Source: Flavobacterium frigoris (GTDB lineage: Bacteria; Bacteroidota; Bacteroidia; Flavobacteriales; Flavobacteriaceae). Taken from it: DNA of 64,000 bases. The DNA lies in contig NZ_FOFZ01000008.1 of assembly GCF_900111075.1 (NCBI RefSeq), positions 62,001 to 126,000 of the forward strand, read 5' to 3'. The notes beneath the pieces were generated by a model that was given only the letters and a program-made list of their open reading frames with translations, searched no databases and had not been told where the DNA came from. Both the position numbers and the translations under genes were made by a program. Below, piece after piece: positions 1 to 64,000 of the stretch (the first letter of the stretch is position 1; every line of letters starts with the position of its first letter).

Positions 1-501
1 AATCTAAAACCTGAAAACAATGAAAACATCCTTGTTTTTGACAAAAAAGAAAACATAGAAAAGGGAAAAATCACAAAATCTAATTCTAATTCAAATTTAC
101 AATTGGAAATTATTTCAAAAACAAATCCTAAAATAATGAAACTTTTTGGAATGGAAAGCGATTTCAATAATTATACCATCAATACGATTTATAATAACGA
201 TGACCCTGCTAAAATGAATTTTGAAAATATTATTTACTTTAAAGAAATCAGAAGTTATGACATAAAAAGACAAAAGAAAAATGAGTTTCAAAAAGTTGAA
301 GCAACACACGAATTCTTTTTACTTGAAAAAGAATACACTGATGAAATAAAATCTAAAGAGTTTGATAGTCCATATACTTTTAAAAGACCAAGTGATTTTG
401 AAAATAATTATTGGGAAAATGTAGATAATGAATATTTTCAATCTATTCCAAAATCATTAGAAAAATACATTAAAGAAAACTTAATACTAATCGAAAAATA
501 G
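1..501 (+). CDS. Unknown protein, 3' part only (cut by left edge)
   Basis: The reading frame is open from base 1 to the TAG at 499-501, so at least the last 166 residues of a larger gene are present. The first start-like codon inside the window is a TTG at 103, and the codons before it read as normal protein, so I treat the gene as truncated by the window rather than starting there. The product is rich in Lys, Glu, Asn, Phe and Tyr and has no membrane segment in the visible part. I do not recognise a family. It is followed by an imperfect palindrome and the repeat-rich intergenic region, which suggests accessory DNA. Confidence 0.6.
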   Translation, partial: NLKPENNENILVFDKKENIEKGKITKSNSNSNLQLEIISKTNPKIMKLFGMESDFNNYTINTIYNNDDPAKMNFENIIYFKEIRSYDIKRQKKNEFQKVEATHEFFLLEKEYTDEIKSKEFDSPYTFKRPSDFENNYWENVDNEYFQSIPKSLEKYIKENLILIEK

Positions 502-511
502 TCACTTCTGC

Positions 512-564
512 CAACAGCTAAGGCTTTGTTGGGCTTGAAAAGCCAAACAATAAAGCCGCGGTTG
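512..564. repeat. Imperfect 53-bp palindrome behind the first gene
   Basis: Outer arms CAAC (512-515) and GTTG (561-564) enclose a longer inner stem: GGCTTTGTTGGGCTT (522-536) against AAGCCAAACAATAAAGCC (540-557), with a small bulge. It starts about 10 bases after the stop codon. It could be a terminator, but it lacks a T-run. Its layout (outer AAC/GTT boxes, inner imperfect stem) resembles an integron attC site. The right box GTTGAAC fits GTTRRRY, but the left box TGCCAAC does not fit RYYYAAC fully, so this remains a guess. Confidence 0.5.
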
Positions 565-600
565 AACGGAACCTATTACATGCCGTCAACGCTATGGAGT

Positions 601-794
601 CCCATCTGGTGCTCGTTTGCAACGAGTACCTACTTACATGATAAACGAAATCATAGCATTTCTAATGCGGTTCACATGGTAGTAAAAATTACTGCTTTGA
701 ATTGAGGAAGTAGAGTTCGTAGAGATTCTTTCAGAATGACAAACGGAGTTGCGTTTGATTGCGAATTCTTTGTAATGCCCGATCGCACGGATAT
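601..794 (+). repeat. 194-bp direct repeat, copy 1
   Basis: This block runs from CCCATCTGGTGCTCG to GATCGCACGGATAT. It is matched without gaps by 1444-1637, with 11 mismatches by my count (about 94 percent). It begins with a short hairpin, CTCGTT-TGC-AACGAG, and contains the core GAGATTCTTTCAGAATGAC, which resembles a widespread intergenic repeat seen in many bacteria. No credible coding frame runs through it. The two copies flank the lipoprotein gene at 876-1430. Confidence 0.9.
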
Positions 795-796
795 GC

Positions 797-825
797 CCAT
801 CTGGTGCTCGAATGCAACGAGTAGC
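797..825 (+). repeat. Partial third copy of the repeat's 5' hairpin
   Basis: CCCATCTGGTGCTCG-aa-TGCAACGAGTA repeats the first 28 or so bases of the 194-bp element just after copy 1 ends, with AA in place of TT in the hairpin. It may mark the element's boundary, or be a remnant of a tandem copy. Confidence 0.7.
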
Positions 826-875
826 CCTATTGACAAAATTATAAAATGAAACATCAAAAAATTAAGAATGAATTA

Positions 876-1430
876 ATGAAAAAAATTATAACTGTAATTA
901 TTGCGACTTTATTACTTGTTTCTTGTAAAATGACAAAAGAAACTTATGACAGTGGTGAATTAAAAAAAATCGGGAGAACATCAAATGATTTAAAAGATGG
1001 AAAATGGAAATTTTATCATAAAAACGGAACGATATTTCAAAAAGGGAAATATCTTAAGGGAGCAGAAATAGGTGTTTGGGAAATTTTTCACGAAAATGGA
1101 AAATTGCATCAGATCGGTAAATTCAATAATGGAAAACAAGACGGAGAGTGGAAATTTTTCTACGAAAACGGAAATAAAGAGGGAATTGGAAAATTAGATA
1201 ATGGAAAATTGATTGGGCAATGGAATTGGTACCACACTAATGGAAAAACTTATACTGAACGATTATACACTGATGGAAAACTAATGAATATACTTAATTG
1301 TTTTGATGGTAATGGAAAGAAATTAGATAAAGGCACTCTAAAAGACGGAAACGGAACACTAAATGTATATGATATAAATGGAAATTTATTAGAAGTTCAA
1401 AACTTTAAAGATAGCAAATATATAAAATAA
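876..1430 (+). CDS. MORN-variant (YwqK-like) repeat lipoprotein
   Basis: A likely outer-membrane or periplasmic lipoprotein: from the ATG at 876 it has a short basic start, a hydrophobic stretch and a lipobox LLVSC with Cys17. The body is built of repeated units of about 22 residues of the type DGKWKFYHKNG / GVWEIFHENGK / GEWKFFYENG, the MORN_2 variant repeat found in proteins often labelled YwqK-family antitoxin. That label rests on homology only; no toxin gene is visible nearby. An upstream in-frame ATG at 846 would add ten residues ahead of the signal peptide, so I prefer 876. The gene lies between two 194-bp direct repeats, which points to mobility or duplication of the flanks. Confidence 0.8.
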   Translation: MKKIITVIIATLLLVSCKMTKETYDSGELKKIGRTSNDLKDGKWKFYHKNGTIFQKGKYLKGAEIGVWEIFHENGKLHQIGKFNNGKQDGEWKFFYENGNKEGIGKLDNGKLIGQWNWYHTNGKTYTERLYTDGKLMNILNCFDGNGKKLDKGTLKDGNGTLNVYDINGNLLEVQNFKDSKYIK

Positions 1431-1443
1431 CGATTGGCCAACC

Positions 1444-1637
1444 CCCATCTAGTGCTCGTTTGCAGCGAGTACCTACTTACATTATAAACGAAATCATAGC
1501 ATTTCTAATGCGGTTCACATGGTAGTAAAAATTACTGCTCCGAATTGAGAAATTAGAGTTCGTAGAGATTCTTTCAGAATGACAAACGGAGTGGCATTTG
1601 ATTGCGAATTCTTTGTGAAGCCCGATCGCACGGATAT
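1444..1637 (+). repeat. 194-bp direct repeat, copy 2
   Basis: Second copy of the element at 601-794, same length and orientation, starting 13 bases after the stop codon of the lipoprotein gene. The mismatches are scattered, so this is an old duplication or independent insertion rather than a very recent one. Confidence 0.9.
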
Positions 1638-1740
1638 ACTCACAATCTTTAGCGCAGAATTGTTTTCTGGGCTGTGTGAAGTCTCCGGACTTTGTAAAAT
1701 CTTTTATTCTAGAATATTATTTGACACTCATTTGAAAAAT

Positions 1741-1797
1741 CTCTTAGTGTGATTGCTTTCCGCCACGGTGGACTAGCTGTTCCTCGCAATGACCTAG
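1741..1797 (-). repeat. Relic of a widespread intergenic repeat
   Basis: Contains GATTGCTTTCCGCC and TCCTCGCAATGAC. On the minus strand this reads GTCATTGCGAGGA ... GGCGGAAAGCAATC, the two ends of an intergenic repeat found across several bacterial phyla. Recognition is from memory of that motif. The internal part is degenerate. Confidence 0.5.
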
Positions 1798-1826
1798 TTT
1801 GTAATAATTATTTAGAAATTTTCAGG

Positions 1827-2154
1827 AATCTCTGGGCTCTCTGAGTTTCTTTGCGAAATAAAAATTGATGAGTCTTAAATGTGGAGATTTCTCCTTCGTC
1901 GAAATGACAAATTTTGTAGTAAATCTTCGTTAATCTCTGGGCTCTCTCTGAGTTTCTTTGCGAAAGAAAAATTGCTGTGGCTGTAATGCGGAGATTTCTC
2001 CTTCGTCGAAATGACAAATTTTGTAGAAATTCTATATCAATCTTCGCGAATCTCTAGGCTCTCTCTGAGTCTCTTTGCGAAAGAAAAATTGCTGTGGCTG
2101 TAATGCGGAGATTTCTCCTTCGTCGAAATGACAAATTTTGTAGAAATTCTATAT
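1827..2154 (+). repeat. Three tandem 105-117-bp repeats
   Basis: Units start at 1827, 1932 and 2049, each beginning AATCTCTRGGCTCTCT, followed by TTTGCGAAA and then the core GGAGATTTCTCC-TTCGTCGAAATGACAAA. Units 2 and 3 are nearly identical (both carry ATTGCTGTGGCTGTAATGC); unit 1 is shorter and more diverged. The core GGAGA-TT-TCTCC is a small hairpin. The repeats contain stop codons and I read them as non-coding. The last unit ends about 30 bases before the promoter-like element of the DUF1853 gene. Confidence 0.85.
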
Positions 2155-2186
2155 AATTTTTGGTAAATCACTACTTTTTCTCGCTG

Positions 2187-2194
2187 TATCTTTG
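2187..2194 (+). promoter_or_regulatory. -7 promoter element for the DUF1853 gene
   Basis: TATCTTTG fits the Bacteroidota -7 consensus TAnnTTTG and lies 32 bases before the ATG at 2227. A TTG at 2160-2162 is a possible -33 box, but the gap of 24 bases is slightly long. Confidence 0.5.
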
Positions 2195-2226
2195 CGGAAA
2201 CAAAATACATTAACACCTACTATAAA

Positions 2227-3024
2227 ATGAAAACGAAGTCAAGGATAGCTTCAATAGTAAAAGCCAATAGTCTAGATTTTTCTATTACTGGTTTACAGAC
2301 TTTTGATTTATCAGCATTAAATCTGATAAGGGATCTAGAATTTCAATTACCAACTAATGTAAGATTAGGCCATTTAGTGGAAAAAATTGTTTCTGAATTA
2401 ATTAAGTCCTCTACCAACTACAAAGTCCTACATGAAAATGTTCAGATCATTGAAGACACGAAAACCATAGGTGAAATTGATTTTATCATTGAAGATGAAG
2501 ACACAAAGCAGTTAATTCATATGGAGTTAGCTTATAAGTTTTATCTATTTGACCCAAGTATTTCTTCGGAACCAATAAATAACTGGATTGGCCCGAATAG
2601 GAATGATTCTTTGAAAGAGAAATTAGATAAATTAAAAGCAAAACAATTTCCTTTACTATACCATAATTGCACTACATCAACGTTTGATACTATAGCAATA
2701 AACGATGTTTCTCAAGCACTATGTTTATTAGTTTCCTTGTTTATTCCTTATGAATACAAGGGTAGTTTTAGCCCTATTTATCAAAAAGCTGTAAAAGGGT
2801 ACTATTTGAATCTTGAAACATTTGTTAGTCTTGATAACTCTGCAAAAACTTATTTCATACCTTCAAAAAAGGAATGGGGAATGGATCCATCTGAAAACGA
2901 AATTTGGACGGACTTTAATGGTATAGAAAAACACATTACCACTTCTATTAATGAAAAACAAGCTCCATTAATTTGGCAAAAACACAAAGATTCGTATTTA
3001 GAATTTTTTATTGTTTGGTGGTAG
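2227..3024 (+). CDS. DUF1853 family protein, PD-(D/E)XK nuclease-like
   Basis: A 265-residue cytoplasmic protein of the DUF1853 family. The characteristic core is visible at residues 82-107: GEIDFII, an acidic loop, then HMELAYKFYL. Asp85, Glu100 and Lys104 are candidates for a PD-(D/E)XK-type metal site, the fold I recall being proposed for this family. The biological role is not established. The ATG at 2227 follows a good -7 element, and no upstream in-frame start is needed. The gene stands alone between repeat-rich DNA and a lipoprotein gene, so context gives no partner. Confidence 0.8.
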   Translation: MKTKSRIASIVKANSLDFSITGLQTFDLSALNLIRDLEFQLPTNVRLGHLVEKIVSELIKSSTNYKVLHENVQIIEDTKTIGEIDFIIEDEDTKQLIHMELAYKFYLFDPSISSEPINNWIGPNRNDSLKEKLDKLKAKQFPLLYHNCTTSTFDTIAINDVSQALCLLVSLFIPYEYKGSFSPIYQKAVKGYYLNLETFVSLDNSAKTYFIPSKKEWGMDPSENEIWTDFNGIEKHITTSINEKQAPLIWQKHKDSYLEFFIVWW

Positions 3025-3052
3025 GTTAAATTGATTTGATTTGATTACAAAA

Positions 3053-3100
3053 AGAAAAACGGACTGTAATAATTAGTATGATCGAATATCTGTTGCTAAT
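3053..3100 (+). repeat. Diverged intergenic repeat, copy 1
   Basis: AGAAAAACG followed by AATTAGTATGATCGAATATC resembles 3877-3922 (AGAAAAACG ... AATAAGTATAATCGCATATC), roughly 70 percent identical by eye. The copies lie about 94 and 50 bases upstream of the genes at 3194 and 3972. They may be relics of a duplicated leader or mobile repeat. Confidence 0.4.
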
Positions 3101-3193
3101 ACCAAGTAAATTCATATTTTAGTCCTCGCGATAGATCAATACTCCTGTAATACCGAAAATATTTTAAAGTAAAAAAATAAAAATAGTAAAACA

Positions 3194-3646
3194 ATGAAAA
3201 TAAAATCAATAATCTTGTTATTAGCCGTTCTTGTAATTGCATGCAATAAAAAAAACAGCGACGATACTAACAGCAATGAGAGCTCGACTTCTATCGATAC
3301 AGTTCAAATAGCAAAGCCCATTGAACCCCAAAAACAAGTAGCGATAGCATTTTCAAATGAACATTTTCGCCAAGTAACGGTAGAAAAAGTAGATGGAAAT
3401 AAATTCCATATAAAAGGACAAGCTCAAGTTTGGGAAGCAAATATTAGTTGGGTGGTTGAGGATGGACATAACGAATTGAAAACGGGGTTCACAACGAGCG
3501 ATGCCGGTGCACCAGAATGGGGCAACTTTGATTTTACAGTTGATGTTGAGAAAAAAAAGGAGTATTCAACTTTAATTCTTATTCTCTTTGAAGAAAGTGC
3601 AAAAGATGGTAGCCGCACACATGAATTACCAATACCTTTAAAATAA
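3194..3646 (+). CDS. Lipoprotein with Gmad2 immunoglobulin-like domain
   Basis: A 150-residue exported lipoprotein: signal peptide with lipobox VIACN (Cys17), a low-complexity Asn/Asp/Ser linker to about residue 35, then one Gmad2 domain. The domain is recognised by its conserved C-terminal half: the run GFTTSDAGAPEWGNFDF followed by LILFEESAKDGSRTHELPIPL. Gmad2 domains occur in bacterial surface and spore-associated proteins and are thought to be adhesion or structural modules; the function here is unknown. It is transcribed alone, with 169 bases upstream and 325 bases downstream free of genes. Confidence 0.85.
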   Translation: MKIKSIILLLAVLVIACNKKNSDDTNSNESSTSIDTVQIAKPIEPQKQVAIAFSNEHFRQVTVEKVDGNKFHIKGQAQVWEANISWVVEDGHNELKTGFTTSDAGAPEWGNFDFTVDVEKKKEYSTLILILFEESAKDGSRTHELPIPLK

Positions 3647-3704
3647 CGGCGAAAGTGCAATGTCATTACATTGATTATATTGTCAATCCTATTTTTGTTT
3701 ACTA

Positions 3705-3728
3705 TGTCATTTTCTCGAAGGAGAAATC
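3705..3728 (-). repeat. Solitary relic of the tandem repeat core
   Basis: TGTCATTTTCTCGAAGGAGA matches the reverse complement of the core found three times at 1827-2154, differing in four central bases. It shows that the repeat family also occurs singly and on the other strand. Confidence 0.6.
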
Positions 3729-3876
3729 ACATAATGTAAGTATCTAATTTGATACCAAAGCTATCCGTAGTCTTGCTTATAAAAAATAAATAGGATTGGA
3801 ATGGGATGGGTACGAAGTCTCCCAACTTCATATTTAGTACTTAGTTTAATTCTGATGCTTATAGATAATTAGAAAG

Positions 3877-3922
3877 AGAAAAACGATTTACAACAATAAG
3901 TATAATCGCATATCTTTTAGTA
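3877..3922 (+). repeat. Diverged intergenic repeat, copy 2
   Basis: Partner of the block at 3053-3100. It lies about 50 bases upstream of the M24 peptidase gene. Confidence 0.4.
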
Positions 3923-3971
3923 CATTGCAGAAACAACGACATACTAGTTTCCGTCACCACTAATTATAAAA

Positions 3972-4658
3972 ATGATGCCTAAAGAGGAACGCATACTGAA
4001 CTTAATCGAAGCCGAGAGAAAAGCAGAAATTCTTTATAAAGAAATTGAAAATCGAAGCCTAATAACGGAAGGAAAAACGGAGCATCAACTAAATACGGAA
4101 GTATTTAACTTAGCATTTGAATTATTTGGTATTAAAAAATTCTGGCACAAACGCATTGTTAGGTCAGGAAGAAACACGCTATTACCCTACAAAGAAAATC
4201 CAATCAATTTAACAATTCAAAAAGACGATATTTTGTTTTTTGATTTCGGTCCCGTTTTTGAAAATTGGGAGGCAGATGTTGGTAAAACGTTTGTACTTGG
4301 TAACAATCAAAAAAAATTAAAACTAAAACGAGATGTAGAACTTGCCTGGAAAGAAGGAAAAGAATACTATTATCAAAATAAAGACAAATTAACAGGTGCT
4401 GATTTTTATCAGTATACTAAAAAGTTAGCTGAAAAATATGGATGGGAATACGGAAACCATCACTGTGGTCATTTAATAGGTAATTTTCCACATGAAGAAA
4501 TTTTAGGCGATGAAGAAATTAATTATATTCATCCCAATAACAATTTGCTAATGAACGAAAAAGACCTAAATGGAGACGAAAGGTTTTGGATTTATGAAAT
4601 TCACTTTATAGACAGAAAATTAGAAATAGGTGGCTTTTTCGAGCAGTTATTATCGTGA
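3972..4658 (+). CDS. M24-family metallopeptidase (Xaa-Pro peptidase-like)
   Basis: A 228-residue cytoplasmic protein with the pita-bread fold of the M24 family and all five expected metal ligands: Asp91 (FFDFGP), Asp102 (EADVGKTF), His167 in HHCGHLIG, Glu209 (IYEIHF) and Glu224 (GGFFEQ). It lacks the N-terminal creatinase domain of true prolidases, so it is a single-domain form; the substrate is unknown. Two ATGs occur in tandem at 3972 and 3975, and either could be used. It stands alone, with gene-free DNA on both sides. Confidence 0.85.
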   Translation: MMPKEERILNLIEAERKAEILYKEIENRSLITEGKTEHQLNTEVFNLAFELFGIKKFWHKRIVRSGRNTLLPYKENPINLTIQKDDILFFDFGPVFENWEADVGKTFVLGNNQKKLKLKRDVELAWKEGKEYYYQNKDKLTGADFYQYTKKLAEKYGWEYGNHHCGHLIGNFPHEEILGDEEINYIHPNNNLLMNEKDLNGDERFWIYEIHFIDRKLEIGGFFEQLLS

Positions 4659-5026
4659 AAAGGGAGTGAAATAACCCAGCTCTATAAAGTCTTTCTATAA
4701 AAACAAACAGAATACAAAGCTTTCTGCCTTTGCATACCATTTTGTGTAGATTTTGGAGGGCGGTTTTTGTGAAATCGCTCAAAATTTGTAAAATTTTTAA
4801 TCATTTTTAACAAGAAATTTTAACTTCGTAGAAGATTCTAGTCATGATACCGGTAAATACGACTAAGACTAATTGCTGACAAAGCATTATGACACTAAAG
4901 TAATACCTAAATAGATTCTAAAAATTAATCAAACATTAAATTAAAAAGTGAAGACCAGAAATCACTCAAAAATAACGGGGCAGAACCTGAAAAGCCAAAT
5001 AAGTAAGGAAATTAAAAAAAACTAAA
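4659..5026. other. Gene-free stretch
   Basis: 368 bases of AT-rich sequence. I see no coding frame, RNA gene or strong hairpin. It should hold the promoter of the DoxX-like pair, but no clear TAnnTTTG element is visible close to the ATG at 5027. Confidence 0.5.
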
Positions 5027-5374
5027 ATGGAAAATTTATCAATGATTGCGCAACTCATTGTCGCTATTTCTGTTGTTATTGTATGGGTATTTCGCTTTGA
5101 TAATATCGTTAAAGAATTTAAGCAATATGGGCTGAGTGATCTGACTCGTACGATTGTTGGAGCTACTAAAATAGCATTGGCAACTTTGCTAATAGCAGGT
5201 ATTTGGTATCCTTCGCTAGTTCTAATCCCAGCACTTTTGATGGCTTTCCTGATGTTAAGTGCTCAGTATTTTCACTTCAAAGTGAATAACCCGTGGCAAA
5301 AGCGTATTCCCTCATTGTTTCTTATGCTACTAAGTCTATTTATCGCTGCCGTAACCCTAAATTTAATTGCCTAA
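5027..5374 (+). CDS. DoxX-like small membrane protein 1
   Basis: A 115-residue integral membrane protein with four predicted helices (about residues 5-23, 45-62, 63-83, 93-113). The pattern, a short loop with Phe-Lys-x-Tyr-Gly-Leu after helix 1, matches DoxX-like proteins, which have a four-helix layout. It overlaps the next gene by one base (TAATG), implying translational coupling with a paralogous partner. Its function is unknown; relatives are linked to redox or thiosulfate chemistry in other organisms. Confidence 0.7.
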   Translation: MENLSMIAQLIVAISVVIVWVFRFDNIVKEFKQYGLSDLTRTIVGATKIALATLLIAGIWYPSLVLIPALLMAFLMLSAQYFHFKVNNPWQKRIPSLFLMLLSLFIAAVTLNLIA

Positions 5375-5724
5375 TGAGTTTACTAGAAGTTTTAATTGTT
5401 TTTTCAAGTCTCTCTTTTTTAGGTTATGGTGTAGCTTACTTTACAACTCCAAATATGAAAAGTGAATTTATCCGCTTTGGTTTAAGTAAATTCGGAGTGC
5501 TTACTGCAATTTTAGAGATAGTGGGAGGTTTAGGTTTGCTTGTGGGCTTACTCTACAACTCTATTTTACTGATCTCCTCCGGTGGCCTAGCTCTATTGAT
5601 GTTTTTAGGCGTAGCAGTCAGACTAAAAATTAAAGACGGTTTGTGGGTTTCGTTACCTGCTTTATTTTATTTTGGTTTAAATTTATATCTCTTTTTTGTA
5701 TCAATGCAAATCTTCTTGAATTAA
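5374..5724 (+). CDS. DoxX-like small membrane protein 2
   Basis: A 116-residue membrane protein that begins at the ATG whose first base is the last base of the previous stop codon. The open frame extends upstream to 5293, but that part lies inside the previous gene, so the coupled ATG is the better start. Four hydrophobic helices and the loop EFIRFGLSKF mirror EFKQYGLSDL in the first protein, so the two are paralogues and may form a hetero-oligomer. A strong hairpin terminator follows at 5748-5770. Confidence 0.75.
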   Translation: MSLLEVLIVFSSLSFLGYGVAYFTTPNMKSEFIRFGLSKFGVLTAILEIVGGLGLLVGLLYNSILLISSGGLALLMFLGVAVRLKIKDGLWVSLPALFYFGLNLYLFFVSMQIFLN

Positions 5725-5747
5725 AATTCTAATCTTAAACACTAAAA

Positions 5748-5770
5748 AGCCAGTCTAAAGTAGACTGGCT
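5748..5770. terminator. Terminator between convergent genes
   Basis: AGCCAGTCTA-aag-TAGACTGGCT is a perfect 10-bp stem with an A-run before and CTTTT after, so it can end transcription from both sides: the DoxX-like pair and the DUF6503 gene. Confidence 0.85.
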
Positions 5771-5773
5771 CTT

Positions 5774-6493
5774 TTATAATTCAGTAAATAGAGAGGAATC
5801 AATATTATTTTTAACCATTACATTTTTTGGTCCAACATCTTCATTGGGTCTATCAAAGGAAAGCAAGATGCTACCCACTTTTTGATAGTTATTCCAAGGT
5901 TTCACGAACTTTGGCTTAGCATCATTAAAGTTTTTATAATGCGCCCATTGCTTTATTAAATGATCTTCTCTATCGACATACAGCAAGTATTTATTATCAG
6001 GAGTTACACCAACAGCGCTAAAAGTGAGCTGTAAAATATCCGCTGTTTTGCCATCTGGTAATTTATCCGTTTTAACATAAGTAAGATTTACTCCAGGATC
6101 TTGCAATTTCCAAGGCATCACTAACCAATAAGAATCATTAATCCACCAGTTCTTTGCTTTTCTAAGTAGACCGTTAACTTTAGTCTGATCTTTTACTAAA
6201 ATACCATTCTCGTATACCTTACCTTTTAAAGTATTGATATTTACTAAAATTACTTGATCTTCTGTTGGATTCTCTATGCGAACATTTCCAGTCCATTTAT
6301 CCCAAAATAATTTTCTGTTCCCAAAATTCCATTGGATAAAATGAGTTTTATTGTAATTTTTTAATCCGCCCATCGCAGTTAGCATATTTTTCACGATTTC
6401 ATCGGCTTTTTTATCATTTGATTGAGCGAATACTGAAGTGAAGCTGAAAATCAGTGTACTAAGAATTAGAGCTACTTTAAAAATAGTTTTCAT
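5774..6493 (-). CDS. DUF6503-type exported protein (LolA-like fold suspected)
   Basis: About 239 residues from the ATG at 6493; a second ATG two codons upstream at 6499 is also possible. It has a cleavable signal peptide ending near TSVFAQS and then a soluble periplasmic domain rich in Trp, Lys and Asn, with no membrane anchor. Layout and motifs (LTAMGGLKNYNKTHFIQWNF near the start, later GNRKLFWDKWTG) match proteins of Bacteroidota annotated DUF6503. These look like carriers of the LolA/LolB beta-sheet type, but the role is unproven. On the minus strand TATTTTTG (6522-6529) lies about 30 bases upstream and probably forms the -7 element. Confidence 0.7.
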   Translation of the reverse strand: MKTIFKVALILSTLIFSFTSVFAQSNDKKADEIVKNMLTAMGGLKNYNKTHFIQWNFGNRKLFWDKWTGNVRIENPTEDQVILVNINTLKGKVYENGILVKDQTKVNGLLRKAKNWWINDSYWLVMPWKLQDPGVNLTYVKTDKLPDGKTADILQLTFSAVGVTPDNKYLLYVDREDHLIKQWAHYKNFNDAKPKFVKPWNNYQKVGSILLSFDRPNEDVGPKNVMVKNNIDSSLFTEL

Positions 6494-6679
6494 AATCATG
6501 TATTTGATTGATTTTAAGTAACAAAAATAGTCGCTTTTTCTTCTTTTTTGACTTTAACTCTGATTATATAAACTTATATCTTCATTATGATTTCCTATTG
6601 TAGCTTCCTGGAGCGAAAGATACCGTCCCTATTATGCTTATCTTAGCATTCGTACAAATTAGCGACAAAAAAACATAAA

Positions 6680-7612
6680 ATGCAAACAATATTAGGAGCA
6701 AACGGAATAATAGGAGAAGAATTAGCCCGTGAATTACGTAAAAACTATACTGAACAAATTAAATTAGTGGGACGCAATCCACAAAAAGTGCATCCAGAGG
6801 ATCTTCTTTTTAAAGCGGACCTACTTGATCCAGAAAATGTTATTTCTGCACTAGAAAATACGAAGATCGCCTATCTAACAGTGGGACTGCCATATGACTC
6901 TGAAATATGGCTTAGAGATTGGGTAATTGTAATGCAAAATGTGATAGCAGCTTGTAAAAAGAATCGCTGTAAACTAGTTTATTTTGATAACACCTACGCC
7001 TATCCTCAAAACAGTAAAATCCAAATCGAAGAAACGCCTTTAACCTCAGAAGGAAAAAAAGGAAGAGGAAAAAAAATGGCTGCAGAAATACTATTAAAAG
7101 CCATTGCCAATAGAGAAATTGAAGCTGTTATTTGCAGGGCGCCCGAGTTCTACGGCCCAGACAAAACCAAGGGACTTACCAATAGCCTAATTTTCGAAAA
7201 TCTTAAAAACGGTAAAGAACCTAAGATTTTCTTAAAAGACAATGTCTTACGAACACTTATCTTTACTCCTGATGCGAGCAAAGCTATGGCACTGATAGGC
7301 AATACGGCTGATGCATATAGTCAAACCTGGCATTTACCTTGTGACGATCATAGATTAACTTATAAGCAATTTATTGCCGAAATTGGACACCAATTAGGAA
7401 GAGAAGTAAAATACAAAGTATTGCCCTGGATTGTACTAAAAATAGGCTCCTTTTTTGATAAAAACCTCAAGGAAACACAGGAATTACTACCCCGCTATGC
7501 AATTGACAATATCTTTGAGTCTTCAAAATTCAAAACTAGATTTCCAGATTTCGTAGTAACAACGTATTTAGAGGGAATCAAAATAATCATCAAGGATTAC
7601 AGTATAAAGTAA
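6680..7612 (+). CDS. NAD(P)-dependent epimerase/dehydratase-type oxidoreductase
   Basis: A 310-residue extended or atypical SDR. The N-terminus carries the dinucleotide-binding turn LGANGIIGEELA (residues 5-16). LVYFDNTYAYP near residue 100 resembles the active-site strand of NAD-binding epimerases, followed by RAPEFYGPDKTKG and a C-terminal substrate domain. The family includes many uncharacterised reductases acting on sugars or small carbonyls, so the substrate cannot be named. It is monocistronic: 180 bases separate it from the divergent gene upstream and 257 from aguB downstream. Confidence 0.8.
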   Translation: MQTILGANGIIGEELARELRKNYTEQIKLVGRNPQKVHPEDLLFKADLLDPENVISALENTKIAYLTVGLPYDSEIWLRDWVIVMQNVIAACKKNRCKLVYFDNTYAYPQNSKIQIEETPLTSEGKKGRGKKMAAEILLKAIANREIEAVICRAPEFYGPDKTKGLTNSLIFENLKNGKEPKIFLKDNVLRTLIFTPDASKAMALIGNTADAYSQTWHLPCDDHRLTYKQFIAEIGHQLGREVKYKVLPWIVLKIGSFFDKNLKETQELLPRYAIDNIFESSKFKTRFPDFVVTTYLEGIKIIIKDYSIK

Positions 7613-7843
7613 ATTCAACCTTTTTGAGTGTATTCATTTTTTTGTCAATAATGTTAGTTCATTTTACCGCAAACTTGTTTCTGGAAGTAATTTTTGCTAG
7701 AAAATTGCATCAAGAACAAGAAAATTCATTATCAAAAATAGTTCTCAATACTTTTTTCGCTTCATTTTTGAGCTAATGAGAGTCAGAAATACATTAAACA
7801 AACTTTTCCATTCTCCCCATTTTCTACTCTTTATAAAATTCAC

Positions 7844-7851
7844 TATTTTTG
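7844..7851 (+). promoter_or_regulatory. -7 promoter element of aguB
   Basis: TATTTTTG, followed 18 bases later by the ATG at 7870. A longer frame could start at the TTG at 7849, but that TTG is part of this promoter element, which supports the ATG as the true start. No clear -33 TTG is seen. Confidence 0.65.
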
Positions 7852-7869
7852 CAGTCTAAAAATTATACG

Positions 7870-8757
7870 ATGCCAAACAAAAAATATAAGATTGCTGTTA
7901 TCCAATTAAACCTCAATGATATTGCCGAAAATAACCTCAAAAAATGTTTAAGTTGGGTGCGCGATGCAGCCAGTCAAGGTGCTGAGGTAATCTCTTTACC
8001 GGAATTGTACAGCAGTCATTATTTCTGTCAGAGTGAAGACGTTGACAATTTTGCATTGGCAGAACCGCTTTACAGTACTTCCTTTATTGCTTTTAGTGCT
8101 TTAGCGAAAGAATTGGGTGTGGTAATAATTGTTCCTTTTTTCGAAAAAAGAATGGCCGGAATTTACCACAATAGCGCTTATATTATCGACACTGATGGTT
8201 CAGAAGCAGGATTATACCGTAAAATGCACATTCCAGACGATCCTCATTTTTATGAAAAATTCTATTTTACTCCAGGAGATTTAGGCTTTAAAACCATTCC
8301 AACCAAGAAAGGAAAAGTAGGGACGCTTATTTGTTGGGATCAATGGTATCCCGAAGCAGCTCGTTTAACAGCTTTACAAGGTGCAGAAGTGTTGTTTTAT
8401 CCTACAGCAATTGGCTGGCATCCGGGAGAAAAAGAGGAATATGGAGTAAACCAACACGGAGCTTGGATGAGCGTTATGAAAGGGCATGCGGTAGCTAATG
8501 GCGTTTATGTTGCGGCAGCAAACAGAATAGGTTTAGAACAATATCTACCAGATACAGATGGAATTCAGTTTTGGGGATCTTCGTTCATTGCGGGACCACA
8601 AGGCGAAATTTTGGCGCAAGCCTCACACGACAAAGAAGAAATCCTGATCGCCGAAGTCGATTTAGACTTGCAAGAAAATGTACGTCAAAACTGGCCGTTT
8701 TTTAGAGACAGACGAATTGATGCTTTTGGAGATATTACTAAAAGAGCAATCGATTAA
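7870..8757 (+). CDS. aguB: N-carbamoylputrescine amidase
   Basis: A 295-residue enzyme of the carbon-nitrogen hydrolase (nitrilase) superfamily. It hydrolyses N-carbamoylputrescine to putrescine, CO2 and ammonia, the last step of the agmatine route to putrescine. The Glu-Lys-Cys triad is visible: Glu45 (LPELY), Lys118 (YRKMHIPDD) and Cys155 (LICWDQWYPE). YRKMHIPDDP is typical of AguB rather than of other nitrilases. The partner enzyme, agmatine deiminase, is encoded 1.8 kb downstream, separated by a lipoprotein gene on the opposite strand. A hairpin terminator follows at 8780. Confidence 0.93.
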   Translation: MPNKKYKIAVIQLNLNDIAENNLKKCLSWVRDAASQGAEVISLPELYSSHYFCQSEDVDNFALAEPLYSTSFIAFSALAKELGVVIIVPFFEKRMAGIYHNSAYIIDTDGSEAGLYRKMHIPDDPHFYEKFYFTPGDLGFKTIPTKKGKVGTLICWDQWYPEAARLTALQGAEVLFYPTAIGWHPGEKEEYGVNQHGAWMSVMKGHAVANGVYVAAANRIGLEQYLPDTDGIQFWGSSFIAGPQGEILAQASHDKEEILIAEVDLDLQENVRQNWPFFRDRRIDAFGDITKRAID

Positions 8758-8779
8758 ATAAAATTAAGGAAAAAAAAAG

Positions 8780-8808
8780 TGGACTAAAGCAAATCGCGCT
8801 CTAGTCCA
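8780..8808. terminator. Terminator behind aguB
   Basis: TGGACTA (8780-8786) pairs with TAGTCCA (8802-8808), followed by TTTTTATTTTG on the plus strand and preceded by an A-run that serves the minus strand. It lies between convergent genes. Confidence 0.75.
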
Positions 8809-8837
8809 TTTTTATTTTGCAGGAAACTTAAAATTCC

Positions 8838-10367
8838 TTAGTTCAAATCTGGTTGGTAAATTTTGATTGTTCCATCCCCTTCGCTGCTCACTACTACTAA
8901 ACTTCTTTTCGTTGGACTTTTTGAAGCTGGAATAAAGAGTAAGCCTTCTGGAGCATCACCTGTTTTTAGTGTTTGCAAATGTTTTGGTGCATTTGGATTA
9001 CTTACGTCATAAACCATGCAATTATCCGATCTTTCTAAGCCTACAAAAAGAATAGTCTTAGCACCCATTTTAGCCACTACAACAGATTCTGGTTCTGCCC
9101 CTTTATCGTCGCTACGTTTATCATCATAAGTACCAAATTCTTGTGCTTTTCTGTCTAATTCATTTTTGCTATCAAAAACTATTTGTCCCGTGTTACCGTT
9201 CCAAATAGAAAACGACCTTCCCCCAAAACTAACTAATTCATCGATATCGCCATCGCCATCAGTATCGCCCATTTTGTTAACGATATTTAATCGTCCCATT
9301 TTTGCATCTTCTTTTAAGACAGAAGCATTAGGAAACTTTAACGGGTCTAATATAACGGAGCTACTCCCTATTCTACTTATATCAATATAATTATCATATT
9401 CTCTAGCATCACCTTCATTTGCAGTCACAAAATAAGTGGTCTTGTTTACCTCAAAGTTACTAATCGCATCTGGCATAAACATTCCTTTTACTTTCCAAGG
9501 GTTAAATAAAACGCCGCCATCTTTATCACTGATGTCAATCGCATTTTCGGCTAAATTAAAATCTTTAAATCCTAAAGGAAAAATAGCTGTTATTTTTTTT
9601 GCTGCTAAATCTACTTTGGCAACGCCATTATTTTCTTGTAAAGTAACCCAAGCCGTTTTTGAATCGGCCGAAATAGTGATATATTCAGGTTCAATATCTT
9701 TAGCAAAATCATTTGTAGGACTTGAAATTTTAAATCCATTAATTTTTAGCGAAGTTAATTGATTGCTGAAACTGCTAAAGTTCAACGTTGTTACCGCGTA
9801 ATCTTTTGCCACCTCAATAATGGAAATGGTACCTTCTGGATCAATTGAATAATCACTATTCGGTTCTCCTTCATTTGCCGTCATAATGAACTTTCCGTCG
9901 GGTGAAAAAGTAATCATATCGGGTAAAGAACCAACAGTAATTACTTTTAGAACAGCGTAATTTGAAGTGTCAAAAACAACTACTTTTCCTAAATCTTGCT
10001 TGCTAGGAGTAGCTTCTAGTGCTACGGCTAGTTTGCCATTATAAGTAGCCACACTATTAGAAGCCCCGTTAAAAGTGGTTAAATCAATGCTCGCAATTAG
10101 CTTAGGATTACTAGGATCTGATAAATCGATTACATCAATTTTATTACTACTACTATTATTCACTGTAAAAAGCTTCTTAGAGACTTCGTCATAAGCACTG
10201 ATTTCTGCTGCACCTTCGCTGCCGATAATGATAGAACCAATTTCTTTAAAACTAGAAGGGTTTTCGTTTATCGTTTCTTCAATTGTTCCTTCTTCTGAGG
10301 AATTTTGATTGCTGCAACTCGATAATAAACAAATTGCTGCTAATAATGGTAGTGCGTACTTTTTCAT
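8838..10367 (-). CDS. Choice-of-anchor I beta-propeller lipoprotein
   Basis: A 509-residue surface or periplasmic lipoprotein: signal peptide with lipobox LLSSC (Cys18), an acidic low-complexity linker, then a repeat-rich beta-propeller-like domain. Motifs such as DVIDLSDPSNPKL, PDMITFSPDGKFIMTANEGE and VTANEGDAREYDNY identify the choice-of-anchor I family (often listed as alkaline-phosphatase-like or YVTN-type). DTDGDGDIDE in the second half looks like a calcium-binding loop. Its role is unknown. The start is preceded on the minus strand by TATTTTTG (10393-10400). It lies convergent to aguB and divergent from aguA, so a link to putrescine metabolism is only positional. Confidence 0.85.
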   Translation of the reverse strand: MKKYALPLLAAICLLSSCSNQNSSEEGTIEETINENPSSFKEIGSIIIGSEGAAEISAYDEVSKKLFTVNNSSSNKIDVIDLSDPSNPKLIASIDLTTFNGASNSVATYNGKLAVALEATPSKQDLGKVVVFDTSNYAVLKVITVGSLPDMITFSPDGKFIMTANEGEPNSDYSIDPEGTISIIEVAKDYAVTTLNFSSFSNQLTSLKINGFKISSPTNDFAKDIEPEYITISADSKTAWVTLQENNGVAKVDLAAKKITAIFPLGFKDFNLAENAIDISDKDGGVLFNPWKVKGMFMPDAISNFEVNKTTYFVTANEGDAREYDNYIDISRIGSSSVILDPLKFPNASVLKEDAKMGRLNIVNKMGDTDGDGDIDELVSFGGRSFSIWNGNTGQIVFDSKNELDRKAQEFGTYDDKRSDDKGAEPESVVVAKMGAKTILFVGLERSDNCMVYDVSNPNAPKHLQTLKTGDAPEGLLFIPASKSPTKRSLVVVSSEGDGTIKIYQPDLN

Positions 10368-10533
10368 TGTATGTTTGTTTTTTTGGTTTTGCCAAAAATA
10401 ACAGGATCCTATTGAAATCAGATTATTAGAATATTATCGAATGATTAACAAAAGTAGTCGCGTTAAAAAAAATCCTTCAAAGACAAAATGGTGTGAACAA
10501 ATCAAAAAATATTCAAAATTGTTCTTGAATGTT

Positions 10534-10541
10534 TACCTTTG
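10534..10541 (+). promoter_or_regulatory. -7 promoter element of aguA
   Basis: TACCTTTG fits TAnnTTTG and lies 23 bases before the ATG at 10565. No good -33 box is visible. Confidence 0.6.
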
Positions 10542-10564
10542 TGTTTTTATAATAGAAATTGATT

Positions 10565-11605
10565 ATGACTACAAACAATAGAAGATTTCCTGCAGAATGG
10601 GAAAACCAACAAGGGATATTACTTTGCTTTCCTCATAACGGAAAAGATTGGCCTGGAAAATACGAAGCCATTCAATGGGCTTTCGTTGAATTTATTAAAA
10701 AAGTAGCCACATACGAAACGGTGTTTTTAGTAGTGATTGACGAAAAGTTAAAAGAAAAAGTAACCGAAATGCTAGAAATGGCAAGGGTTAACTTAGCTAA
10801 TGTTTCGTTTATTATCCAAAGAACAAATAGAAGTTGGATGCGTGATTCTGGTCCTATTGTAATCAAAAATGGAGACGCTAGAGAAGCCTTAAATTTCAAT
10901 TTTAACGGTTGGGCAAAATATAAAAACTATCAATTAGACAAACATATACCTGCAACAGTAGCAAATATTCTTGATATTCCACTTACCCAAGTGTTATACA
11001 AAGGAAAACCGGTAATTGTAGAAGGTGGAGCAATTGATAGCAACGGAAGAGGAACTTTATTAACTTCTGAGGAATGCTTACTACATCCTGATATTCAGGT
11101 TCGAAATCCTAATTTTACTAAAGCAGATTATGAAGCAGTTTTCAAGGAATACTTAGGGATTTCTAATGTAATTTGGTTAGGTAACGGAATTGAAGGTGAT
11201 GATACGCATGGTCATATTGATGATTTATGTCGTTTTATCAATGAAGATACGATTGTAACCATTGTCGAAACAGATCCAAACGATGCCAATTATATACCAT
11301 TACAAGACAATCTAAAACGCTTGCAAAATGCTAAATTAGAAAATGGTAAAGCTCCTATTATAGTGGCTTTGCCCATGCCTAAACGCTTAGATTTTGAAGA
11401 CTTAAGACTGCCGGCAAGTTATGCTAACTTTCTAATTTTAAATAAATGTATCTTGGTTCCTACTTTTAATGATGCCAATGATCGCAAAGCGCTGAATATA
11501 CTTGCAGAATGTTTTCCTGATAGAGAAGTTATTGGAATTAGCGCTATCGATTTAATCTGGGGTTTTGGAACTTTGCATTGTCTGAGTCAGCAAATACCAG
11601 CATAA
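10565..11605 (+). CDS. aguA: Agmatine deiminase
   Basis: A 346-residue cytoplasmic enzyme converting agmatine to N-carbamoylputrescine and ammonia, the substrate of AguB in this window. Family motifs are all present: SWMRDSGPI, VEGGAIDSNGRGTLLTSEEC, GDDTHGHIDDLCRF and the C-terminal GTLHCLSQQIP with the nucleophilic Cys339. The ATG at 10565 gives the normal N-terminus; the frame also opens at a TTG six bases earlier, which is less likely. The gene has its own -7 element and a strong bidirectional terminator behind it. Confidence 0.95.
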   Translation: MTTNNRRFPAEWENQQGILLCFPHNGKDWPGKYEAIQWAFVEFIKKVATYETVFLVVIDEKLKEKVTEMLEMARVNLANVSFIIQRTNRSWMRDSGPIVIKNGDAREALNFNFNGWAKYKNYQLDKHIPATVANILDIPLTQVLYKGKPVIVEGGAIDSNGRGTLLTSEECLLHPDIQVRNPNFTKADYEAVFKEYLGISNVIWLGNGIEGDDTHGHIDDLCRFINEDTIVTIVETDPNDANYIPLQDNLKRLQNAKLENGKAPIIVALPMPKRLDFEDLRLPASYANFLILNKCILVPTFNDANDRKALNILAECFPDREVIGISAIDLIWGFGTLHCLSQQIPA

Positions 11606-11632
11606 AAAAATTAAATATTTTTATATAAAAAA

Positions 11633-11654
11633 ACACCAGCTATAAAGCTGGTGT
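11633..11654. terminator. Bidirectional terminator behind aguA
   Basis: ACACCAGCT-ataa-AGCTGGTGT, a perfect 9-bp stem flanked by a run of A on the left and nine T on the right. It serves aguA and the convergent M1 peptidase gene. Confidence 0.93.
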
Positions 11655-11682
11655 TTTTTTTTGCTATCCTTTGTAAAAAAGA

Positions 11683-13962
11683 TTACTTATCCTTTGTAAA
11701 TGGTATTTTTTGACCATTACCTAATATTATCATATCAAAACCATCTTGGCTTTCATTAAATTGAAATTGAAGCCCAGCTCTTTTCGATTCAAAAAGATTT
11801 TTTCCTATTGGATCTACTGAAAAGTTAGGATAATTACTAATCTCAGCGGTAAGTACATTATTTTTTTCTGAAAAAGTAATTTTCATTGGAGATTTTTCAT
11901 TCGAGTACGTTCCTAAATATCCATCCAAAATCACATCTCTCTCAACAGCTCCTTTTGCAGAGGTCCAAACATTATTGGCTTCATTACTATCTGGGAAAAC
12001 ATGATCTGGATCTAAAGTGATGCTTTCAATTTCTTCCGCTGAATCATGCTTAAATGACCACTCTGTATTTCTTTGCCAAATTTCAACAGGCAATTTTACT
12101 CTTTCTATAGTACCACTTTTTGTTTTTATATCCAAAATGATAGGCATTGGCATTTTTTCAAAATTCTCAACAGTAATTACAACCCCTTGCTTCGGATCAT
12201 TTTTCACATATTTAATAGAATTGATCCCTTGATCAAAACGCCAGTTGTATTGAAACCATCCTCTCCAAAACCAACTCAAATCTTCACCAGCAACATTTTC
12301 CATTGTTCTAAAGAAATCATCCGGTGTAGGGTGTTTGAAAGCCCAACGTTCTACATAAGTTCTAAAAGCCAAATCAAAACGTTCTTCTCCTAAAACTTGT
12401 TCACGTAATATAACTAGTCCTGAACTTGGTTTATAATAAGCTAAAATACCAATATTTGCCTCTTTCATATTATCAGGAGAACTCATAATAGTTTCTAAAT
12501 CACTACCAGTTAGCATTTCAGCTCTTTGGTGTAAGTCAGAATCTTCACTTTTATACTCTCCTTTATTAAAATCAACAGAACTAAGTGAATTGATAAAAGT
12601 ATTGAATCCTTCATCCATCCAACCAAATAGACGTTCGTTAGACCCCACAATCATAGGGAACCAGTTGTGTCCAAATTCATGATCTGTAACTCCCCATAAG
12701 TCTTCTCCTTTAGATTCCCATCCGCAAAACACAATTCCGGGATATTCCATTCCTCCTTCATTTCCGGCTACATTTGTAGCTACTGGATAAGAATATTCGA
12801 ACCATCTTTTAGAGTAATTTTCAATGGACGCCTTGGTAAATTCTGTTGAACGTCCCCAAGCCTCATTTCCGGAACTTTCAACTGGGTAAGCTGATAGGGC
12901 CAATGATTTTTTTCCACTTGGTAAATTAATCTTAGCTCCATCTAAAATAAATGCCGCTGAAGATGCCCAAGATAAATCTCTAGCATTTTTAAGTTTATAA
13001 TGCCATGTTTTAGTTGCCGTAGACGTACTATTTGCTAAAGTAGCTACTTCTTCTTGTGTACGGATAAAAATAGTTTTATCGCTTTGTTTGGCTTGTGCTA
13101 ATCTACCTTGTTCAATCGTGCTATAAACCTGAGTAGGATTTACTAACTCCCCAGAAGAAACAACAATATGATTAGCAGGAGCAGTGATATTAACATCAAA
13201 ATCACCATATTCTAAATAAAATTCTGAAGCTCCTAAATAGGGATTCGTATTCCATCCTCTTACGTCATCATACACACACATACGTGGATACCATTGCGCG
13301 ATGGTGAAAATCTTTCCGTTTTTAGTGTCCAAAACTCCAGTGCGGTCTGAACCTTCCAATGGAGAAATATAAGAAAAATCAATTTTAACTTTTACAGAAC
13401 CACCTTTACCTTTCAGTTCTTGCGGAAGAAAAACTTGCATTCTCGTATCCGTAATTGTAAATTTAGCATTAACTTCAGTAGATTTTCCTTTACTCGTGCT
13501 AACAATTTTAACCGATTTTATTTTATGACCACCGTCAAAAACTTCTCCTTGTGCTCCATTACGACTACCAGTCAAAGGAACAACTGCATTACCGCGGGAA
13601 TCTGCTTTGAATAAATTTTGATCTACATTCATCCAAATAAAAGACATCTCATCAGGACTATTATTAGTATAGGTAATTACATCTGTACCAATAATCTCAT
13701 TACTCTGAGCATTTAATTTTGCTGTAAGAACATAATCTGCTCTGTTTTGCCAATATTCTGCACCTGGCTGACCGCTAGCAGAACGTGTTGATGTGCCGTT
13801 TTTTGTATAAAAAAATGGGGCAAAAGCATCATGATAATTGTAATTAGATTTTTGGGCATTTGTTGTAGTTACAGGAACTTCTTGCGCCCAGAGAGATGAA
13901 ATCCCTAATAATAGAGCCATGTGGACTATGGCCTTGAATCGAATGTTTTTCATATTTTTCAC
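11683..13962 (-). CDS. M1-family metallopeptidase (aminopeptidase N-like)
   Basis: A 759-residue exported zinc peptidase. A signal peptide ends near SSLWAQ. The M1 core shows the exopeptidase-type motif [10 protein letters not shown] and the zinc site HEFGH (His428, His432) with Glu451 18 residues further on, inside the run [11 protein letters not shown]. The C-terminal part (after about residue 590) is a beta-rich domain without a secretion-tail signature that I can recognise. It likely trims peptides in the periplasm or at the surface. A second ATG at codon 4 (13953) is an alternative start. Confidence 0.9.
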
Positions 13963-14137
13963 TATTTGTAAGCAAATTAATAAAAAATAATAATACTATG
14001 ACAGTAAATTCAATGCTTTTATAAAAAATTAAGAAAATTTTACTAAAAACGCAATAAATCTATTTTCGTTATTTATAATAAAAATTAAAAAATATATTTA
14101 CATTCATAAAAAATTAACACGTAATAAGACTTTCATT

Positions 14138-14989
14138 TTGATAACGACAATACAAAACTCCAATTTAACCGCACAAATTAAACTGTTAGGTGCTGAATTA
14201 TGTTCTTTGGAAAATAACAATTCAATAGAATATATTTGGGATGGGAATCCAGATTTTTGGGGTAAGCACTCCCCTATCTTATTTCCCATTGTGGGCACAC
14301 TTAAAAATAATTCATATCAATATGATGGTAAAGAATATTGTTTATCAGGACATGGTTTTGCTAGAGATATGGTATTTGAATTAATCGATAAAAAAGATAA
14401 TAGTGCTACTTTTTCAATTCAATCATCTGATAATATCAGAAATAGATATCCTTTTAATTTCGAACTCCAAATTAAGTATACCTTAGAGAACAGCAGCCTA
14501 TTTATTGGTTACAAGGTTGTAAATAAAACCGCATCACAAATGCCTTTTTCTATAGGAGCGCATCCTGCTTTCGCCCTGTCTGGAAATTTTGAGGACTATA
14601 GTTTACAATTTGAAAAAGAGGAGCCGTTAGAATACAATCTGTTACAAAATGATTTGATTTCTAATGAGACTAAGATGCTTGATTCGCCTAATAATTTGGT
14701 TCGTTTAAAGTATGAATTATTCGAAAATGATGCGTTAATTTTTAAGTCATTGCAATCTAAACATTTAACAATTTTAAAAAATCAGACGCCATTAATTAGA
14801 GTACGTTATCCAAAATTTCCACATTTAGGAATTTGGACAAAAATGAATGCGCCTTTTCTTTGCATAGAGCCTTGGTTTGGGTATTCAGATTCAGTTGAAA
14901 GTACAGGAAATCTAATGGAGAAAGAAGGCATTCAAATAATAGAATCAGGTCAGATATTTGAAGCAGCATTCAGTATTGAAATCTTATAA
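14138..14989 (+). CDS. Aldose 1-epimerase family protein (LacX-like mutarotase)
   Basis: A 283-residue galactose-mutarotase-fold protein. Motifs: GAELCSLEN, EYIWDGNPDFWGKHSPILFP, LSGHGFARDMVFE, IGAHPAF and the C-terminal CIEPWFGYSD. His and Glu residues in SGHGF, GAHPAF and EPW are the usual sugar-binding or catalytic positions. Family members convert alpha and beta anomers of hexoses, but the LacX branch has no fixed substrate. There is no ATG near the conserved N-terminus; the TTG at 14138 gives the expected start (I-T-T-I-Q-N), so a TTG start is annotated. Confidence 0.85.
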   Translation: MITTIQNSNLTAQIKLLGAELCSLENNNSIEYIWDGNPDFWGKHSPILFPIVGTLKNNSYQYDGKEYCLSGHGFARDMVFELIDKKDNSATFSIQSSDNIRNRYPFNFELQIKYTLENSSLFIGYKVVNKTASQMPFSIGAHPAFALSGNFEDYSLQFEKEEPLEYNLLQNDLISNETKMLDSPNNLVRLKYELFENDALIFKSLQSKHLTILKNQTPLIRVRYPKFPHLGIWTKMNAPFLCIEPWFGYSDSVESTGNLMEKEGIQIIESGQIFEAAFSIEIL

Positions 14990-15010
14990 TTAACTAAATA
15001 CTACTAAAAA

Positions 15011-15562
15011 ATGTTATCCATAAACTTCACTCCATTTCCAAATCTGGAAACCGAACGACTGTATTTACGACGTGTAGATAAAAATGATGTTGAGCCCATT
15101 CTCGAATTACGTTCTAACGTCGAAACGATGAAGTACATTCCAAGACCCTTGTTAATAACTACCGAAGAAGCGCTGGAACATATTGTGATGATTGATGCTA
15201 AAATTGAAAGTAACGAAGGCATAAATTGGGCAATTACGCTCAAAGGGAGTCCTAAATTAATAGGGGTTATAGGTTTTTACAGGATAAAAACCGAGCATTT
15301 TCGTGCCGAAATTGGGTATATGTTGCTTCCAGAATATGGTGGAAAAGGTATTGTTACAGAAGCGATTCAAGAGGCAATAAAATATGGCTTTCAGATAATG
15401 AAATTACATTCTATTGAGGCTATAATTGACCCCAAAAATATAGGTTCAGCCAAAGTTTTAGAAAAAAATAATTTTGTAAAAGAGGCGCATTTAAAAGAAA
15501 ATGAATTTTATGAAGGACGTTTTTTGGATACTATTATTTATTCGAGATTAAATAAATTTTAA
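15011..15562 (+). CDS. GNAT N-acetyltransferase (RimJ/RimL type)
   Basis: A 183-residue acetyl-CoA-dependent acyltransferase. LETERLYLRRVDKND at the start and the acetyl-CoA-binding segment LPEYGGKGIVTEAIQEAI (about residues 112-129) place it in the RimJ/RimL-like Acetyltransf_3 group, which modifies protein N-termini or small amines. IDPKNIGSAKVLEKNNF is the usual second half of the fold. The ATG at 15011 is 21 bases after the mutarotase-like gene's stop codon, so the two are probably co-transcribed. Confidence 0.9.
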   Translation: MLSINFTPFPNLETERLYLRRVDKNDVEPILELRSNVETMKYIPRPLLITTEEALEHIVMIDAKIESNEGINWAITLKGSPKLIGVIGFYRIKTEHFRAEIGYMLLPEYGGKGIVTEAIQEAIKYGFQIMKLHSIEAIIDPKNIGSAKVLEKNNFVKEAHLKENEFYEGRFLDTIIYSRLNKF

Positions 15563-15620
15563 CAGTATTATATTTGTGAATTTTATCATACTTGCATTAC
15601 AAGCATCTGTACTTTTATTT

Positions 15621-15628
15621 TATATTTG
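15621..15628 (+). promoter_or_regulatory. -7 promoter element of the DUF3575 gene
   Basis: TATATTTG, 53 bases before the ATG at 15682. A second TATATTTG lies at 15569-15576. A possible -33 TTG at 15592-15594 is 26 bases away, a little far. Confidence 0.5.
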
Positions 15629-15681
15629 CACTCGAAACTGACAACAATTTAACTTAGGTGTTGGCCAGTAAAATTTATATT

Positions 15682-16233
15682 ATGAAAAAACTTCTTTTTT
15701 TGCTTGTTCTTTTACTTTCAATTCAATTACAAAGTCAAACTTATGTAAAAGTAAATGCTTTAACTACTTTGTTGACCATTCCTAATGTAGGTATAGAAAC
15801 CAGTATTGGTAAAAAATCTACTTTTCAATTAGATATCTTGGCATCTCCTTGGAAGTCTTTCAATGGGGCTCCACAACAATTCTATATCGTAATTCCGGAA
15901 TACCGTTATCATTTTAATGAAAAATACAATGGCTTTTATGCTGGAGCTCATATAGGTGGTACTGTATTTAATTTCCAAAAATGGAACTATCTAAATACAG
16001 ATAAATATGAAAAAGGATTTGGATACGTTATGGGAGCAACAATTGGTTATCAGAAAAAAATAAATGATCATTTTATGTTAGACTGCTTTGTAGGCGGTGG
16101 GAATCAACAAGGATTTTATCATGGATACTATTTAAGTACTGGGAAACGGTATGAAACCGCGGAACATTGGAATAAAAGCGGAGAATGGTTGCCATATCGT
16201 GGTGGTGTAATGGTCTCGTATCGCATCAATTAA
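15682..16233 (+). CDS. DUF3575-type outer membrane beta-barrel protein
   Basis: A 183-residue exported protein from the ATG at 15682, with signal peptide KKLLFLLVLLLSIQLQSQ. The mature part is built of alternating beta strands with many aromatic residues (PEYRYHFNEKYNGFYAGAHIG, GFGYVMGATIGYQKKI) and a C-terminal strand ending RGGVMVSYRIN, typical of small outer membrane barrels. The family is DUF3575, of unknown function. The frame opens upstream at a GTG (15658), but only the ATG gives a clean signal peptide. It stands alone, convergent with a VF530-type gene. Confidence 0.85.
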   Translation: MKKLLFLLVLLLSIQLQSQTYVKVNALTTLLTIPNVGIETSIGKKSTFQLDILASPWKSFNGAPQQFYIVIPEYRYHFNEKYNGFYAGAHIGGTVFNFQKWNYLNTDKYEKGFGYVMGATIGYQKKINDHFMLDCFVGGGNQQGFYHGYYLSTGKRYETAEHWNKSGEWLPYRGGVMVSYRIN

Positions 16234-16241
16234 ACCACGTT

Positions 16242-16463
16242 CTATTTATCGAATTTAGACACTGATTGAATATACAGCTCTTCTACTTGTTTTCTTGCCC
16301 AATCTGTCTTTCTTAGAAAAGTAAGGCTTGATTTTACACTCGGATTATCATTGAAACATTTAATTTTTACTAATTCGCCCAAAGTGTCAAATCCGTAATA
16401 GTCAACTAACTTTTCAAGTATTGCTTTAAGTGTTATTCCGTGAAGGGGGTCTTTTTTTTCCAT
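16242..16463 (-). CDS. VF530-family small DNA-binding protein (DUF2132)
   Basis: A complete 73-residue protein. DPLHGITLKAILEKLVDYYG, IKCFNDNPSVKSSLTFLRKT and WARKQVEELY match VF530/DUF2132 closely over the full length. The family is a small helical fold reported as DNA-binding; its cellular role is not known. It ends 8 bases from the stop of the convergent DUF3575 gene and begins about 90 bases downstream of the subtilase gene. Confidence 0.9.
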   Translation of the reverse strand: MEKKDPLHGITLKAILEKLVDYYGFDTLGELVKIKCFNDNPSVKSSLTFLRKTDWARKQVEELYIQSVSKFDK

Positions 16464-16501
16464 AGAACAAAAGTATTCATTCCTTTAGAAACAAATATAA
16501 A

Positions 16502-16532
16502 AAAAACCATCAAAATTACTTTGATGGTTTTT
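16502..16532 (-). terminator. Terminator of the subtilase gene
   Basis: CCATCAAA (16507-16514) pairs with TTTGATGG (16520-16527), with A-run on the left and T-run on the right. On the minus strand it follows the subtilase stop by about 20 bases. Confidence 0.85.
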
Positions 16533-16553
16533 CCTTTTAATATTTTGATACAA

Positions 16554-18065
16554 TTATTGAACGGCCAGTAATGCATTAATATTTCCATAACCAAATTCTG
16601 GGTTTTTATTTGGATATAAACTTGCTGATTGACGCATTTTAGTCAAAACTTGGTCTTTATTCCAACTTGGATTTTTTGCCCAAACTAAAGCAGCAATTCC
16701 CGCCGTCGTCGCTGTTGCAACTGATGAACCACCCACATAATCAGATTGGTTGTCATAATAACTATCTACAGGAACTGTATTTCCAGAACCTGATCTTTGC
16801 ATAACTACAGTGAAATCAATTTTACTTCCTGTATGACAAACATCACATTTTTCATAGGTTGATCCTTCTTTTACACCTGTAACTGCAACAGTTTCTGACA
16901 TTGATGCAGGGAAAATTACTCCTACAAAAGTCGTAAAACTTGTTGATGTACCACCAGCACAAAATATTAATTTTCCTTTACTGTAGGCATATTTTATTCC
17001 ATCTTCAATTTTTCCCACAGAAAAAATATGTCCCATAGACATCGAAATAATTTTCACATCACTTCGATTACCTAAGGCAGTAAATGCATTCTTAACGCCG
17101 TTCTGCTCGTGATATCCTTCTAAAACTACATTAGACGCAGCACGATAAGTCACTAAGTTGGCATTATAGGCCACGCCAACAGGCAAACCATTATCATTTC
17201 TAGGAGCAGCAGCTACTGAAGCCATACTCGTACCATGACCACACAAATCACTTGTGCCATCTGTGGTTGTACTCCAAGGCCAAATAGAATCAACATAAAC
17301 ACCATATTTCTGAATGGTTCTTCCTGACGAATTTCCATCATTAAAACTAGAACCTAATAACGTTTGATTTGGCGAAACTCCTGTATCAACTATGGCTATA
17401 GTAACTCCTCTACCTGTACTATAACTCCATGCACTTGGAATATTATGTTTATAAAAAGTCCACGGTGCTTTTGAATTTGGCGTAATAAAAGTATAATCTG
17501 CAGTGCTTAATGTAGAAGCGTCATACCCACAACCTGAACCTGAACCTGAGGCCATTTTCTCTAACACTCTTTTACCTTCGAAATATTTGTAATCACCTGG
17601 TTCAATATATCGGATATATTTACTTTTCCTTAAAGCAATAATAGTTTCTTGTTTAGAAATAACAACATCTATTAAATTTAAATATTCATCGGATGAAATT
17701 AAAGTCTTGTCTAAATTTGTTCCTTCATATTTCATAATAATTGCGAGCAAATCATTTTGTATTTTCTCATTATCAGATAATTTTGCTCTTTCGATATCAT
17801 CTTTTGAATTTCCAAATCCTATAGTTACAATGTTTTGCCCTTGAGCTATTGCACTCCAAAGCAAATGACTTGATGACTCCTTCCAATTAAAAGACCCTTT
17901 TGTATTAATTGACTCATCAATTTTTGCATTAATTTCGAGTGCACTTAGAGGATCTTTTTGAGATGCCTCTATAACTATACTACCTTCCTTGATATTATCG
18001 TCTTTAGAACAAGAAGCAAAAAACATAATCGAAATAACCGAAATTCTTAATAAATTTTTTATCAT
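16554..18065 (-). CDS. S8 subtilisin-like serine peptidase lipoprotein
   Basis: A 503-residue exported lipoprotein protease: lipobox MFFASC with Cys19, a propeptide-like region to about residue 165, then the S8 catalytic domain. The triad is Asp227 (AIVDTGVS), His277 (GHGTSMAS) and Ser448 (GGSSVATA). SSVAT in place of the common TSMAA is a tolerated variant. The run of Ser-Gly and a Cys near residue 179 mark the pro/mature junction. No C-terminal secretion domain is visible, so lipid anchoring probably holds it at the envelope. It is transcribed alone. Confidence 0.92.
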   Translation of the reverse strand: MIKNLLRISVISIMFFASCSKDDNIKEGSIVIEASQKDPLSALEINAKIDESINTKGSFNWKESSSHLLWSAIAQGQNIVTIGFGNSKDDIERAKLSDNEKIQNDLLAIIMKYEGTNLDKTLISSDEYLNLIDVVISKQETIIALRKSKYIRYIEPGDYKYFEGKRVLEKMASGSGSGCGYDASTLSTADYTFITPNSKAPWTFYKHNIPSAWSYSTGRGVTIAIVDTGVSPNQTLLGSSFNDGNSSGRTIQKYGVYVDSIWPWSTTTDGTSDLCGHGTSMASVAAAPRNDNGLPVGVAYNANLVTYRAASNVVLEGYHEQNGVKNAFTALGNRSDVKIISMSMGHIFSVGKIEDGIKYAYSKGKLIFCAGGTSTSFTTFVGVIFPASMSETVAVTGVKEGSTYEKCDVCHTGSKIDFTVVMQRSGSGNTVPVDSYYDNQSDYVGGSSVATATTAGIAALVWAKNPSWNKDQVLTKMRQSASLYPNKNPEFGYGNINALLAVQ

Positions 18066-18179
18066 ATTGTTTGTTTTTTAATATTAATTAAACGAATATA
18101 ACAAAATCTAGATTAACAATGATAATTACTACAAATTAAGATCTACATTTAAACAGGTGATAATAGTTTTTAATAATTT

Positions 18180-18207
18180 TTTGTTGAATAAATAGTTTGT
18201 ACATTTG
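18180..18207 (+). promoter_or_regulatory. Promoter of smpB
   Basis: TTTG (18180-18183), 16 bases, TACATTTG (18200-18207): a near-consensus Bacteroidota promoter. The -7 box ends only 7 bases before the ATG at 18215, so the mRNA is expected to be nearly leaderless. Confidence 0.65.
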
Positions 18208-18214
18208 TACTTAT

Positions 18215-18667
18215 ATGCTAAAAACAATCAACATACTTAATAAAAGAGCCCGATACGATTATGAAATAATCGAGAAATTCACTGCGGGAATTGTTTTGGC
18301 GGGAACTGAAATCAAATCAATCCGTTTAGGAAAGGCTAATATCACTGAAAGTTTTTGCGAGTTTAGTGGTACCGAACTTTTTGCTATAAATACCTATATT
18401 GAAGAATATACTTTTGGAAATCAATTCAATCACAAAGCACGTAGCGAGCGAAAACTATTGTTAAACAAAAGAGAATTAAAAAGTTTAGCACGTAGTGTTC
18501 AAGCCAAAGGACTTACCATCGTCCCTTTAAAGTTATTTACTAACGAAAAAGGATTAGCAAAATTAGAAATAGGTCTTTGTCGAGGTAAAAAGACCTATGA
18601 TAAACGAGAATCACTAAAAGAACAAGATACTAAACGCGATTTAGCCCGAATTAAAAAAGAATTTTAA
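18215..18667 (+). CDS. smpB: SsrA-binding protein SmpB
   Basis: A 150-residue RNA-binding protein that partners tmRNA in rescuing stalled ribosomes. It covers the whole family length, with NKRARYDYEIIEKFTAGIVL, GTEIKSIRLGKANI, NHKARSERKLLLNKREL and the basic C-terminal tail KKTYDKRESLKEQDTKRDLA. The frame opens a little earlier at a TTG, but that triplet lies ahead of the -7 element, so the ATG at 18215 is chosen. The tmRNA gene itself was not seen in this window. Confidence 0.95.
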   Translation: MLKTINILNKRARYDYEIIEKFTAGIVLAGTEIKSIRLGKANITESFCEFSGTELFAINTYIEEYTFGNQFNHKARSERKLLLNKRELKSLARSVQAKGLTIVPLKLFTNEKGLAKLEIGLCRGKKTYDKRESLKEQDTKRDLARIKKEF

Positions 18668-18668
18668 T

Positions 18669-18696
18669 AAAAAAGGGAATTCATTTTCCTTTTTTT
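18669..18696 (+). terminator. Weak terminator behind smpB
   Basis: AAAAAAGG-g-AA pairs with TT-TT-CCTTTTTT with one bulged G; A-run and T-run on either side. Confidence 0.6.
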
Positions 18697-18750
18697 ATTA
18701 TGTAAAATGATGACTAAATTTGTCAAGACTACTTAACTCCTGACTTAAAA

Positions 18751-19800
18751 ATGAAGACACTACTCAAAAAAGCACGTGAGCTAAAAAACTTAAAAACAAG
18801 GGAAGTAGCTCAGCTTTTAGGCATCGATCAAGCATTAATTAGTAAATTCGAAAGCGGAAGCAGAAAACCAACCAAAGATCAAGTCACAAAATTAGCTAAA
18901 CTTCTAGAAATTGATTTGGAAACCATAATGGTTTCTTGGTTGAAAGAGAAAATTATACATGAAATTGGACAAGATGAATTTGCCTTAAAAGCATTGCGAG
19001 CAGCCGAGGAAGAAATTAAATTGAATAGCATCTTGCCTGTTAAAAAAGTTTCGACCCTTCTTCAAAAAATTTTAGATGAAATAGATTTTATTAAGTCAAA
19101 ACTGAAAACTTTTTCCCAAATTAAAACTAGTTCAATCACGCAAGCGTTAGAAGTGGAATATACCTTTTGTAGCAATTGGATGGAAGGAAATACACTTTCG
19201 CTAGAAGAAACCGATTTGGTTATTAATGAAGGTCAAACAATCTCCGGCAAAAGTATGCGTGAACATCTGGAGGCAATTAACCATCAGGAAGCAATTGAAT
19301 TTATCAAAAACAGGATTCAAAATAATGAAGCTCTTCTTGAAAAAGAAATCGTCTCCTTGCATTCTATTATTTTAAGGGGAATTTTACCAAAAGAAGCCGG
19401 TCAATATCGCGCTGTAGCTATTACGATAAAAGATAAAAGCTTTAATCCATGTGACCCCGCCGCTATTCCACAAGAAGTAGAAGCCCTTTTTAATTGGTAT
19501 GAAGGTAATAAAAATAAGATACATCCCATTATATTGGCAGCCACTGTAAAAGAACGTTTTCTAACTATTCATCCTTTTATCAATGGAAACGGGAAAGTAT
19601 CGCGACTGATTATGAATAGTATTCTCCTACAACATGGTTACCTAGTAGCAAGTATTAAAGCGGACAACGACAACCGAAATTTATATTACCAAGCACTAAA
19701 AGGAGCGATAACAAAAGAAAACAAAGACGATTTTATACTTTTTGTAGCTCAAATTGAAAAACAAAGTCTAGAACATTATATAGAAACTGTTAGTCAATAA
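18751..19800 (+). CDS. Fic-family protein with N-terminal XRE HTH domain
   Basis: A 349-residue protein. Residues 4-60 form a helix-turn-helix of the XRE type (TREVAQLLGIDQALISKFESG). The rest is a Fic domain of the kind that transfers AMP or related groups to proteins. The Fic motif is HPFINGNGKVSR (His274-Arg285). It has Asn where Asp/Glu is usual and Lys282 where Arg is usual, so activity is uncertain. The self-inhibitory motif SxxxE(G/N) is present upstream as S141-N-W-M-E-G-N. Such XRE-Fic proteins may regulate their own gene. It stands alone after smpB and is followed by a hairpin terminator. Confidence 0.88.
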   Translation: MKTLLKKARELKNLKTREVAQLLGIDQALISKFESGSRKPTKDQVTKLAKLLEIDLETIMVSWLKEKIIHEIGQDEFALKALRAAEEEIKLNSILPVKKVSTLLQKILDEIDFIKSKLKTFSQIKTSSITQALEVEYTFCSNWMEGNTLSLEETDLVINEGQTISGKSMREHLEAINHQEAIEFIKNRIQNNEALLEKEIVSLHSIILRGILPKEAGQYRAVAITIKDKSFNPCDPAAIPQEVEALFNWYEGNKNKIHPIILAATVKERFLTIHPFINGNGKVSRLIMNSILLQHGYLVASIKADNDNRNLYYQALKGAITKENKDDFILFVAQIEKQSLEHYIETVSQ

Positions 19801-19823
19801 AAGCCTCTTTAAAAGAGGCTTTT
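19799..19823. terminator. Bidirectional terminator between Fic gene and pcm
   Basis: AGCCTCTTT (19802-19810) pairs with AAAGAGGCT (19812-19820), framed by A-run and T-run. It overlaps the Fic stop codon and lies next to the pcm stop. Confidence 0.85.
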
Positions 19824-19825
19824 AT

Positions 19826-20467
19826 TTAATTTTTATCTTCTAATAAAGGAACGAATTTAAATTCTCCCAGTTCATGTTTCTCGAATTGCGTTTCATTTAC
19901 TCTTATCAACAAAGTCATAATTTGCACTTCATCCCCTAACGGAATCACAAGCCTACCTCCTATTTTTAATTGCGCCATCAACGGTTGTGGTATAAATGGT
20001 GCACCCGCAGTAACAATAATACTGTCAAAAGGAGCATAACTCGGTAATCCTTTATAACCATCTCCAAAAGAAAGATGTTTTGGACGAATCCCTAATTTTG
20101 GTAACAAAGCCGAGGTTTGTTTAAATAATTCATTTTGTCGCTCCACACTGTATACCTTCGCTCCCATCAGGCATAAAACCGCTGTTTGATATCCTGATCC
20201 TGTTCCAATTTCCAAAACTTTATGCTCTTTTTTAATTTCTAATAATTGGGACTGAAAGGCTACGGTGTACGGTTGCGAGATTGTTTGACCGGCAGCAATA
20301 GGAAAAGCTTTATCCTGATAGGCATAATCTTCAAAACTAGAATTTAAAAATAAGTGTCGGGGTATCTTTTTTATCGCATCCAAAACAGTTAGATCGGTAA
20401 TCCCTTTTTGTTGTAAAACGCTTACTAATTGATTCCGAAGTCCTTGATGTTTGGCTGTGTCTTTCAA
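19826..20467 (-). CDS. pcm: Protein-L-isoaspartate O-methyltransferase
   Basis: A 213-residue cytoplasmic SAM-dependent methyltransferase that starts repair of isoaspartyl residues in aged proteins. IPRHLFLN, the PCMT motif AGQTISQPYTVAF, the SAM-binding loop VLEIGTGSGYQTAVL, and later IIVTAGAPFIPQPL and GGRLVIPLG are all in order and cover the family length. The ATG at 20467 is the only suitable start. It is divergent from the oxidoreductase gene at 20611. Confidence 0.95.
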   Translation of the reverse strand: MKDTAKHQGLRNQLVSVLQQKGITDLTVLDAIKKIPRHLFLNSSFEDYAYQDKAFPIAAGQTISQPYTVAFQSQLLEIKKEHKVLEIGTGSGYQTAVLCLMGAKVYSVERQNELFKQTSALLPKLGIRPKHLSFGDGYKGLPSYAPFDSIIVTAGAPFIPQPLMAQLKIGGRLVIPLGDEVQIMTLLIRVNETQFEKHELGEFKFVPLLEDKN

Positions 20468-20586
20468 AGTTTTTTATTTTATTTTGGTAAAAATAGAAAA
20501 CAAATTCTAATTATAATTAACAAATTATAATTTTTAAATCCCCAAATAATTGTCGTTTATCCTTAACGGATTAATCATTTTATTCC

Positions 20587-20594
20587 TATTTTTG
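20587..20594 (+). promoter_or_regulatory. -7 promoter element of the oxidoreductase run
   Basis: TATTTTTG, 16 bases before the ATG at 20611. Probably the main promoter of the plus-strand run that follows. No good -33 box. Confidence 0.55.
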
Positions 20595-20610
20595 TGGAAA
20601 CAACATCATT

Positions 20611-21576
20611 ATGCTGAAAATTGGAGTATTAGGCGCTGGTCACCTAGGAAAAATACATTTACGTTTATTACAACAGTCTGAAAAATATGAATTAGTTGGG
20701 TTTTATGACCCAAATCAAGAGAATGCTGAGAAAATTTCTAAAGAATTTGGATACAAACATTTTAGTACAATTGCTACTCTTATTCATGCAGTTGATGTAA
20801 TTGACATTGTAACCCCAACACTTTCTCATTATAAATGTGCGAAAGTTGCCATCAAATCAGGCAAACACGTTTTTATTGAAAAACCCATTTCAAACACGAT
20901 TGAAGAAGCGGAAGAAATCATTGCTTTGGCCAATGAGTACAATGTGAAGGGACAAGTGGGACATGTAGAACGATTCAATCCTGCATTTATTGCAACTAAA
21001 AACATGATTGAAAATCCCATGTTTATCGAAACCCATCGTTTGGCCGAATTTAATCCTCGCGGTACAGATGTTCCTGTAGTTTTAGATTTAATGATACATG
21101 ACATTGATGTAATTTTAAGTGTAATAAAATCTAAAGTTAAAAACATAAGTGCCAGTGGTGTATCTGTAATTAGTGACACTCCAGATATTGCAAATGCCCG
21201 AATCGAATTTGAAAATGGCTGTGTTGCTAATTTGACTGCCAGTAGAATTTCAATGAAAAATATGCGAAAAACCCGCTTCTTTCAAAAAGATGCATACATA
21301 TCAGTTGATTTCTTGGAGAAAAAATGTGAAGTCGTAAAAATGAAAGATGCTCCGGAAACTCCTGGCGATTTTGATATGATTTTGCAAAATGCGGAAGGCG
21401 TAAAAAAGCAAATTTATTTCTCAAATCCAGAAGTGGAGCAAAATAACGCTATTTTGGAGGAACTAGAAACATTTGCAGATGCGATCAATACAAATTCAAC
21501 TCCTGTTGTGACTTTAGAACAAGCTACGGAAGCATTAAGAGTTGCTTATCAAATTATCGATTGTTTTAAAAAATAG
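20611..21576 (+). CDS. Gfo/Idh/MocA-family oxidoreductase
   Basis: A 321-residue NAD(P)-dependent dehydrogenase. The N-terminal Rossmann motif GVLGAGHLGKIHLRLL, the family signature GKHVFIEKP (about residues 88-96) and GHVERFNPAF are clear. The second half is the GFO_IDH_MocA C-terminal domain with VVLDLMIHDIDVILS. Members oxidise sugars, inositol or amino sugars, and the substrate cannot be read from sequence. It heads a plus-strand run and is 58 bases upstream of a 3-hydroxyacyl-CoA dehydrogenase gene. Confidence 0.92.
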   Translation: MLKIGVLGAGHLGKIHLRLLQQSEKYELVGFYDPNQENAEKISKEFGYKHFSTIATLIHAVDVIDIVTPTLSHYKCAKVAIKSGKHVFIEKPISNTIEEAEEIIALANEYNVKGQVGHVERFNPAFIATKNMIENPMFIETHRLAEFNPRGTDVPVVLDLMIHDIDVILSVIKSKVKNISASGVSVISDTPDIANARIEFENGCVANLTASRISMKNMRKTRFFQKDAYISVDFLEKKCEVVKMKDAPETPGDFDMILQNAEGVKKQIYFSNPEVEQNNAILEELETFADAINTNSTPVVTLEQATEALRVAYQIIDCFKK

Positions 21577-21634
21577 AACAACATTTCGAATTTAAAAGTT
21601 AAACGAGAAAACTTTAGAATTAAATAAACAATAA

Positions 21635-22522
21635 ATGAAAATAATAGCAGTAATCGGAGCAGGAACAATGGGTAATGGAATAGCCCATACATTTGCTCAA
21701 AGTGGTTTTACAGTAAAATTAATTGATGTTTCTGAAAAATCTTTAGATAAAGGAATGGCAACAATTGCCGCTAATTTAGATAGAATGATTTCAAAAGGAG
21801 TCATTACCGCAGAAGATAAAGCAAAAACAATAACAAACATAATTACCTATACTGATATCAAAGACGGAGTTGTAGGTGTTGATTTGGTGGTAGAAGCAGC
21901 AACCGAAAATGTAGATTTGAAACTTAATATTTTCAAGCAATTAAACGAGGCTTGTTCACCAGACACAATATTAGCTACTAATACATCTTCGATTTCTATT
22001 ACTCAAATTGGAGCTGTCGTTTCTCATCCAGAAAGAGTTATCGGGATGCACTTTATGAATCCGGTGCCTATCATGAAATTAGTCGAAATCATTCGTGGGT
22101 ACAACACAAGTGATGAAGTAACTAAAACAATTATGACTTTATCAGAAAAACTAGGAAAGACACCAGTTGAAGTAAATGATTATCCTGGTTTTGTTGCTAA
22201 TAGAATTTTGATGCCAATGATCAATGAAGCTATCGAAACTTTGTACAATAAAGTAGCGGGTGTGTATGAAATTGATACCGTTATGAAGCTCGGAATGGGT
22301 CACCCTATGGGACCATTGCAATTAGCAGATTTCATCGGACTTGATGTATGTTTAGCAATTCTAAACGTGATGTATGACGGTTTCAAAAACCCAAAATATG
22401 CTCCTTGCCCACTATTAGTGAATATGGTTCGCGCCGGAAAATTAGGAGTGAAATCTGGAGAAGGATTTTACGATTACTCAGAAAGCAAAAAAGCAGAGAA
22501 AATCTCTAAACAATTCGTATAA
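21635..22522 (+). CDS. hbd: 3-hydroxybutyryl-CoA dehydrogenase
   Basis: A 295-residue NAD(P)-dependent 3-hydroxyacyl-CoA dehydrogenase. IAVIGAGTMGNGIAHTFAQ is the nucleotide-binding loop, ATNTSSISIT and GMHFMNPVPIMKLVEII carry the catalytic His, and NDYPGFVANRILMPMINEA and GHPMGPLQLADFIGLD form the helical domain. The length fits single-domain short-chain enzymes (Hbd/PaaH-like) acting on acetoacetyl-CoA or hydroxybutyryl-CoA rather than the large FadB fusion. Confidence 0.92.
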   Translation: MKIIAVIGAGTMGNGIAHTFAQSGFTVKLIDVSEKSLDKGMATIAANLDRMISKGVITAEDKAKTITNIITYTDIKDGVVGVDLVVEAATENVDLKLNIFKQLNEACSPDTILATNTSSISITQIGAVVSHPERVIGMHFMNPVPIMKLVEIIRGYNTSDEVTKTIMTLSEKLGKTPVEVNDYPGFVANRILMPMINEAIETLYNKVAGVYEIDTVMKLGMGHPMGPLQLADFIGLDVCLAILNVMYDGFKNPKYAPCPLLVNMVRAGKLGVKSGEGFYDYSESKKAEKISKQFV

Positions 22523-22584
22523 AGTCAAAGTTAGCAGTCGCAATTTCTACTGAATTTTGAGACTGCAACTTAACACTATAAATA

Positions 22585-23805
22585 ATGGCTAAAATAATTC
22601 CTTTTAAAGCGGTACGCCCTACACGTGATAAAGTTTGCCTTGTAAGCTGTCGTTCTTACGAAGAATACGTCACTGCTGAATTAGCCGCGCAATTGGATTT
22701 TAATCCCCTTTCATTTCTTCATGTTTTAAAACCGGCTTATACGAATCAGGAGACAGTATCCTTTGAAAAAAGATACCGCCAAGTAAATCAAAAGTATCAG
22801 GATTTCAAGACAGAAAAGATTTTAGTACAAGACAAAAATCCAGCTATTTACATTCATAAAATAATAACTAATAAACATTCTTTTACAGGTATTATTGTTG
22901 GAACTAGCATCGATGACTATCGCAATAATAGCATTAAAAAGCACGAGGAAACTATTGCTTTTAGAGTACAATTGCTTAAAGATTACATGAAATTTTCAGA
23001 GTTCAATTCGGAGCCCGTTTTAATGACCTATCCCGATAATAAAACGCTAGAAAATTGGATTTTTAACAGAACTCAAAAATTAGCTGATTTTGAATTTTCC
23101 AGCACTAAAAAAGAAATTAATTATTTATGGAAAATTGATGACGCATTAGAGATCAATTGGATTCAGAATATTTTTAAAAAAATAACTACGCTGTATATCG
23201 CTGATGGCCACCACCGTTCAGCAGCTGCGGCATTATTGTCGGAAGAAAATAAGAACTCGGAGAATACTGCTAAAGACTATTTACTGAGTTATTTAATTTC
23301 TGAAAACAATGTTAAGGTATACGAATTTAATCGATTAGTAAAAGACTTAAATGGTTTTGAAAAAGAGGCTTTTATCACAGAACTAGATAAGAATTTTATC
23401 ATTGAAAATCTAAAGCAACAACCATTTCAACCTACTGAGAAGCAACAATTTGGGATGTATCTTGATAATGAATTCTATAGTTTAATAGTAAGAAAGGAAA
23501 AATTTGTTTTCAAAACAGCTTTAGAAAGTCTAGATACGCAAATTTTATACGAAACAATACTTTTACCGCTTTTGGCGATAAAGGATTTACGCGATGATGA
23601 ACGGATAGAATACGTTTCTGGAAAGCAATCCATTCTGGAATTAAAAAAAATTATAGATGAAGGAGAATTCGAAGTAGGATTTATTCTTTTTCCGTCCAAT
23701 ATTAATGAGATTAAAGCTTTGGCAGATGCGGATTTAATTATGCCTCCAAAAAGCACCTATATCGAACCAAAGTTTAGAAGCGGAATAGTCATCTATGAAC
23801 TTTAA
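22585..23805 (+). CDS. DUF1015 family protein
   Basis: A 406-residue soluble protein of the DUF1015 family. It is recognised by the N-terminal IIPFKAVRPTRDKVCLV and the central signature YIADGHHRSAAA (about residue 206), with RDDERIEYVSG and FILFPSNINEIKALADADLIMPPKST near the end. The last block resembles a conserved PPKST tail of the family. Function is unknown; the ADGHHR motif suggests a catalytic or nucleotide-binding site. It lies in a tight plus-strand run between a dehydrogenase and the YggS gene. Confidence 0.9.
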   Translation: MAKIIPFKAVRPTRDKVCLVSCRSYEEYVTAELAAQLDFNPLSFLHVLKPAYTNQETVSFEKRYRQVNQKYQDFKTEKILVQDKNPAIYIHKIITNKHSFTGIIVGTSIDDYRNNSIKKHEETIAFRVQLLKDYMKFSEFNSEPVLMTYPDNKTLENWIFNRTQKLADFEFSSTKKEINYLWKIDDALEINWIQNIFKKITTLYIADGHHRSAAAALLSEENKNSENTAKDYLLSYLISENNVKVYEFNRLVKDLNGFEKEAFITELDKNFIIENLKQQPFQPTEKQQFGMYLDNEFYSLIVRKEKFVFKTALESLDTQILYETILLPLLAIKDLRDDERIEYVSGKQSILELKKIIDEGEFEVGFILFPSNINEIKALADADLIMPPKSTYIEPKFRSGIVIYEL

Positions 23806-23842
23806 GTTCTATTGAAAAAATCTATAAATTAAAAATAACATA

Positions 23843-24505
23843 ATGTCAATAACTGAAAATTTACTTTCTATAAAAAATACTTTACCGGAACATGTAACGC
23901 TAGTTGCTGTTTCCAAGACTAAACCTATTCCAGATTTGATGGAAGCCTATGATGCAGGTCAACGCATTTTTGGTGAAAACAAAATTCAGGAAATGGCCGA
24001 GAAATGGGAGGCCATGCCGAAAGATATTCATTGGCATATGATTGGTCACGTTCAGACAAATAAGGTAAAATTTATGGCTCCATTCGTTAGCTTGATACAT
24101 GGTGTGGACAGTTTTAAGTTACTGAAGGAAGTCAATAAGCAGGCTTTAAAAAATAACCGAGTTATTGATTGCTTATTACAAATGCACATTGCTGAGGAGG
24201 AAACCAAATTTGGTCTTGACAATGAAGAACTAAATTCCCTCCTAGCTTCAAGGGAGTTTAAGGAAATGAAAAACATACGAATTACCGGATTAATGGGAAT
24301 GGCGACATTTACCGATAATAAAGAGCAAGTCAAAAAAGAATTCATGCATTTGAAATCAATTTTTGATAAATTGGAATCAAAGCAAACTGACAACTGCCAA
24401 ATGACTACGTTGTCAATGGGAATGTCAGGAGACTATAAACTGGCCATCGATTGTGGAAGCACGATGGTTCGAATAGGAAGTAGTATCTTTGGAGGAAGAA
24501 ATTGA
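23843..24505 (+). CDS. YggS-family pyridoxal phosphate homeostasis protein
   Basis: A 220-residue PLP-binding protein (PLPBP). LVAVSKTKP carries the PLP lysine (Lys25), and FGENKIQEM, HMIGHVQTNKVK, GLMGMATF, LSMGMSGDYKLAI and GSTMVRIGSSIFGGR are in the family order. It has no known enzymatic activity; it keeps free PLP in balance and its loss disturbs amino acid metabolism in other bacteria. It follows the DUF1015 gene by 37 bases. Confidence 0.95.
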   Translation: MSITENLLSIKNTLPEHVTLVAVSKTKPIPDLMEAYDAGQRIFGENKIQEMAEKWEAMPKDIHWHMIGHVQTNKVKFMAPFVSLIHGVDSFKLLKEVNKQALKNNRVIDCLLQMHIAEEETKFGLDNEELNSLLASREFKEMKNIRITGLMGMATFTDNKEQVKKEFMHLKSIFDKLESKQTDNCQMTTLSMGMSGDYKLAIDCGSTMVRIGSSIFGGRN

Positions 24506-24576
24506 TTTTTTGATTTCACATTTCAAAATAGCTACTAAAAAACTGATTACTAAAAACTGAACACTGAATACTTATT

Positions 24577-25938
24577 TTGTACGCAATACTAGACATAGAA
24601 ACCACAGGAGGACAATTCAATGAAGAAGGAATTACCGAAATCGCCATTTACAAATTTGATGGTCATGAAATCGTAGATCAATTCATCAGTTTAGTCAATC
24701 CTGAAATTCCAATTCAGCCTTTTGTAGTAAAACTGACGGGTATCAATAATGCCATGTTGCAATCAGCTCCCAAGTTTTTTGAAGTGGCAAAACGCATTAT
24801 CGAAATGACAAATGATTGCGTACTTGTAGCACACAATGCCGATTTTGACTACCGAATTCTACAAACAGAATTTCGCCGCCTTGGCTACGATTTTAATACA
24901 AAGACACTTTGCACAGTAGAGTTGTCTAAAAAATTAATGCCAGAACAACTTTCACACAGTTTAGGAAAGCTTGTTAGAGCGTTAGGAATTCCAATGGCTG
25001 ACAGACATCGTGCCAGTGGTGATGCTTTGGCAACAGTCAAATTATTCAAAATGTTACTGGATAAAGATTTAGAAAAAACTATTATCACAGATCTCATTAA
25101 AGCGGCAGTTCAAAAAGGAATTGCTCCAAACTTACTTGAAATCGTTGAAAGTGTACCGTCAAGAACAGGTGTCTATTATATTCACAACAAGGATGGTAAA
25201 ATTATATTTATTGGAAAAAGTAAGAACATTAAAAAAAGAGTAAACCAGCATTTTACTGGAATAACGAGAAGTGCCAAAAAAATTCAAGCCGAAGTGTTTA
25301 CGGTAACTTTTGAAGAAACTGGCAGTGAATTAATAGCCCTTCTAAAGGAAACAGAAGAAATAAAAATCAACAGGCCTATTTACAACAGGATGTCAAAAAA
25401 GAGCAATTATTCGTGGTCTATCTATGCTGAGAAAGATACTAACGGATACTTAAACTTGAAGCTTGAAAAGGCCGACGGTAGAAAGAAAGAAATCCTTTCT
25501 TATATCAATATACAAGAAGGTAAACATGCCTTGTCCCTAATAACATCAGACTTCAAGTTATGCCAGAAGTTAACGGGTTTATATACTTCTAAAACTTGTT
25601 GTTACCAACAAACCATTAATGAATGCGACGGAGCTTGCATAGGCACTATTCCTGCCGTCGAGTATAATGAAAGAGTAGCTAATTTCATCGCGCAAAGCTC
25701 TTTTGAAAACAAAAGTATGGTAATCATTGAGAAAGGAAGAACGATCAATGAACGCAGTGCTGTGTTAGTTGAAAATGGAGTTTACAAAGGGTATACTTTC
25801 TATGATTTAAATTATCAGATTACGAAAATCGAAATCCTGAAAAACATCATTATTCCAATGCAAAATAATCGTGATACCCGTAATATCATTCAGGGACATA
25901 TTAGAAAAAACAAAGGATTCAAAATCATAAATTTCTAA
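24577..25938 (+). CDS. DEDDh exonuclease fused to a GIY-YIG nuclease domain
   Basis: A 453-residue two-nuclease protein. Residues 1-165 form a DnaQ-type 3'-5' exonuclease with Asp6, Glu8 (LDIETTG), Asp91 (HNADFDY), His144 and Asp149 (HRASGDA). Residues 196-275 form a UvrC-like GIY-YIG domain (GVYYIHN, IIFIGKSKNIKKRV, Glu in SELIALLKETEEIK). The C-terminal 180 residues contain TCCYQQTINECDGACIG, reminiscent of the UvrC cysteine motif. Such fusions occur in Bacteroidota and probably act in DNA repair. There is no ATG; an upstream in-frame TGA at 24565 leaves the TTG at 24577 as the start. Confidence 0.88.
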   Translation: MYAILDIETTGGQFNEEGITEIAIYKFDGHEIVDQFISLVNPEIPIQPFVVKLTGINNAMLQSAPKFFEVAKRIIEMTNDCVLVAHNADFDYRILQTEFRRLGYDFNTKTLCTVELSKKLMPEQLSHSLGKLVRALGIPMADRHRASGDALATVKLFKMLLDKDLEKTIITDLIKAAVQKGIAPNLLEIVESVPSRTGVYYIHNKDGKIIFIGKSKNIKKRVNQHFTGITRSAKKIQAEVFTVTFEETGSELIALLKETEEIKINRPIYNRMSKKSNYSWSIYAEKDTNGYLNLKLEKADGRKKEILSYINIQEGKHALSLITSDFKLCQKLTGLYTSKTCCYQQTINECDGACIGTIPAVEYNERVANFIAQSSFENKSMVIIEKGRTINERSAVLVENGVYKGYTFYDLNYQITKIEILKNIIIPMQNNRDTRNIIQGHIRKNKGFKIINF

Positions 25939-25966
25939 GATATAATCTCAAATATCCGAACTACTT

Positions 25967-26803
25967 ATGGCTGAATTGAAATCAAAGTATGACCGTTTTA
26001 GACAAAAAGCAAATGTAATAATCTATGGAACAAGCACAAAAGCGGGTCGATTATTCGATTTAATCCTCCTTGGCCTTATTTTATTAAGCGTCGTTTTAGT
26101 AATGATGGAAACCGTTGCTGAATTTGATTTAAAATACCATTCCTACCTTGTACTTCTCGAGTGGATTATCACTGGATTATTTACCATCGAATACATTTTA
26201 AGAATCATTACAATCAATAAACCCTGGAAATACATGTCCAGTTTCTATGGCATCATTGATTTGCTCGCTATTTTGCCCATGTATTTGTCCATTTTCTTTA
26301 TGGGAACCAGTATTCTGACCGTCGTACGTTCGTTACGACTACTGCGATTATTCAAGATACTAAACCATCCACAGTTTACAAGTCAGTCACTGCAGTTAAA
26401 CCAAGCCATTAAAGCCAGCAAGGGCAAAATCATAGTCTTCATATACTTTGTATTGATCTCCACCATTATCATTGGATCGATAATGTACCTAGTAGAAGGT
26501 AAGGAAAGTGGTTTTACCAGTATTCCGGCCAGTATTTATTGGACAATTGTCACCCTAACTACCGTTGGCTATGGAGACATCTCTCCTGAGACACCATTAG
26601 GACAATTTATCGCTTCTTTTGTTATGATTTTGGGATACGGCATCATCGCAGTACCTACTGGTATCGTAACTGCCGAAATCGCCAAAAGAACTCATGATAA
26701 AGTCGCTATTCATAAAAAACCATGTACAAACTGCGGTACCGAAGATTATCCAGAAAATGCTAACTTTTGCCCCCATTGCGGACATTCATTTGATACTAAA
26801 TAA
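25967..26803 (+). CDS. Voltage-gated-type ion channel with C-terminal zinc ribbon
   Basis: A 278-residue inner membrane protein of the six-helix potassium channel type. S1-S4 span about residues 25-130 (SLRLLRLFKILN is an S4-like basic helix), followed by S5, the pore with TLTTVGYGDISP (selectivity filter TVGYGD) and S6 (GYGIIAVPTGIVTAEI). After a short linker the tail CTNCGTEDYPENANFCPHCG forms a four-cysteine zinc ribbon, which probably works in the cytoplasm as an interaction module. The ATG at 25967 follows the nuclease gene by 28 bases. Confidence 0.9.
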   Translation: MAELKSKYDRFRQKANVIIYGTSTKAGRLFDLILLGLILLSVVLVMMETVAEFDLKYHSYLVLLEWIITGLFTIEYILRIITINKPWKYMSSFYGIIDLLAILPMYLSIFFMGTSILTVVRSLRLLRLFKILNHPQFTSQSLQLNQAIKASKGKIIVFIYFVLISTIIIGSIMYLVEGKESGFTSIPASIYWTIVTLTTVGYGDISPETPLGQFIASFVMILGYGIIAVPTGIVTAEIAKRTHDKVAIHKKPCTNCGTEDYPENANFCPHCGHSFDTK

Positions 26804-26958
26804 GCTATGAAGCAATTCCAGCTATGCACTACAACTCCTCCTCCTACAAGTTGTATTTCTAAGACATAAAAGGAGCTTCTAAAGGCGCTCTTTTACGTCA
26901 ATAAATACTAACTTGCAGTCATCCGGGGTTTACGTTGCTATCTGGGCTAAAAATAAAT

Positions 26959-27876
26959 ATGAAACATCTCATCACCATTGTCGGGCCTACAGCCATAGGA
27001 AAAACAGCCTTAAGTATTATTTTGGCTAATCATTTTCAATGCGAAATTATTTCTTGTGATAGCCGACAATTTTTCAAGGAAATGACAATTGGAACCGCCA
27101 CTCCTACCGCAACCGAATTAGCTGCTGCTCCGCATCATTTCATCCAAAATAAATCCATATTTGAGAATTATACCGTTGGTGATTTTGAGAAAGACGCGAT
27201 TAAAAAAATCGATGAATTATTTTTGATAAATGATTATGTAATACTCGTAGGAGGCTCTGGTTTGTATGTAAATGCTGTTTTAAAAGGCTTTGATGAGTTC
27301 CCTGAAATAGATCCTTCAGTACGCGAAGCTGTAAATGCACAGTATGAAAAACTTGGTATCGTTTATTTGCAAGAGCAATTAAAAACACTTGATTTCGCTT
27401 ACTTTGAAAGCATAACAAAAGAAAATCCGCAAACCCTTCAAAACCCGCAGCGGATGATGCGCTTTCTAGAAGTATGCATTGGCGCAGCACGGCCGTACTC
27501 TTCCTTTTTGAATCAGAAAACGAACGAACGCAGCTTCACTCCTATTCTTATCGGTCTTGAAGCAGAAAGAAGCGTAATGTACAACCGAATTAACCAACGC
27601 GTCAATATTATGATGAACGCAGGATTATTGGCAGAAGCCAAAAGCCTATATAAAAACAAAGAGTTGAATGCCCTACAAACCGTAGGATACAGAGAATTGT
27701 TTAGCTACTTTGATGGAGATTTTAGCTTGGAATTTGCTATCGAAGAAATCAAGAAAAACACTCGACGTTTTGCCAAGCGTCAACTCACTTGGTTCAAAAG
27801 AGATGAAAACACAAAATGGTTTGATTTTGAAACACCTTATACAACAATTATCGATTACGTCAACTCCATAAAATAA
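26959..27876 (+). CDS. miaA: tRNA dimethylallyltransferase
   Basis: A 305-residue enzyme that transfers a dimethylallyl group to A37 of tRNAs reading UNN codons. The P-loop GPTAIGKTALS, IISCDSRQFFKEM, the substrate-binding segment GGSGLYVNAVLKG and the C-terminal LQTVGYRELFSYFDG and TRRFAKRQLTWFKRD are all present. The ATG at 26959 gives a normal N-terminus (MKHLITIVGPT); the frame also opens at a TTG eight codons earlier, without support. Confidence 0.95.
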   Translation: MKHLITIVGPTAIGKTALSIILANHFQCEIISCDSRQFFKEMTIGTATPTATELAAAPHHFIQNKSIFENYTVGDFEKDAIKKIDELFLINDYVILVGGSGLYVNAVLKGFDEFPEIDPSVREAVNAQYEKLGIVYLQEQLKTLDFAYFESITKENPQTLQNPQRMMRFLEVCIGAARPYSSFLNQKTNERSFTPILIGLEAERSVMYNRINQRVNIMMNAGLLAEAKSLYKNKELNALQTVGYRELFSYFDGDFSLEFAIEEIKKNTRRFAKRQLTWFKRDENTKWFDFETPYTTIIDYVNSIK

Positions 27877-27952
27877 AAGTTAGATTTTGGAAATAGTTAT
27901 GCCACATGCCATTCTAAAATCCTAAATCGTTAATCAAAAATCTTAAATTTTC

Positions 27953-28693
27953 ATGCCAATAGCTCCAAATTTCACTTCTGTTTTAAGTAAGGATTGGGAA
28001 ATCAATTTCACCCAATGCATGCCTAATGGCTATTTAAAATACACTGACTTATGTAATATTCTGCAATTAACTGCTGCGGCACATTCTGATATGGGTGGTA
28101 TTAGTTTTTCTGATATGCAGGAATTCAGTCAAGCTTGGGTACTAAGCAGAATGCGTGTTGAAATTAGCGCATTACCAAAATGGAGAGATGTAGTCACGGT
28201 AACAACATGGATTAACACCCTAGAAAACTCCCGTTCTGTGCGTGCATTAGAAATGCATATAAACGGCATTAAAATTGTCGGTTCAGAAACTTTTTGGGCT
28301 GTATTTAATACAGAGAAACGCCGTCCGGAAGCATTAGCCTTACCATACGAACATTTCGAACTGTATCCCGAAAGAAAACCAACCGTAGAAAGTTTTTCTA
28401 AAATAACGGTCAATCCAGAGAAGGAAGTGGTTTTTAAGAAAGTGGTTTACTTATCTGATTTAGATATTGTCAATCATGTTAATAATGTAAAATACCTAGA
28501 ATGGTGCTTAGACCATGTGGACGAAAAATTAATTCTGAATCAAAAGCTGAATAGTTTTGAAATGAATTTTATGAAAGAATTATCTTTAAATGATACCGTT
28601 GTAATACATGAGAATCTATCAGAAGAATCTAGTACATTTAGTATCACAAAAGAAGATAAAACCTGCTTTGCTTTACAATTGAATTGGAAATAA
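27953..28693 (+). CDS. Acyl-ACP thioesterase (FatA/FatB-like)
   Basis: A 246-residue double hot-dog thioesterase that releases fatty acids from acyl carrier protein. LQLTAAAHSDMGGISFSDMQ, WVLSRMRVEISALPKW and VYLSDLDIVNHVNNVKYLEW are typical of the bacterial acyl-ACP_TE family. In the last, Asp-x-x-x-His with a following Asn gives the catalytic region. It is the last gene of the plus-strand run from 20.6 kb and is followed by two hairpins. Confidence 0.9.
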   Translation: MPIAPNFTSVLSKDWEINFTQCMPNGYLKYTDLCNILQLTAAAHSDMGGISFSDMQEFSQAWVLSRMRVEISALPKWRDVVTVTTWINTLENSRSVRALEMHINGIKIVGSETFWAVFNTEKRRPEALALPYEHFELYPERKPTVESFSKITVNPEKEVVFKKVVYLSDLDIVNHVNNVKYLEWCLDHVDEKLILNQKLNSFEMNFMKELSLNDTVVIHENLSEESSTFSITKEDKTCFALQLNWK

Positions 28694-28784
28694 AAACATC
28701 TTATTTCTACAAAATGCTAGCCCAAATAGAGGCAAATATCCTTTTATGCCAATAACGACAATTCGGCATGGCAAAAAAGATTGT

Positions 28785-28807
28785 AGTCTCGTCTTTAGGA
28801 CGAGACT
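28785..28807. repeat. Perfect hairpin without T-tail
   Basis: AGTCTCGTC-tttag-GACGAGACT, a 9-bp perfect stem, lies 92 bases after the thioesterase stop. The plus-strand side is followed by GGAAAAAAG, so it is not a classical terminator in that direction; on the minus strand it is followed by ACAATCTTTTTT. It may be a palindromic repeat element or part of a terminator. Confidence 0.6.
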
Positions 28808-28824
28808 GGAAAAAAGCACAAAAA

Positions 28825-28848
28825 AAGGCTTCGATTTCTCGAAGCCTT
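28825..28848 (-). terminator. Terminator of the two-component operon
   Basis: AAGGCTTCGA-tttc-TCGAAGCCTT, a perfect 10-bp stem. On the minus strand it is followed by a T-run, just behind the stop of the response regulator gene. Confidence 0.9.
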
Positions 28849-28855
28849 CTCTATT

Positions 28856-29572
28856 TTATTTTTCTACTTTGTTTTTTACAACTAATCTAAAACCTTCGCC
28901 GTGAATATTCAAGATTTCTACATCTTCATCTAATTTAAGATACTTTCTTAGTTTAGCGATGTACACGTCCATACTTCTAGACGTGAAATAGTTATCATCT
29001 CTCCATATTTTTGTCAAGGCTAATTCTCTAGGCATTAAATCATTTTCATGAAGAATTAACATTTTCAATAATTCATTCTCTTTTGGAGACAATTTAATTG
29101 GTTCTTGATTATCAAAAGTTAAAAATCTCAATTTAGAATTAAGATGAAATTTCCCAATATTGAATTCAAATTGAACTTGCTCTGTTTTAGAATCAGAAGA
29201 TTTTCTTTGAATGATCGCTTTTATTTTCATCAACAACACTTCGGAATCAAAAGGTTTGTTCAAGTAATCATCAGCTCCCGCTTTGTATCCTTTTAAAACA
29301 TCCTCTTTCATTGATTTTGCAGTAAGGAAAATAATAGGTACTTCGCTATTTTTCTCTCTTATTTCCTTAGCTAATGTATAACCATCCTTATACGGCATCA
29401 TTACATCCAGAATACATAAATCGTAGGTGTCTTTTTTGAATTTTTCAAATCCTTCCATACCATTCTTAGCCAAAGTAACATCAAAATCATTTAGCATTAA
29501 ATAATCTTTAAGTACTGCACCAAAATTAAGGTCGTCTTCTACTAAAAGTATTTTTTTATTTATATTTTCCAT
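28856..29572 (-). CDS. OmpR-type response regulator transcription factor
   Basis: A 238-residue cytoplasmic regulator. The receiver domain has the acidic pair near residue 12-13 (LLVEDD), phospho-acceptor Asp56 (CILDVMMP), Thr in FLTAKS and Lys in DDYLNKPF. The C-terminal half is a winged-helix DNA-binding domain (LSPKENELLKMLILHEN, MDVYIAKLRKYL, NIHGEGFRLVV). It resembles RprY of Bacteroides, for which this kinase-regulator pair is the best-known relative. It is 22 bases downstream of the kinase gene. Confidence 0.93.
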   Translation of the reverse strand: MENINKKILLVEDDLNFGAVLKDYLMLNDFDVTLAKNGMEGFEKFKKDTYDLCILDVMMPYKDGYTLAKEIREKNSEVPIIFLTAKSMKEDVLKGYKAGADDYLNKPFDSEVLLMKIKAIIQRKSSDSKTEQVQFEFNIGKFHLNSKLRFLTFDNQEPIKLSPKENELLKMLILHENDLMPRELALTKIWRDDNYFTSRSMDVYIAKLRKYLKLDEDVEILNIHGEGFRLVVKNKVEK

Positions 29573-29594
29573 ATTATAATTTATTTGCGGTATT

Positions 29595-31178
29595 TTAATT
29601 TATTAGGGGTAATTTTATTATAAAGGTACTCCCTTTCCCTTTTTCACTTTCTACATATACCTGACCGTTATGATCTTCTACAATCCTTTTAACGTAGGCT
29701 AAGCCTAAGCCATGACCTTTCACATTATGTATATTTCCAGTGTGTTCTCTATAAAACTTTTCAAAAACTCTTTTTTGAGCTACTTTACTCATTCCTAATC
29801 CTTTATCCTGCACTTTAATAAGGATCATATCTTTAATATTTTCTGTATACACATCAATATCTGGTACATCAGGAGAGTATTTAATTGCATTTTCAAGAAC
29901 ATTAACGATTACATTTGTAAAATGTACATCATTCATTAAAACGGTGGTTCTCGCCGCTTCAAAATGAGTTGTAATTTGTCCTTCTCTATCTTCTAGAATT
30001 AAGTTCACATGCTCAATAGCATCAACTATAACTTCTTCAACATTACTCGATTCTTTTTCTATATCAAGCTCCTTTTTCTCGAGTTTAGAAATTCTTAACA
30101 CATTTTCGACCTGGGCATGCATCCGTTTATTTTCATCCCGAATCATCTGCAAGTATTTGAAAACCTTTTCCTTGTCATCAATTATTTTTGGGTTCTTAAT
30201 TGCATCCAAAGCCAAATTAATTGTGGCAATAGGTGTTTTAAACTCATGCGTCATATTATTAATGAAATCTGTTTTAATTTCAGAAATTTGACGTTGGCGT
30301 ATTAATTGATTTAATGCACTTGTATAAGCCACAATAATAATTAACGTAAAAATAATCGACAATACGGTTATACTTATCAATTCAGATAACAAGAATTTTT
30401 TCTTGTGCGGAAAACTAACTAATAACTTGTATTTTTCATTTCCCTCATTGTCCGCATATACTGGTACCGTATAGGTTGCTCCCTCATCATATTTAAAATC
30501 AGGCGACTTTACGTTCGTGGCAATGCCATTACTGTAAATTCCGAATTCAAATTTTGTTTTTACTCCAGATACCTCTAATTCCTTTTTTATTAGTTTCTGT
30601 AAAGTCTCTACCGAAACCCTTTCTTGCAGTGGCATTGCAGCTGCAATATCTTTGTAAGAGATTTCAAATTGCACTTTATCTAGTACATCTAGATTACCTG
30701 ATTTTTCAATCGTTACGTCAGGAAGTAGATTATTAGATAAACTTGATTTATCAACCGTGTTATTGTTATATACCTCTGTTACCCGTTTAGAACTAAAATT
30801 CTTGAACTTCTCATTATTAAATTTCTTATTAAATAATGACGATGAAATATCATAATCTTCAGAAATAACACTATTGGAATAGACAATAGTTTTATTCGTT
30901 TTTGTATTTCTCTGTACATAATAAAACTCTGTTAAATCTTCTTTTTTTGGCGTTTGGCCCGTGCTATCTTTTATGGTATTGTATCTATTATAAAAACTAT
31001 ACGCTTCTTGTTTTTGAAGTTTATCTGCTACATTACCAATAACCTGCGTTACGTGAAATTTAAATTGTTCATCATTATTTTTAAATGAACTATCGAACCA
31101 ATACACCTGGACAAGAATTATACCAATTAAGGATAAACTCATTAACAAAACTAGTAATCTAAAAAAAAGTTTATTCAT
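29595..31178 (-). CDS. Membrane sensor histidine kinase (RprX-like)
   Basis: A 527-residue inner membrane kinase. Helix 1 is at residues 5-27 and helix 2 at about 262-289; the roughly 230 residues between form a periplasmic sensor region of unknown ligand. The dimerisation and phosphotransfer domain carries His311 in NNMTHEFKTPIA. The ATPase domain has the N-box NVLENAIKYSPD, the G1 box DKGLGMS, the run EKFYRE and the G2 box GHGLGLAYVKRIV. It is encoded just ahead of its response regulator and behind coaE and a glycosyltransferase gene, so the four may form an operon. Confidence 0.93.
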   Translation of the reverse strand: MNKLFFRLLVLLMSLSLIGIILVQVYWFDSSFKNNDEQFKFHVTQVIGNVADKLQKQEAYSFYNRYNTIKDSTGQTPKKEDLTEFYYVQRNTKTNKTIVYSNSVISEDYDISSSLFNKKFNNEKFKNFSSKRVTEVYNNNTVDKSSLSNNLLPDVTIEKSGNLDVLDKVQFEISYKDIAAAMPLQERVSVETLQKLIKKELEVSGVKTKFEFGIYSNGIATNVKSPDFKYDEGATYTVPVYADNEGNEKYKLLVSFPHKKKFLLSELISITVLSIIFTLIIIVAYTSALNQLIRQRQISEIKTDFINNMTHEFKTPIATINLALDAIKNPKIIDDKEKVFKYLQMIRDENKRMHAQVENVLRISKLEKKELDIEKESSNVEEVIVDAIEHVNLILEDREGQITTHFEAARTTVLMNDVHFTNVIVNVLENAIKYSPDVPDIDVYTENIKDMILIKVQDKGLGMSKVAQKRVFEKFYREHTGNIHNVKGHGLGLAYVKRIVEDHNGQVYVESEKGKGSTFIIKLPLIN

Positions 31179-31237
31179 CAGAGCAAAATTAACATTTTAA
31201 CAGTATGAATGATAATATATTAACCAAACATTAACAT

Positions 31238-31834
31238 CTAACACTCGTTTTGTTTAATCTTCAAAATTTTAAGAATTTCATCCGTTTTTCTTTTAGCCAT
31301 TTCAACATCAATGTTTTCAATAACATAATCACTTTTTGAAACCCGCTGTTCATCAGTCCATTGTGAATTTATTCTTTCCAAAACCTGCTCTCTCGTTATT
31401 TTATCTCGTTCAATTACACGTTGAATGCGTGATTCTAATGGTGCTGTGACCGTAATTATTAGGTCGAAGTCTTTATAATTTCCGCTTTCAAATAAAATGG
31501 CTGCTTCATAAATTATAATTGGAAACTTTTTATGTTCCATAAGCCATTCTTTAAAATGCTGCTTAACTGCAGGATGAACAATCGCATTAAGTTCTTTTAA
31601 TTTTCCAGGGGCTTTAAACACGATTTCAGCTAGTTTATCTCTTTTCAGAATTGTTCCTTCAAAAAGTGTCTCACCAAATGTTTCTTTAATGGCACCTATA
31701 ACTTTAGGAGTTTGCATAATTTTCCTTGCTTCGTCATCTGCTATATAAACAGGTAGTCCCAAAGAATTAAAATACTTTGCAATCGTAGTTTTTCCGCTGC
31801 CGATTCCTCCTGTTAAACCTATAATTTTAGTCAT
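31238..31834 (-). CDS. coaE: Dephospho-CoA kinase
   Basis: A 198-residue P-loop kinase that phosphorylates dephospho-CoA, the last step of coenzyme A synthesis. IIGLTGGIGSGKTTIAKYF is the Walker A region, with VYIADDEARKIM, IVHPAVKQHFKEW, YEAAILFESG and VTAPLESRIQRVIERD following in family order. The ATG at 31834 is two bases past the stop of the upstream glycosyltransferase gene, which implies co-transcription. Confidence 0.95.
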   Translation of the reverse strand: MTKIIGLTGGIGSGKTTIAKYFNSLGLPVYIADDEARKIMQTPKVIGAIKETFGETLFEGTILKRDKLAEIVFKAPGKLKELNAIVHPAVKQHFKEWLMEHKKFPIIIYEAAILFESGNYKDFDLIITVTAPLESRIQRVIERDKITREQVLERINSQWTDEQRVSKSDYVIENIDVEMAKRKTDEILKILKIKQNEC

Positions 31835-31836
31835 AA

Positions 31837-32835
31837 TTATACTTTAAAAAACAATTCAGGAAAAGCATTTTGTGGCTTTTTCTTCAAAATAATAATTTTT
31901 ATAAATGATTCTATAAAACCTATTCCGTAGCCATAAAACTGTTTCCATACGGCTACTAACGATAAATAGCCAATTTTAATACTTCTATTCTGATATGTTG
32001 AGACCAAAAATAGTACCAAAAAGTAAATGAAATATAACTTTAGTAATAAATCAATATTGAAAATCAATAATAGTACTGCTATCACAAATCCAATAATAAA
32101 AACAGAGGGGAAAAAAAACGTAAGCTTATTGTGTTGCGGGTACCAACTATTAAGTATTGGTCTTGCTTTACCAAATTTATTAACTTGTACTGAAAACTTG
32201 TCCCAATCAATCCTTCTCTTATGATATACATACGCATTTGCGAAGAGTTTGGTTTCAAAACCTAAATTCCATAATCGGATTGATAAGTCTGGGTCTTCTC
32301 CAGGATGGATGTTTCCAAAGCCTTTTGATGCTTCAAACGCTTTTCTAGACAATCCCATATTGAAACTTCTTGGTTGGAATTTACCTATTTTTTCAGAACC
32401 GCCTCTTATTCCTCCAGTAGTCAAGAATGAAGTCATAGCAAAATTGATTGCCTTTTGTATATCTGAAAAGCTATCAAGTGCACGATCAGGACCTCCGAAG
32501 CAATCCGCATAATTTTGATTTAAAGCTATATCCACTTCGTTAAGATATTCTGCAGGAATAATACAATCAGAATCAAAAATAATAAAGTAATCGCCCTTTG
32601 CTTTTTTCATTCCGTAATTCCTAGAATCCCCAGGGCCAGAATTGTCTTTGTAGTAATAGGCAATAGTTAATTTATCATCGTATTTTTGAACCACATCATC
32701 ACATTTTAGAGAAGAGCCATCCTCTATAATTACAATTTCAAAATCTTCATTATAATTTGATTTTGATAAACTTTCTAATAGTTCATCAACTTCTTCAGGT
32801 CTATTGTAAACGGGGATAATTAAAGAAAAAAACAT
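31837..32835 (-). CDS. Family 2 glycosyltransferase
   Basis: A 332-residue GT-A glycosyltransferase. FSLIIPVYNRPEEVDELLES at the start, the nucleotide-sugar segment IVIIEDGSS and the DxD region FIIFDSDCIIP, and GEDPDLSIRLWNLG for the acceptor side are visible. Two hydrophobic helices near the C-terminus (about residues 243-290) anchor it to the inner membrane. The sugar and acceptor are unknown. It is tightly linked to coaE. Confidence 0.9.
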   Translation of the reverse strand: MFFSLIIPVYNRPEEVDELLESLSKSNYNEDFEIVIIEDGSSLKCDDVVQKYDDKLTIAYYYKDNSGPGDSRNYGMKKAKGDYFIIFDSDCIIPAEYLNEVDIALNQNYADCFGGPDRALDSFSDIQKAINFAMTSFLTTGGIRGGSEKIGKFQPRSFNMGLSRKAFEASKGFGNIHPGEDPDLSIRLWNLGFETKLFANAYVYHKRRIDWDKFSVQVNKFGKARPILNSWYPQHNKLTFFFPSVFIIGFVIAVLLLIFNIDLLLKLYFIYFLVLFLVSTYQNRSIKIGYLSLVAVWKQFYGYGIGFIESFIKIIILKKKPQNAFPELFFKV

Positions 32836-32907
32836 CTATTTAATAGGGTATTAGTTAAAAAATAAATAAGGCTGCAAAGATATACTATTATGTAGTATTC
32901 ATAAAAA

Positions 32908-32932
32908 AACCATCAACTTATAATTGATGGTT
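32908..32932 (-). terminator. Terminator behind fabI
   Basis: AACCATCAA (32908-32916) pairs with TTGATGGTT (32924-32932); on the minus strand the stem is followed by a T-run. Confidence 0.85.
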
Positions 32933-32962
32933 CTGTATAAAATTTAAGTAGGCTTTTTCTCG

Positions 32963-33769
32963 TTATTCAAACATTTCCATTACCTCTTGACTCACTCCCA
33001 TATTAGAGAATCCTCCATCGTGTAATAGGTTTTGTAGCGTGACCATTTTAGTTAAATCTGAAAACATAGAAACGGTATAATTCGCACAATCTACAGCACT
33101 TGCATTCCCCAAGGGCGCCATTTTATCAGCAAACGCAATAAAACCATCAAATCCTTTCACTCCTTGACCTGCTTTCGTCGCAGTTGGTGATTGGGAAATA
33201 GTATTTACTCGCACTTTTTTATCCCTTCCAAAGAAATAGCCAAAACTACGGGCGATGGATTCCAAGTACGCTTTATTGTCTGCCATATCATTGTAATCCG
33301 GAAAAACACGTTGCGCTGCCATATAAGACAAGGCGACAATACTTCCCCATTCATTCATAGCGTCTTTTTTATACAATACTTGCATTACTTTGTGAAAAGA
33401 AACAGCAGAAATATTCCAACCCTTTTCAGTATATTCGTAATTCTGATTCGTATAATGATTTCCTTTTCTAACATTGATAGACATTCCAATTGAATGCAAA
33501 ACAAAATCTATTTTGCCTCCTAGAATATCCATAGCTTGATCTACTAAATTTTCTAAATCAGCCACCGAAGTCGCATCAGCAGCAATAATTTGTGCCCCGG
33601 TTTTTTTACCAAGTGCATCAATTGAACCCATCCTTATTGACGCTGGAGCATTCGAAAGAACAAAAACACCTCCTTCTTCATGAACTCTTTCCGCTGTTTT
33701 CCAAGCGATAGAGTTTTCATCCAACGCACCAAAAATAATACCTCTTTTTCCTTTCAATAAATTATACAT
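32963..33769 (-). CDS. fabI: Enoyl-ACP reductase, SDR type
   Basis: A 268-residue NADH-dependent reductase of the last step of fatty acid elongation, working on trans-2-enoyl-ACP. KRGIIFGALDENSIAW is the FabI version of the nucleotide-binding loop (GALDENSIAW corresponds to the GvaneSIAyG region). The catalytic pair is Tyr159 and Lys166 (YNDMADNK, Y-x6-K) with Tyr149 ahead in SYMAAQR. NTISQSPTATKAGQGVKGFD is the substrate-binding loop. A different enoyl-ACP reductase, FabV, is encoded just upstream, but a terminator hairpin between them suggests separate control. Confidence 0.9.
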   Translation of the reverse strand: MYNLLKGKRGIIFGALDENSIAWKTAERVHEEGGVFVLSNAPASIRMGSIDALGKKTGAQIIAADATSVADLENLVDQAMDILGGKIDFVLHSIGMSINVRKGNHYTNQNYEYTEKGWNISAVSFHKVMQVLYKKDAMNEWGSIVALSYMAAQRVFPDYNDMADNKAYLESIARSFGYFFGRDKKVRVNTISQSPTATKAGQGVKGFDGFIAFADKMAPLGNASAVDCANYTVSMFSDLTKMVTLQNLLHDGGFSNMGVSQEVMEMFE

Positions 33770-33802
33770 GCCAATTACTATTTAAAGTGTTTGATTTAAA
33801 AT

Positions 33803-33854
33803 AAAAAAACACCTTAATTTCTAAAGGATAAACCAATATGAAATTAAAGTGTTT
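33803..33854 (-). terminator. Terminator behind fabV
   Basis: AAACACCTTAATTTC (33807-33821) pairs with GAAATTAAAGTGTTT (33840-33854) with one mismatch; on the minus strand a T-run follows. Confidence 0.75.
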
Positions 33855-33882
33855 TACAAAAATTCACTGCTGTTAAATCGTA

Positions 33883-35073
33883 TTATGCAATACTCTCAAC
33901 ACCTACCATTTCGTTTGCTTCTGCTTTGTAGTCTACTCCAGCAAATCCAAATCCGAAAAGATTATGAAAATCACTTCTGTATCCTTCTAAATCTCCAAGG
34001 TCCGCTAGGTTCTCAGTTGTTGCTTCTTGCCATAACTTGGCTATTTTTTCTTGAACATCAGGACGCATTTCCCAATCGTCAACACGAATTCTTCCTTTTT
34101 CATCTGTAGGTATTTCTTTTCCGGAGAACAATCTATCAGCATACAAACGTTGAATTTGTTCGATACAACCTTCGTGAATTCCTTCTTCTTTCATTATTTT
34201 ATACAATAACGAAATATACAAAGGAATAACTGGAATCGCTGAACTCGCTTGTGTTACTAAAGCTTTATTTACAGAAACATAGGCTTTACCGTCAATGTCA
34301 GCCAAACTGTCTGTGATAGTAAATGCGGTAGCTTCCAAGTCATCTTTAGCACGACCAATTGTTCCTTTTCTATAAACCGCTTCAGTTAATGATGGCCCTA
34401 TGTAAGAATAAGCAACAGTTGTTGCACCTGGAGCCAATAAATTTTCTGCTTTTAACGCATCGATCCACATTTTCCAATCTTCACCTCCCATTACAGCAAC
34501 CGTATTTTCAATATCATCACCACTAGATGGTTCAATTGAAATCTCTGATACTTTTCCAGAATGAAAATCTACTGTTTTATTAGTAAAAGTACCACCTATC
34601 GGTTTTAATACAGAACGATGTAAAATACCTGTAGTAGGATGCATACGAACTGGTGAAGCCAAGCTATAGATTATTAAATCTACTTGTCCTAAATCAGCTT
34701 TTATAAGGTCTAATGTTTGTTTTTTTATTTCATTCGAAAAAGCATCTCCGTTTATACTTTTTGCATACAGACCTGCTTTATGTGCTTCTTTTTCGAAAGC
34801 TGCAGAGTTGTACCAACCTGGAGAAGCAGTTCTACCTTCTGTAGGTGGCTTTTCAAAAAACACTCCTATAGTAGCTGCATTTGATCCAAAAGCACTAGAA
34901 ATTCTTGAAGCTAATCCAAAACCTGTTGAAGCACCAATTACTAATACTTTTTTAGCTCCATTGATAGCACCTTTTGATTTAATGTATTCAATTTGATTTT
35001 TTATATTTTGTTCGCATCCATCAGGGTGAGCTGTCAAACAAATAAATCCTCTCATTCTTGGTTCTATAATCAT
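33883..35073 (-). CDS. fabV: Enoyl-ACP/enoyl-CoA reductase FabV
   Basis: A 396-residue reductase of the FabV/TER family, larger than FabI and known in other bacteria to be insensitive to triclosan. VIGASTGFGLASRIS is the nucleotide-binding loop (residues 45-59). PVRMHPTTG and the active-site segment AYSYIGPSLTEAVYRKGTIG follow; Tyr234 and Lys243 form the Y-x8-K pair of the family. DEKGRIRVDDWEMRPDVQ and the C-terminal NLFGFGFAGVDY complete the protein. It has its own promoter (35147-35176) and terminator. FabI is encoded 113 bases downstream. Confidence 0.95.
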   Translation of the reverse strand: MIIEPRMRGFICLTAHPDGCEQNIKNQIEYIKSKGAINGAKKVLVIGASTGFGLASRISSAFGSNAATIGVFFEKPPTEGRTASPGWYNSAAFEKEAHKAGLYAKSINGDAFSNEIKKQTLDLIKADLGQVDLIIYSLASPVRMHPTTGILHRSVLKPIGGTFTNKTVDFHSGKVSEISIEPSSGDDIENTVAVMGGEDWKMWIDALKAENLLAPGATTVAYSYIGPSLTEAVYRKGTIGRAKDDLEATAFTITDSLADIDGKAYVSVNKALVTQASSAIPVIPLYISLLYKIMKEEGIHEGCIEQIQRLYADRLFSGKEIPTDEKGRIRVDDWEMRPDVQEKIAKLWQEATTENLADLGDLEGYRSDFHNLFGFGFAGVDYKAEANEMVGVESIA

Positions 35074-35146
35074 TTTTATATCGTTTAATCGTTGATTTAG
35101 TATTTCAATTTATTTGTAAAATTTTCATCCTTCTTCCAAAAAAGAA

Positions 35147-35176
35147 CAAATATAACCCAAAAAACTAGTTCAGCAA
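35147..35176 (-). promoter_or_regulatory. Promoter of fabV
   Basis: On the minus strand: TTG (35176-35174), 19 bases, TATATTTG (35154-35147). The -33 box lies within the last codons of recN. Good match to the Bacteroidota consensus. Confidence 0.75.
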
Positions 35177-36817
35177 GGCTTTCGCGTGATTTAGCGCAGA
35201 ATCTGAAACTACTGCTCCGGATAACATTTGGGCAATTTCAATGATACGTTCCTCCTCTGTTAAGAGCTTTAATTCAGACTGAGTGTCCTCTCCTACCGTT
35301 GATTTAGAGACCTTGAAATGCGCATTCCCTTTGGCAGCTATCTGTGGTAAATGGGTAATGGCAAAAATTTGCATGGTCTGACTCATTTCTTTCATTATCT
35401 CACCCATCTTAATAGCAATTTCTCCAGAAACTCCAGTATCAATTTCATCAAAAATTAACGTTGGTAATTTAGAATACTGTGCTAATATTGCCTTAACTGC
35501 GAGCATAATACGAGACATTTCCCCACCGGAAGCCACTTTTTTTAGTATCCCAAAATCAGTTCCTTTATTAGCTGAAAACAAAAATTGAATTTCATCTTTT
35601 CCGTTAGCAAAATAGGATTCCAATTGTTTTACCTGAATATCAAAACGAACGTTAGGCATACCTAATGTATCTAAAATTACAATCATTTTTTGAGACAAAA
35701 TTGGAATTGCATCTAATCGTTTATCGTGAATAGCCGTTGCCTTTTGATCTAATAAATCAGCCTTCTCTTGAATAACTAGCGTCAGTTTTTCAATTTCTGA
35801 TTCTAAATTACCCAATTCAAAAACTGAATTTTCTAATTGAGTTTGAATTTCTATCAATTCCTCAATAGTCGAAACCTGATGCTTTTTTTGCAAATTATAA
35901 ATAAGCTGTAACTTCTGACCAATAAAATCCAACTGCACTGGATCGTTTATTAATTTATCTGAACACCGACTCAGTTCATCTGAAATATCGTCAAATTCTA
36001 TTGCAAGGCTTGTAATTCGTTCTAAAAGCGAATTATATTCTGTCGAAAAAGCAGCTATTTTTTGTAGAGAAGCTTTAATTTCTTTTAAATTATATAGAAT
36101 TCCAATTTGTTCTTCATTGGCTACAGCCAAAGATTTATCAAGTGATTCTTTTATAATCTCTACATTATTTAACTTTTCAAACTCGTCTTCGAGAATCTCT
36201 TGTTCTCCTGATTTTAAATTAGCTTCAACCAATTCATTCAATAAGAAAGTATGGTACTCCTGCTCTTTTAGCGATTCTCCTTGTTTTTTTATGAGTGAAT
36301 TTAGCTTTGTTTTATCTGCTTTATAACTTTTAAGGAGCACTTGATACTGTTGGATATTCTCTGCATTGTCTGCTATTGCGTCAATGATATCAAACTGAAC
36401 ATTCTCATCAGACAATTCTCTTGTTTGTTGTTGTGAATGAATGTCAATCAAAAATAAACTCAATTCTTGTAATACTTGCAAGTTCACGGGACTGTCATTT
36501 ATAAAAGCCCTCGATTTCCCAGAAGGAAGAATTTCACGCCTAACAATTGTATCATCTTCATAATCCAATTCATTGCTTTCGAAAAAAGGAGATAAATTGT
36601 ATTTAGATATTTCGAAATGAGCTTCAATAATGCATTTTTCTTCCTTATTTTTTAAAGAAGTCAAGTCAGCTCTTTTTCCCAATACGAGCCCTAAGGCACC
36701 TAATATAATTGATTTCCCAGCACCCGTTTCTCCTGTAATAATTGAAAATCCTTTTGAAAAATCTATACTTAATTTTTCTATTAAAGCATAGTTTTTTATC
36801 GATAGAGTGGTTATCAT
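35165..36817 (-). CDS. recN: DNA repair protein RecN
   Basis: A 550-residue SMC-like ATPase that helps double-strand break repair. The N-terminal half carries LSIKNYALIEKL and Walker A TGETGAGKSIILGALGLVLG, the middle (about 150-370) is a long coiled coil, and the C-terminal half has VASGGEMSRIMLAVKAIL (ABC signature) and Walker B LIFDEIDTGVSGEIA with QIFAITHLPQIAAKGN. It is the last gene of the set bamD, omega, coaBC, DUF4835, recN. Confidence 0.95.
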   Translation of the reverse strand: MITTLSIKNYALIEKLSIDFSKGFSIITGETGAGKSIILGALGLVLGKRADLTSLKNKEEKCIIEAHFEISKYNLSPFFESNELDYEDDTIVRREILPSGKSRAFINDSPVNLQVLQELSLFLIDIHSQQQTRELSDENVQFDIIDAIADNAENIQQYQVLLKSYKADKTKLNSLIKKQGESLKEQEYHTFLLNELVEANLKSGEQEILEDEFEKLNNVEIIKESLDKSLAVANEEQIGILYNLKEIKASLQKIAAFSTEYNSLLERITSLAIEFDDISDELSRCSDKLINDPVQLDFIGQKLQLIYNLQKKHQVSTIEELIEIQTQLENSVFELGNLESEIEKLTLVIQEKADLLDQKATAIHDKRLDAIPILSQKMIVILDTLGMPNVRFDIQVKQLESYFANGKDEIQFLFSANKGTDFGILKKVASGGEMSRIMLAVKAILAQYSKLPTLIFDEIDTGVSGEIAIKMGEIMKEMSQTMQIFAITHLPQIAAKGNAHFKVSKSTVGEDTQSELKLLTEEERIIEIAQMLSGAVVSDSALNHAKALLN

Positions 36818-36874
36818 TTATGGTATATTTTATTATGAAGATTTAAATTAACTGTAAAAAAATAGCTAATAAAT

Positions 36875-37759
36875 TTAGTATTTAATCATTTCCCATTTAC
36901 TAGAATTCAATGGAGAAGTTTTATTCAAACTCTCGATTAAATCCGATATGGTACTACTTGGACCTCCTGAAAAAATGGAAAGAATTTCATCTGATTTTGC
37001 ATCGAAGAATATACGTGTCAAAAAGGCATTGGGTTTAGAACTGTTTAGTTTTCCCAGATCGATTAACGATTCTTTTATCTTTTCTTTCGCTCCTTTCACA
37101 TCTTTTGCCATTAGATCTAAACCGGAATGATAATCCAATGTAGTTTTACGTACCGTTGAAAATGATCCTGATAACATATCATTAATAAGGAAATAACGAT
37201 TTTGATTTCCGTCAGTTTGACTCCATCCTTTATAACCACTTTGTTGTGCAACGTTTGCGATATTTTGTGCTACTTCAAAATTAGTATTCCCTGATTCAGC
37301 CAAAAAAGTATCCTGATCCATTCCTAATATCATATAGCTATAAAAAGAAATTACAGAAACCAGATTAGATTCGAATGCTGTAGGGTTAAAAATTAAATTT
37401 TCAAATTCAGTATATCTAAAGCTGAAATCCTTATCGTTGTAGTTTAGTACTGGTGAAGAATAGGAAGAATTAAAAATAGGTCTTGAAGATTGTACTTGCA
37501 ACGTAGCTGTAAACTGATCTGAATTGTTTGCTAAAATAGTAACAAACATGGAGCAATTAACTTTTTCATTTTGCTTTAATGTCTGTCCTGTCCAATCTGT
37601 TTTATTTACAAATTCATTTAGGGATGTCTCCAAGGTTTTAAAAACCTGTAGATTAGCATTGCCTAATTTATCTGAATTCACCGTTACAGTACAATTTAAT
37701 TGCTGTGCTTGAATAAGTCCAATTGATAGTAGTAAGAAAAAGGTAAATATTTTATTCAT
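36875..37759 (-). CDS. DUF4835 family exported protein (PorD-like)
   Basis: A 294-residue periplasmic protein with a signal peptide ending LIQAQQLN. ELNCTVTVNSD-type start (here QLNCTVTVNSDKLGNANLQV), a conserved Asn/Asp-rich middle and IFFDAKSDEILSIFSG match DUF4835. Related proteins carry the label type IX secretion protein PorD in some annotations; I recall this but cannot confirm it here. Its start overlaps the end of coaBC by 8 bases. The position between coaBC and recN is common in Flavobacteriia. Confidence 0.8.
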   Translation of the reverse strand: MNKIFTFFLLLSIGLIQAQQLNCTVTVNSDKLGNANLQVFKTLETSLNEFVNKTDWTGQTLKQNEKVNCSMFVTILANNSDQFTATLQVQSSRPIFNSSYSSPVLNYNDKDFSFRYTEFENLIFNPTAFESNLVSVISFYSYMILGMDQDTFLAESGNTNFEVAQNIANVAQQSGYKGWSQTDGNQNRYFLINDMLSGSFSTVRKTTLDYHSGLDLMAKDVKGAKEKIKESLIDLGKLNSSKPNAFLTRIFFDAKSDEILSIFSGGPSSTISDLIESLNKTSPLNSSKWEMIKY

Positions 37760-38963
37760 TAAAATTTGATATTACTTTATTTAATATATCGTCGGCAACT
37801 GCTTCTTTCGATTTTAGTTCCATCGGTTCAATATTAAAATTCTTATCAATAAAGGTCACTTTGTTGGTTAGTTTACCAAAACCAGCTCCTTGATCCTGCA
37901 AAGAATTTAAAACAATCAAATCTAAGTTTTTTTTCTGGATTTTAGCCTTTGCATTTTCAATTTCATTTTCTGTTTCTAAAGCAAAGCCAATTAAAAACTG
38001 ATTTTTCTTTATACTTCCCAAAGAAGCCAATATGTCATTTGTTTTTTCGAGTTCAATCACAAAATTATCTGCTGACTTTTTTATTTTTTGGGCAGCCACA
38101 CTTTTGGGCTTATAATCAGCTACGGCAGCAGCAGCTATCGCAACGTCCACTTCATCAAAATACTGATGACATGCTTCGTACATTTCTTGTGCAGAAACAA
38201 CGTTAACCACTTGAATCAAAGAATGATTTATCGTAAAATGCGTGGGGCCTGACACTAAAATAACCGAAGCTCCTAGATTAGCAGCACTCTTAGCAATATC
38301 GAACCCCATTTTACCGGAGGAATGATTTCCTATAAAACGAACTGGGTCTATTGCTTCGTAGGTAGGACCTGCGGTAATTAGTATTTTTTTTCCTTTTAGA
38401 GGTAGTTTACTTTCCAAGTCTGCTTCCAGAAATCGAATGATATTCTCAGGCTCAGCCATTCTTCCTTCCCCAGAAAGACCACTCGCCAATTCACCATTTT
38501 CAGCTGGAATAATTGTATTCCCAAATGCTTGTAACAATTTAAAACTAGCTATTGTAGAAGGGTGTTTGTACATATCTAGATCCATTGCGGGTGCAAAAAA
38601 AACTGGACATTTTGCAGATAAATACGTTGCAATTAATAGGTTATTACAAGTCCCATTTGCCATCTTTGACAACGTATTAGCTGTCGCTGGAGCAATTACC
38701 ATTATATCTGCCCATAACCCTAACTCAACATGATTATTCCATTTTTCGTTCTCATCATCTTGATTGAAGAAACTGGAATGCACCGGGTTTTTAGATAAGG
38801 TCGATAAGGTAAGAGGAGTTACAAAATCCTTAGAAGCAGGTGTCATTATCACTTGGACATGTGCACCTGCTTTTATGAATAGTCGTACTAACGACGCTGT
38901 TTTATAGGCGGCAATTCCACCAGAAATTCCTAGTAAAACTTTCTTTCCGCTTAAAACTGACAT
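37752..38963 (-). CDS. coaBC: Bifunctional phosphopantothenoylcysteine decarboxylase/synthase
   Basis: A 403-residue enzyme for two steps of coenzyme A synthesis. The N-terminal CoaC flavoprotein half has LLGISGGIAAYKTASLVRLF, the His in WNHVELGLWAD, FFAPAMDLDMY (the PxMNxxMW-type motif) and ASGLSGEGRMAEP. The C-terminal CoaB half starts near residue 190 with KKILITAGPTYEAIDPVRFI and NHSSGKMGFDIA, with AAVADYKPK and KTNDILASLG following. Its 3' end overlaps the next gene. coaE is encoded 6 kb away. Confidence 0.95.
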   Translation of the reverse strand: MSVLSGKKVLLGISGGIAAYKTASLVRLFIKAGAHVQVIMTPASKDFVTPLTLSTLSKNPVHSSFFNQDDENEKWNNHVELGLWADIMVIAPATANTLSKMANGTCNNLLIATYLSAKCPVFFAPAMDLDMYKHPSTIASFKLLQAFGNTIIPAENGELASGLSGEGRMAEPENIIRFLEADLESKLPLKGKKILITAGPTYEAIDPVRFIGNHSSGKMGFDIAKSAANLGASVILVSGPTHFTINHSLIQVVNVVSAQEMYEACHQYFDEVDVAIAAAAVADYKPKSVAAQKIKKSADNFVIELEKTNDILASLGSIKKNQFLIGFALETENEIENAKAKIQKKNLDLIVLNSLQDQGAGFGKLTNKVTFIDKNFNIEPMELKSKEAVADDILNKVISNFNE

Positions 38964-38970
38964 TGTACTT

Positions 38971-39288
38971 TTATTTATTTGAATCTCTGTGGTAAATTTT
39001 ACCGTCTAACCATTCTTGAACAGCTAAAGCGTGTGGCTTTGGCAATTTTTCATAGAATTTTGAAACCTCAATCTGTTCTTTGTTTTCAAAAACTTCTTCA
39101 AGACTATCATTATATGTAGCAAACTCTTCTAGTTTTTCAGTTAATTCTTTTTTAATTTCAGAATTGATTTGATTTGCTCTTTTAGCCATAATGGTTATCG
39201 CTTCATACACGTTTCCAGTAGGTTCTTCAATAACAGTTTTATTGTATGTTATTGTATTTACCGGAGCATTCGTCTTTTTTAAATCCAT
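38971..39288 (-). CDS. RNA polymerase omega subunit, Rpb6 type
   Basis: A 105-residue protein. NVYEAITIMAKRANQINSEIKKEL is the Rpb6/omega core that contacts the beta-prime subunit; the tail EKLPKPHALAVQEWLDGKIYHR is typical of the Bacteroidota version. It is encoded 7 bases upstream of coaBC and 8 bases downstream of bamD, the usual place of omega in this phylum. Confidence 0.88.
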   Translation of the reverse strand: MDLKKTNAPVNTITYNKTVIEEPTGNVYEAITIMAKRANQINSEIKKELTEKLEEFATYNDSLEEVFENKEQIEVSKFYEKLPKPHALAVQEWLDGKIYHRDSNK

Positions 39289-39296
39289 GACTTTAT

Positions 39297-40091
39297 TTAT
39301 TTAGTAAATTTTTGTAAATCTTGTTCAATTCGAGCTAACATTTCGTTCGCTTTCTCTTTATATTTCGTTTCGGCATCAAATTTAATCAAACTTGAATAGG
39401 CTGTTTTTGCTACATTCAACCTTTCTTCCATTTTTGAAGGAACACTGTTTATTCCTAATTGGTATGCAGAATCAAATTTATAAAACAATGCATCCTCTTT
39501 AAATGGTGTCCCAGGATAATCAGTGATGAAATTATCTAAAGCTACAATTGCTGATTTATAATCTAAAATTGTATTGTATCCTTTGGCATTTTCATACACT
39601 TTTTGCTCTATTTTTTCAGTTAAAAGCTTTACCGTTTTATTTGCCTCACCTAAATATTCTGAATTAGGGTAGGTATCGATAAAAACCTGTAATTTATCTA
39701 TCGCTTTAAACGTATCTGTTTGGTCTAAGCTGTAGACTGGTGATAACATAGAATAGCTTTTTGACCCTAAATAAGCAGCTTCTTGGACTTTTTCACTTTT
39801 AGGATATCCTGAAACGAAACTTTCAAACTGATACCCTGCTAAATAATACTGTTTTGTTTTGTAATAGGACTGTGCAAACATATAAAACAACTTTTCTGCT
39901 TGTGGTTTTCCTCTGTAAGCAGGTGCAATTTGTTCAAAAATTCGTATTGCCTTAGTATACTTTCCAGCTTCATATAATTTAGTACCCACTTCAAATTTAA
40001 CGGATACATCATCGTTTTTCAATGCCTTTTGATATTCATTGCATGAAGCAAAAAAAACAACAACAAGCAATAAAGATATAATTTTTTTCAT
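39297..40091 (-). CDS. bamD: Outer membrane assembly lipoprotein BamD
   Basis: A 264-residue lipoprotein: lipobox VFFASC (Cys17), then tetratricopeptide-like repeats (KLYEAGKYTKAIRIFEQIAPAY, LFYMFAQSYYKTKQYYLAGYQF, IDTYPNSEYLGEANK, YPGTPFKEDALFYKFDSAY). BamD is part of the Bam complex that inserts outer membrane barrels. It heads the operon bamD-omega-coaBC-DUF4835-recN and has a near-consensus promoter. Confidence 0.93.
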   Translation of the reverse strand: MKKIISLLLVVVFFASCNEYQKALKNDDVSVKFEVGTKLYEAGKYTKAIRIFEQIAPAYRGKPQAEKLFYMFAQSYYKTKQYYLAGYQFESFVSGYPKSEKVQEAAYLGSKSYSMLSPVYSLDQTDTFKAIDKLQVFIDTYPNSEYLGEANKTVKLLTEKIEQKVYENAKGYNTILDYKSAIVALDNFITDYPGTPFKEDALFYKFDSAYQLGINSVPSKMEERLNVAKTAYSSLIKFDAETKYKEKANEMLARIEQDLQKFTK

Positions 40092-40159
40092 TTTATTTAT
40101 TTTAATTGACTTAATAGGTTACGCATAACCCACAAAAAATCATACCGAAGTTTCGGTGG

Positions 40160-40189
40160 CAAATTTAGTTATTAATTTAGCTACTACAA
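40160..40189 (-). promoter_or_regulatory. Promoter of the bamD operon
   Basis: On the minus strand: TTG (40189-40187), 19 bases, TAAATTTG (40167-40160). It lies 69 bases upstream of the bamD ATG and fits the -33/-7 consensus well. Confidence 0.8.
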
Positions 40190-40228
40190 AATATTTCTTC
40201 GCTTAAAAATAAGCGGGATTTTACTCAC

Positions 40229-41110
40229 TTATTTAGCTGTATTTTTAACAAATTGAGCTATTCTTTGAGATAAAGATTCATCAACCTGAACTAATGGTAA
40301 ACGCACAAAACTATCTGCTATTCCCAGTGCCTCAAACACTTGTTTGATTCCAGCAGGATTCCCCTGTTCAAAAATCATATCAACACAATCAGACAAAAGG
40401 TATTGAATTTTAAAGGCCTCATCTACTTTGCGATTCAATCCCAAACGAATCATTTCAGAAAATTCTTTCGGAAAACCTTGCCCAATTACAGAAATAACTC
40501 CTGCACCACCTGCTAAAACAATGGGTAAAGCAATCATGTCATCCCCTGAAATTACCAGAAAGTCTTTTGGCTTATTCTTTATTATCTGCATGGCCTGCAC
40601 CATATCTCCGGCTGCTTCTTTGATAGCAACAATATTTTCAAAATCATTTGCTAAACGTAGTACTGTTTTTGGCAACATATTACTTGAAGTTCTTCCTGGA
40701 ACATTGTAAATGATTACAGGAATTGGAGATGCTTCCGAAATGGCTTTAAAATGTTGATATATACCTTCTTGCGTAGGTTTATTGTAAAAAGGAGAAACTG
40801 AAAGTATTGCAATAAAATCAGATAAATCCTTAGTTAGTAATTCTTCAACAATCCTTCTTGTATCATTTCCTCCTACTCCCAATACTAAAGGTAAACGGCC
40901 TTTATTGCAGTCAACCACTGTTTTAATAACCAACTCTTTTTCCTCTTGAGATAATGTAGCATTCTCTGCTGTTGTCCCCAAAATTACAAGATATTCAATC
41001 CCTCCGTCTACTGAAAAGTTTACGATTCTGCATAATGCTTCTGTATCAATTGAGAAATCTGCTTTAAATGGAGTCACAAGAGCAACACCAGTTCCTATTA
41101 ATGCTTGCAT
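40229..41110 (-). CDS. dapA: 4-hydroxy-tetrahydrodipicolinate synthase
   Basis: A 293-residue aldolase condensing pyruvate with aspartate semialdehyde, first committed step of lysine and diaminopimelate synthesis. [39 protein letters not shown] with Tyr135, and AIKEAAGDM with the Schiff-base Lys164 are all present. [20 protein letters not shown] completes the barrel. It is 6 bases downstream of the DUF6913 gene and shares its promoter. Confidence 0.95.
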
Positions 41111-41116
41111 GTTAAA

Positions 41117-41635
41117 TTATATTTTGTTTAATATTTTTAAGTACCTAAATAATTCATGAGTAAAAACCTTATAATTCTCTGCATTGGTATTGATCATTAA
41201 ATTGTTTAATCTTTTATCAATAGCCGCAAAACCAACTTTGAAATGTGCTTTGGAATTATGAGTTACTATTAATAAAATTGATTTTTCAATATCATAATAA
41301 CTAATCAGCAAATCAAATTCTTTGTCAATAAAATCGTTAACAGCAGAATTATCTATTTTGCCATTCCACTTTAAATGTTTAGAACTAAAAATAGCTCGCA
41401 CATTGTTAGTGCTATTTTTTAATGTTTCTCTGTAAACAATAACATCTATATTTTCTTTTAAAATACCATTTGCAATTAACTCGTTTATAAAAGATTTTGA
41501 TTCTGAAAAATGGCGTTGATCTATAACTACACCTACAGTCTTAATTATTTCAGACACCGAATCGCTATTTACATTTTGCAAACTGTTTTTTAATATTTTT
41601 TTTACAGAGAATTCTTTTATATAATTTAAAAACAT
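41117..41635 (-). CDS. DUF6913 family protein
   Basis: A 172-residue protein, basic and soluble, without signal peptide. The pattern VGVVIDQRHFSESKSFINEL, FSSKHLKWNGKIDN and FDLLISYYDIEKSILLIVTHNS with VGFAAIDKRLNNLMI matches DUF6913, which in Flavobacteriia sits next to dapA. Function is unknown; the layout hints at a Rossmann-like fold. It starts from a good promoter (41654-41682). Confidence 0.8.
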   Translation of the reverse strand: MFLNYIKEFSVKKILKNSLQNVNSDSVSEIIKTVGVVIDQRHFSESKSFINELIANGILKENIDVIVYRETLKNSTNNVRAIFSSKHLKWNGKIDNSAVNDFIDKEFDLLISYYDIEKSILLIVTHNSKAHFKVGFAAIDKRLNNLMINTNAENYKVFTHELFRYLKILNKI

Positions 41636-41653
41636 TCTACTTTTACTGTTTTA

Positions 41654-41682
41654 CAAAATTAATTAATTAAGTCTCATAACAA
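41654..41682 (-). promoter_or_regulatory. Promoter of DUF6913-dapA
   Basis: On the minus strand: TTG (41682-41680), 18 bases, TAATTTTG (41661-41654), 18 bases upstream of the ATG at 41635. The -33 box touches the start codon of the divergent gene at 41683. Confidence 0.75.
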
Positions 41683-42462
41683 ATGGTAAATCTAAAAAAG
41701 TATAACGATGTTTTAAAACTTTTTGTTATATTCTTAACATTTTTTTTCATCCACTCTTGTGGAACTAAAACACTGAGGCTAACGCGAATTGAAGGCAAAC
41801 AATTACCCATTACCGAGAAAGAATCTCAAGTATCTGAAATTGAAAACTTTATCAAACCCTACAGAGAGCATATTACTAAAGATTTAGACAGTGTTTTGGC
41901 CTACTGCCCTGAAACTTTAGAAAAAAGTACCGGAAAATGGCAAACAACTATTGGCAACTTAATGGCCGATGTTGTTTTAGAAAGAGGAAATAGTGTCTTT
42001 ACTAAAAGAGAAAATAAGAGTATTGATATCTGTTTACTCAATCAAGGTGGGATAAGATCTATTCTTCCAAAAGGAAATGTAACGAGTAGAAACGCTTTCC
42101 AAATTATGCCTTTTGAAAATAGCCTCGTTGTTGTAGCGTTAAAAGGCGAACAAATTTATGAAATTGTAGATTATTTCCTCTCTGAAAAGCAACCCCATCC
42201 TTTGTCTGGTATGTCGTTTACTATCGACAAAAATAATCATGCTAAAAATATTCTGGTACAAGATAAACCACTGGAAAAAGATAAAGTATACTATGTAGGA
42301 ACTAACGACTATTTATCGAATGGAGGAGACAATATGTCTTTTTTCAGCAAAGGGATTCAAAAATATAATTTGGATTATAAATTACGAAATATCTTGATTG
42401 ATTACTTTAAAGAAGTAGACACTATACCTGTAATTAAAGATATTCGCATCACTGTCGAATAA
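41683..42462 (+). CDS. 5'-nucleotidase C-terminal domain lipoprotein
   Basis: A 259-residue exported lipoprotein: hydrophobic start with FFFIHSC (Cys26). The body is the substrate-binding C-terminal domain of UshA-like 5'-nucleotidases: GKWQTTIGNLMADVVLERGN, ICLLNQGGIRSILPKGNVTSRN, IMPFENSLVVVALKGEQIYE, HPLSGMSFTID and VGTNDYLSNGGDNMSFF. It lacks the metal-binding catalytic domain, which is encoded by the next gene, so the enzyme is split over two genes. The ATG at 41683 is divergent from DUF6913. Confidence 0.92.
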   Translation: MVNLKKYNDVLKLFVIFLTFFFIHSCGTKTLRLTRIEGKQLPITEKESQVSEIENFIKPYREHITKDLDSVLAYCPETLEKSTGKWQTTIGNLMADVVLERGNSVFTKRENKSIDICLLNQGGIRSILPKGNVTSRNAFQIMPFENSLVVVALKGEQIYEIVDYFLSEKQPHPLSGMSFTIDKNNHAKNILVQDKPLEKDKVYYVGTNDYLSNGGDNMSFFSKGIQKYNLDYKLRNILIDYFKEVDTIPVIKDIRITVE

Positions 42463-42487
42463 GTATCAAATATTCTTAAAATAATCA

Positions 42488-42575
42488 TAGCCCTATCCCC
42501 GATTGTAGTGAAAATCCTTTTTATTTTTAAAAAAAAGAAAAAGATTGCAACGGAAAGCGGTATTAAGCTCCAAAA
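42488..42575 (+). repeat. Hairpin element between the two nucleotidase genes
   Basis: Runs from TAGCCCTATCCCCGATTG to CGGAAAGCGG-TATTAAGCTCC. The centre is a stem of AATCCTTTTTATTTTT against AAAAAAGAAAAAGATT; the outer parts CCCCGATTG and CAACGGAAAGCGG are partly complementary. I recall very similar elements, with CCCCGAT ... ATCC-TTTTT ... AAAAAGAT ... CGGATAGCGGG, at many intergenic places in flavobacterial genomes. It may be a terminator, an mRNA processing site or a mobile repeat. Confidence 0.6.
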
Positions 42576-42583
42576 AAGAAAAA

Positions 42584-43491
42584 ATGAAAAGAAGAGATTT
42601 TTTAGAAAAAACGGCCGTAAGTACTGCAGTATTAGGTTTAGGTGTATCATTAAGCAGTTTTGTATCTTTGAATGTCAAAAAAATCACCATACTCCATACT
42701 AACGATGTCCATAGCCATATTGATCCTTTTCCTGCAGATGATCCCAGAAATCCTAATATGGGCGGTGTTGCCAGAAGAGCGGCATTGATCCAAAAAATCA
42801 GAAAGGAAGATGAAAATGTATTACTACTTGATGCGGGTGATATCTTTCAAGGGACGCCTTACTTCAATTATTATGGCGGTGAACTGGAATTTAAATTAAT
42901 GAGCATGATGGAATATGATGCCTCGACCATAGGAAACCATGATTTTGATAATGGCGTTGCCGGTCTATACGCGCAAATCCCACATGCAAAATTCGAATTC
43001 TTATCTGCTAATTATGATTTTAAGAATACAGAATTGGATGGCTTGATTAAACCGTATAAAATTTTCAATAAAAACGGAATTAAAGTTGGTGTTTTTGGTA
43101 TTGGAATTGAACTTGACGGTTTAGTTGATAAAAAAATGTATCAAGAAACGGTCTACAACAATCCTGTTGAAACAGCACAGGAAATGGCTAGAATATTAAA
43201 GGAAGAACTTAAATGCGACTTAATTATTTGTTTGTCACATTTAGGATATAACTATAAAAACGAGCCAACGAAAATCTGTGACTTGCAACTTGCAGCCTTA
43301 ACAAAAGATATTGATCTGATAATCGGTGGACACACGCACACTTTTCTTGATAAACCAACCGTTACGAAAAACAGTATTGGAAATGAAGTTTTAGTGAATC
43401 AAGTAGGTTGTTATGGAATCAACCTTGGTCGAATTGATTTTTATTTTGATTCCAATAAAAGAAAAGCATCGGAAGGAAAATCCATTTTAGT

Positions 43492-43495
<4 letters not shown>
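42584..43495 (+). CDS. 5'-nucleotidase catalytic (metallophosphatase) domain, Tat-exported
   Basis: A 303-residue protein from the ATG at 42584. KRRDFLEKTAVSTAVLG is a twin-arginine signal, so it is exported folded. All dinuclear metal motifs of the family are present: ILHTNDVHSHIDP, LLDAGDIFQGTPYFN, STIGNHDFDNG, IICLSHLGYN and LIIGGHTHTFLD. The protein ends after the catalytic domain; the usual C-terminal domain is in the preceding gene. The frame also runs upstream to 42545, inside the hairpin element, which is not a likely start. It overlaps the convergent gene by four bases. Confidence 0.93.
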
Positions 43496-46219
<2,724 letters not shown>

Positions 46220-46241
46220 TTAAAAGAAATATTATGAATTA

Positions 46242-46715
46242 TTACCCTTCAATAATTGAATTTATTTGCTTATACAATTGCCCATCACTTAAAAAAGCAC
46301 CCTGTTGTATCAAAGCAAAAATAGAAGTATTACGCTCTTCTGTAAACTCCTTTTTACCCACTTTCATTTCGATTGTTTCTGTAAACATATTATCACTAAG
46401 CCATTGCAACCCTTCTTTCGTTAAAAAGTCAACCTCAGGAACCAATGATTTTAGAACTATAGACTGTACGTGCGTATCATAACTCTGGAAAAGAAAAATG
46501 TGGTTTTTTGAAAAATGCTCTAAATATTCAGCTCTTGTCAAAACCCCTTCCCAAACTAAATCTGAAAAAACGTCTAGTTCTTGCTCGGCCACCTCAGGTT
46601 TGTCTTTTTTAATGATATCCCATTCTGCTTTATCAATTGTTTGAGTTGCCAAAAAAGTAGTAAACTCTTGCGTTAACTCTTCAAATTGTTCTTTTGTTAA
46701 TCTTGTATATTTCAT
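46242..46715 (-). CDS. DUF6495 family protein
   Basis: A 157-residue acidic soluble protein, recognised by RLTKEQFEELTQEFTTFLAT, DVFSDLVWEGVL, HIFLFQSYDTHVQSIVLK and the phrase DFLTKEGLQWLSDN. The family is restricted to Bacteroidota and has no known role. It sits 76 bases upstream of the ligA start, on the same strand. Upstream lies a strong hairpin at 46784-46823. Confidence 0.85.
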   Translation of the reverse strand: MKYTRLTKEQFEELTQEFTTFLATQTIDKAEWDIIKKDKPEVAEQELDVFSDLVWEGVLTRAEYLEHFSKNHIFLFQSYDTHVQSIVLKSLVPEVDFLTKEGLQWLSDNMFTETIEMKVGKKEFTEERNTSIFALIQQGAFLSDGQLYKQINSIIEG

Positions 46716-46783
46716 TAAATTTTATTTTACTACAAAGCATTTCGCTTTTGTTGTTTTAATTTTGCAGCAAATTTAAAATTTAA

Positions 46784-46823
46784 AAATAGAAAAGCCTTCT
46801 TTTACAAGAAGGCTTTTCTATTT
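46784..46823. terminator. Long orphan terminator-type hairpin
   Basis: An 18-bp near-perfect stem (AAATAGAAAAGCCTTCTT at 46784-46801 against its complement at 46806-46823) with loop TTAC, T-rich on both sides. It is about 70 bases upstream of the DUF6495 gene and over 100 bases beyond the rplI terminator. No neighbouring gene needs it, so it could end a small RNA. Confidence 0.8.
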
Positions 46824-46937
46824 TTATTTAATAATTGAGACAAGAAAGTATATATAATTCCAAATTGTACTTGCCATCTTAACAGTAAAATAGCATCGTA
46901 ATTAAATGTTTAGTTTGTGTAACATCAAAAACCGGCA

Positions 46938-46966
46938 AAAAAAAATCACTCCGAGGAGTGATTTTT
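46938..46966 (-). terminator. Terminator of the rpsF operon
   Basis: AAAAATCACTCC (46941-46952) pairs with GGAGTGATTTTT (46955-46966); on the minus strand a T-run follows. It lies 34 bases behind the rplI stop codon. Confidence 0.9.
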
Positions 46967-46999
46967 AAATTTATCTATAAAAACGTTAACTAAATGAAA

Positions 47000-47437
47000 T
47001 TATTCTGCAACAATTTCATAAGGCAATTCGATAATTACATCTCTGTGTAAACGAACACTTGCAGTGTATTTACCAGTACGCTTAACGATACCACTAGTGA
47101 TGAATTTTCTATCAATTACTTGACCACCTTTTGCTAATACATTAGCGATGTCGATATTCGTGATTGAACCGAATAATTTTTCTCCACCCGCTTTTGCAGT
47201 AATTTTAATTTCGATAGCTTTTAAGGCTTCAGCAAGTACTTGCGCATCACCTACCACTTTAGCTTCTTTATGTGCTCTTTGTTTTAGGTTTTCAGCTAAT
47301 ACTTTCTTTGCAGAAGAGGTAGCTAAATGAGCAAATCCTTGTGGGATTAAAAAATTACGACCATAACCATTTTTTACAGTTACTACATCATCTTTAAATC
47401 CGACGTTTTGAACGTCTTGTTTTAATATAAGTTCCAT
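47000..47437 (-). CDS. rplI: 50S ribosomal protein L9
   Basis: A 145-residue ribosomal protein. MELILKQDVQNVGFKDDVVT and VKNGYGRNFLIPQGFAHLAT form the conserved N-terminal domain; a long connecting helix and the C-terminal domain (SVRLHRDVIIELPYEIVAE) follow. It is last in the conserved order rpsF-rpsR-rplI and is followed by a terminator. Confidence 0.97.
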   Translation of the reverse strand: MELILKQDVQNVGFKDDVVTVKNGYGRNFLIPQGFAHLATSSAKKVLAENLKQRAHKEAKVVGDAQVLAEALKAIEIKITAKAGGEKLFGSITNIDIANVLAKGGQVIDRKFITSGIVKRTGKYTASVRLHRDVIIELPYEIVAE

Positions 47438-47502
47438 GTTGTTGTCCTTTATTATAGAAGTTAGGTTTCATGTTTCAGAAAACCAACAACTGAGTTAAAA
47501 TA

Positions 47503-47799
47503 TTATTTAAGTAAATCGGCCACGTATGGCATTAAAGCTAAGTGACGTGCACGCTTTACAGCTACAGACACTTTTCTTTGGTATTTCAATGAAGTACCAG
47601 TTAAACGACGAGGAAGAATTTTTCCTTGCTCATTCACGAATTTCAATAAGAAATCAGCATCTTTAAAATCGATATACTTGATACCAGATTTTTTGAAACG
47701 ACAGTATTTCTTTTGTTTGTTAGTTTCTATGTTTAAAGGAGTAAGATATCTGATATCTCCGTCTTTTTTTCCTGAAGCAGATTGTTGTAATGTTGCCAT
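47503..47799 (-). CDS. rpsR: 30S ribosomal protein S18
   Basis: A 98-residue protein. [36 protein letters not shown] and [20 protein letters not shown] are the family core; the N-terminal extension (about 25 residues) is usual in Bacteroidota. It binds S6, which is encoded five bases upstream. Confidence 0.97.
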
Positions 47800-47804
47800 A
47801 ATAA

Positions 47805-48146
47805 TTAAGCTTTTTGAGATTTAAGTTTTGCTCTTCTTCTTTCAGCCCAAGAGATAGCATGTTTGTCAAGACTTACCGTTAAAAAACGCATAACTCTTTC
47901 GTCACGTCTGAATTCAGTTTCAAAAGCGATTAAAACCTCTCCTGATACGTTATATTCAAACAAATGGTAAAATCCAGATTTTTTGTTTTGGATTTCGTAA
48001 GCCATTTTTTTAAGACCCCAGTCCTCTTTAGAGACAAACGTAGCACCTCTACTAGTAAGAAAATCTTCAAATTTGCTTACTGTTTCCTTCACCTGAACAT
48101 CAGATAAAACGGGATTTAAAATGAAAACAGTTTCATAATGATTCAT
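47805..48146 (-). CDS. rpsF: 30S ribosomal protein S6
   Basis: A 113-residue protein. [40 protein letters not shown] and [18 protein letters not shown] match S6 over its full length. It is the first gene of the rpsF-rpsR-rplI operon, behind a consensus promoter. I did not recognise the S6:S18 leader motif in the short leader. Confidence 0.97.
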
Positions 48147-48175
48147 AAAAATTTATTTTATTGTTAATTTGGCTG

Positions 48176-48205
48176 CAAAAGTAGCCTTTATTTTTCAATA
48201 ATCAA
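48176..48205 (-). promoter_or_regulatory. Promoter of the rpsF operon
   Basis: On the minus strand: TTG (48205-48203), 19 bases, TACTTTTG (48183-48176), 29 bases upstream of the ATG. Excellent fit to the Bacteroidota consensus. Confidence 0.85.
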
Positions 48206-48310
48206 CAATAATTTTAATTTAATCGACGTATGACAAAAAAATGATCTAAAAATATATTTATTTGAAAAAAAAAGATATATTTACTGTTCCAAATCTTAAA
48301 TGCTAACATT

Positions 48311-49006
48311 ATGAAGCTAAACTGTGTTGTTGTAGATGATAGTTCAATCCAAAGAATGATCATTTCGAAGTTAGTAAATAATCATCAAAATTTACATTTG
48401 ATAGGAGATTTTTCAAATGCGATAGAAGCAAAAAGTTGTATGTCCATACATAATGTAGATTTAATATTTCTTGATATTGAAATGCCTGTAATTAGTGGCT
48501 TCGATTTTTTGGATGGATTAAAAATTAAACCTCAAATTATTTTTATCACTTCCAAAGCCGAGTATGCTATGAAAGCATTTGATTATGACGCTACGGATTA
48601 TCTTCAAAAACCGATTGCATTAGATCGATTTAATGCATCTGTAAAAAGAGCTATGGATTTATATCTACTTAGAAAAGATACCAAAGAAGAAGAAGGTGAA
48701 CATATTTTCATCAAAAGTAATTTGAAAAAACTAAAGATTTTTACTGCTAAAATAAAATGGATTGAAGCTTTTGGTGACTATGTAAGAGTCGTGACCGAAG
48801 ATGACAGCAATCTAGTTCTTTCTACTATGAAATCTTTTGAGAACGATTTATCGAAAAAGAAATTTGTAAGGGTTCACAAATCCTATATCATTAACATTGA
48901 TAAAGTAGAACGTTTCAATAGTAAATTTGCTGAAATAGGTGTGACTAAAATACCTTTAAGTAGAAACAAAAAAGAAGATTTAGTAAAAGCACTTTCATTT
49001 GCATAA
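48311..49006 (+). CDS. LytTR-type response regulator
   Basis: A 231-residue two-domain regulator. The receiver has Asp9-Asp10 (VVVDDSS), phospho-acceptor Asp55 (IFLDIEMP), Thr80 and Lys100 (DYLQKP). The C-terminal LytTR domain (about residues 128-230) has IFIKSNLKKLKIFTAKIKWI, EAFGDYVRVVT and FVRVHKSYIINIDKVE. No kinase gene is adjacent; LytTR regulators of Bacteroidota often pair with a distant LytS/7TMR-type kinase. It stands alone between divergent rpsF and convergent priA. Confidence 0.93.
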   Translation: MKLNCVVVDDSSIQRMIISKLVNNHQNLHLIGDFSNAIEAKSCMSIHNVDLIFLDIEMPVISGFDFLDGLKIKPQIIFITSKAEYAMKAFDYDATDYLQKPIALDRFNASVKRAMDLYLLRKDTKEEEGEHIFIKSNLKKLKIFTAKIKWIEAFGDYVRVVTEDDSNLVLSTMKSFENDLSKKKFVRVHKSYIINIDKVERFNSKFAEIGVTKIPLSRNKKEDLVKALSFA

Positions 49007-49014
49007 AATTTACT

Positions 49015-51468
49015 CTAATAAAAATCAACGTTTATCGCTACTTTAATTGCTCTGTATTGAGCAACTGAATCAAAGCTATTTAAAATTTTCTGTATAATAT
49101 TTTTATTACTTCCTATTGAGATATTTGTTGGAATCTTTATGACTATTGTTCTGATGTATTCGTTTCTTATCCTATTTATAGCAGGTTCTTCAGGTCCCAA
49201 AACTGGAATATTTAGATTTTGGCTCATTACCTGATACAACCACAAAGCACCTTCTTTAAGTTTGTCAAAATCACGATGCTTTAATGTGATTTTAATAATC
49301 CTGAAGTATGGGGGATATTTATAAATTTGCCTGTCATATAATTGTTCGTTATACATCCCTATATAGTCATTATTAGTCACCTGCTGTATCGTGTTGTGTT
49401 CTGGATTATACGTTTGAATAATTACCTTTCCTTGCTTTTCTGACCGCCCTGAACGTCCTGACACTTGCGTCATCATTTGAAAACTTCTTTCAAAAGCCCT
49501 AAAATCGGGATGATACAGCATATTATCGGCATTCATGATTCCTACTAAACTTACGTTATCAAAATCAAGTCCTTTGGCTAGCATTTGAGTTCCTACCAGA
49601 ATATCAACTTCCTTGTTTTTAAAATTATCAATGATTTTTTCGAACCCAAATTTGCCGCGAGTAGTGTCTTGATCCATTCTTCCTATTTTATAATCAGGAA
49701 AAATAATCGTCAATTCTTGCTGGATTTGTTCTGTTCCAAAACCCTTAGTGGCCAAATCAACGCTAGAACAGCTGTGGCAATGAGTAGGCTTAGCAATGGA
49801 ATACCCACAATAATGACATCGCAATTGATTTTTATGCTTATGATACGTCAAACTTACATCACATTGCTGGCAATGCGGTACGTGCCCACAAGTCATACAC
49901 TCCACTACAGGAGAGTACCCTCTTCTGTTTTGAAACAAAATTACTTGTTCTCCTAGTGCAACAGCATTAGTAATCCCTTCGATCAATACATCACTAAAGT
50001 GACCTTTCATCTTTTTTCGGAAATATTTATCTTTTAAATCAACCAGCTCAATATTAGGCATTTTTACATTGCCAAATCGTTCTTTTATTTCGACCAAACC
50101 ATATTTATCCGACTTAGCATTAAAATACGTTTCGATACTTGGCGTTGCCGAACCTAATAAAACTTTTGCTTTATGAAAATTTGCCAACACCACTGCAGCA
50201 TCACGGGCGTGGTACCTAGGCGCAGGATCAACTTGTTTAAAGGTTTGCTCGTGCTCTTCATCCACGATTACAAATCCTAAGTCAGCAAACGGCAAAAATA
50301 AGGCCGACCTCGCTCCTATTACTATTTGTGCTTTTTCGGAATATTGTAAAACTTGATTCCACACTTCTACACGCTCATTATTATTGTATTTCGAATGAAA
50401 AACAGCCACTTTATTTCCAAAATAAGCTCTTAATCTCCCGACCAATTGAGTGGTAAGTGCAATTTCTGGTAACAAATACAAGACTTGCTTTCCGGTAAGT
50501 AGGTGCTCCTCTATAAGCCTGATATAGATCTCCGTTTTCCCACTAGAAGTTACGCCATGTAAAAGACAAACTTCTTTCTGGTTAAAACTATCTTTAATCT
50601 CTGAAAAAGCATTTTGTTGCGCTCCACTCAGGTGCAATTCCTTTCTGCTTGAGTTTCCCGTAAAATTAACACGATCCTCTTGGATATAGTAATCTTCAAA
50701 TATTTCTTTTTCTATAAGAGCTTTTACAATTGCAGAGGTAGAACCAGCAGCCTCCACTAATTTTTTTACAGTAATAGGCTCCTTACTGCTAGCATTTAAT
50801 TGAAAATATCTTAGAACAATTTCTTTTTGTTTACTGGCATTTTTTAGCGTTTCTAATAACACTGCCAAACCTTCATTCGATTCATATTTAGAATGTAAAC
50901 GAATGTAACGGACTAATTTAGGTTTATAACTCTCAAGCACCTCCTCCTGAAGCACAAGTATATTTTTATCAATCAGTTTTTGAATGACAGGAAAAATATT
51001 TTTTTTATTTAAGATTAAGATGACATCCTGAACCTTAAGCGATGATTGCTGCTGCAAAGCCTGATATACTAAAAACTCATCATCAGAAAGCCCACGTTCA
51101 TCAACTAAGACATCTGTTTTTTGAGAAATTACGGTTTCGCTTTCTAGTAACAATGCACTTGGCATCGCACCGCGATAAACATCGCCGATGGCGCACATAT
51201 AATAGGATGCAATCCATTGCCAATGCGCAATCTGAATCTCAGTTACAATAGGAAATTCATCAAGTATTTGATGAATTTCTTTAGCATCGTATAATGTGGG
51301 TTGATTTTGATGTGTTTCAACCACAAGTGCGGTATATACCTTACTTTTACCGAAAGGAACCGCTACTCGCATTCCTTTCTTGATATAATGATACTCTGCT
51401 TCCGATATACTATACGTGAACGTTTTGGCAAGGGAAAGCGGTAAAATTACTTCGGCAAAAAAAAGCAT
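49015..51468 (-). CDS. priA: Primosomal protein N' (replication restart helicase)
   Basis: An 817-residue DNA helicase restarting stalled forks. The N-terminal 3'-binding domain, Walker A LLHGVTSSGKTEIYIRLIEE, the DEEH box (VIVDEEHEQTFKQ), the zinc sites CMTCGHVPHCQQCD and CHYCG/CHSC, and the SF2 motifs VGTQMLAKGLDFDNVSLVGI and QVSGRSGRSEKQGKVIIQT are all present. The ATG at 51468 follows the DUF2147 gene on the same strand. Confidence 0.95.
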   Translation of the reverse strand: MLFFAEVILPLSLAKTFTYSISEAEYHYIKKGMRVAVPFGKSKVYTALVVETHQNQPTLYDAKEIHQILDEFPIVTEIQIAHWQWIASYYMCAIGDVYRGAMPSALLLESETVISQKTDVLVDERGLSDDEFLVYQALQQQSSLKVQDVILILNKKNIFPVIQKLIDKNILVLQEEVLESYKPKLVRYIRLHSKYESNEGLAVLLETLKNASKQKEIVLRYFQLNASSKEPITVKKLVEAAGSTSAIVKALIEKEIFEDYYIQEDRVNFTGNSSRKELHLSGAQQNAFSEIKDSFNQKEVCLLHGVTSSGKTEIYIRLIEEHLLTGKQVLYLLPEIALTTQLVGRLRAYFGNKVAVFHSKYNNNERVEVWNQVLQYSEKAQIVIGARSALFLPFADLGFVIVDEEHEQTFKQVDPAPRYHARDAAVVLANFHKAKVLLGSATPSIETYFNAKSDKYGLVEIKERFGNVKMPNIELVDLKDKYFRKKMKGHFSDVLIEGITNAVALGEQVILFQNRRGYSPVVECMTCGHVPHCQQCDVSLTYHKHKNQLRCHYCGYSIAKPTHCHSCSSVDLATKGFGTEQIQQELTIIFPDYKIGRMDQDTTRGKFGFEKIIDNFKNKEVDILVGTQMLAKGLDFDNVSLVGIMNADNMLYHPDFRAFERSFQMMTQVSGRSGRSEKQGKVIIQTYNPEHNTIQQVTNNDYIGMYNEQLYDRQIYKYPPYFRIIKITLKHRDFDKLKEGALWLYQVMSQNLNIPVLGPEEPAINRIRNEYIRTIVIKIPTNISIGSNKNIIQKILNSFDSVAQYRAIKVAINVDFY

Positions 51469-51516
51469 TATTTGGATATTGGACGTTAATTAATGTAGTT
51501 ACTTATATAAAATAAA

Positions 51517-51945
51517 TTATTTAACTCTATACCAATATTGAGTTCTTCCCAATAAAGCAAAGCCTATATAACCACGTACCTTAAGCTTATCTTTTGATTC
51601 TAAAGTAATAAAACATTTATATACTTTTCCGTTTTTTGGATCTAAAATTTTTCCTGAATTATATTCGTCCCCATCTTTTTTAAGCCCTTTTATCACTGTT
51701 AAACCTATTACAGGTTTATTTTTATCTTCTCCTTCACAGTCAATACAGCGGTCTTTTCTATGACTTGCGTCAAAGATTTCAAGTACTCTTCCGTAAATTT
51801 TTCCTGATTTTTCATAAATCTCTACAACTGACTTTTCCTCACCGGATTGATCATCAATCGTTTTCCATTTTCCAATAACTCCCTGACCTTGAGCGTAAAA
51901 CAATGTTGATACAAACAGCAATACGAATGTGATACTTTTTTTCAT
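51517..51945 (-). CDS. DUF2147 exported protein
   Basis: A 142-residue periplasmic or outer membrane protein with a signal peptide ending TLFYAQGQ. GVIGKWKTIDDQSGEEKSVV, GKIYGRVLEI, CIDCEGEDKNKP (with a CxxC), SGKILDPKNGKVYKC and RGYIGFALLGRTQYWYRV match DUF2147. Function is unknown. A TATGTTTG element on the minus strand at 52054-52061 may be its promoter, about 110 bases upstream. Confidence 0.88.
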   Translation of the reverse strand: MKKSITFVLLFVSTLFYAQGQGVIGKWKTIDDQSGEEKSVVEIYEKSGKIYGRVLEIFDASHRKDRCIDCEGEDKNKPVIGLTVIKGLKKDGDEYNSGKILDPKNGKVYKCFITLESKDKLKVRGYIGFALLGRTQYWYRVK

Positions 51946-52083
51946 AATTTTTTTTATAATTCAAATGGAGAGAAAACCTATTTCTATTTATAATTTGAAG
52001 CGTGTTACTTACAACCAGTCCATTTATCTGGCAGAAAAGCACCTAATTTTCACCAAACATACTATAAAATTAGCAAAAAACAT

Positions 52084-53016
52084 TTATATTAATTTAATAT
52101 TATTATTTCTTTTTAAGTTATTTATTGCGGCATTTAACTCAAATCCGAGAAGTAAAATCATACAATTAATCCAAATATAAAACATCACAATTAATAAAGT
52201 CCCAATAGAACCATAAAGTTGATTATATTGAGAGAATTGTATGACCCAAATTCCAAAAAAGTAGGAAATAATGATGGTCAGAATTGTAGTAAATACAGAA
52301 CCAATGGAAATGAAAGCTCTTGTTTTATCATGTTTTGTTCCAAACTTGAAAAGTATTGACGTCGTAATTAAGATCATCATAATTAAAAAGCCATACCGCC
52401 CCATAACTATCAACGGAATTTGTTCATTTAAGACCTGATCCGCAGTTAGTTTATGAATAAATACTTCAAAAACAACAATGATACCTACGGTAACCAATAA
52501 CAACATGGATAAAAAAACCGACATTCCCACGGCAATCAAATATTGACGAAAAAAACCTCTCTTTACAAGTACATGCTTTGAAGTTTCAAAGCCACCTAAA
52601 ATCGCATTTAATCCATTTGCCATTAAAAATATAGACAATATAAAACCCGTAGACAATAAACCAGAGTGACTGTTGTGTAGTATGTCATTTATTATGTTTT
52701 CAATCGCATAATAAGTGTTAGGAGGTACTCCTTCAGATACAAATTTCAAGAAATCTTGTTGAAAACCTTCAATAGGAATGTATGGGATAAGGTTAAGAAT
52801 GAACAAGGCAAAGGGAAACAAAGCCATAAAAAAACTAAATGCAATAGATCCTGCCCTATTTGACAAAGCACCTTCGGCAATACCGATGACGTATAATTCC
52901 ATTAAATCATAAAGAGACAAGCCAGCCAACCACTTTAATTTAATACCCTTTAAGTAATGGGCGAAATTACGAAGTAGCGGGATTTTTTCAATTCTATTTT
53001 CAATTTCTTGACTCAT
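52084..53016 (-). CDS. YihY/BrkB-family inner membrane protein
   Basis: A 310-residue protein with six predicted helices. GALSNRAGSIAFSFFMALFP, FILNLIPYIP and FGIWVIQFSQYNQLYGSIGT are the family landmarks (the last resembles YNxxYGSlga). It was once called ribonuclease BN, which was a misassignment; the present function is unknown. It follows nadC by 56 bases, with a palindrome in between. Confidence 0.9.
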   Translation of the reverse strand: MSQEIENRIEKIPLLRNFAHYLKGIKLKWLAGLSLYDLMELYVIGIAEGALSNRAGSIAFSFFMALFPFALFILNLIPYIPIEGFQQDFLKFVSEGVPPNTYYAIENIINDILHNSHSGLLSTGFILSIFLMANGLNAILGGFETSKHVLVKRGFFRQYLIAVGMSVFLSMLLLVTVGIIVVFEVFIHKLTADQVLNEQIPLIVMGRYGFLIMMILITTSILFKFGTKHDKTRAFISIGSVFTTILTIIISYFFGIWVIQFSQYNQLYGSIGTLLIVMFYIWINCMILLLGFELNAAINNLKRNNNIKLI

Positions 53017-53032
53017 TGTATTCAGGTTACAG

Positions 53033-53050
53033 TCCCGATAACTATCGGGA
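53033..53050. repeat. Palindromic element between nadC and yihY
   Basis: TCCCGATAACTATCGGGA: an 8-bp perfect stem with a two-base loop. This palindrome type (CCCGATAxxTATCGGG) is common between genes in Flavobacteriia as I recall; a related form, CCGATAATTATCGG, lies at 60156-60169. Confidence 0.7.
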
Positions 53051-53072
53051 TAAGGTTGCGAAAATAGCTATT

Positions 53073-53930
53073 TTATATCGCTTTTAAACTTAAATCCATA
53101 TTATACACAGAATGTGTTAGCGCGCCCGAAGATATATAATTCACGCCACATTCAGCATATGCTCTTATAGTTTCTTCATTAATGTTTCCCGAGGATTCCG
53201 TCAAGCTTTTATTTCCAATAAAAGCTACTGCATCTTTAGTCATTTGATAATCAAAATTGTCCAAAAGTATTCTGTAAACTCCACCGCAGGCAACTATTTC
53301 CTTGACCTCGTTTAAATCTCTGGCTTCCACGATAATTTTTAAAGCTAATTTGTTTTCCTTGAGATAAGTTTTAGTTTTAGCGATAGCCAAAGCGATTCCG
53401 CCCGCAAAATCGATGTGGTTATCTTTGAGCATAATCATATCATACAAGGCAAAACGGTGGTTCTCACCGCCCCCGAGTTTCACAGCCCATTTCTCAGCTA
53501 CGCGAAAACCAGGTGTGGTTTTACGGGTATCCAAAATTTTGGTTTTCGTTCCTTCAAGCAATTTGACATAGTTGTTAGTTTTAGTAGCAATGGCTGACAT
53601 TCTTTGCATTGAGTTCAACACCATTCTTTCTGCTTTTAGGATGGATTGTGAGCTACCTGAAACATGAAACACTACATCACCATATTTCACTGGTGTGCCA
53701 TCAACTATAAAAGTCTCTACTGTTAAATTTGGATCTACGTAATGGAAAATCATTTTAGCAAATTCGACACCAGCAATAATCCCGTTGTCTTTTACTAACA
53801 ACTTTGCTTTACCTTCTGCAAACGTTGGAATACAAGCCAAAGAACTGTGATCTCCATCACCAACATCTTCACGTATGGCATTTGCAATTAGTATCTGTAA
53901 CTCGTTTTTAAATTGTGCTTCGCTAATCAT
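53073..53930 (-). CDS. nadC: Nicotinate-nucleotide diphosphorylase (carboxylating)
   Basis: A 285-residue quinolinate phosphoribosyltransferase forming nicotinate mononucleotide in NAD synthesis. AIREDVGDGDHSSLACIP, LVKDNGIIAGVEFAKMIF, ERMVLNSMQRMSAIAT, ILDTRKTTPGFRVAEKWAVK and GGGENHRFALYDMIMLKDNH give the active site. VEARDLNEVKE and LLDNFDY follow. The ATG at 53930 is preceded by a TACTTTAG element, a weak variant of the -7 box. Confidence 0.95.
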   Translation of the reverse strand: MISEAQFKNELQILIANAIREDVGDGDHSSLACIPTFAEGKAKLLVKDNGIIAGVEFAKMIFHYVDPNLTVETFIVDGTPVKYGDVVFHVSGSSQSILKAERMVLNSMQRMSAIATKTNNYVKLLEGTKTKILDTRKTTPGFRVAEKWAVKLGGGENHRFALYDMIMLKDNHIDFAGGIALAIAKTKTYLKENKLALKIIVEARDLNEVKEIVACGGVYRILLDNFDYQMTKDAVAFIGNKSLTESSGNINEETIRAYAECGVNYISSGALTHSVYNMDLSLKAI

Positions 53931-54527
53931 TTTTATAAGAAATTTATATACTGCTAAAGTAGGTTTTTTTTGTTAAACTGAAAATTTGTTTAACGAATAT
54001 GATCCCGAGTTCGTGACATTAAGCAATCTTGCAGAAGTACAAATATGGAGAACGAAAAGGCAATACACTAGAATTTACAAGCTGCACAATCCCTCAACCA
54101 TGCATTAAAGGATAAAAATAATAATCTTTTTTTTACGTTACTAAGTAAAATAATTCCTGTATTTGAAAAGACCATAATTCTGATCTAAAATCATAAATGT
54201 GCTATAGTTAAATAAATAAACTTCCGTTTTGTTACATAAAAATGATTTTACGACTAAGGAAACTATTTTAAAAACAAGAAGAATCTATAAACAAAAAAAT
54301 GTAGTTAATTAACATAGAAGAAAAATACACTGTATCAGCTATGAATATATTAGTGAATATTTCTTTTCTTTGCTAGCGGTTTATCTAATAATAAATCCTC
54401 GTACGAGGTACTATTTTTAAAGAAGATATAGGTTTTTATCGTTGATTTAGATTACCAATCACGTTATTCTTGTTTAAAATATATTTTGACAAAAGAAGGA
54501 ACATTAAAACACCAAAATAAAAATAAA
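53931..54527. other. Gene-free stretch of about 600 bases
   Basis: AT-rich sequence with no credible coding frame on either strand, no strong hairpin and no RNA gene I can recognise. The segment near 54040-54115 has less biased base use (GCAATACACTAGAATTTACA and similar) and could be the remnant of a lost gene. Confidence 0.5.
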
Positions 54528-54956
54528 ATGAAATCCACTTTTCTTATTTTTATAGCATTTGCGCTACTTATCTCCTGTTCAGGTACAGATGTCATTGAGT
54601 CACAGCCTGGTTCTCAAGGCAAATGGGAATTGGTAAAAATGAGCGGCAGAACGCTGAACTCTGAAACTTCAGGTACTGATATGGAGTGGCAGGAATTCTA
54701 TTTACTTAATGACAATGGCACTTTTACCAAGTCCAGAACCTTCGCTAGCAATACTTCCCAAAGTACTGGAACATACAAAACCAATACTAACGGTACCGAA
54801 AACTATATTGAACTTACTTATTCATCCCAAAGTGACATCATTGGCAGCTGCTACGGCAATTTAAAAGAAGAACTTTATTACGACACTACTGATGTCTTAG
54901 TCAGTACCTGGCAAAACTGCGACGGCCCACGCTTGGAGTATAGAAAAATAAAGTAG
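54528..54956 (+). CDS. Small lipocalin-like lipoprotein
   Basis: A 142-residue lipoprotein: from the ATG at 54528 the signal peptide has lipobox LLISC (Cys17). The mature part has GKWELVKMSGRTLNSE near its start and a middle with LLNDNGTFTKSR ... TGTYKTN, the pattern of the lipocalin-like domain proteins of Flavobacteriia. Two cysteines (GSCYG and QNCDG) may form a disulfide. The frame extends 14 codons upstream to a TTG, but without support. The role is unknown. It stands alone in a gene-poor region. Confidence 0.75.
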   Translation: MKSTFLIFIAFALLISCSGTDVIESQPGSQGKWELVKMSGRTLNSETSGTDMEWQEFYLLNDNGTFTKSRTFASNTSQSTGTYKTNTNGTENYIELTYSSQSDIIGSCYGNLKEELYYDTTDVLVSTWQNCDGPRLEYRKIK

Positions 54957-55377
54957 ACTTTATCAGATTGTTACAATACTCTACACAATAATCTTTACCT
55001 CATTTTTTTAATATTTAAAATTGGAGCTACTATTATTCCAAAGGTGCTCTTTACTTTGCTATACATTTCTTATAAAATCTCTTTTAGTAGTGATTCCATT
55101 CCAAGAACTCCCATATATTGTTCCCGAATAAATTAAGATAAAATGGTTTACTTTATTAAAAATCAGATACCTATATTTGAAATTACTATAATGATACATG
55201 CAAAACTAAAATGACCCCTATTTGATTAAAACACAAAAAATGTTTTTTTTCAAACCTTTAAAAAGCTAAAATTATTCCTAAAAAAACTTTTTCTAGCTAT
55301 TGTAAGAAAAGCGTAACAGAGACGGATTTTAGTTATTTCAAGAAATAAATATTAATTTAGTACTAAACCTTCCCGTT
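54957..55377. other. Gene-free stretch
   Basis: 421 bases, AT-rich. No coding frame, no strong hairpin and no consensus promoter seen ahead of the DUF2254 gene. Confidence 0.5.
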
Positions 55378-56640
55378 ATGAACGAAAAAGTACTTTTTAC
55401 AATGAATCGCATCACAGAAAAATTATGGTTTAGACCCTTGATTTTTTGTATACTTTCCATCTTGGGAGCGTTAATTGCACAAATAGCCGACAGTACCCGT
55501 CTTCATGAATTAGTTCCCAAAATAAATACGGAATCCTTGGAAACATTACTCGATACCATATCAGCAAGTATGTTGGTGATTTCCATTTTCGCGGTGGGCT
55601 CGATGGTTTCAGCATTTTCGGCAGCCAGCAATACGGCCACTCCCCGCTCCTTTAAACTAATTATTGCAGATGATGTGTCACGAAACGCACTTTCTGTTTT
55701 TATAGGTTCGTTCATTTATAGTATTGTGGCAACGGTCGCTTTAAAAAATGGCTACTACGGCGTGGCAGGCAACTTTACTTTATTTGTATTTACACTACTC
55801 TTCTTCGCACTGGTTATTCTTACTTTTTTACGATGGGTTGAGCGTATCTCCCGATTGGGGCGTATGGAACATACCATTAAATTAGTGGAAAATGCCACCG
55901 AAAATGCGATAAAAACAAGATTAGCGTCCCCTACGTTAAATGGAATCAGTATTAATCCAAATCAAGAAAAAGGTACGGCCGTTTATGGTAACATTACTGG
56001 GTATGTCCAACAAATATATATGTCTAACCTACAGATAATTGCAAAAAAATTAGATGCCCTCATTACCATAAACGCAGTTCCTGGAACTTTTTCGGCCATA
56101 GACAAGCCCTTGTTTTATATCTCAGTACTAAAAAACACGACCACTGAGGATGATTATAATGAAATGAGAAAAGCATTTGTAATAGGTAACATGCGTTATT
56201 TTGAAGAAGATCCACGTTTTGGACTCATCACTTTAAGCGAAATTGCGAGTCGTGCTTTATCTCCCGCAGTCAATGACCCCGGAACGGCGATCCAGATAAT
56301 TAGTAGCCATGTGCGTTTATTTTCTTTGTGGGCCGAACCGGTTCATTCGAAAAAGGAAGAAAAATTATCTTATGACCGTATCGCCGTTCCTGAACTTGCA
56401 ATTGCAGATCTATTTGAAGATGCGTTTAGACCCATAGCCAGAGATGGTGCCGGAAATATTGAAGTAATGATCCGACTTCAAAAAGCCTTTAACAGCGTTT
56501 ATGCCATCGATAATTCTGCTATAAAAATAGCCGCAATGCATCATTCCTATCAAGCTTTTGAAAGGGCAGAAATAGAAATGAAATTTAATGGAGATCTTAG
56601 CCTATTAAAAAGCGAGAGTTTATTTACCAAAAAAACATAA
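55378..56640 (+). CDS. DUF2254 family membrane protein
   Basis: A 420-residue inner membrane protein. Four helices lie in the first 160 residues (about 18-37, 62-84, 103-125, 132-152), and the remainder is cytoplasmic. SMLVISIFAVGSMVSAFSAA, TPRSFKLIIADDVSRNALSVF, DPRFGLITLSEIASRALSPA and VNDPGTAIQII match DUF2254. Function is unknown. It is 36 bases upstream of an MscS-like gene, so the two may act together in envelope stress, which is an inference from position. Confidence 0.9.
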   Translation: MNEKVLFTMNRITEKLWFRPLIFCILSILGALIAQIADSTRLHELVPKINTESLETLLDTISASMLVISIFAVGSMVSAFSAASNTATPRSFKLIIADDVSRNALSVFIGSFIYSIVATVALKNGYYGVAGNFTLFVFTLLFFALVILTFLRWVERISRLGRMEHTIKLVENATENAIKTRLASPTLNGISINPNQEKGTAVYGNITGYVQQIYMSNLQIIAKKLDALITINAVPGTFSAIDKPLFYISVLKNTTTEDDYNEMRKAFVIGNMRYFEEDPRFGLITLSEIASRALSPAVNDPGTAIQIISSHVRLFSLWAEPVHSKKEEKLSYDRIAVPELAIADLFEDAFRPIARDGAGNIEVMIRLQKAFNSVYAIDNSAIKIAAMHHSYQAFERAEIEMKFNGDLSLLKSESLFTKKT

Positions 56641-56676
56641 AAATACAGTTTTTAATACCTTTAATGGAACTAATTT

Positions 56677-58620
56677 ATGCAGCACCGACCTACTAAATAT
56701 CATAAAAACATTTTTCTTTCTGTATCGAATCAAACTGTTTCGGGTTTTATAATTAGAAAAATAAAAACCATATTATTAAGTGTTTTTTTACTGTTGGCTT
56801 CGGCGGCAGCCTTCTCACAAAACGATAGCATCAATAAGCAAAATGATTCCATAAACACTTCTCTAATTCAGGCATTCAACAAAAAACTGTCTATTATTGA
56901 AGCGCAACGCCTTACTGATTCCATCAAAAAAGTGGAATTAGAAAAGCAACTCCTTTCCTTAAAAACAACCGATAATCTTAAAAAAGAAGACCTAGAAAAA
57001 CAACTACTAGCGTTACATGAAAAAGACTCGCTACGCCTTACTGAAAAGAAAGCACAAATTAATTCAATGCGGCTTACCGCTAAAGGATATCCAGTTAACG
57101 GATTTTTTAATGACACTTTATTTCACATCTACAGTAAATTAGGTAGTTTCTCAGCCAAGGACCGAGCTGATGCTATTAGTGTTCGAATAACAAATCTTGC
57201 TGATCAATATGGTTTCAATGCAGATTCCATCAAAACAGTTGAAACAGAAACAAGCTTGGATTTAGTGAATGGCGAAAGCATTATTATGAGTATTACTGAA
57301 AATGATGCTCTTTGGAACAATACCACAAAACAGACATTGGCAAAGAAATACAAAGCATTGATTAGTGCCGCTATAATCAAATACAAAAGTGAAACCAGCT
57401 TGGCCACATTAGCCAAAGAAATCGGATTAGCATTACTTGTCTTGATTATTATGTTTGTATTAATTTCTTATTTGAAGAAGTTTTTTAAATGGACAGCATT
57501 TAAAATTAAATTTCAGGAAGACAAACGAATCCAAGGAATAAAAATTAGGAACTTCATTTTATTTGATGCCAAGCAGCAGGTGAATGCATTGCTTAATATC
57601 AACACGGTACTTAAGTGGTTGCTAATCGCATTACTCGTTTATATTGCCTTACCCATTCTCTTTGGGATTTTCCCATGGACTAAAGGATTTGCTTCTACCC
57701 TTTTTGGATATATCCTAAATCCGCTTAAAAAGATAGGTCTTGGTTTTTGGAATTATCTGCCAAATTTGATTACGATTTTGGTGATTATTTTTGTGTTCCG
57801 ATACGTATTAAAAGGAATTAAGTTCCTTAAAAACGAAATTGAAAAAGGGAATTTAGAACTACCTGGTTTTTTTCCAGATTGGGCTAATCCCACCTATCAA
57901 ATTATAAGAGTAATTGTATTTGCTTTTATGGTTGTCGTAATTTTCCCCTATCTTCCTGGAAGTGATTCCCCTGTATTTCAAGGCGTTTCTGTTTTTCTGG
58001 GTTTCCTGTTTACGTTTGGTTCAGCAGGATCACTTTCGAATATTATTGCTGGTTTAATACTGACGTATATGCGCTTGTTTAAAATTGGTGACCGAGTAAA
58101 AATTGGCGAAGTGGTAGGTGACGTAATCGAAAAATCATTATTAGTCACCCGAATAAGAACGATTAAAAACGAAATCATCTCTATTCCTAACTCGACCGTG
58201 ATGAGTAGCCACACGATTAATTACAGTAGCGATGCTCCTGAGAAAGGGCTGATTATTCACTCCACAGTAACTATTGGTTACGATGTGCCCTGGAAAGACA
58301 TGCATCAAGCATTGATTGATGCTGCTTTAAAAACAGCATTAATTTTACAAGAACCAAAACCTTTTGTATTACAAACCAGCCTAGATGATTTCTATGTATC
58401 TTATGAGATCAATGCGTATATCAAAGAGCCTAACAAGCAGGCGGTAATCTATTCTGATCTACATCAAAACATTCAAGATGTGTGTAATGAAAGAGGAATT
58501 GAAATTATGTCGCCACATTATCGCGCAGCAAGAGATGGAAATAGAACCACTATTCCTGAGAATTATTTAGACAAAGAATATCAAGCTCCTCCATTTAATG
58601 TGACATTGAAAAAAGAGTAA
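56677..58620 (+). CDS. MscS-family mechanosensitive ion channel
   Basis: A 647-residue inner membrane channel with an extra periplasmic part. A signal sequence with a long n-region ends near AAAFSQ (residue 47), residues 50-240 include a coiled coil and a periplasmic domain, and five helices lie at about 248-266, 310-334, 361-378, 408-428 and 433-460. The pore helix and beta domain carry GSAGSLSNIIAGLILTYMR, FKIGDRVKIGEVVGDVIEKS and ISIPNSTVMSSHTINYS. The C-terminal alpha/beta domain is complete. It releases solutes on osmotic downshock in related proteins. The IS4-type element begins about 80 bases after its stop. Confidence 0.92.
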   Translation: MQHRPTKYHKNIFLSVSNQTVSGFIIRKIKTILLSVFLLLASAAAFSQNDSINKQNDSINTSLIQAFNKKLSIIEAQRLTDSIKKVELEKQLLSLKTTDNLKKEDLEKQLLALHEKDSLRLTEKKAQINSMRLTAKGYPVNGFFNDTLFHIYSKLGSFSAKDRADAISVRITNLADQYGFNADSIKTVETETSLDLVNGESIIMSITENDALWNNTTKQTLAKKYKALISAAIIKYKSETSLATLAKEIGLALLVLIIMFVLISYLKKFFKWTAFKIKFQEDKRIQGIKIRNFILFDAKQQVNALLNINTVLKWLLIALLVYIALPILFGIFPWTKGFASTLFGYILNPLKKIGLGFWNYLPNLITILVIIFVFRYVLKGIKFLKNEIEKGNLELPGFFPDWANPTYQIIRVIVFAFMVVVIFPYLPGSDSPVFQGVSVFLGFLFTFGSAGSLSNIIAGLILTYMRLFKIGDRVKIGEVVGDVIEKSLLVTRIRTIKNEIISIPNSTVMSSHTINYSSDAPEKGLIIHSTVTIGYDVPWKDMHQALIDAALKTALILQEPKPFVLQTSLDDFYVSYEINAYIKEPNKQAVIYSDLHQNIQDVCNERGIEIMSPHYRAARDGNRTTIPENYLDKEYQAPPFNVTLKKE

Positions 58621-58656
58621 TTCATATCGGCTATTTTTTTTAAACGTTTAATCGCT

Positions 58657-58664
58657 TATATTTG
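58657..58664 (+). promoter_or_regulatory. -7 promoter element ahead of the insertion sequence
   Basis: TATATTTG fits TAnnTTTG. It lies in host DNA 25 bases left of the target duplication. Without the inserted element it would be about 130 bases upstream of the adenosine deaminase-like ATG, so it is a good candidate for that gene's original promoter; now it reads into the transposase. Confidence 0.6.
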
Positions 58665-58688
58665 CCTCCAATTTATTCTGAATAGCAT

Positions 58689-58697
58689 ATTTAGAAT
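58689..58697 (+). repeat. 9-bp target site duplication, left
   Basis: ATTTAGAAT, identical to 60084-60092, directly abuts the left inverted repeat of the insertion sequence. Confidence 0.9.
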
Positions 58698-58715
58698 CAT
58701 TGTTGTCCGATAAAA

Positions 58716-58741
58716 AAAGAAGCCAAAAAGATGGCTTCTTT
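58716..58741. other. Hairpin inside the left end of the insertion sequence
   Basis: AAAGAAGCCA (58716-58725) pairs perfectly with TGGCTTCTTT (58732-58741). It lies between the inverted repeat and the transposase ATG and may limit read-through transcription into the transposase, as in other insertion sequences; it could also end transcripts of the channel gene. Confidence 0.7.
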
Positions 58742-58780
58742 AAATGAATCGTAAATTTGTGTTTCGACATACAAAATACG

Positions 58781-59983
58781 ATGAGTAAAAGTAATTATTT
58801 TTCTAGTAAATCTGTTTTCGGACAGCTGATTTCTTTAATTGACGATTCGATTATAAAAAAAGAAGTCAAAAAATGTGAATCAGACCGTTATACAAAGCGA
58901 TTTACCACAAAAGACCATTTGATAAGTATGCTTTTTTGTTCTTTCTCAAAGTGTACATCACTTAGAGAAATATCTGGAGCAATGCTTGGTTTATCAGGTA
59001 AAACAAGTAGTTTTCAGTTAAATCACATCCCTAAAAGGAGTACTTTATCTGATGCTAATAAGAAAAGAGATGTTTTGGTTTTTGAAAATATTTATCATCA
59101 ATTGCTAAAGCAATATGGTGGTTTTTTATCGGACAGCCGCATTAAAGATGTTATAAATAAGCAGGTCAAAATTTTTGATAGTTCAACAATTAGCCTATTC
59201 AAAGACATTATGGGTTGCGTAGGAAGAAATCCAAAAAGTGGAAAAAGAAAAGGAGGAATTAAATTGCATACGGTTGTCAATGCTGATGAAATGGTGCCGA
59301 GTTTGGTTTGGTTCAGCGAAGCCAAAACACACGACCACAATTTTTTAGAAAAATTAAAATGCGATGAAAACACCATTTATGTTTTTGACAAAGGATACAA
59401 TGATTACAAGGCTTTTGAGCATTTTACAGCTCAAAAAACAGGGTTTGTAACTCGAATAAAAGACAACGCATCGTATATAAGTATCGAAAAACTAGATATT
59501 GGAGAACGAATTCATAACGGAGTTTTAGAAGATGAAATTATTGAAATTGATGTGAAAAAAGGTAAAGAAATGTCGAAATTAAGGTTGAGAAAAGTGACGT
59601 TTTATGACCTAGTAAACAAACGAGAATTTGAGTTTTTAACTAATTTATTTGACTTGCGCGCCGATTTAATTGCGGCTTTGTATAAAACAAGATGGCAAAT
59701 AGAGTTATTATTCAAACAATTAAAGCAAAATTTTCCATTAAAATATTTCTTGGGAGATAATGAAAATGCCATTAAAATACAGATTTATTGTGTTTTGATA
59801 GTTAACTTGCTATTAGCGGTGGTCAAAAAGAAACTAAAGCGCAGTTGGGCATTTTCAAATTTGGTTAGCTTTTGTAAAATTCATCTTTTTAATTACATCA
59901 ATTTAATGAAATTTCTGGAAAATCCAGAAAAGGATTGGATAATTGACAAGGCTGAAACAGAACAACTATCATTAATTTTGTGA
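58781..59983 (+). CDS. IS4-family transposase
   Basis: A 400-residue DDE transposase from the ATG at 58781. The N-terminal part (SVFGQLISLIDDSIIKKEV, then FTTKDHLISMLFCSFSKCTS) is the DUF4372 domain common in this group. The catalytic residues are Asp in IFDSSTISLF, Asp in YVFDKGYNDY and Glu in YKTRWQIELLFKQLK, the last being a perfect Y-x2-R-x3-E-x6-K signature. The frame also opens at a TTG at 58757, which is less likely. No frameshift or internal stop is seen, so the enzyme should be functional. Confidence 0.95.
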   Translation: MSKSNYFSSKSVFGQLISLIDDSIIKKEVKKCESDRYTKRFTTKDHLISMLFCSFSKCTSLREISGAMLGLSGKTSSFQLNHIPKRSTLSDANKKRDVLVFENIYHQLLKQYGGFLSDSRIKDVINKQVKIFDSSTISLFKDIMGCVGRNPKSGKRKGGIKLHTVVNADEMVPSLVWFSEAKTHDHNFLEKLKCDENTIYVFDKGYNDYKAFEHFTAQKTGFVTRIKDNASYISIEKLDIGERIHNGVLEDEIIEIDVKKGKEMSKLRLRKVTFYDLVNKREFEFLTNLFDLRADLIAALYKTRWQIELLFKQLKQNFPLKYFLGDNENAIKIQIYCVLIVNLLLAVVKKKLKRSWAFSNLVSFCKIHLFNYINLMKFLENPEKDWIIDKAETEQLSLIL

Positions 59984-60083
59984 CCTGTTTTTGGAAAAGC
60001 ATAGAAGATGAAAATTAAAACAATGAAAATCAAATAGATAAAAAATAAAATATTACGATTTTATTTTTTATCGGACATTAATG

Positions 60084-60092
60084 ATTTAGAAT
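60084..60092 (+). repeat. 9-bp target site duplication, right
   Basis: ATTTAGAAT directly follows the right inverted repeat; same sequence as 58689-58697. Confidence 0.9.
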
Positions 60093-60155
60093 AGATATAA
60101 TGATATGCAAACTATAATTCAGGTACTCAAAATGAATTCCTTTGCTTCAATTTTA

Positions 60156-60169
60156 CCGATAATTATCGG
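60156..60169. repeat. Palindrome upstream of the adenosine deaminase-like gene
   Basis: CCGATAATTATCGG is a perfect 14-base palindrome 20 bases before the ATG at 60189. It may be an operator, or another copy of the palindrome family seen at 53033. Confidence 0.6.
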
Positions 60170-60188
60170 AACCACAAAAACAGATATT

Positions 60189-61607
60189 ATGAAATTAATT
60201 TATACGCTTCTTTTTTCGGCAATGCTGAATCTAAGCTACTCACAATCCCCTAGTCTTTACTTAGAGAAAATTAGAAATAATGAAGCTGAACTTACAGCTT
60301 TCTTTTCTCAAATGCCAAAAGGAGGCGATCTACACCACCATTTTAGTGGTTCCATTTATGCCGAACCAATGTTAGAAGACGCAATAACCGAAGACTTTTA
60401 CTTGAATACTACCACTATGGAAGTGCTTAAGGAAAAACCTGCAACTGGTACTTGGGAAAAATTCTCTGCTATAGCTAATCGCGGTGAACTAGGCGTTTAC
60501 AAACAGAAAATAATGGAAAAATGGTCTGTAAAAGACTATAATCATGTTAGTTACCCGTCAGACAAATTGTTTTTTGAGTCTTTTGGAAAGTTCAGTCCAG
60601 CAATTGTGGGGCATTTTGGCGAAGGTTTATTGGAACTAAAAAATAGAGCAATTAAGGAAAACGTGAGTTATATCGAAACCGAATTCTCGACTATCCCTTC
60701 TAAAATCAATACCGCTGATCTATTAGGTTTTAATACCCAATTAAGACAATTGGCAAACAACAGAAACGAAAAAGGAGTAAAATCACTTCTTGATACGCTT
60801 TACAGCACAATGCTAAAAAGAGATGCAGTGGCAGATGCGAAGGATTTCAACACGAACTTTGTAACTAAACTACACACCGATTTGAAAATTGACGATGAAC
60901 GTTTCACGATGCGTTATCAAAATTTTGTATTGCGTTTTATGGAACCTGTGGATTTATTTAAAAATTTAGTCGTCGCTTTTATCTCAGCCGATAGCAGTCC
61001 GCTAATGGCTGGTGTTAATATTGTTTCGCCAGAAGACAGTGAAACCTCGATGAAAGATTATTGGTTGCACATGGTAATGTTCAACTATTGCCACACTAAA
61101 TTTCCTGATGTAAAATACTCGATGCATGCGGGCGAGCTCACCTTAGGACTGGTTCAACCTGAAGATCTGACATCACATATTAACGATGCTGTTTATACGG
61201 CTGGAGCCAATCGTATTGGACATGGAGTTGACATGGCGTACGAAGCAAAATCATACGAGTTGTTACGCTACATGGCAATAAACAAGATTGCTATTGAAAT
61301 CAATCTAGTAAGCAATGAGTTCATTTTGAAAGTCAAAGAAAACCGCCATCCAATTTCTCTATACAAAGCGTTTGGAGTTCCCATCGTTATCAGTACAGAT
61401 GATGCCGGGATATTGCGATCTAATATGACTGAACAATATGTTTTATTGGCTAAGAGATACAAAGACATATCCTATGCTGATATCAAGCAATATGTGTACA
61501 ACAGCATAAACTACAGCTTTATACAGGATGATAAGGTAAAAAAACAATTATTAAAAGATCTTGACTTGAGATTTAAAACTTTTGAAGCCAATTTTCCTTT
61601 AAAATAA
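60189..61607 (+). CDS. Secreted adenosine deaminase-like protein (ADGF/CECR1 type)
   Basis: A 472-residue exported metal-dependent deaminase. From the ATG at 60189 the signal peptide ends near LSYSQS. MPKGGDLHHHFSGS carries the first two metal ligands (His49, His51), YSMHAGEL, ANRIGHGVDMAYE and VISTDDAGI give the rest of the ADA site. Length and secretion resemble the ADGF group rather than cytoplasmic adenosine deaminase. It probably deaminates external adenosine. The frame runs upstream to 60105, which would put 28 residues before the signal peptide. The insertion sequence ends 105 bases before the ATG. Confidence 0.9.
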   Translation: MKLIYTLLFSAMLNLSYSQSPSLYLEKIRNNEAELTAFFSQMPKGGDLHHHFSGSIYAEPMLEDAITEDFYLNTTTMEVLKEKPATGTWEKFSAIANRGELGVYKQKIMEKWSVKDYNHVSYPSDKLFFESFGKFSPAIVGHFGEGLLELKNRAIKENVSYIETEFSTIPSKINTADLLGFNTQLRQLANNRNEKGVKSLLDTLYSTMLKRDAVADAKDFNTNFVTKLHTDLKIDDERFTMRYQNFVLRFMEPVDLFKNLVVAFISADSSPLMAGVNIVSPEDSETSMKDYWLHMVMFNYCHTKFPDVKYSMHAGELTLGLVQPEDLTSHINDAVYTAGANRIGHGVDMAYEAKSYELLRYMAINKIAIEINLVSNEFILKVKENRHPISLYKAFGVPIVISTDDAGILRSNMTEQYVLLAKRYKDISYADIKQYVYNSINYSFIQDDKVKKQLLKDLDLRFKTFEANFPLK

Positions 61608-61613
61608 ATTCTA

Positions 61614-62087
61614 ATGAACATCAAATTGATCGCCATTGGCAAAACAGATAATAAAGCATTACAATCCTTAATTGACGATTATACAAAGCGATTGTCTTTT
61701 TATATCAAGTTTGACTTAGAGGTTATCCCAGATATTAAGAATGTAAAAAACTTATCTGAAAGCCAACAGAAAGAGAAAGAAGGTGAATTAATCTTGGCAA
61801 AAATATCCCCAACTGATCAATTGATCCTATTGGATGAAAATGGAAAGAATTTTTCAAGTGTAGGATTCTCTGAAGAACTGCAAAAGAAAATGAATTCTGG
61901 CATAAAAACTTTAGTATTTGTAATTGGTGGACCTTATGGCTTTTCTGATACAGTCTACGCCAAAGCACAAGGAAAGATTTCGCTTTCGTTAATGACATTC
62001 TCTCATCAAATGGTGCGTTTGTTTTTTATCGAACAACTATATCGTGGATTTACTATTTTAAAGAATGAACCGTATCATCACCAATAA
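61614..62087 (+). CDS. rlmH: 23S rRNA (pseudouridine1915-N3)-methyltransferase RlmH
   Basis: A 157-residue SPOUT methyltransferase acting on pseudouridine 1915 of 23S rRNA. LIAIGKTDNKALQSLIDDYTKRLS, LILLDENGKNFSSVGFSEEL, VFVIGGPYGFSD and LSLMTFSHQMVRLFFIEQLYRGFTI match the family over full length, including the C-terminal YHH(Q). It starts only 6 bases after the deaminase-like gene's stop and so depends on transcription from upstream. Confidence 0.96.
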   Translation: MNIKLIAIGKTDNKALQSLIDDYTKRLSFYIKFDLEVIPDIKNVKNLSESQQKEKEGELILAKISPTDQLILLDENGKNFSSVGFSEELQKKMNSGIKTLVFVIGGPYGFSDTVYAKAQGKISLSLMTFSHQMVRLFFIEQLYRGFTILKNEPYHHQ

Positions 62088-62130
62088 AAAGTGATCAGGG
62101 TTCAGTCTTTAGTATTCAGTATCGTGTCTT

Positions 62131-62751
62131 TTAATACACAAACTCCTCTCTATTCTTAATATCCAATCTCAAACTTTCAATAAAAATCTTATTTTGAATG
62201 TACATTCCGTAGCTCATGTTTTTATCAAACATAAAAATAAAATTATTAGCTAATTCTTTTGGCAATATCGTGGTAAACATCTCTTTAATTTTTTCTCTTT
62301 TAATAACATTATTTTCAATTAAAATTTCATTTTTTTTATCGAAATAGATAATAGTTCCAATTGGTTTCTCCATTTTATAATACACCTTCGTGAAAGGAAT
62401 AAAAGCCATATTCTTCCCGATACTATCTGCATAAGAATAATAATTCTCAGCCTTTTCATTTTTATGGGCTTTTTCTTTGCGTTTCTTATCTTGTAATTTC
62501 ACTACCTCAGGAATAACTAATTTCAACGGCAAGCGCTTGTCAATATTAAGAATCCAATTGGTTGTGATAATGCTATTTTTTCGGTTTACTTCCGCCAAAG
62601 TATCTTTGCCGCTTATTCTAAAAAAAATATAAATGGCCGAGTGATCAACAACATTGCTTACTACTGTTACATTGGATTTTGGCAATAAGATATCTTCTTT
62701 ATTTCCGCAAGACACTATAAGAAAAACGATAACTAAACTTAAATATTTCAT
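62131..62751 (-). CDS. Lipoprotein of unknown function
   Basis: A 206-residue lipoprotein with lipobox FLIVSC (Cys15). The mature part is rich in Lys, Ile and Asn with a basic segment KLQDKKRKEKAHKNEKAE in the middle; the conserved-looking phrases are SAIYIFFRISGKDTLAEVNR and FIPFTKVYYKMEKPIGTIIY. I do not recognise a family. It is convergent with rlmH and lies downstream of folP, with 134 bases between them. Confidence 0.65.
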   Translation of the reverse strand: MKYLSLVIVFLIVSCGNKEDILLPKSNVTVVSNVVDHSAIYIFFRISGKDTLAEVNRKNSIITTNWILNIDKRLPLKLVIPEVVKLQDKKRKEKAHKNEKAENYYSYADSIGKNMAFIPFTKVYYKMEKPIGTIIYFDKKNEILIENNVIKREKIKEMFTTILPKELANNFIFMFDKNMSYGMYIQNKIFIESLRLDIKNREEFVY

Positions 62752-62885
62752 ATGTAGATATTATTTATTTTTTAAAAGTAACAGAAAAACAATTCCGTTT
62801 TTGGGTTTTTATTTGAGTCATTAAACTTGGTTTGACATTAATGCATTCGTGTTTACCTCGAATTTCTGGCACGCTCCTATCCTAT

Positions 62886-63710
62886 TTATAAATTAATTTT
62901 TTTCCAAAGTAGCACACACTCTATCGCTTCTTTTACATCGTGAACGCGGAGAATTTTGGCTCCTTTAGTCAAGGCAATGGTATTTAAAACCGTGGTTCCG
63001 TTAAAAGCTTCTTTAGCACTGTTATTCAGCGTTTTATAGATCATTGATTTTCTAGAGACTCCCACTAATAAAGGTAATTCCAGTAGTTGAAATAATTCTG
63101 CTTTTCGAAGTACTTCATAGTTCTGGTCAATCGTTTTGGCAAAGCCAAAACCAGGATCAATAATCAAATCGTTAATCCCTAAACTCCTCGCCTTATTGAC
63201 TTTTTCTGAAAAATAGAACAGTATTTCTTTGAGAATATCTTCATAATGGGTCATACTCTGCATCGTTTGCGGGGTGCCACGCATATGCATCATAATATAC
63301 GGAACCTTATATTTGGCAATGACATCAAACATTTCATCGTCTAGATTTCCAGCAGAAATGTCATTTATAATAGCAGCGCCATTTTCAATACAGGCTTTGG
63401 CTACCTCACTTCTAAAAGTATCGATAGAAAGCAAGGCTTCCGGAAAATGTTTTAAGATCAATTGAACTGCAGGAATGATTCTACCCAATTCCTCTCCTTC
63501 TGAAACAAATTCTGCACTAGGTTTACTGGAATATGCCCCAATATCAATAAAAGTCGCGCCATCACTAATCATTTTGTCAACTTGAGTCAATAGTTCACTT
63601 TCATCATTGTACTTTCCTCCATCAAAAAACGAATTGGGTGTCACGTTCAAAATCCCCATTACTTTAGGAATTGATAAATCGATAAGTTGTCCTTTACAGT
63701 TAATTGTCAT
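62886..63710 (-). CDS. folP: Dihydropteroate synthase
   Basis: A 274-residue TIM-barrel enzyme of folate synthesis, joining p-aminobenzoate to the pterin; the target of sulfonamides. VMGILNVTPNSFFDGGKYND, FIDIGAYSSKPSAEFVSEGEE, INDISAGNLDDEMF, YIMMHMRGTPQTMQSMTHYE, LIIDPGFGFAKTIDQNYEVL, VGVSRKSMIY and ILRVHDVKEAIE are the family landmarks. The ATG at 63710 is divergent from the DUF1599 gene. Confidence 0.96.
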   Translation of the reverse strand: MTINCKGQLIDLSIPKVMGILNVTPNSFFDGGKYNDESELLTQVDKMISDGATFIDIGAYSSKPSAEFVSEGEELGRIIPAVQLILKHFPEALLSIDTFRSEVAKACIENGAAIINDISAGNLDDEMFDVIAKYKVPYIMMHMRGTPQTMQSMTHYEDILKEILFYFSEKVNKARSLGINDLIIDPGFGFAKTIDQNYEVLRKAELFQLLELPLLVGVSRKSMIYKTLNNSAKEAFNGTTVLNTIALTKGAKILRVHDVKEAIECVLLWKKINL

Positions 63711-63720
63711 TAATTTTTTG

Positions 63721-63825
63721 TTTAAGGTTTTACTTGTTTAAAGTTTTCTATGTTTAAAGATTAAAGTTGTTCAAATGCAAAACTCAACTATTCCATTAAC
63801 TTTAAACCTGAAACTTTAAACCTTT
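63721..63825. repeat. Low-complexity GTTTAAAG/CTTTAAAC repeats
   Basis: Several copies of GTTTAAAG on the left face two copies of AACTTTAAAC on the right (63798-63807 and 63812-63821), so the segment can form hairpins. It fills the divergent gap between folP and the DUF1599 gene. Confidence 0.6.
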
Positions 63826-63838
63826 TAAAATTAATTCC

Positions 63839-63846
63839 TATTTTTG
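63839..63846 (+). promoter_or_regulatory. -7 promoter element of the DUF1599 gene
   Basis: TATTTTTG, 29 bases before the ATG at 63876; consensus -7 box, no clear -33 box. Confidence 0.6.
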
Positions 63847-63875
63847 AGGAAATTTTAGACAAATATACATCAATA

Positions 63876-64000
63876 ATGAAGAATACTTCTCAAGAATACG
63901 ATAACGTAATTGCAATTTGTCGTTTGCTATTTATCAATAAAATGACTGATTACGGCAGTGCCTGGCGCATCTTACGATTGCCTTCATTAACGGATCAAAT
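63876..64000 (+). CDS. DUF1599 family protein, 5' part only (cut by right edge)
   Basis: The first 41 codons are present. NTSQEYDNVIAICRLLFINK and MTDYGSAWRILRLPSLTDQ match the N-terminus of DUF1599, a Bacteroidota family of about 180 residues of unknown function. In related genomes it is divergent from folP, as here. Confidence 0.85.
   Translation, partial: MKNTSQEYDNVIAICRLLFINKMTDYGSAWRILRLPSLTDQ

Follow-up and report, generated by a model that had tools for sequence, protein, structure and literature searches.

IS10 and IS50, which are distant relatives of the IS4 elements, are protected from transcription that comes from outside, and the promoters of transposase genes are weak as a rule. 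Another point of reference is Amoebophilus, which is one of the Bacteroidetes. In excerpts of PMC3196728, contiguous IS-to-gene transcripts are described at 9 of 10 Amoebophilus loci, and IS200 is described as having two stem-loops, the first of which ends impinging transcripts, whereas the second covers the ribosome binding site. The excerpted text of PMC6847099 describes mRNAs of Bacteroidetes that are without Shine-Dalgarno sequences; it also states that many transcription starts of F. johnsoniae lie 4-5 nt past the -7 box and that the -33 motif is much less evident.

In this study, we analyzed an IS element in the window, that is, the whole stretch of 64,000 nucleotides of Flavobacterium frigoris DNA, whose numbering is used throughout. 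The element agrees with the IS4 family of NF033592 in having a DDE/YREK transposase, one gene, short inverted repeats and a 9-bp duplication. It resembles the IS insertions that alter the expression of downstream genes in that it is located between a promoter and a gene. We consider it likely that this element inserted itself into the 5' leader of a unit consisting of an adenosine deaminase-like gene and rlmH in a strain near F. gillisiae, that the unit thus lost its direct promoter, and that its expression was probably reduced.

The inserted element and its relatives

The element is 1386 bp long and is located at 58698-60083 on the + strand. Its left inverted repeat CATTGTTGTCCGATAAAAAA (58698-58717, + strand) and right inverted repeat CATTAATGTCCGATAAAAAA (60064-60083, - strand) are identical at 18 of 20 positions, and on both sides it is bordered by a copy of the 9-bp sequence ATTTAGAAT (58689-58697 and 60084-60092). 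The locus thus has the terminal repeats and the duplication of constant length that characterize the IS4 family. The exact 9-bp duplication was found in 7 of 11 related loci that span both ends, the loci without it being L109, L110, L111 and L114.

The single gene of the element (58781-59983, + strand) has an open frame and encodes a transposase of 400 aa. This protein scored 215.2 bits with the NCBIfam IS4 family model NF033592 (transpos_IS4_1; cut-off, 115); with PF01609, for which the cut-off is 23, it scored 78.5 bits. The Y-(2)-R-(3)-E-(6)-K signature of the family is present as YKTRWQIELLFKQLK at residue 301, and the candidate catalytic residues are D133 (DSST), D203 (DKGY) and E308 (YREK). 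At the right end, an A-U-rich hairpin with 15-bp arms is located at 60037-60072 on the + strand (folding energy -12 kcal/mol; fold z -4.60 for 60030-60080). It received no call from the terminator scan and may be a weak terminator.

The element DNA is present as a single copy in the genome of 63 contigs, and the transposase protein also has one match there. A second DNA match, of 36 bases, is the element's own right-end hairpin read on the opposite strand. In other Flavobacterium genomes, the matches longer than 1,000 bases are 66-79% identical to the element. One further Flavobacterium genome, G207, has 9+9 repeat ends in total, and 126 bp of the left end are found there at 100% identity at contig ends. 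This identity, which is over 126 bp of the left end alone, suggests a recent transfer within the genus. In the plasmid collection, 391 records contain protein relatives, every one of them below 60% identity, and no DNA match to the element was found. Among the papers listed by the literature searches, we recognised none that treats this element or its short relatives, and an Rfam scan of 58400-60500 gave nothing matching up to E = 1.

Empty site and age of the insertion

Upstream of the element, a mechanosensitive-channel gene ends at 58620. Downstream of the element, the gene for an adenosine deaminase-like protein of 472 aa is located at 60189-61607 on the + strand (PF00962, E 2.5e-20); this protein scores 78.7 bits against TIGR01430, below the cut-off of 216.55, and its N-terminus, judged by eye, looks like a signal peptide. 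After a gap of 6 bases (61608-61613) follows rlmH (61614-62087, + strand), with a score of 281.4 bits against NF000990 (cut-off, 207). Both the deaminase and rlmH have one match in their own genome.

In Flavobacterium gillisiae DSM 22376 (L028), the same intergenic region contains one ATTTAGAAT and lacks the element. In L004, L029 and L032, which were aligned with L028, the spacer is also without the element. The 200-base segments beside the element have an identity of 98-99% to F. gillisiae, the relative with the empty site, which marks the insertion as recent. The view that this is a recent insertion of the IS4 family was borne out by the score of the family model, the empty site and the identity of the flanks. 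The insertion is an ordinary IS4-family event, real and recent.

Outside the element, the identity to F. gillisiae in such segments is 96-99% over 56801-60395, 94-95% in 56401-56800, and 61-87% further upstream; downstream it is 79-96%, and the downstream border of the similar tract is blurred. The dS value is 0.08 for the channel gene, 0.49 for the deaminase gene and 0.38 for rlmH. From these identities and the pattern of dS, it seems that the element probably entered a tract of recent common ancestry with F. gillisiae after this tract had split.

The predicted deaminase promoter and the position of the element

The sequence TATATTTG at 58657-58664 (+ strand) agrees with TAHHTTTG, the -7 box of the Bacteroidetes sigma-A promoter. 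A TTTG at -33 was not found upstream of it, and the T-run TTTTTTTT stands in its place. The earlier note regarded TATATTTG as the natural promoter of the deaminase gene, and the comparison with relatives agrees with this. Of 80 Flavobacterium relatives, which are not independent of each other, 67 have a TAnnTTTG in the 200 bp ahead of the deaminase gene, as compared with 10.2 expected from mononucleotide shuffles, and in 42 of the 80 one begins exactly 29 bases ahead of the ATG. TATATTTG itself is kept upstream of the deaminase gene in L028 and L004 (at -137) and in L032 (at -136), and L029 has TACCTTCG at that place. The motif was absent within 200 bp of the gene in the other 13 of the 80 relatives, the close L029 included. 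Taken together, TATATTTG is very probably the -7 box of the deaminase promoter.

When the 4-5 nt spacing given for F. johnsoniae in the excerpted text of PMC6847099 is applied to TATATTTG, the predicted transcription start is 58669-58670. The element would therefore begin about 29 bases later, inside a predicted leader of 125 nt, and this means that the promoter and the gene have been parted and the promoter itself is unbroken. In the earlier note, the element was placed between a promoter element and the deaminase gene. Its coordinates, its repeats, the 9-bp duplication and the 96-base spacer were correct, and the element does lie between TATATTTG and the gene; its place, however, is past the -7 box and within the predicted leader, and not between two elements of the promoter.

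Expression of the deaminase gene and rlmH

What is left of the deaminase leader is the 96 bases at 60093-60188 (+ strand), which are without TAnnTTTG, as had been claimed before; a search of both strands over 60084-60250 and 60189-61640 found none. The scan used here is directed to TAnnTTTG, and motifs of other sigma factors of the F. psychrophilum type are outside its reach; in the part of PMC9723704 cited here, 7% of the high-confidence starts of F. psychrophilum carry such motifs. As for rlmH, TAnnTTTG was found within 200 bp upstream in 1 of 8 relatives in which the gene is next to the deaminase gene, and in just 8 of 43 in which the two genes are apart, 29 of the 80 relatives showing no rlmH in the stretch examined. 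Since the motif is found in so few cases even where rlmH stands apart (8 of 43), it is a poor detector of rlmH promoters, and its absence at this locus is little informative. It is plausible that rlmH depends solely on the deaminase promoter.

The intact TATATTTG promoter would transcribe about 29 bases of the leader and then the element, and the deaminase gene and rlmH would be deprived of a direct promoter. Remaining expression of the two genes would come from read-through across the element in the same direction, starting at the transposase promoter or at the old promoter. Lowered expression of the deaminase-rlmH unit is thus the likely outcome.

The main alternative to reduced expression is read-through from the transposase gene. 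In this case, the deaminase gene and rlmH would be transcribed as the last part of the transposase mRNA, and the insertion would have altered their control without silencing them. We think this the less probable outcome, at roughly one chance in three. The points on its two sides are as follows. The transposase promoter is expected to be weak, as such promoters usually are, and the right-end hairpin might terminate transcription, with its -12 kcal/mol and z of -4.60; on the other hand, this hairpin is rich in A and U, and the terminator scan did not call it. The transposase and the deaminase genes have the same orientation, and the promoter-like TAAATTTG is located ahead of the former at 58752-58759 (+ strand), a position that suits the predicted -7 box of a transposase promoter, with a predicted start at about 58764 by the 4-5 nt rule in the excerpts of PMC6847099. 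Since the transposase gene faces the deaminase gene and IS-to-gene co-transcription was described at 9 of the 10 Amoebophilus loci (PMC3196728, in excerpt), the deaminase expression may persist.

Besides TAAATTTG at 58752, the only perfect match of the motif on the + strand of the element is TAATTTTG at 59973-59980, which points at the deaminase gene and is a weak candidate for an outward promoter that would take over from the lost one. In 7 of 11 related full-length elements compared, TAGGTTTG is located about 7 bases from this place. However, TAATTTTG belongs to the coding end of the transposase gene, TAHHTTTG is found at its place in 0 of the 11 related elements, and with 52 occurrences of TAnnTTTG on the + strand of 64 kb, about 0.24 would be expected by chance in a stretch of 300 bp. 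According to the excerpted text of PMC6847099, promoters of F. johnsoniae almost never have G at the two positions concerned in TAGGTTTG. We therefore regard a takeover by TAATTTTG as improbable. The pair CGGACA-18-TATAAT across the right junction was rejected as a promoter: the sigma-70 scan gave 17 matches as compared with 16.9 in shuffles, which is chance, and the sigma-70 motif is not that of this phylum. Reduced expression after the loss of the direct promoter is the reading that we prefer.

Choice of the target site

Repeat ends that match CATTnnTGTCCGATAAAA were found in 46 of 398 Flavobacterium genomes. From the places listed, we built 117 insertion sites, a mixture of full elements, short non-autonomous elements and remnants. 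Eighteen of these sites are two-sided; they were paired via the matching 9-mer, which in some of them is all that links flanks on two different contigs, and this pairing is therefore no independent test of the length of the duplication. The target 9-mer of the 117 sites listed is symmetric and AT-rich (91% AT), with the consensus ATTWNWAAT, and the AT content around the sites drops with distance. ATTTAGAAT ranks 16th among the 117 listed target 9-mers and fits the AT-rich target preference of its IS group. It seems that the element picked an AT-rich 9-mer of the kind that the group prefers.

A more specific preference, for promoters, would mean that the group lands on or beside the -7 box. Among the listed sites, 7 of 117 overlap TAnnTTTG on the side where the flank could be read; of 2561 control 9-mers with a similar target score, judged in the same manner, 58 do so (2.3%). 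For the two-sided sites the numbers are 3 of 18 against 25 of 395 controls (6.3%), and 2 of these 3 sites, both in genome G170, cut inside TATATTTGC. Boxes within 60 bp of an insertion numbered 13 facing it and 14 facing away, when 5.4 and 6.2 were expected from the flank further out. However, these numbers are small, and sites that share a genome are not independent of each other. The strongest signal is that of a symmetric AT-rich 9-mer in AT-rich surroundings, and AT-rich targets and promoters both come with intergenic DNA; the controls were drawn from intergenic and other DNA alike. In addition, the insertion site in the window does not itself overlap a -7 box. The excess of boxes is modest, as expected from landing mostly in AT-rich intergenic DNA, and leaves some weak room for a preference for promoters, which we consider unlikely as a rule of the group.

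Predicted RNA folds at the left end of the element

Just inside the left repeat, a hairpin GAAGCC...GGCTTC (helix 1; 58716-58741, + strand; fold z -3.80 for 58698-58760) is conserved in related elements. A second fold (helix 2; 58748-58782, + strand), predicted from single-sequence folds, has its 3' arm across the transposase start. We aligned 13 related left ends, 12 of them distinct. Left out of the alignment were identical or near-identical copies (L119, L120, L123, L125, L130, L131, L132 and L268), truncated left ends (L302, L312 and L124), and remnants in which the hairpin or the following sequence is broken (L288, L291, L297, L307 and L318).

In the 12 distinct left ends, 97.9% of the cells of helix 1 were paired. 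For helix 2, which was taken from single-sequence folds and then counted on those same sequences, 87.5% of the cells were paired, 18 of 144 failing, mainly at four inner pairs, and two-sided changes were seen at 2 pairs. When the 3' letters of the left-end folds were shuffled, the observed pairing of 91.7% of cells was reached in 1 of 500 shuffles, the two-sided changes at 3 pairs in 10 of 500, the covariation score of 0.078 in 1 of 500, and the 6 further pair types in 149 of 500. In slid controls, pairing was at 35-47%. The second fold was not proposed by the RNAalifold consensus of the left ends.

Because the 5' arm of helix 2 is upstream of the predicted start of the transposase transcript, helix 2 is expected only in transcripts from outside. 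We calculated the pairing of four stretches over the transposase start. For 58771-58782, the read-through RNA gave a value of 0.88 and the native RNA one of 0.28, and the value was 0.40 when the upstream part was shuffled (0 of 200 shuffles as high), and for 58766-58783 it was 0.71 and 0.27 in the read-through and native RNA, respectively (7 of 200 as high). For the AUG, the values of 0.71 and 0.53 did not differ significantly (49 of 200 as high), and 58776-58786 gave no clear result (0.72 and 0.57; shuffles 0.61, sd 0.10). Since four stretches were tried and the results were mixed, the best of these values is one chosen after the fact. In the terminator scan, helix 1 was terminator-like on the - strand only; on the + strand, which is that of incoming transcripts, it has too few T after it.

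These predictions raise the possibility that this IS4 group guards itself, in that the conserved hairpin and the second fold hide the transposase start in incoming transcripts, whereas native transcripts leave it open. We offer this tentatively and consider it somewhat more likely to be wrong than right. If such a guard exists, the folded start region may cause poor translation of the transposase from incoming transcripts, a step less certain than those proposed for the deaminase gene. The order of the two predicted folds is the same as in IS200, although the transposase of IS200 is unrelated to that of the window element, and the first stem-loop of IS200 ends incoming transcripts whereas the hairpin in the window is terminator-like on the - strand only. 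A conserved hairpin together with a predicted fold over the transposase start in read-through transcripts, much like that of IS200, would be mildly new. Since Bacteroidetes mRNAs are described as lacking Shine-Dalgarno sequences (PMC6847099, in excerpt), what this fold would cover is the start region as such.

Meaning of the insertion

If the guard is real, the element could sit right behind an active host promoter without over-expression, and this in a phylum whose mRNAs lack Shine-Dalgarno sequences. Such a guard would suit a group tending to land beside promoters. The folds suggest that a strategy of self-restraint known from other IS elements has a flavobacterial version. At this locus, a predicted flavobacterial promoter has been parted from its gene in a clean, recent and natural way, and a close relative has the empty site. 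The locus is therefore usable as a natural experiment that asks if read-through from an IS is enough to keep the housekeeping gene rlmH expressed.

Results and discussion

Insertion sites of the IS group were accompanied by Bacteroidetes -7 boxes (TAnnTTTG) about twice as often as expected. Across 117 such sites among the matches listed, we counted 13 boxes facing the element and 14 facing away within 60 bp, against 5.4 and 6.2 expected from the flank further out. Two insertion sites in the Flavobacterium genome G170 cut TATATTTGC internally.

In the close relative ACAM 123 (L029), TACCTTCG lies upstream of 4001 in place of the TATATTTG of other relatives, which may mean that its deaminase promoter box degenerated with no insertion involved.

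The window region 56401-60395, element excluded, was 94-99% identical to F. gillisiae DSM 22376, in which the site is empty; identity was 61-87% upstream of this tract and 79-96% downstream. Judged from these identities, it is possible that the region is a recombination tract with the insertion site inside.

Three relatives possess a small gene between deaminase and rlmH (L004, 2917-3329; L031, 5417-5778; L084, 5405-6009), of which the product, read by eye, begins MILETA or MILEAV; the L004 copy seems to be interrupted by a stop. This gene is missing from the interval in the window, where deaminase and rlmH are 6 bases apart.

Palindromes, e.g. GTCCCTACGGGAC or GCTCC...GGAGC, were found inside the short elements L286 (223 bp, genome G256) and L309 (242 bp, genome G192), with the sites L169 and L251. 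By eye, several further repeat ends of the group had similar interiors. Both short elements carry 9-bp duplications and share the inverted repeats of the window element (58698-60083), and their length is insufficient for a transposase gene. They are apparently non-autonomous (MITE-like) relatives of that element.
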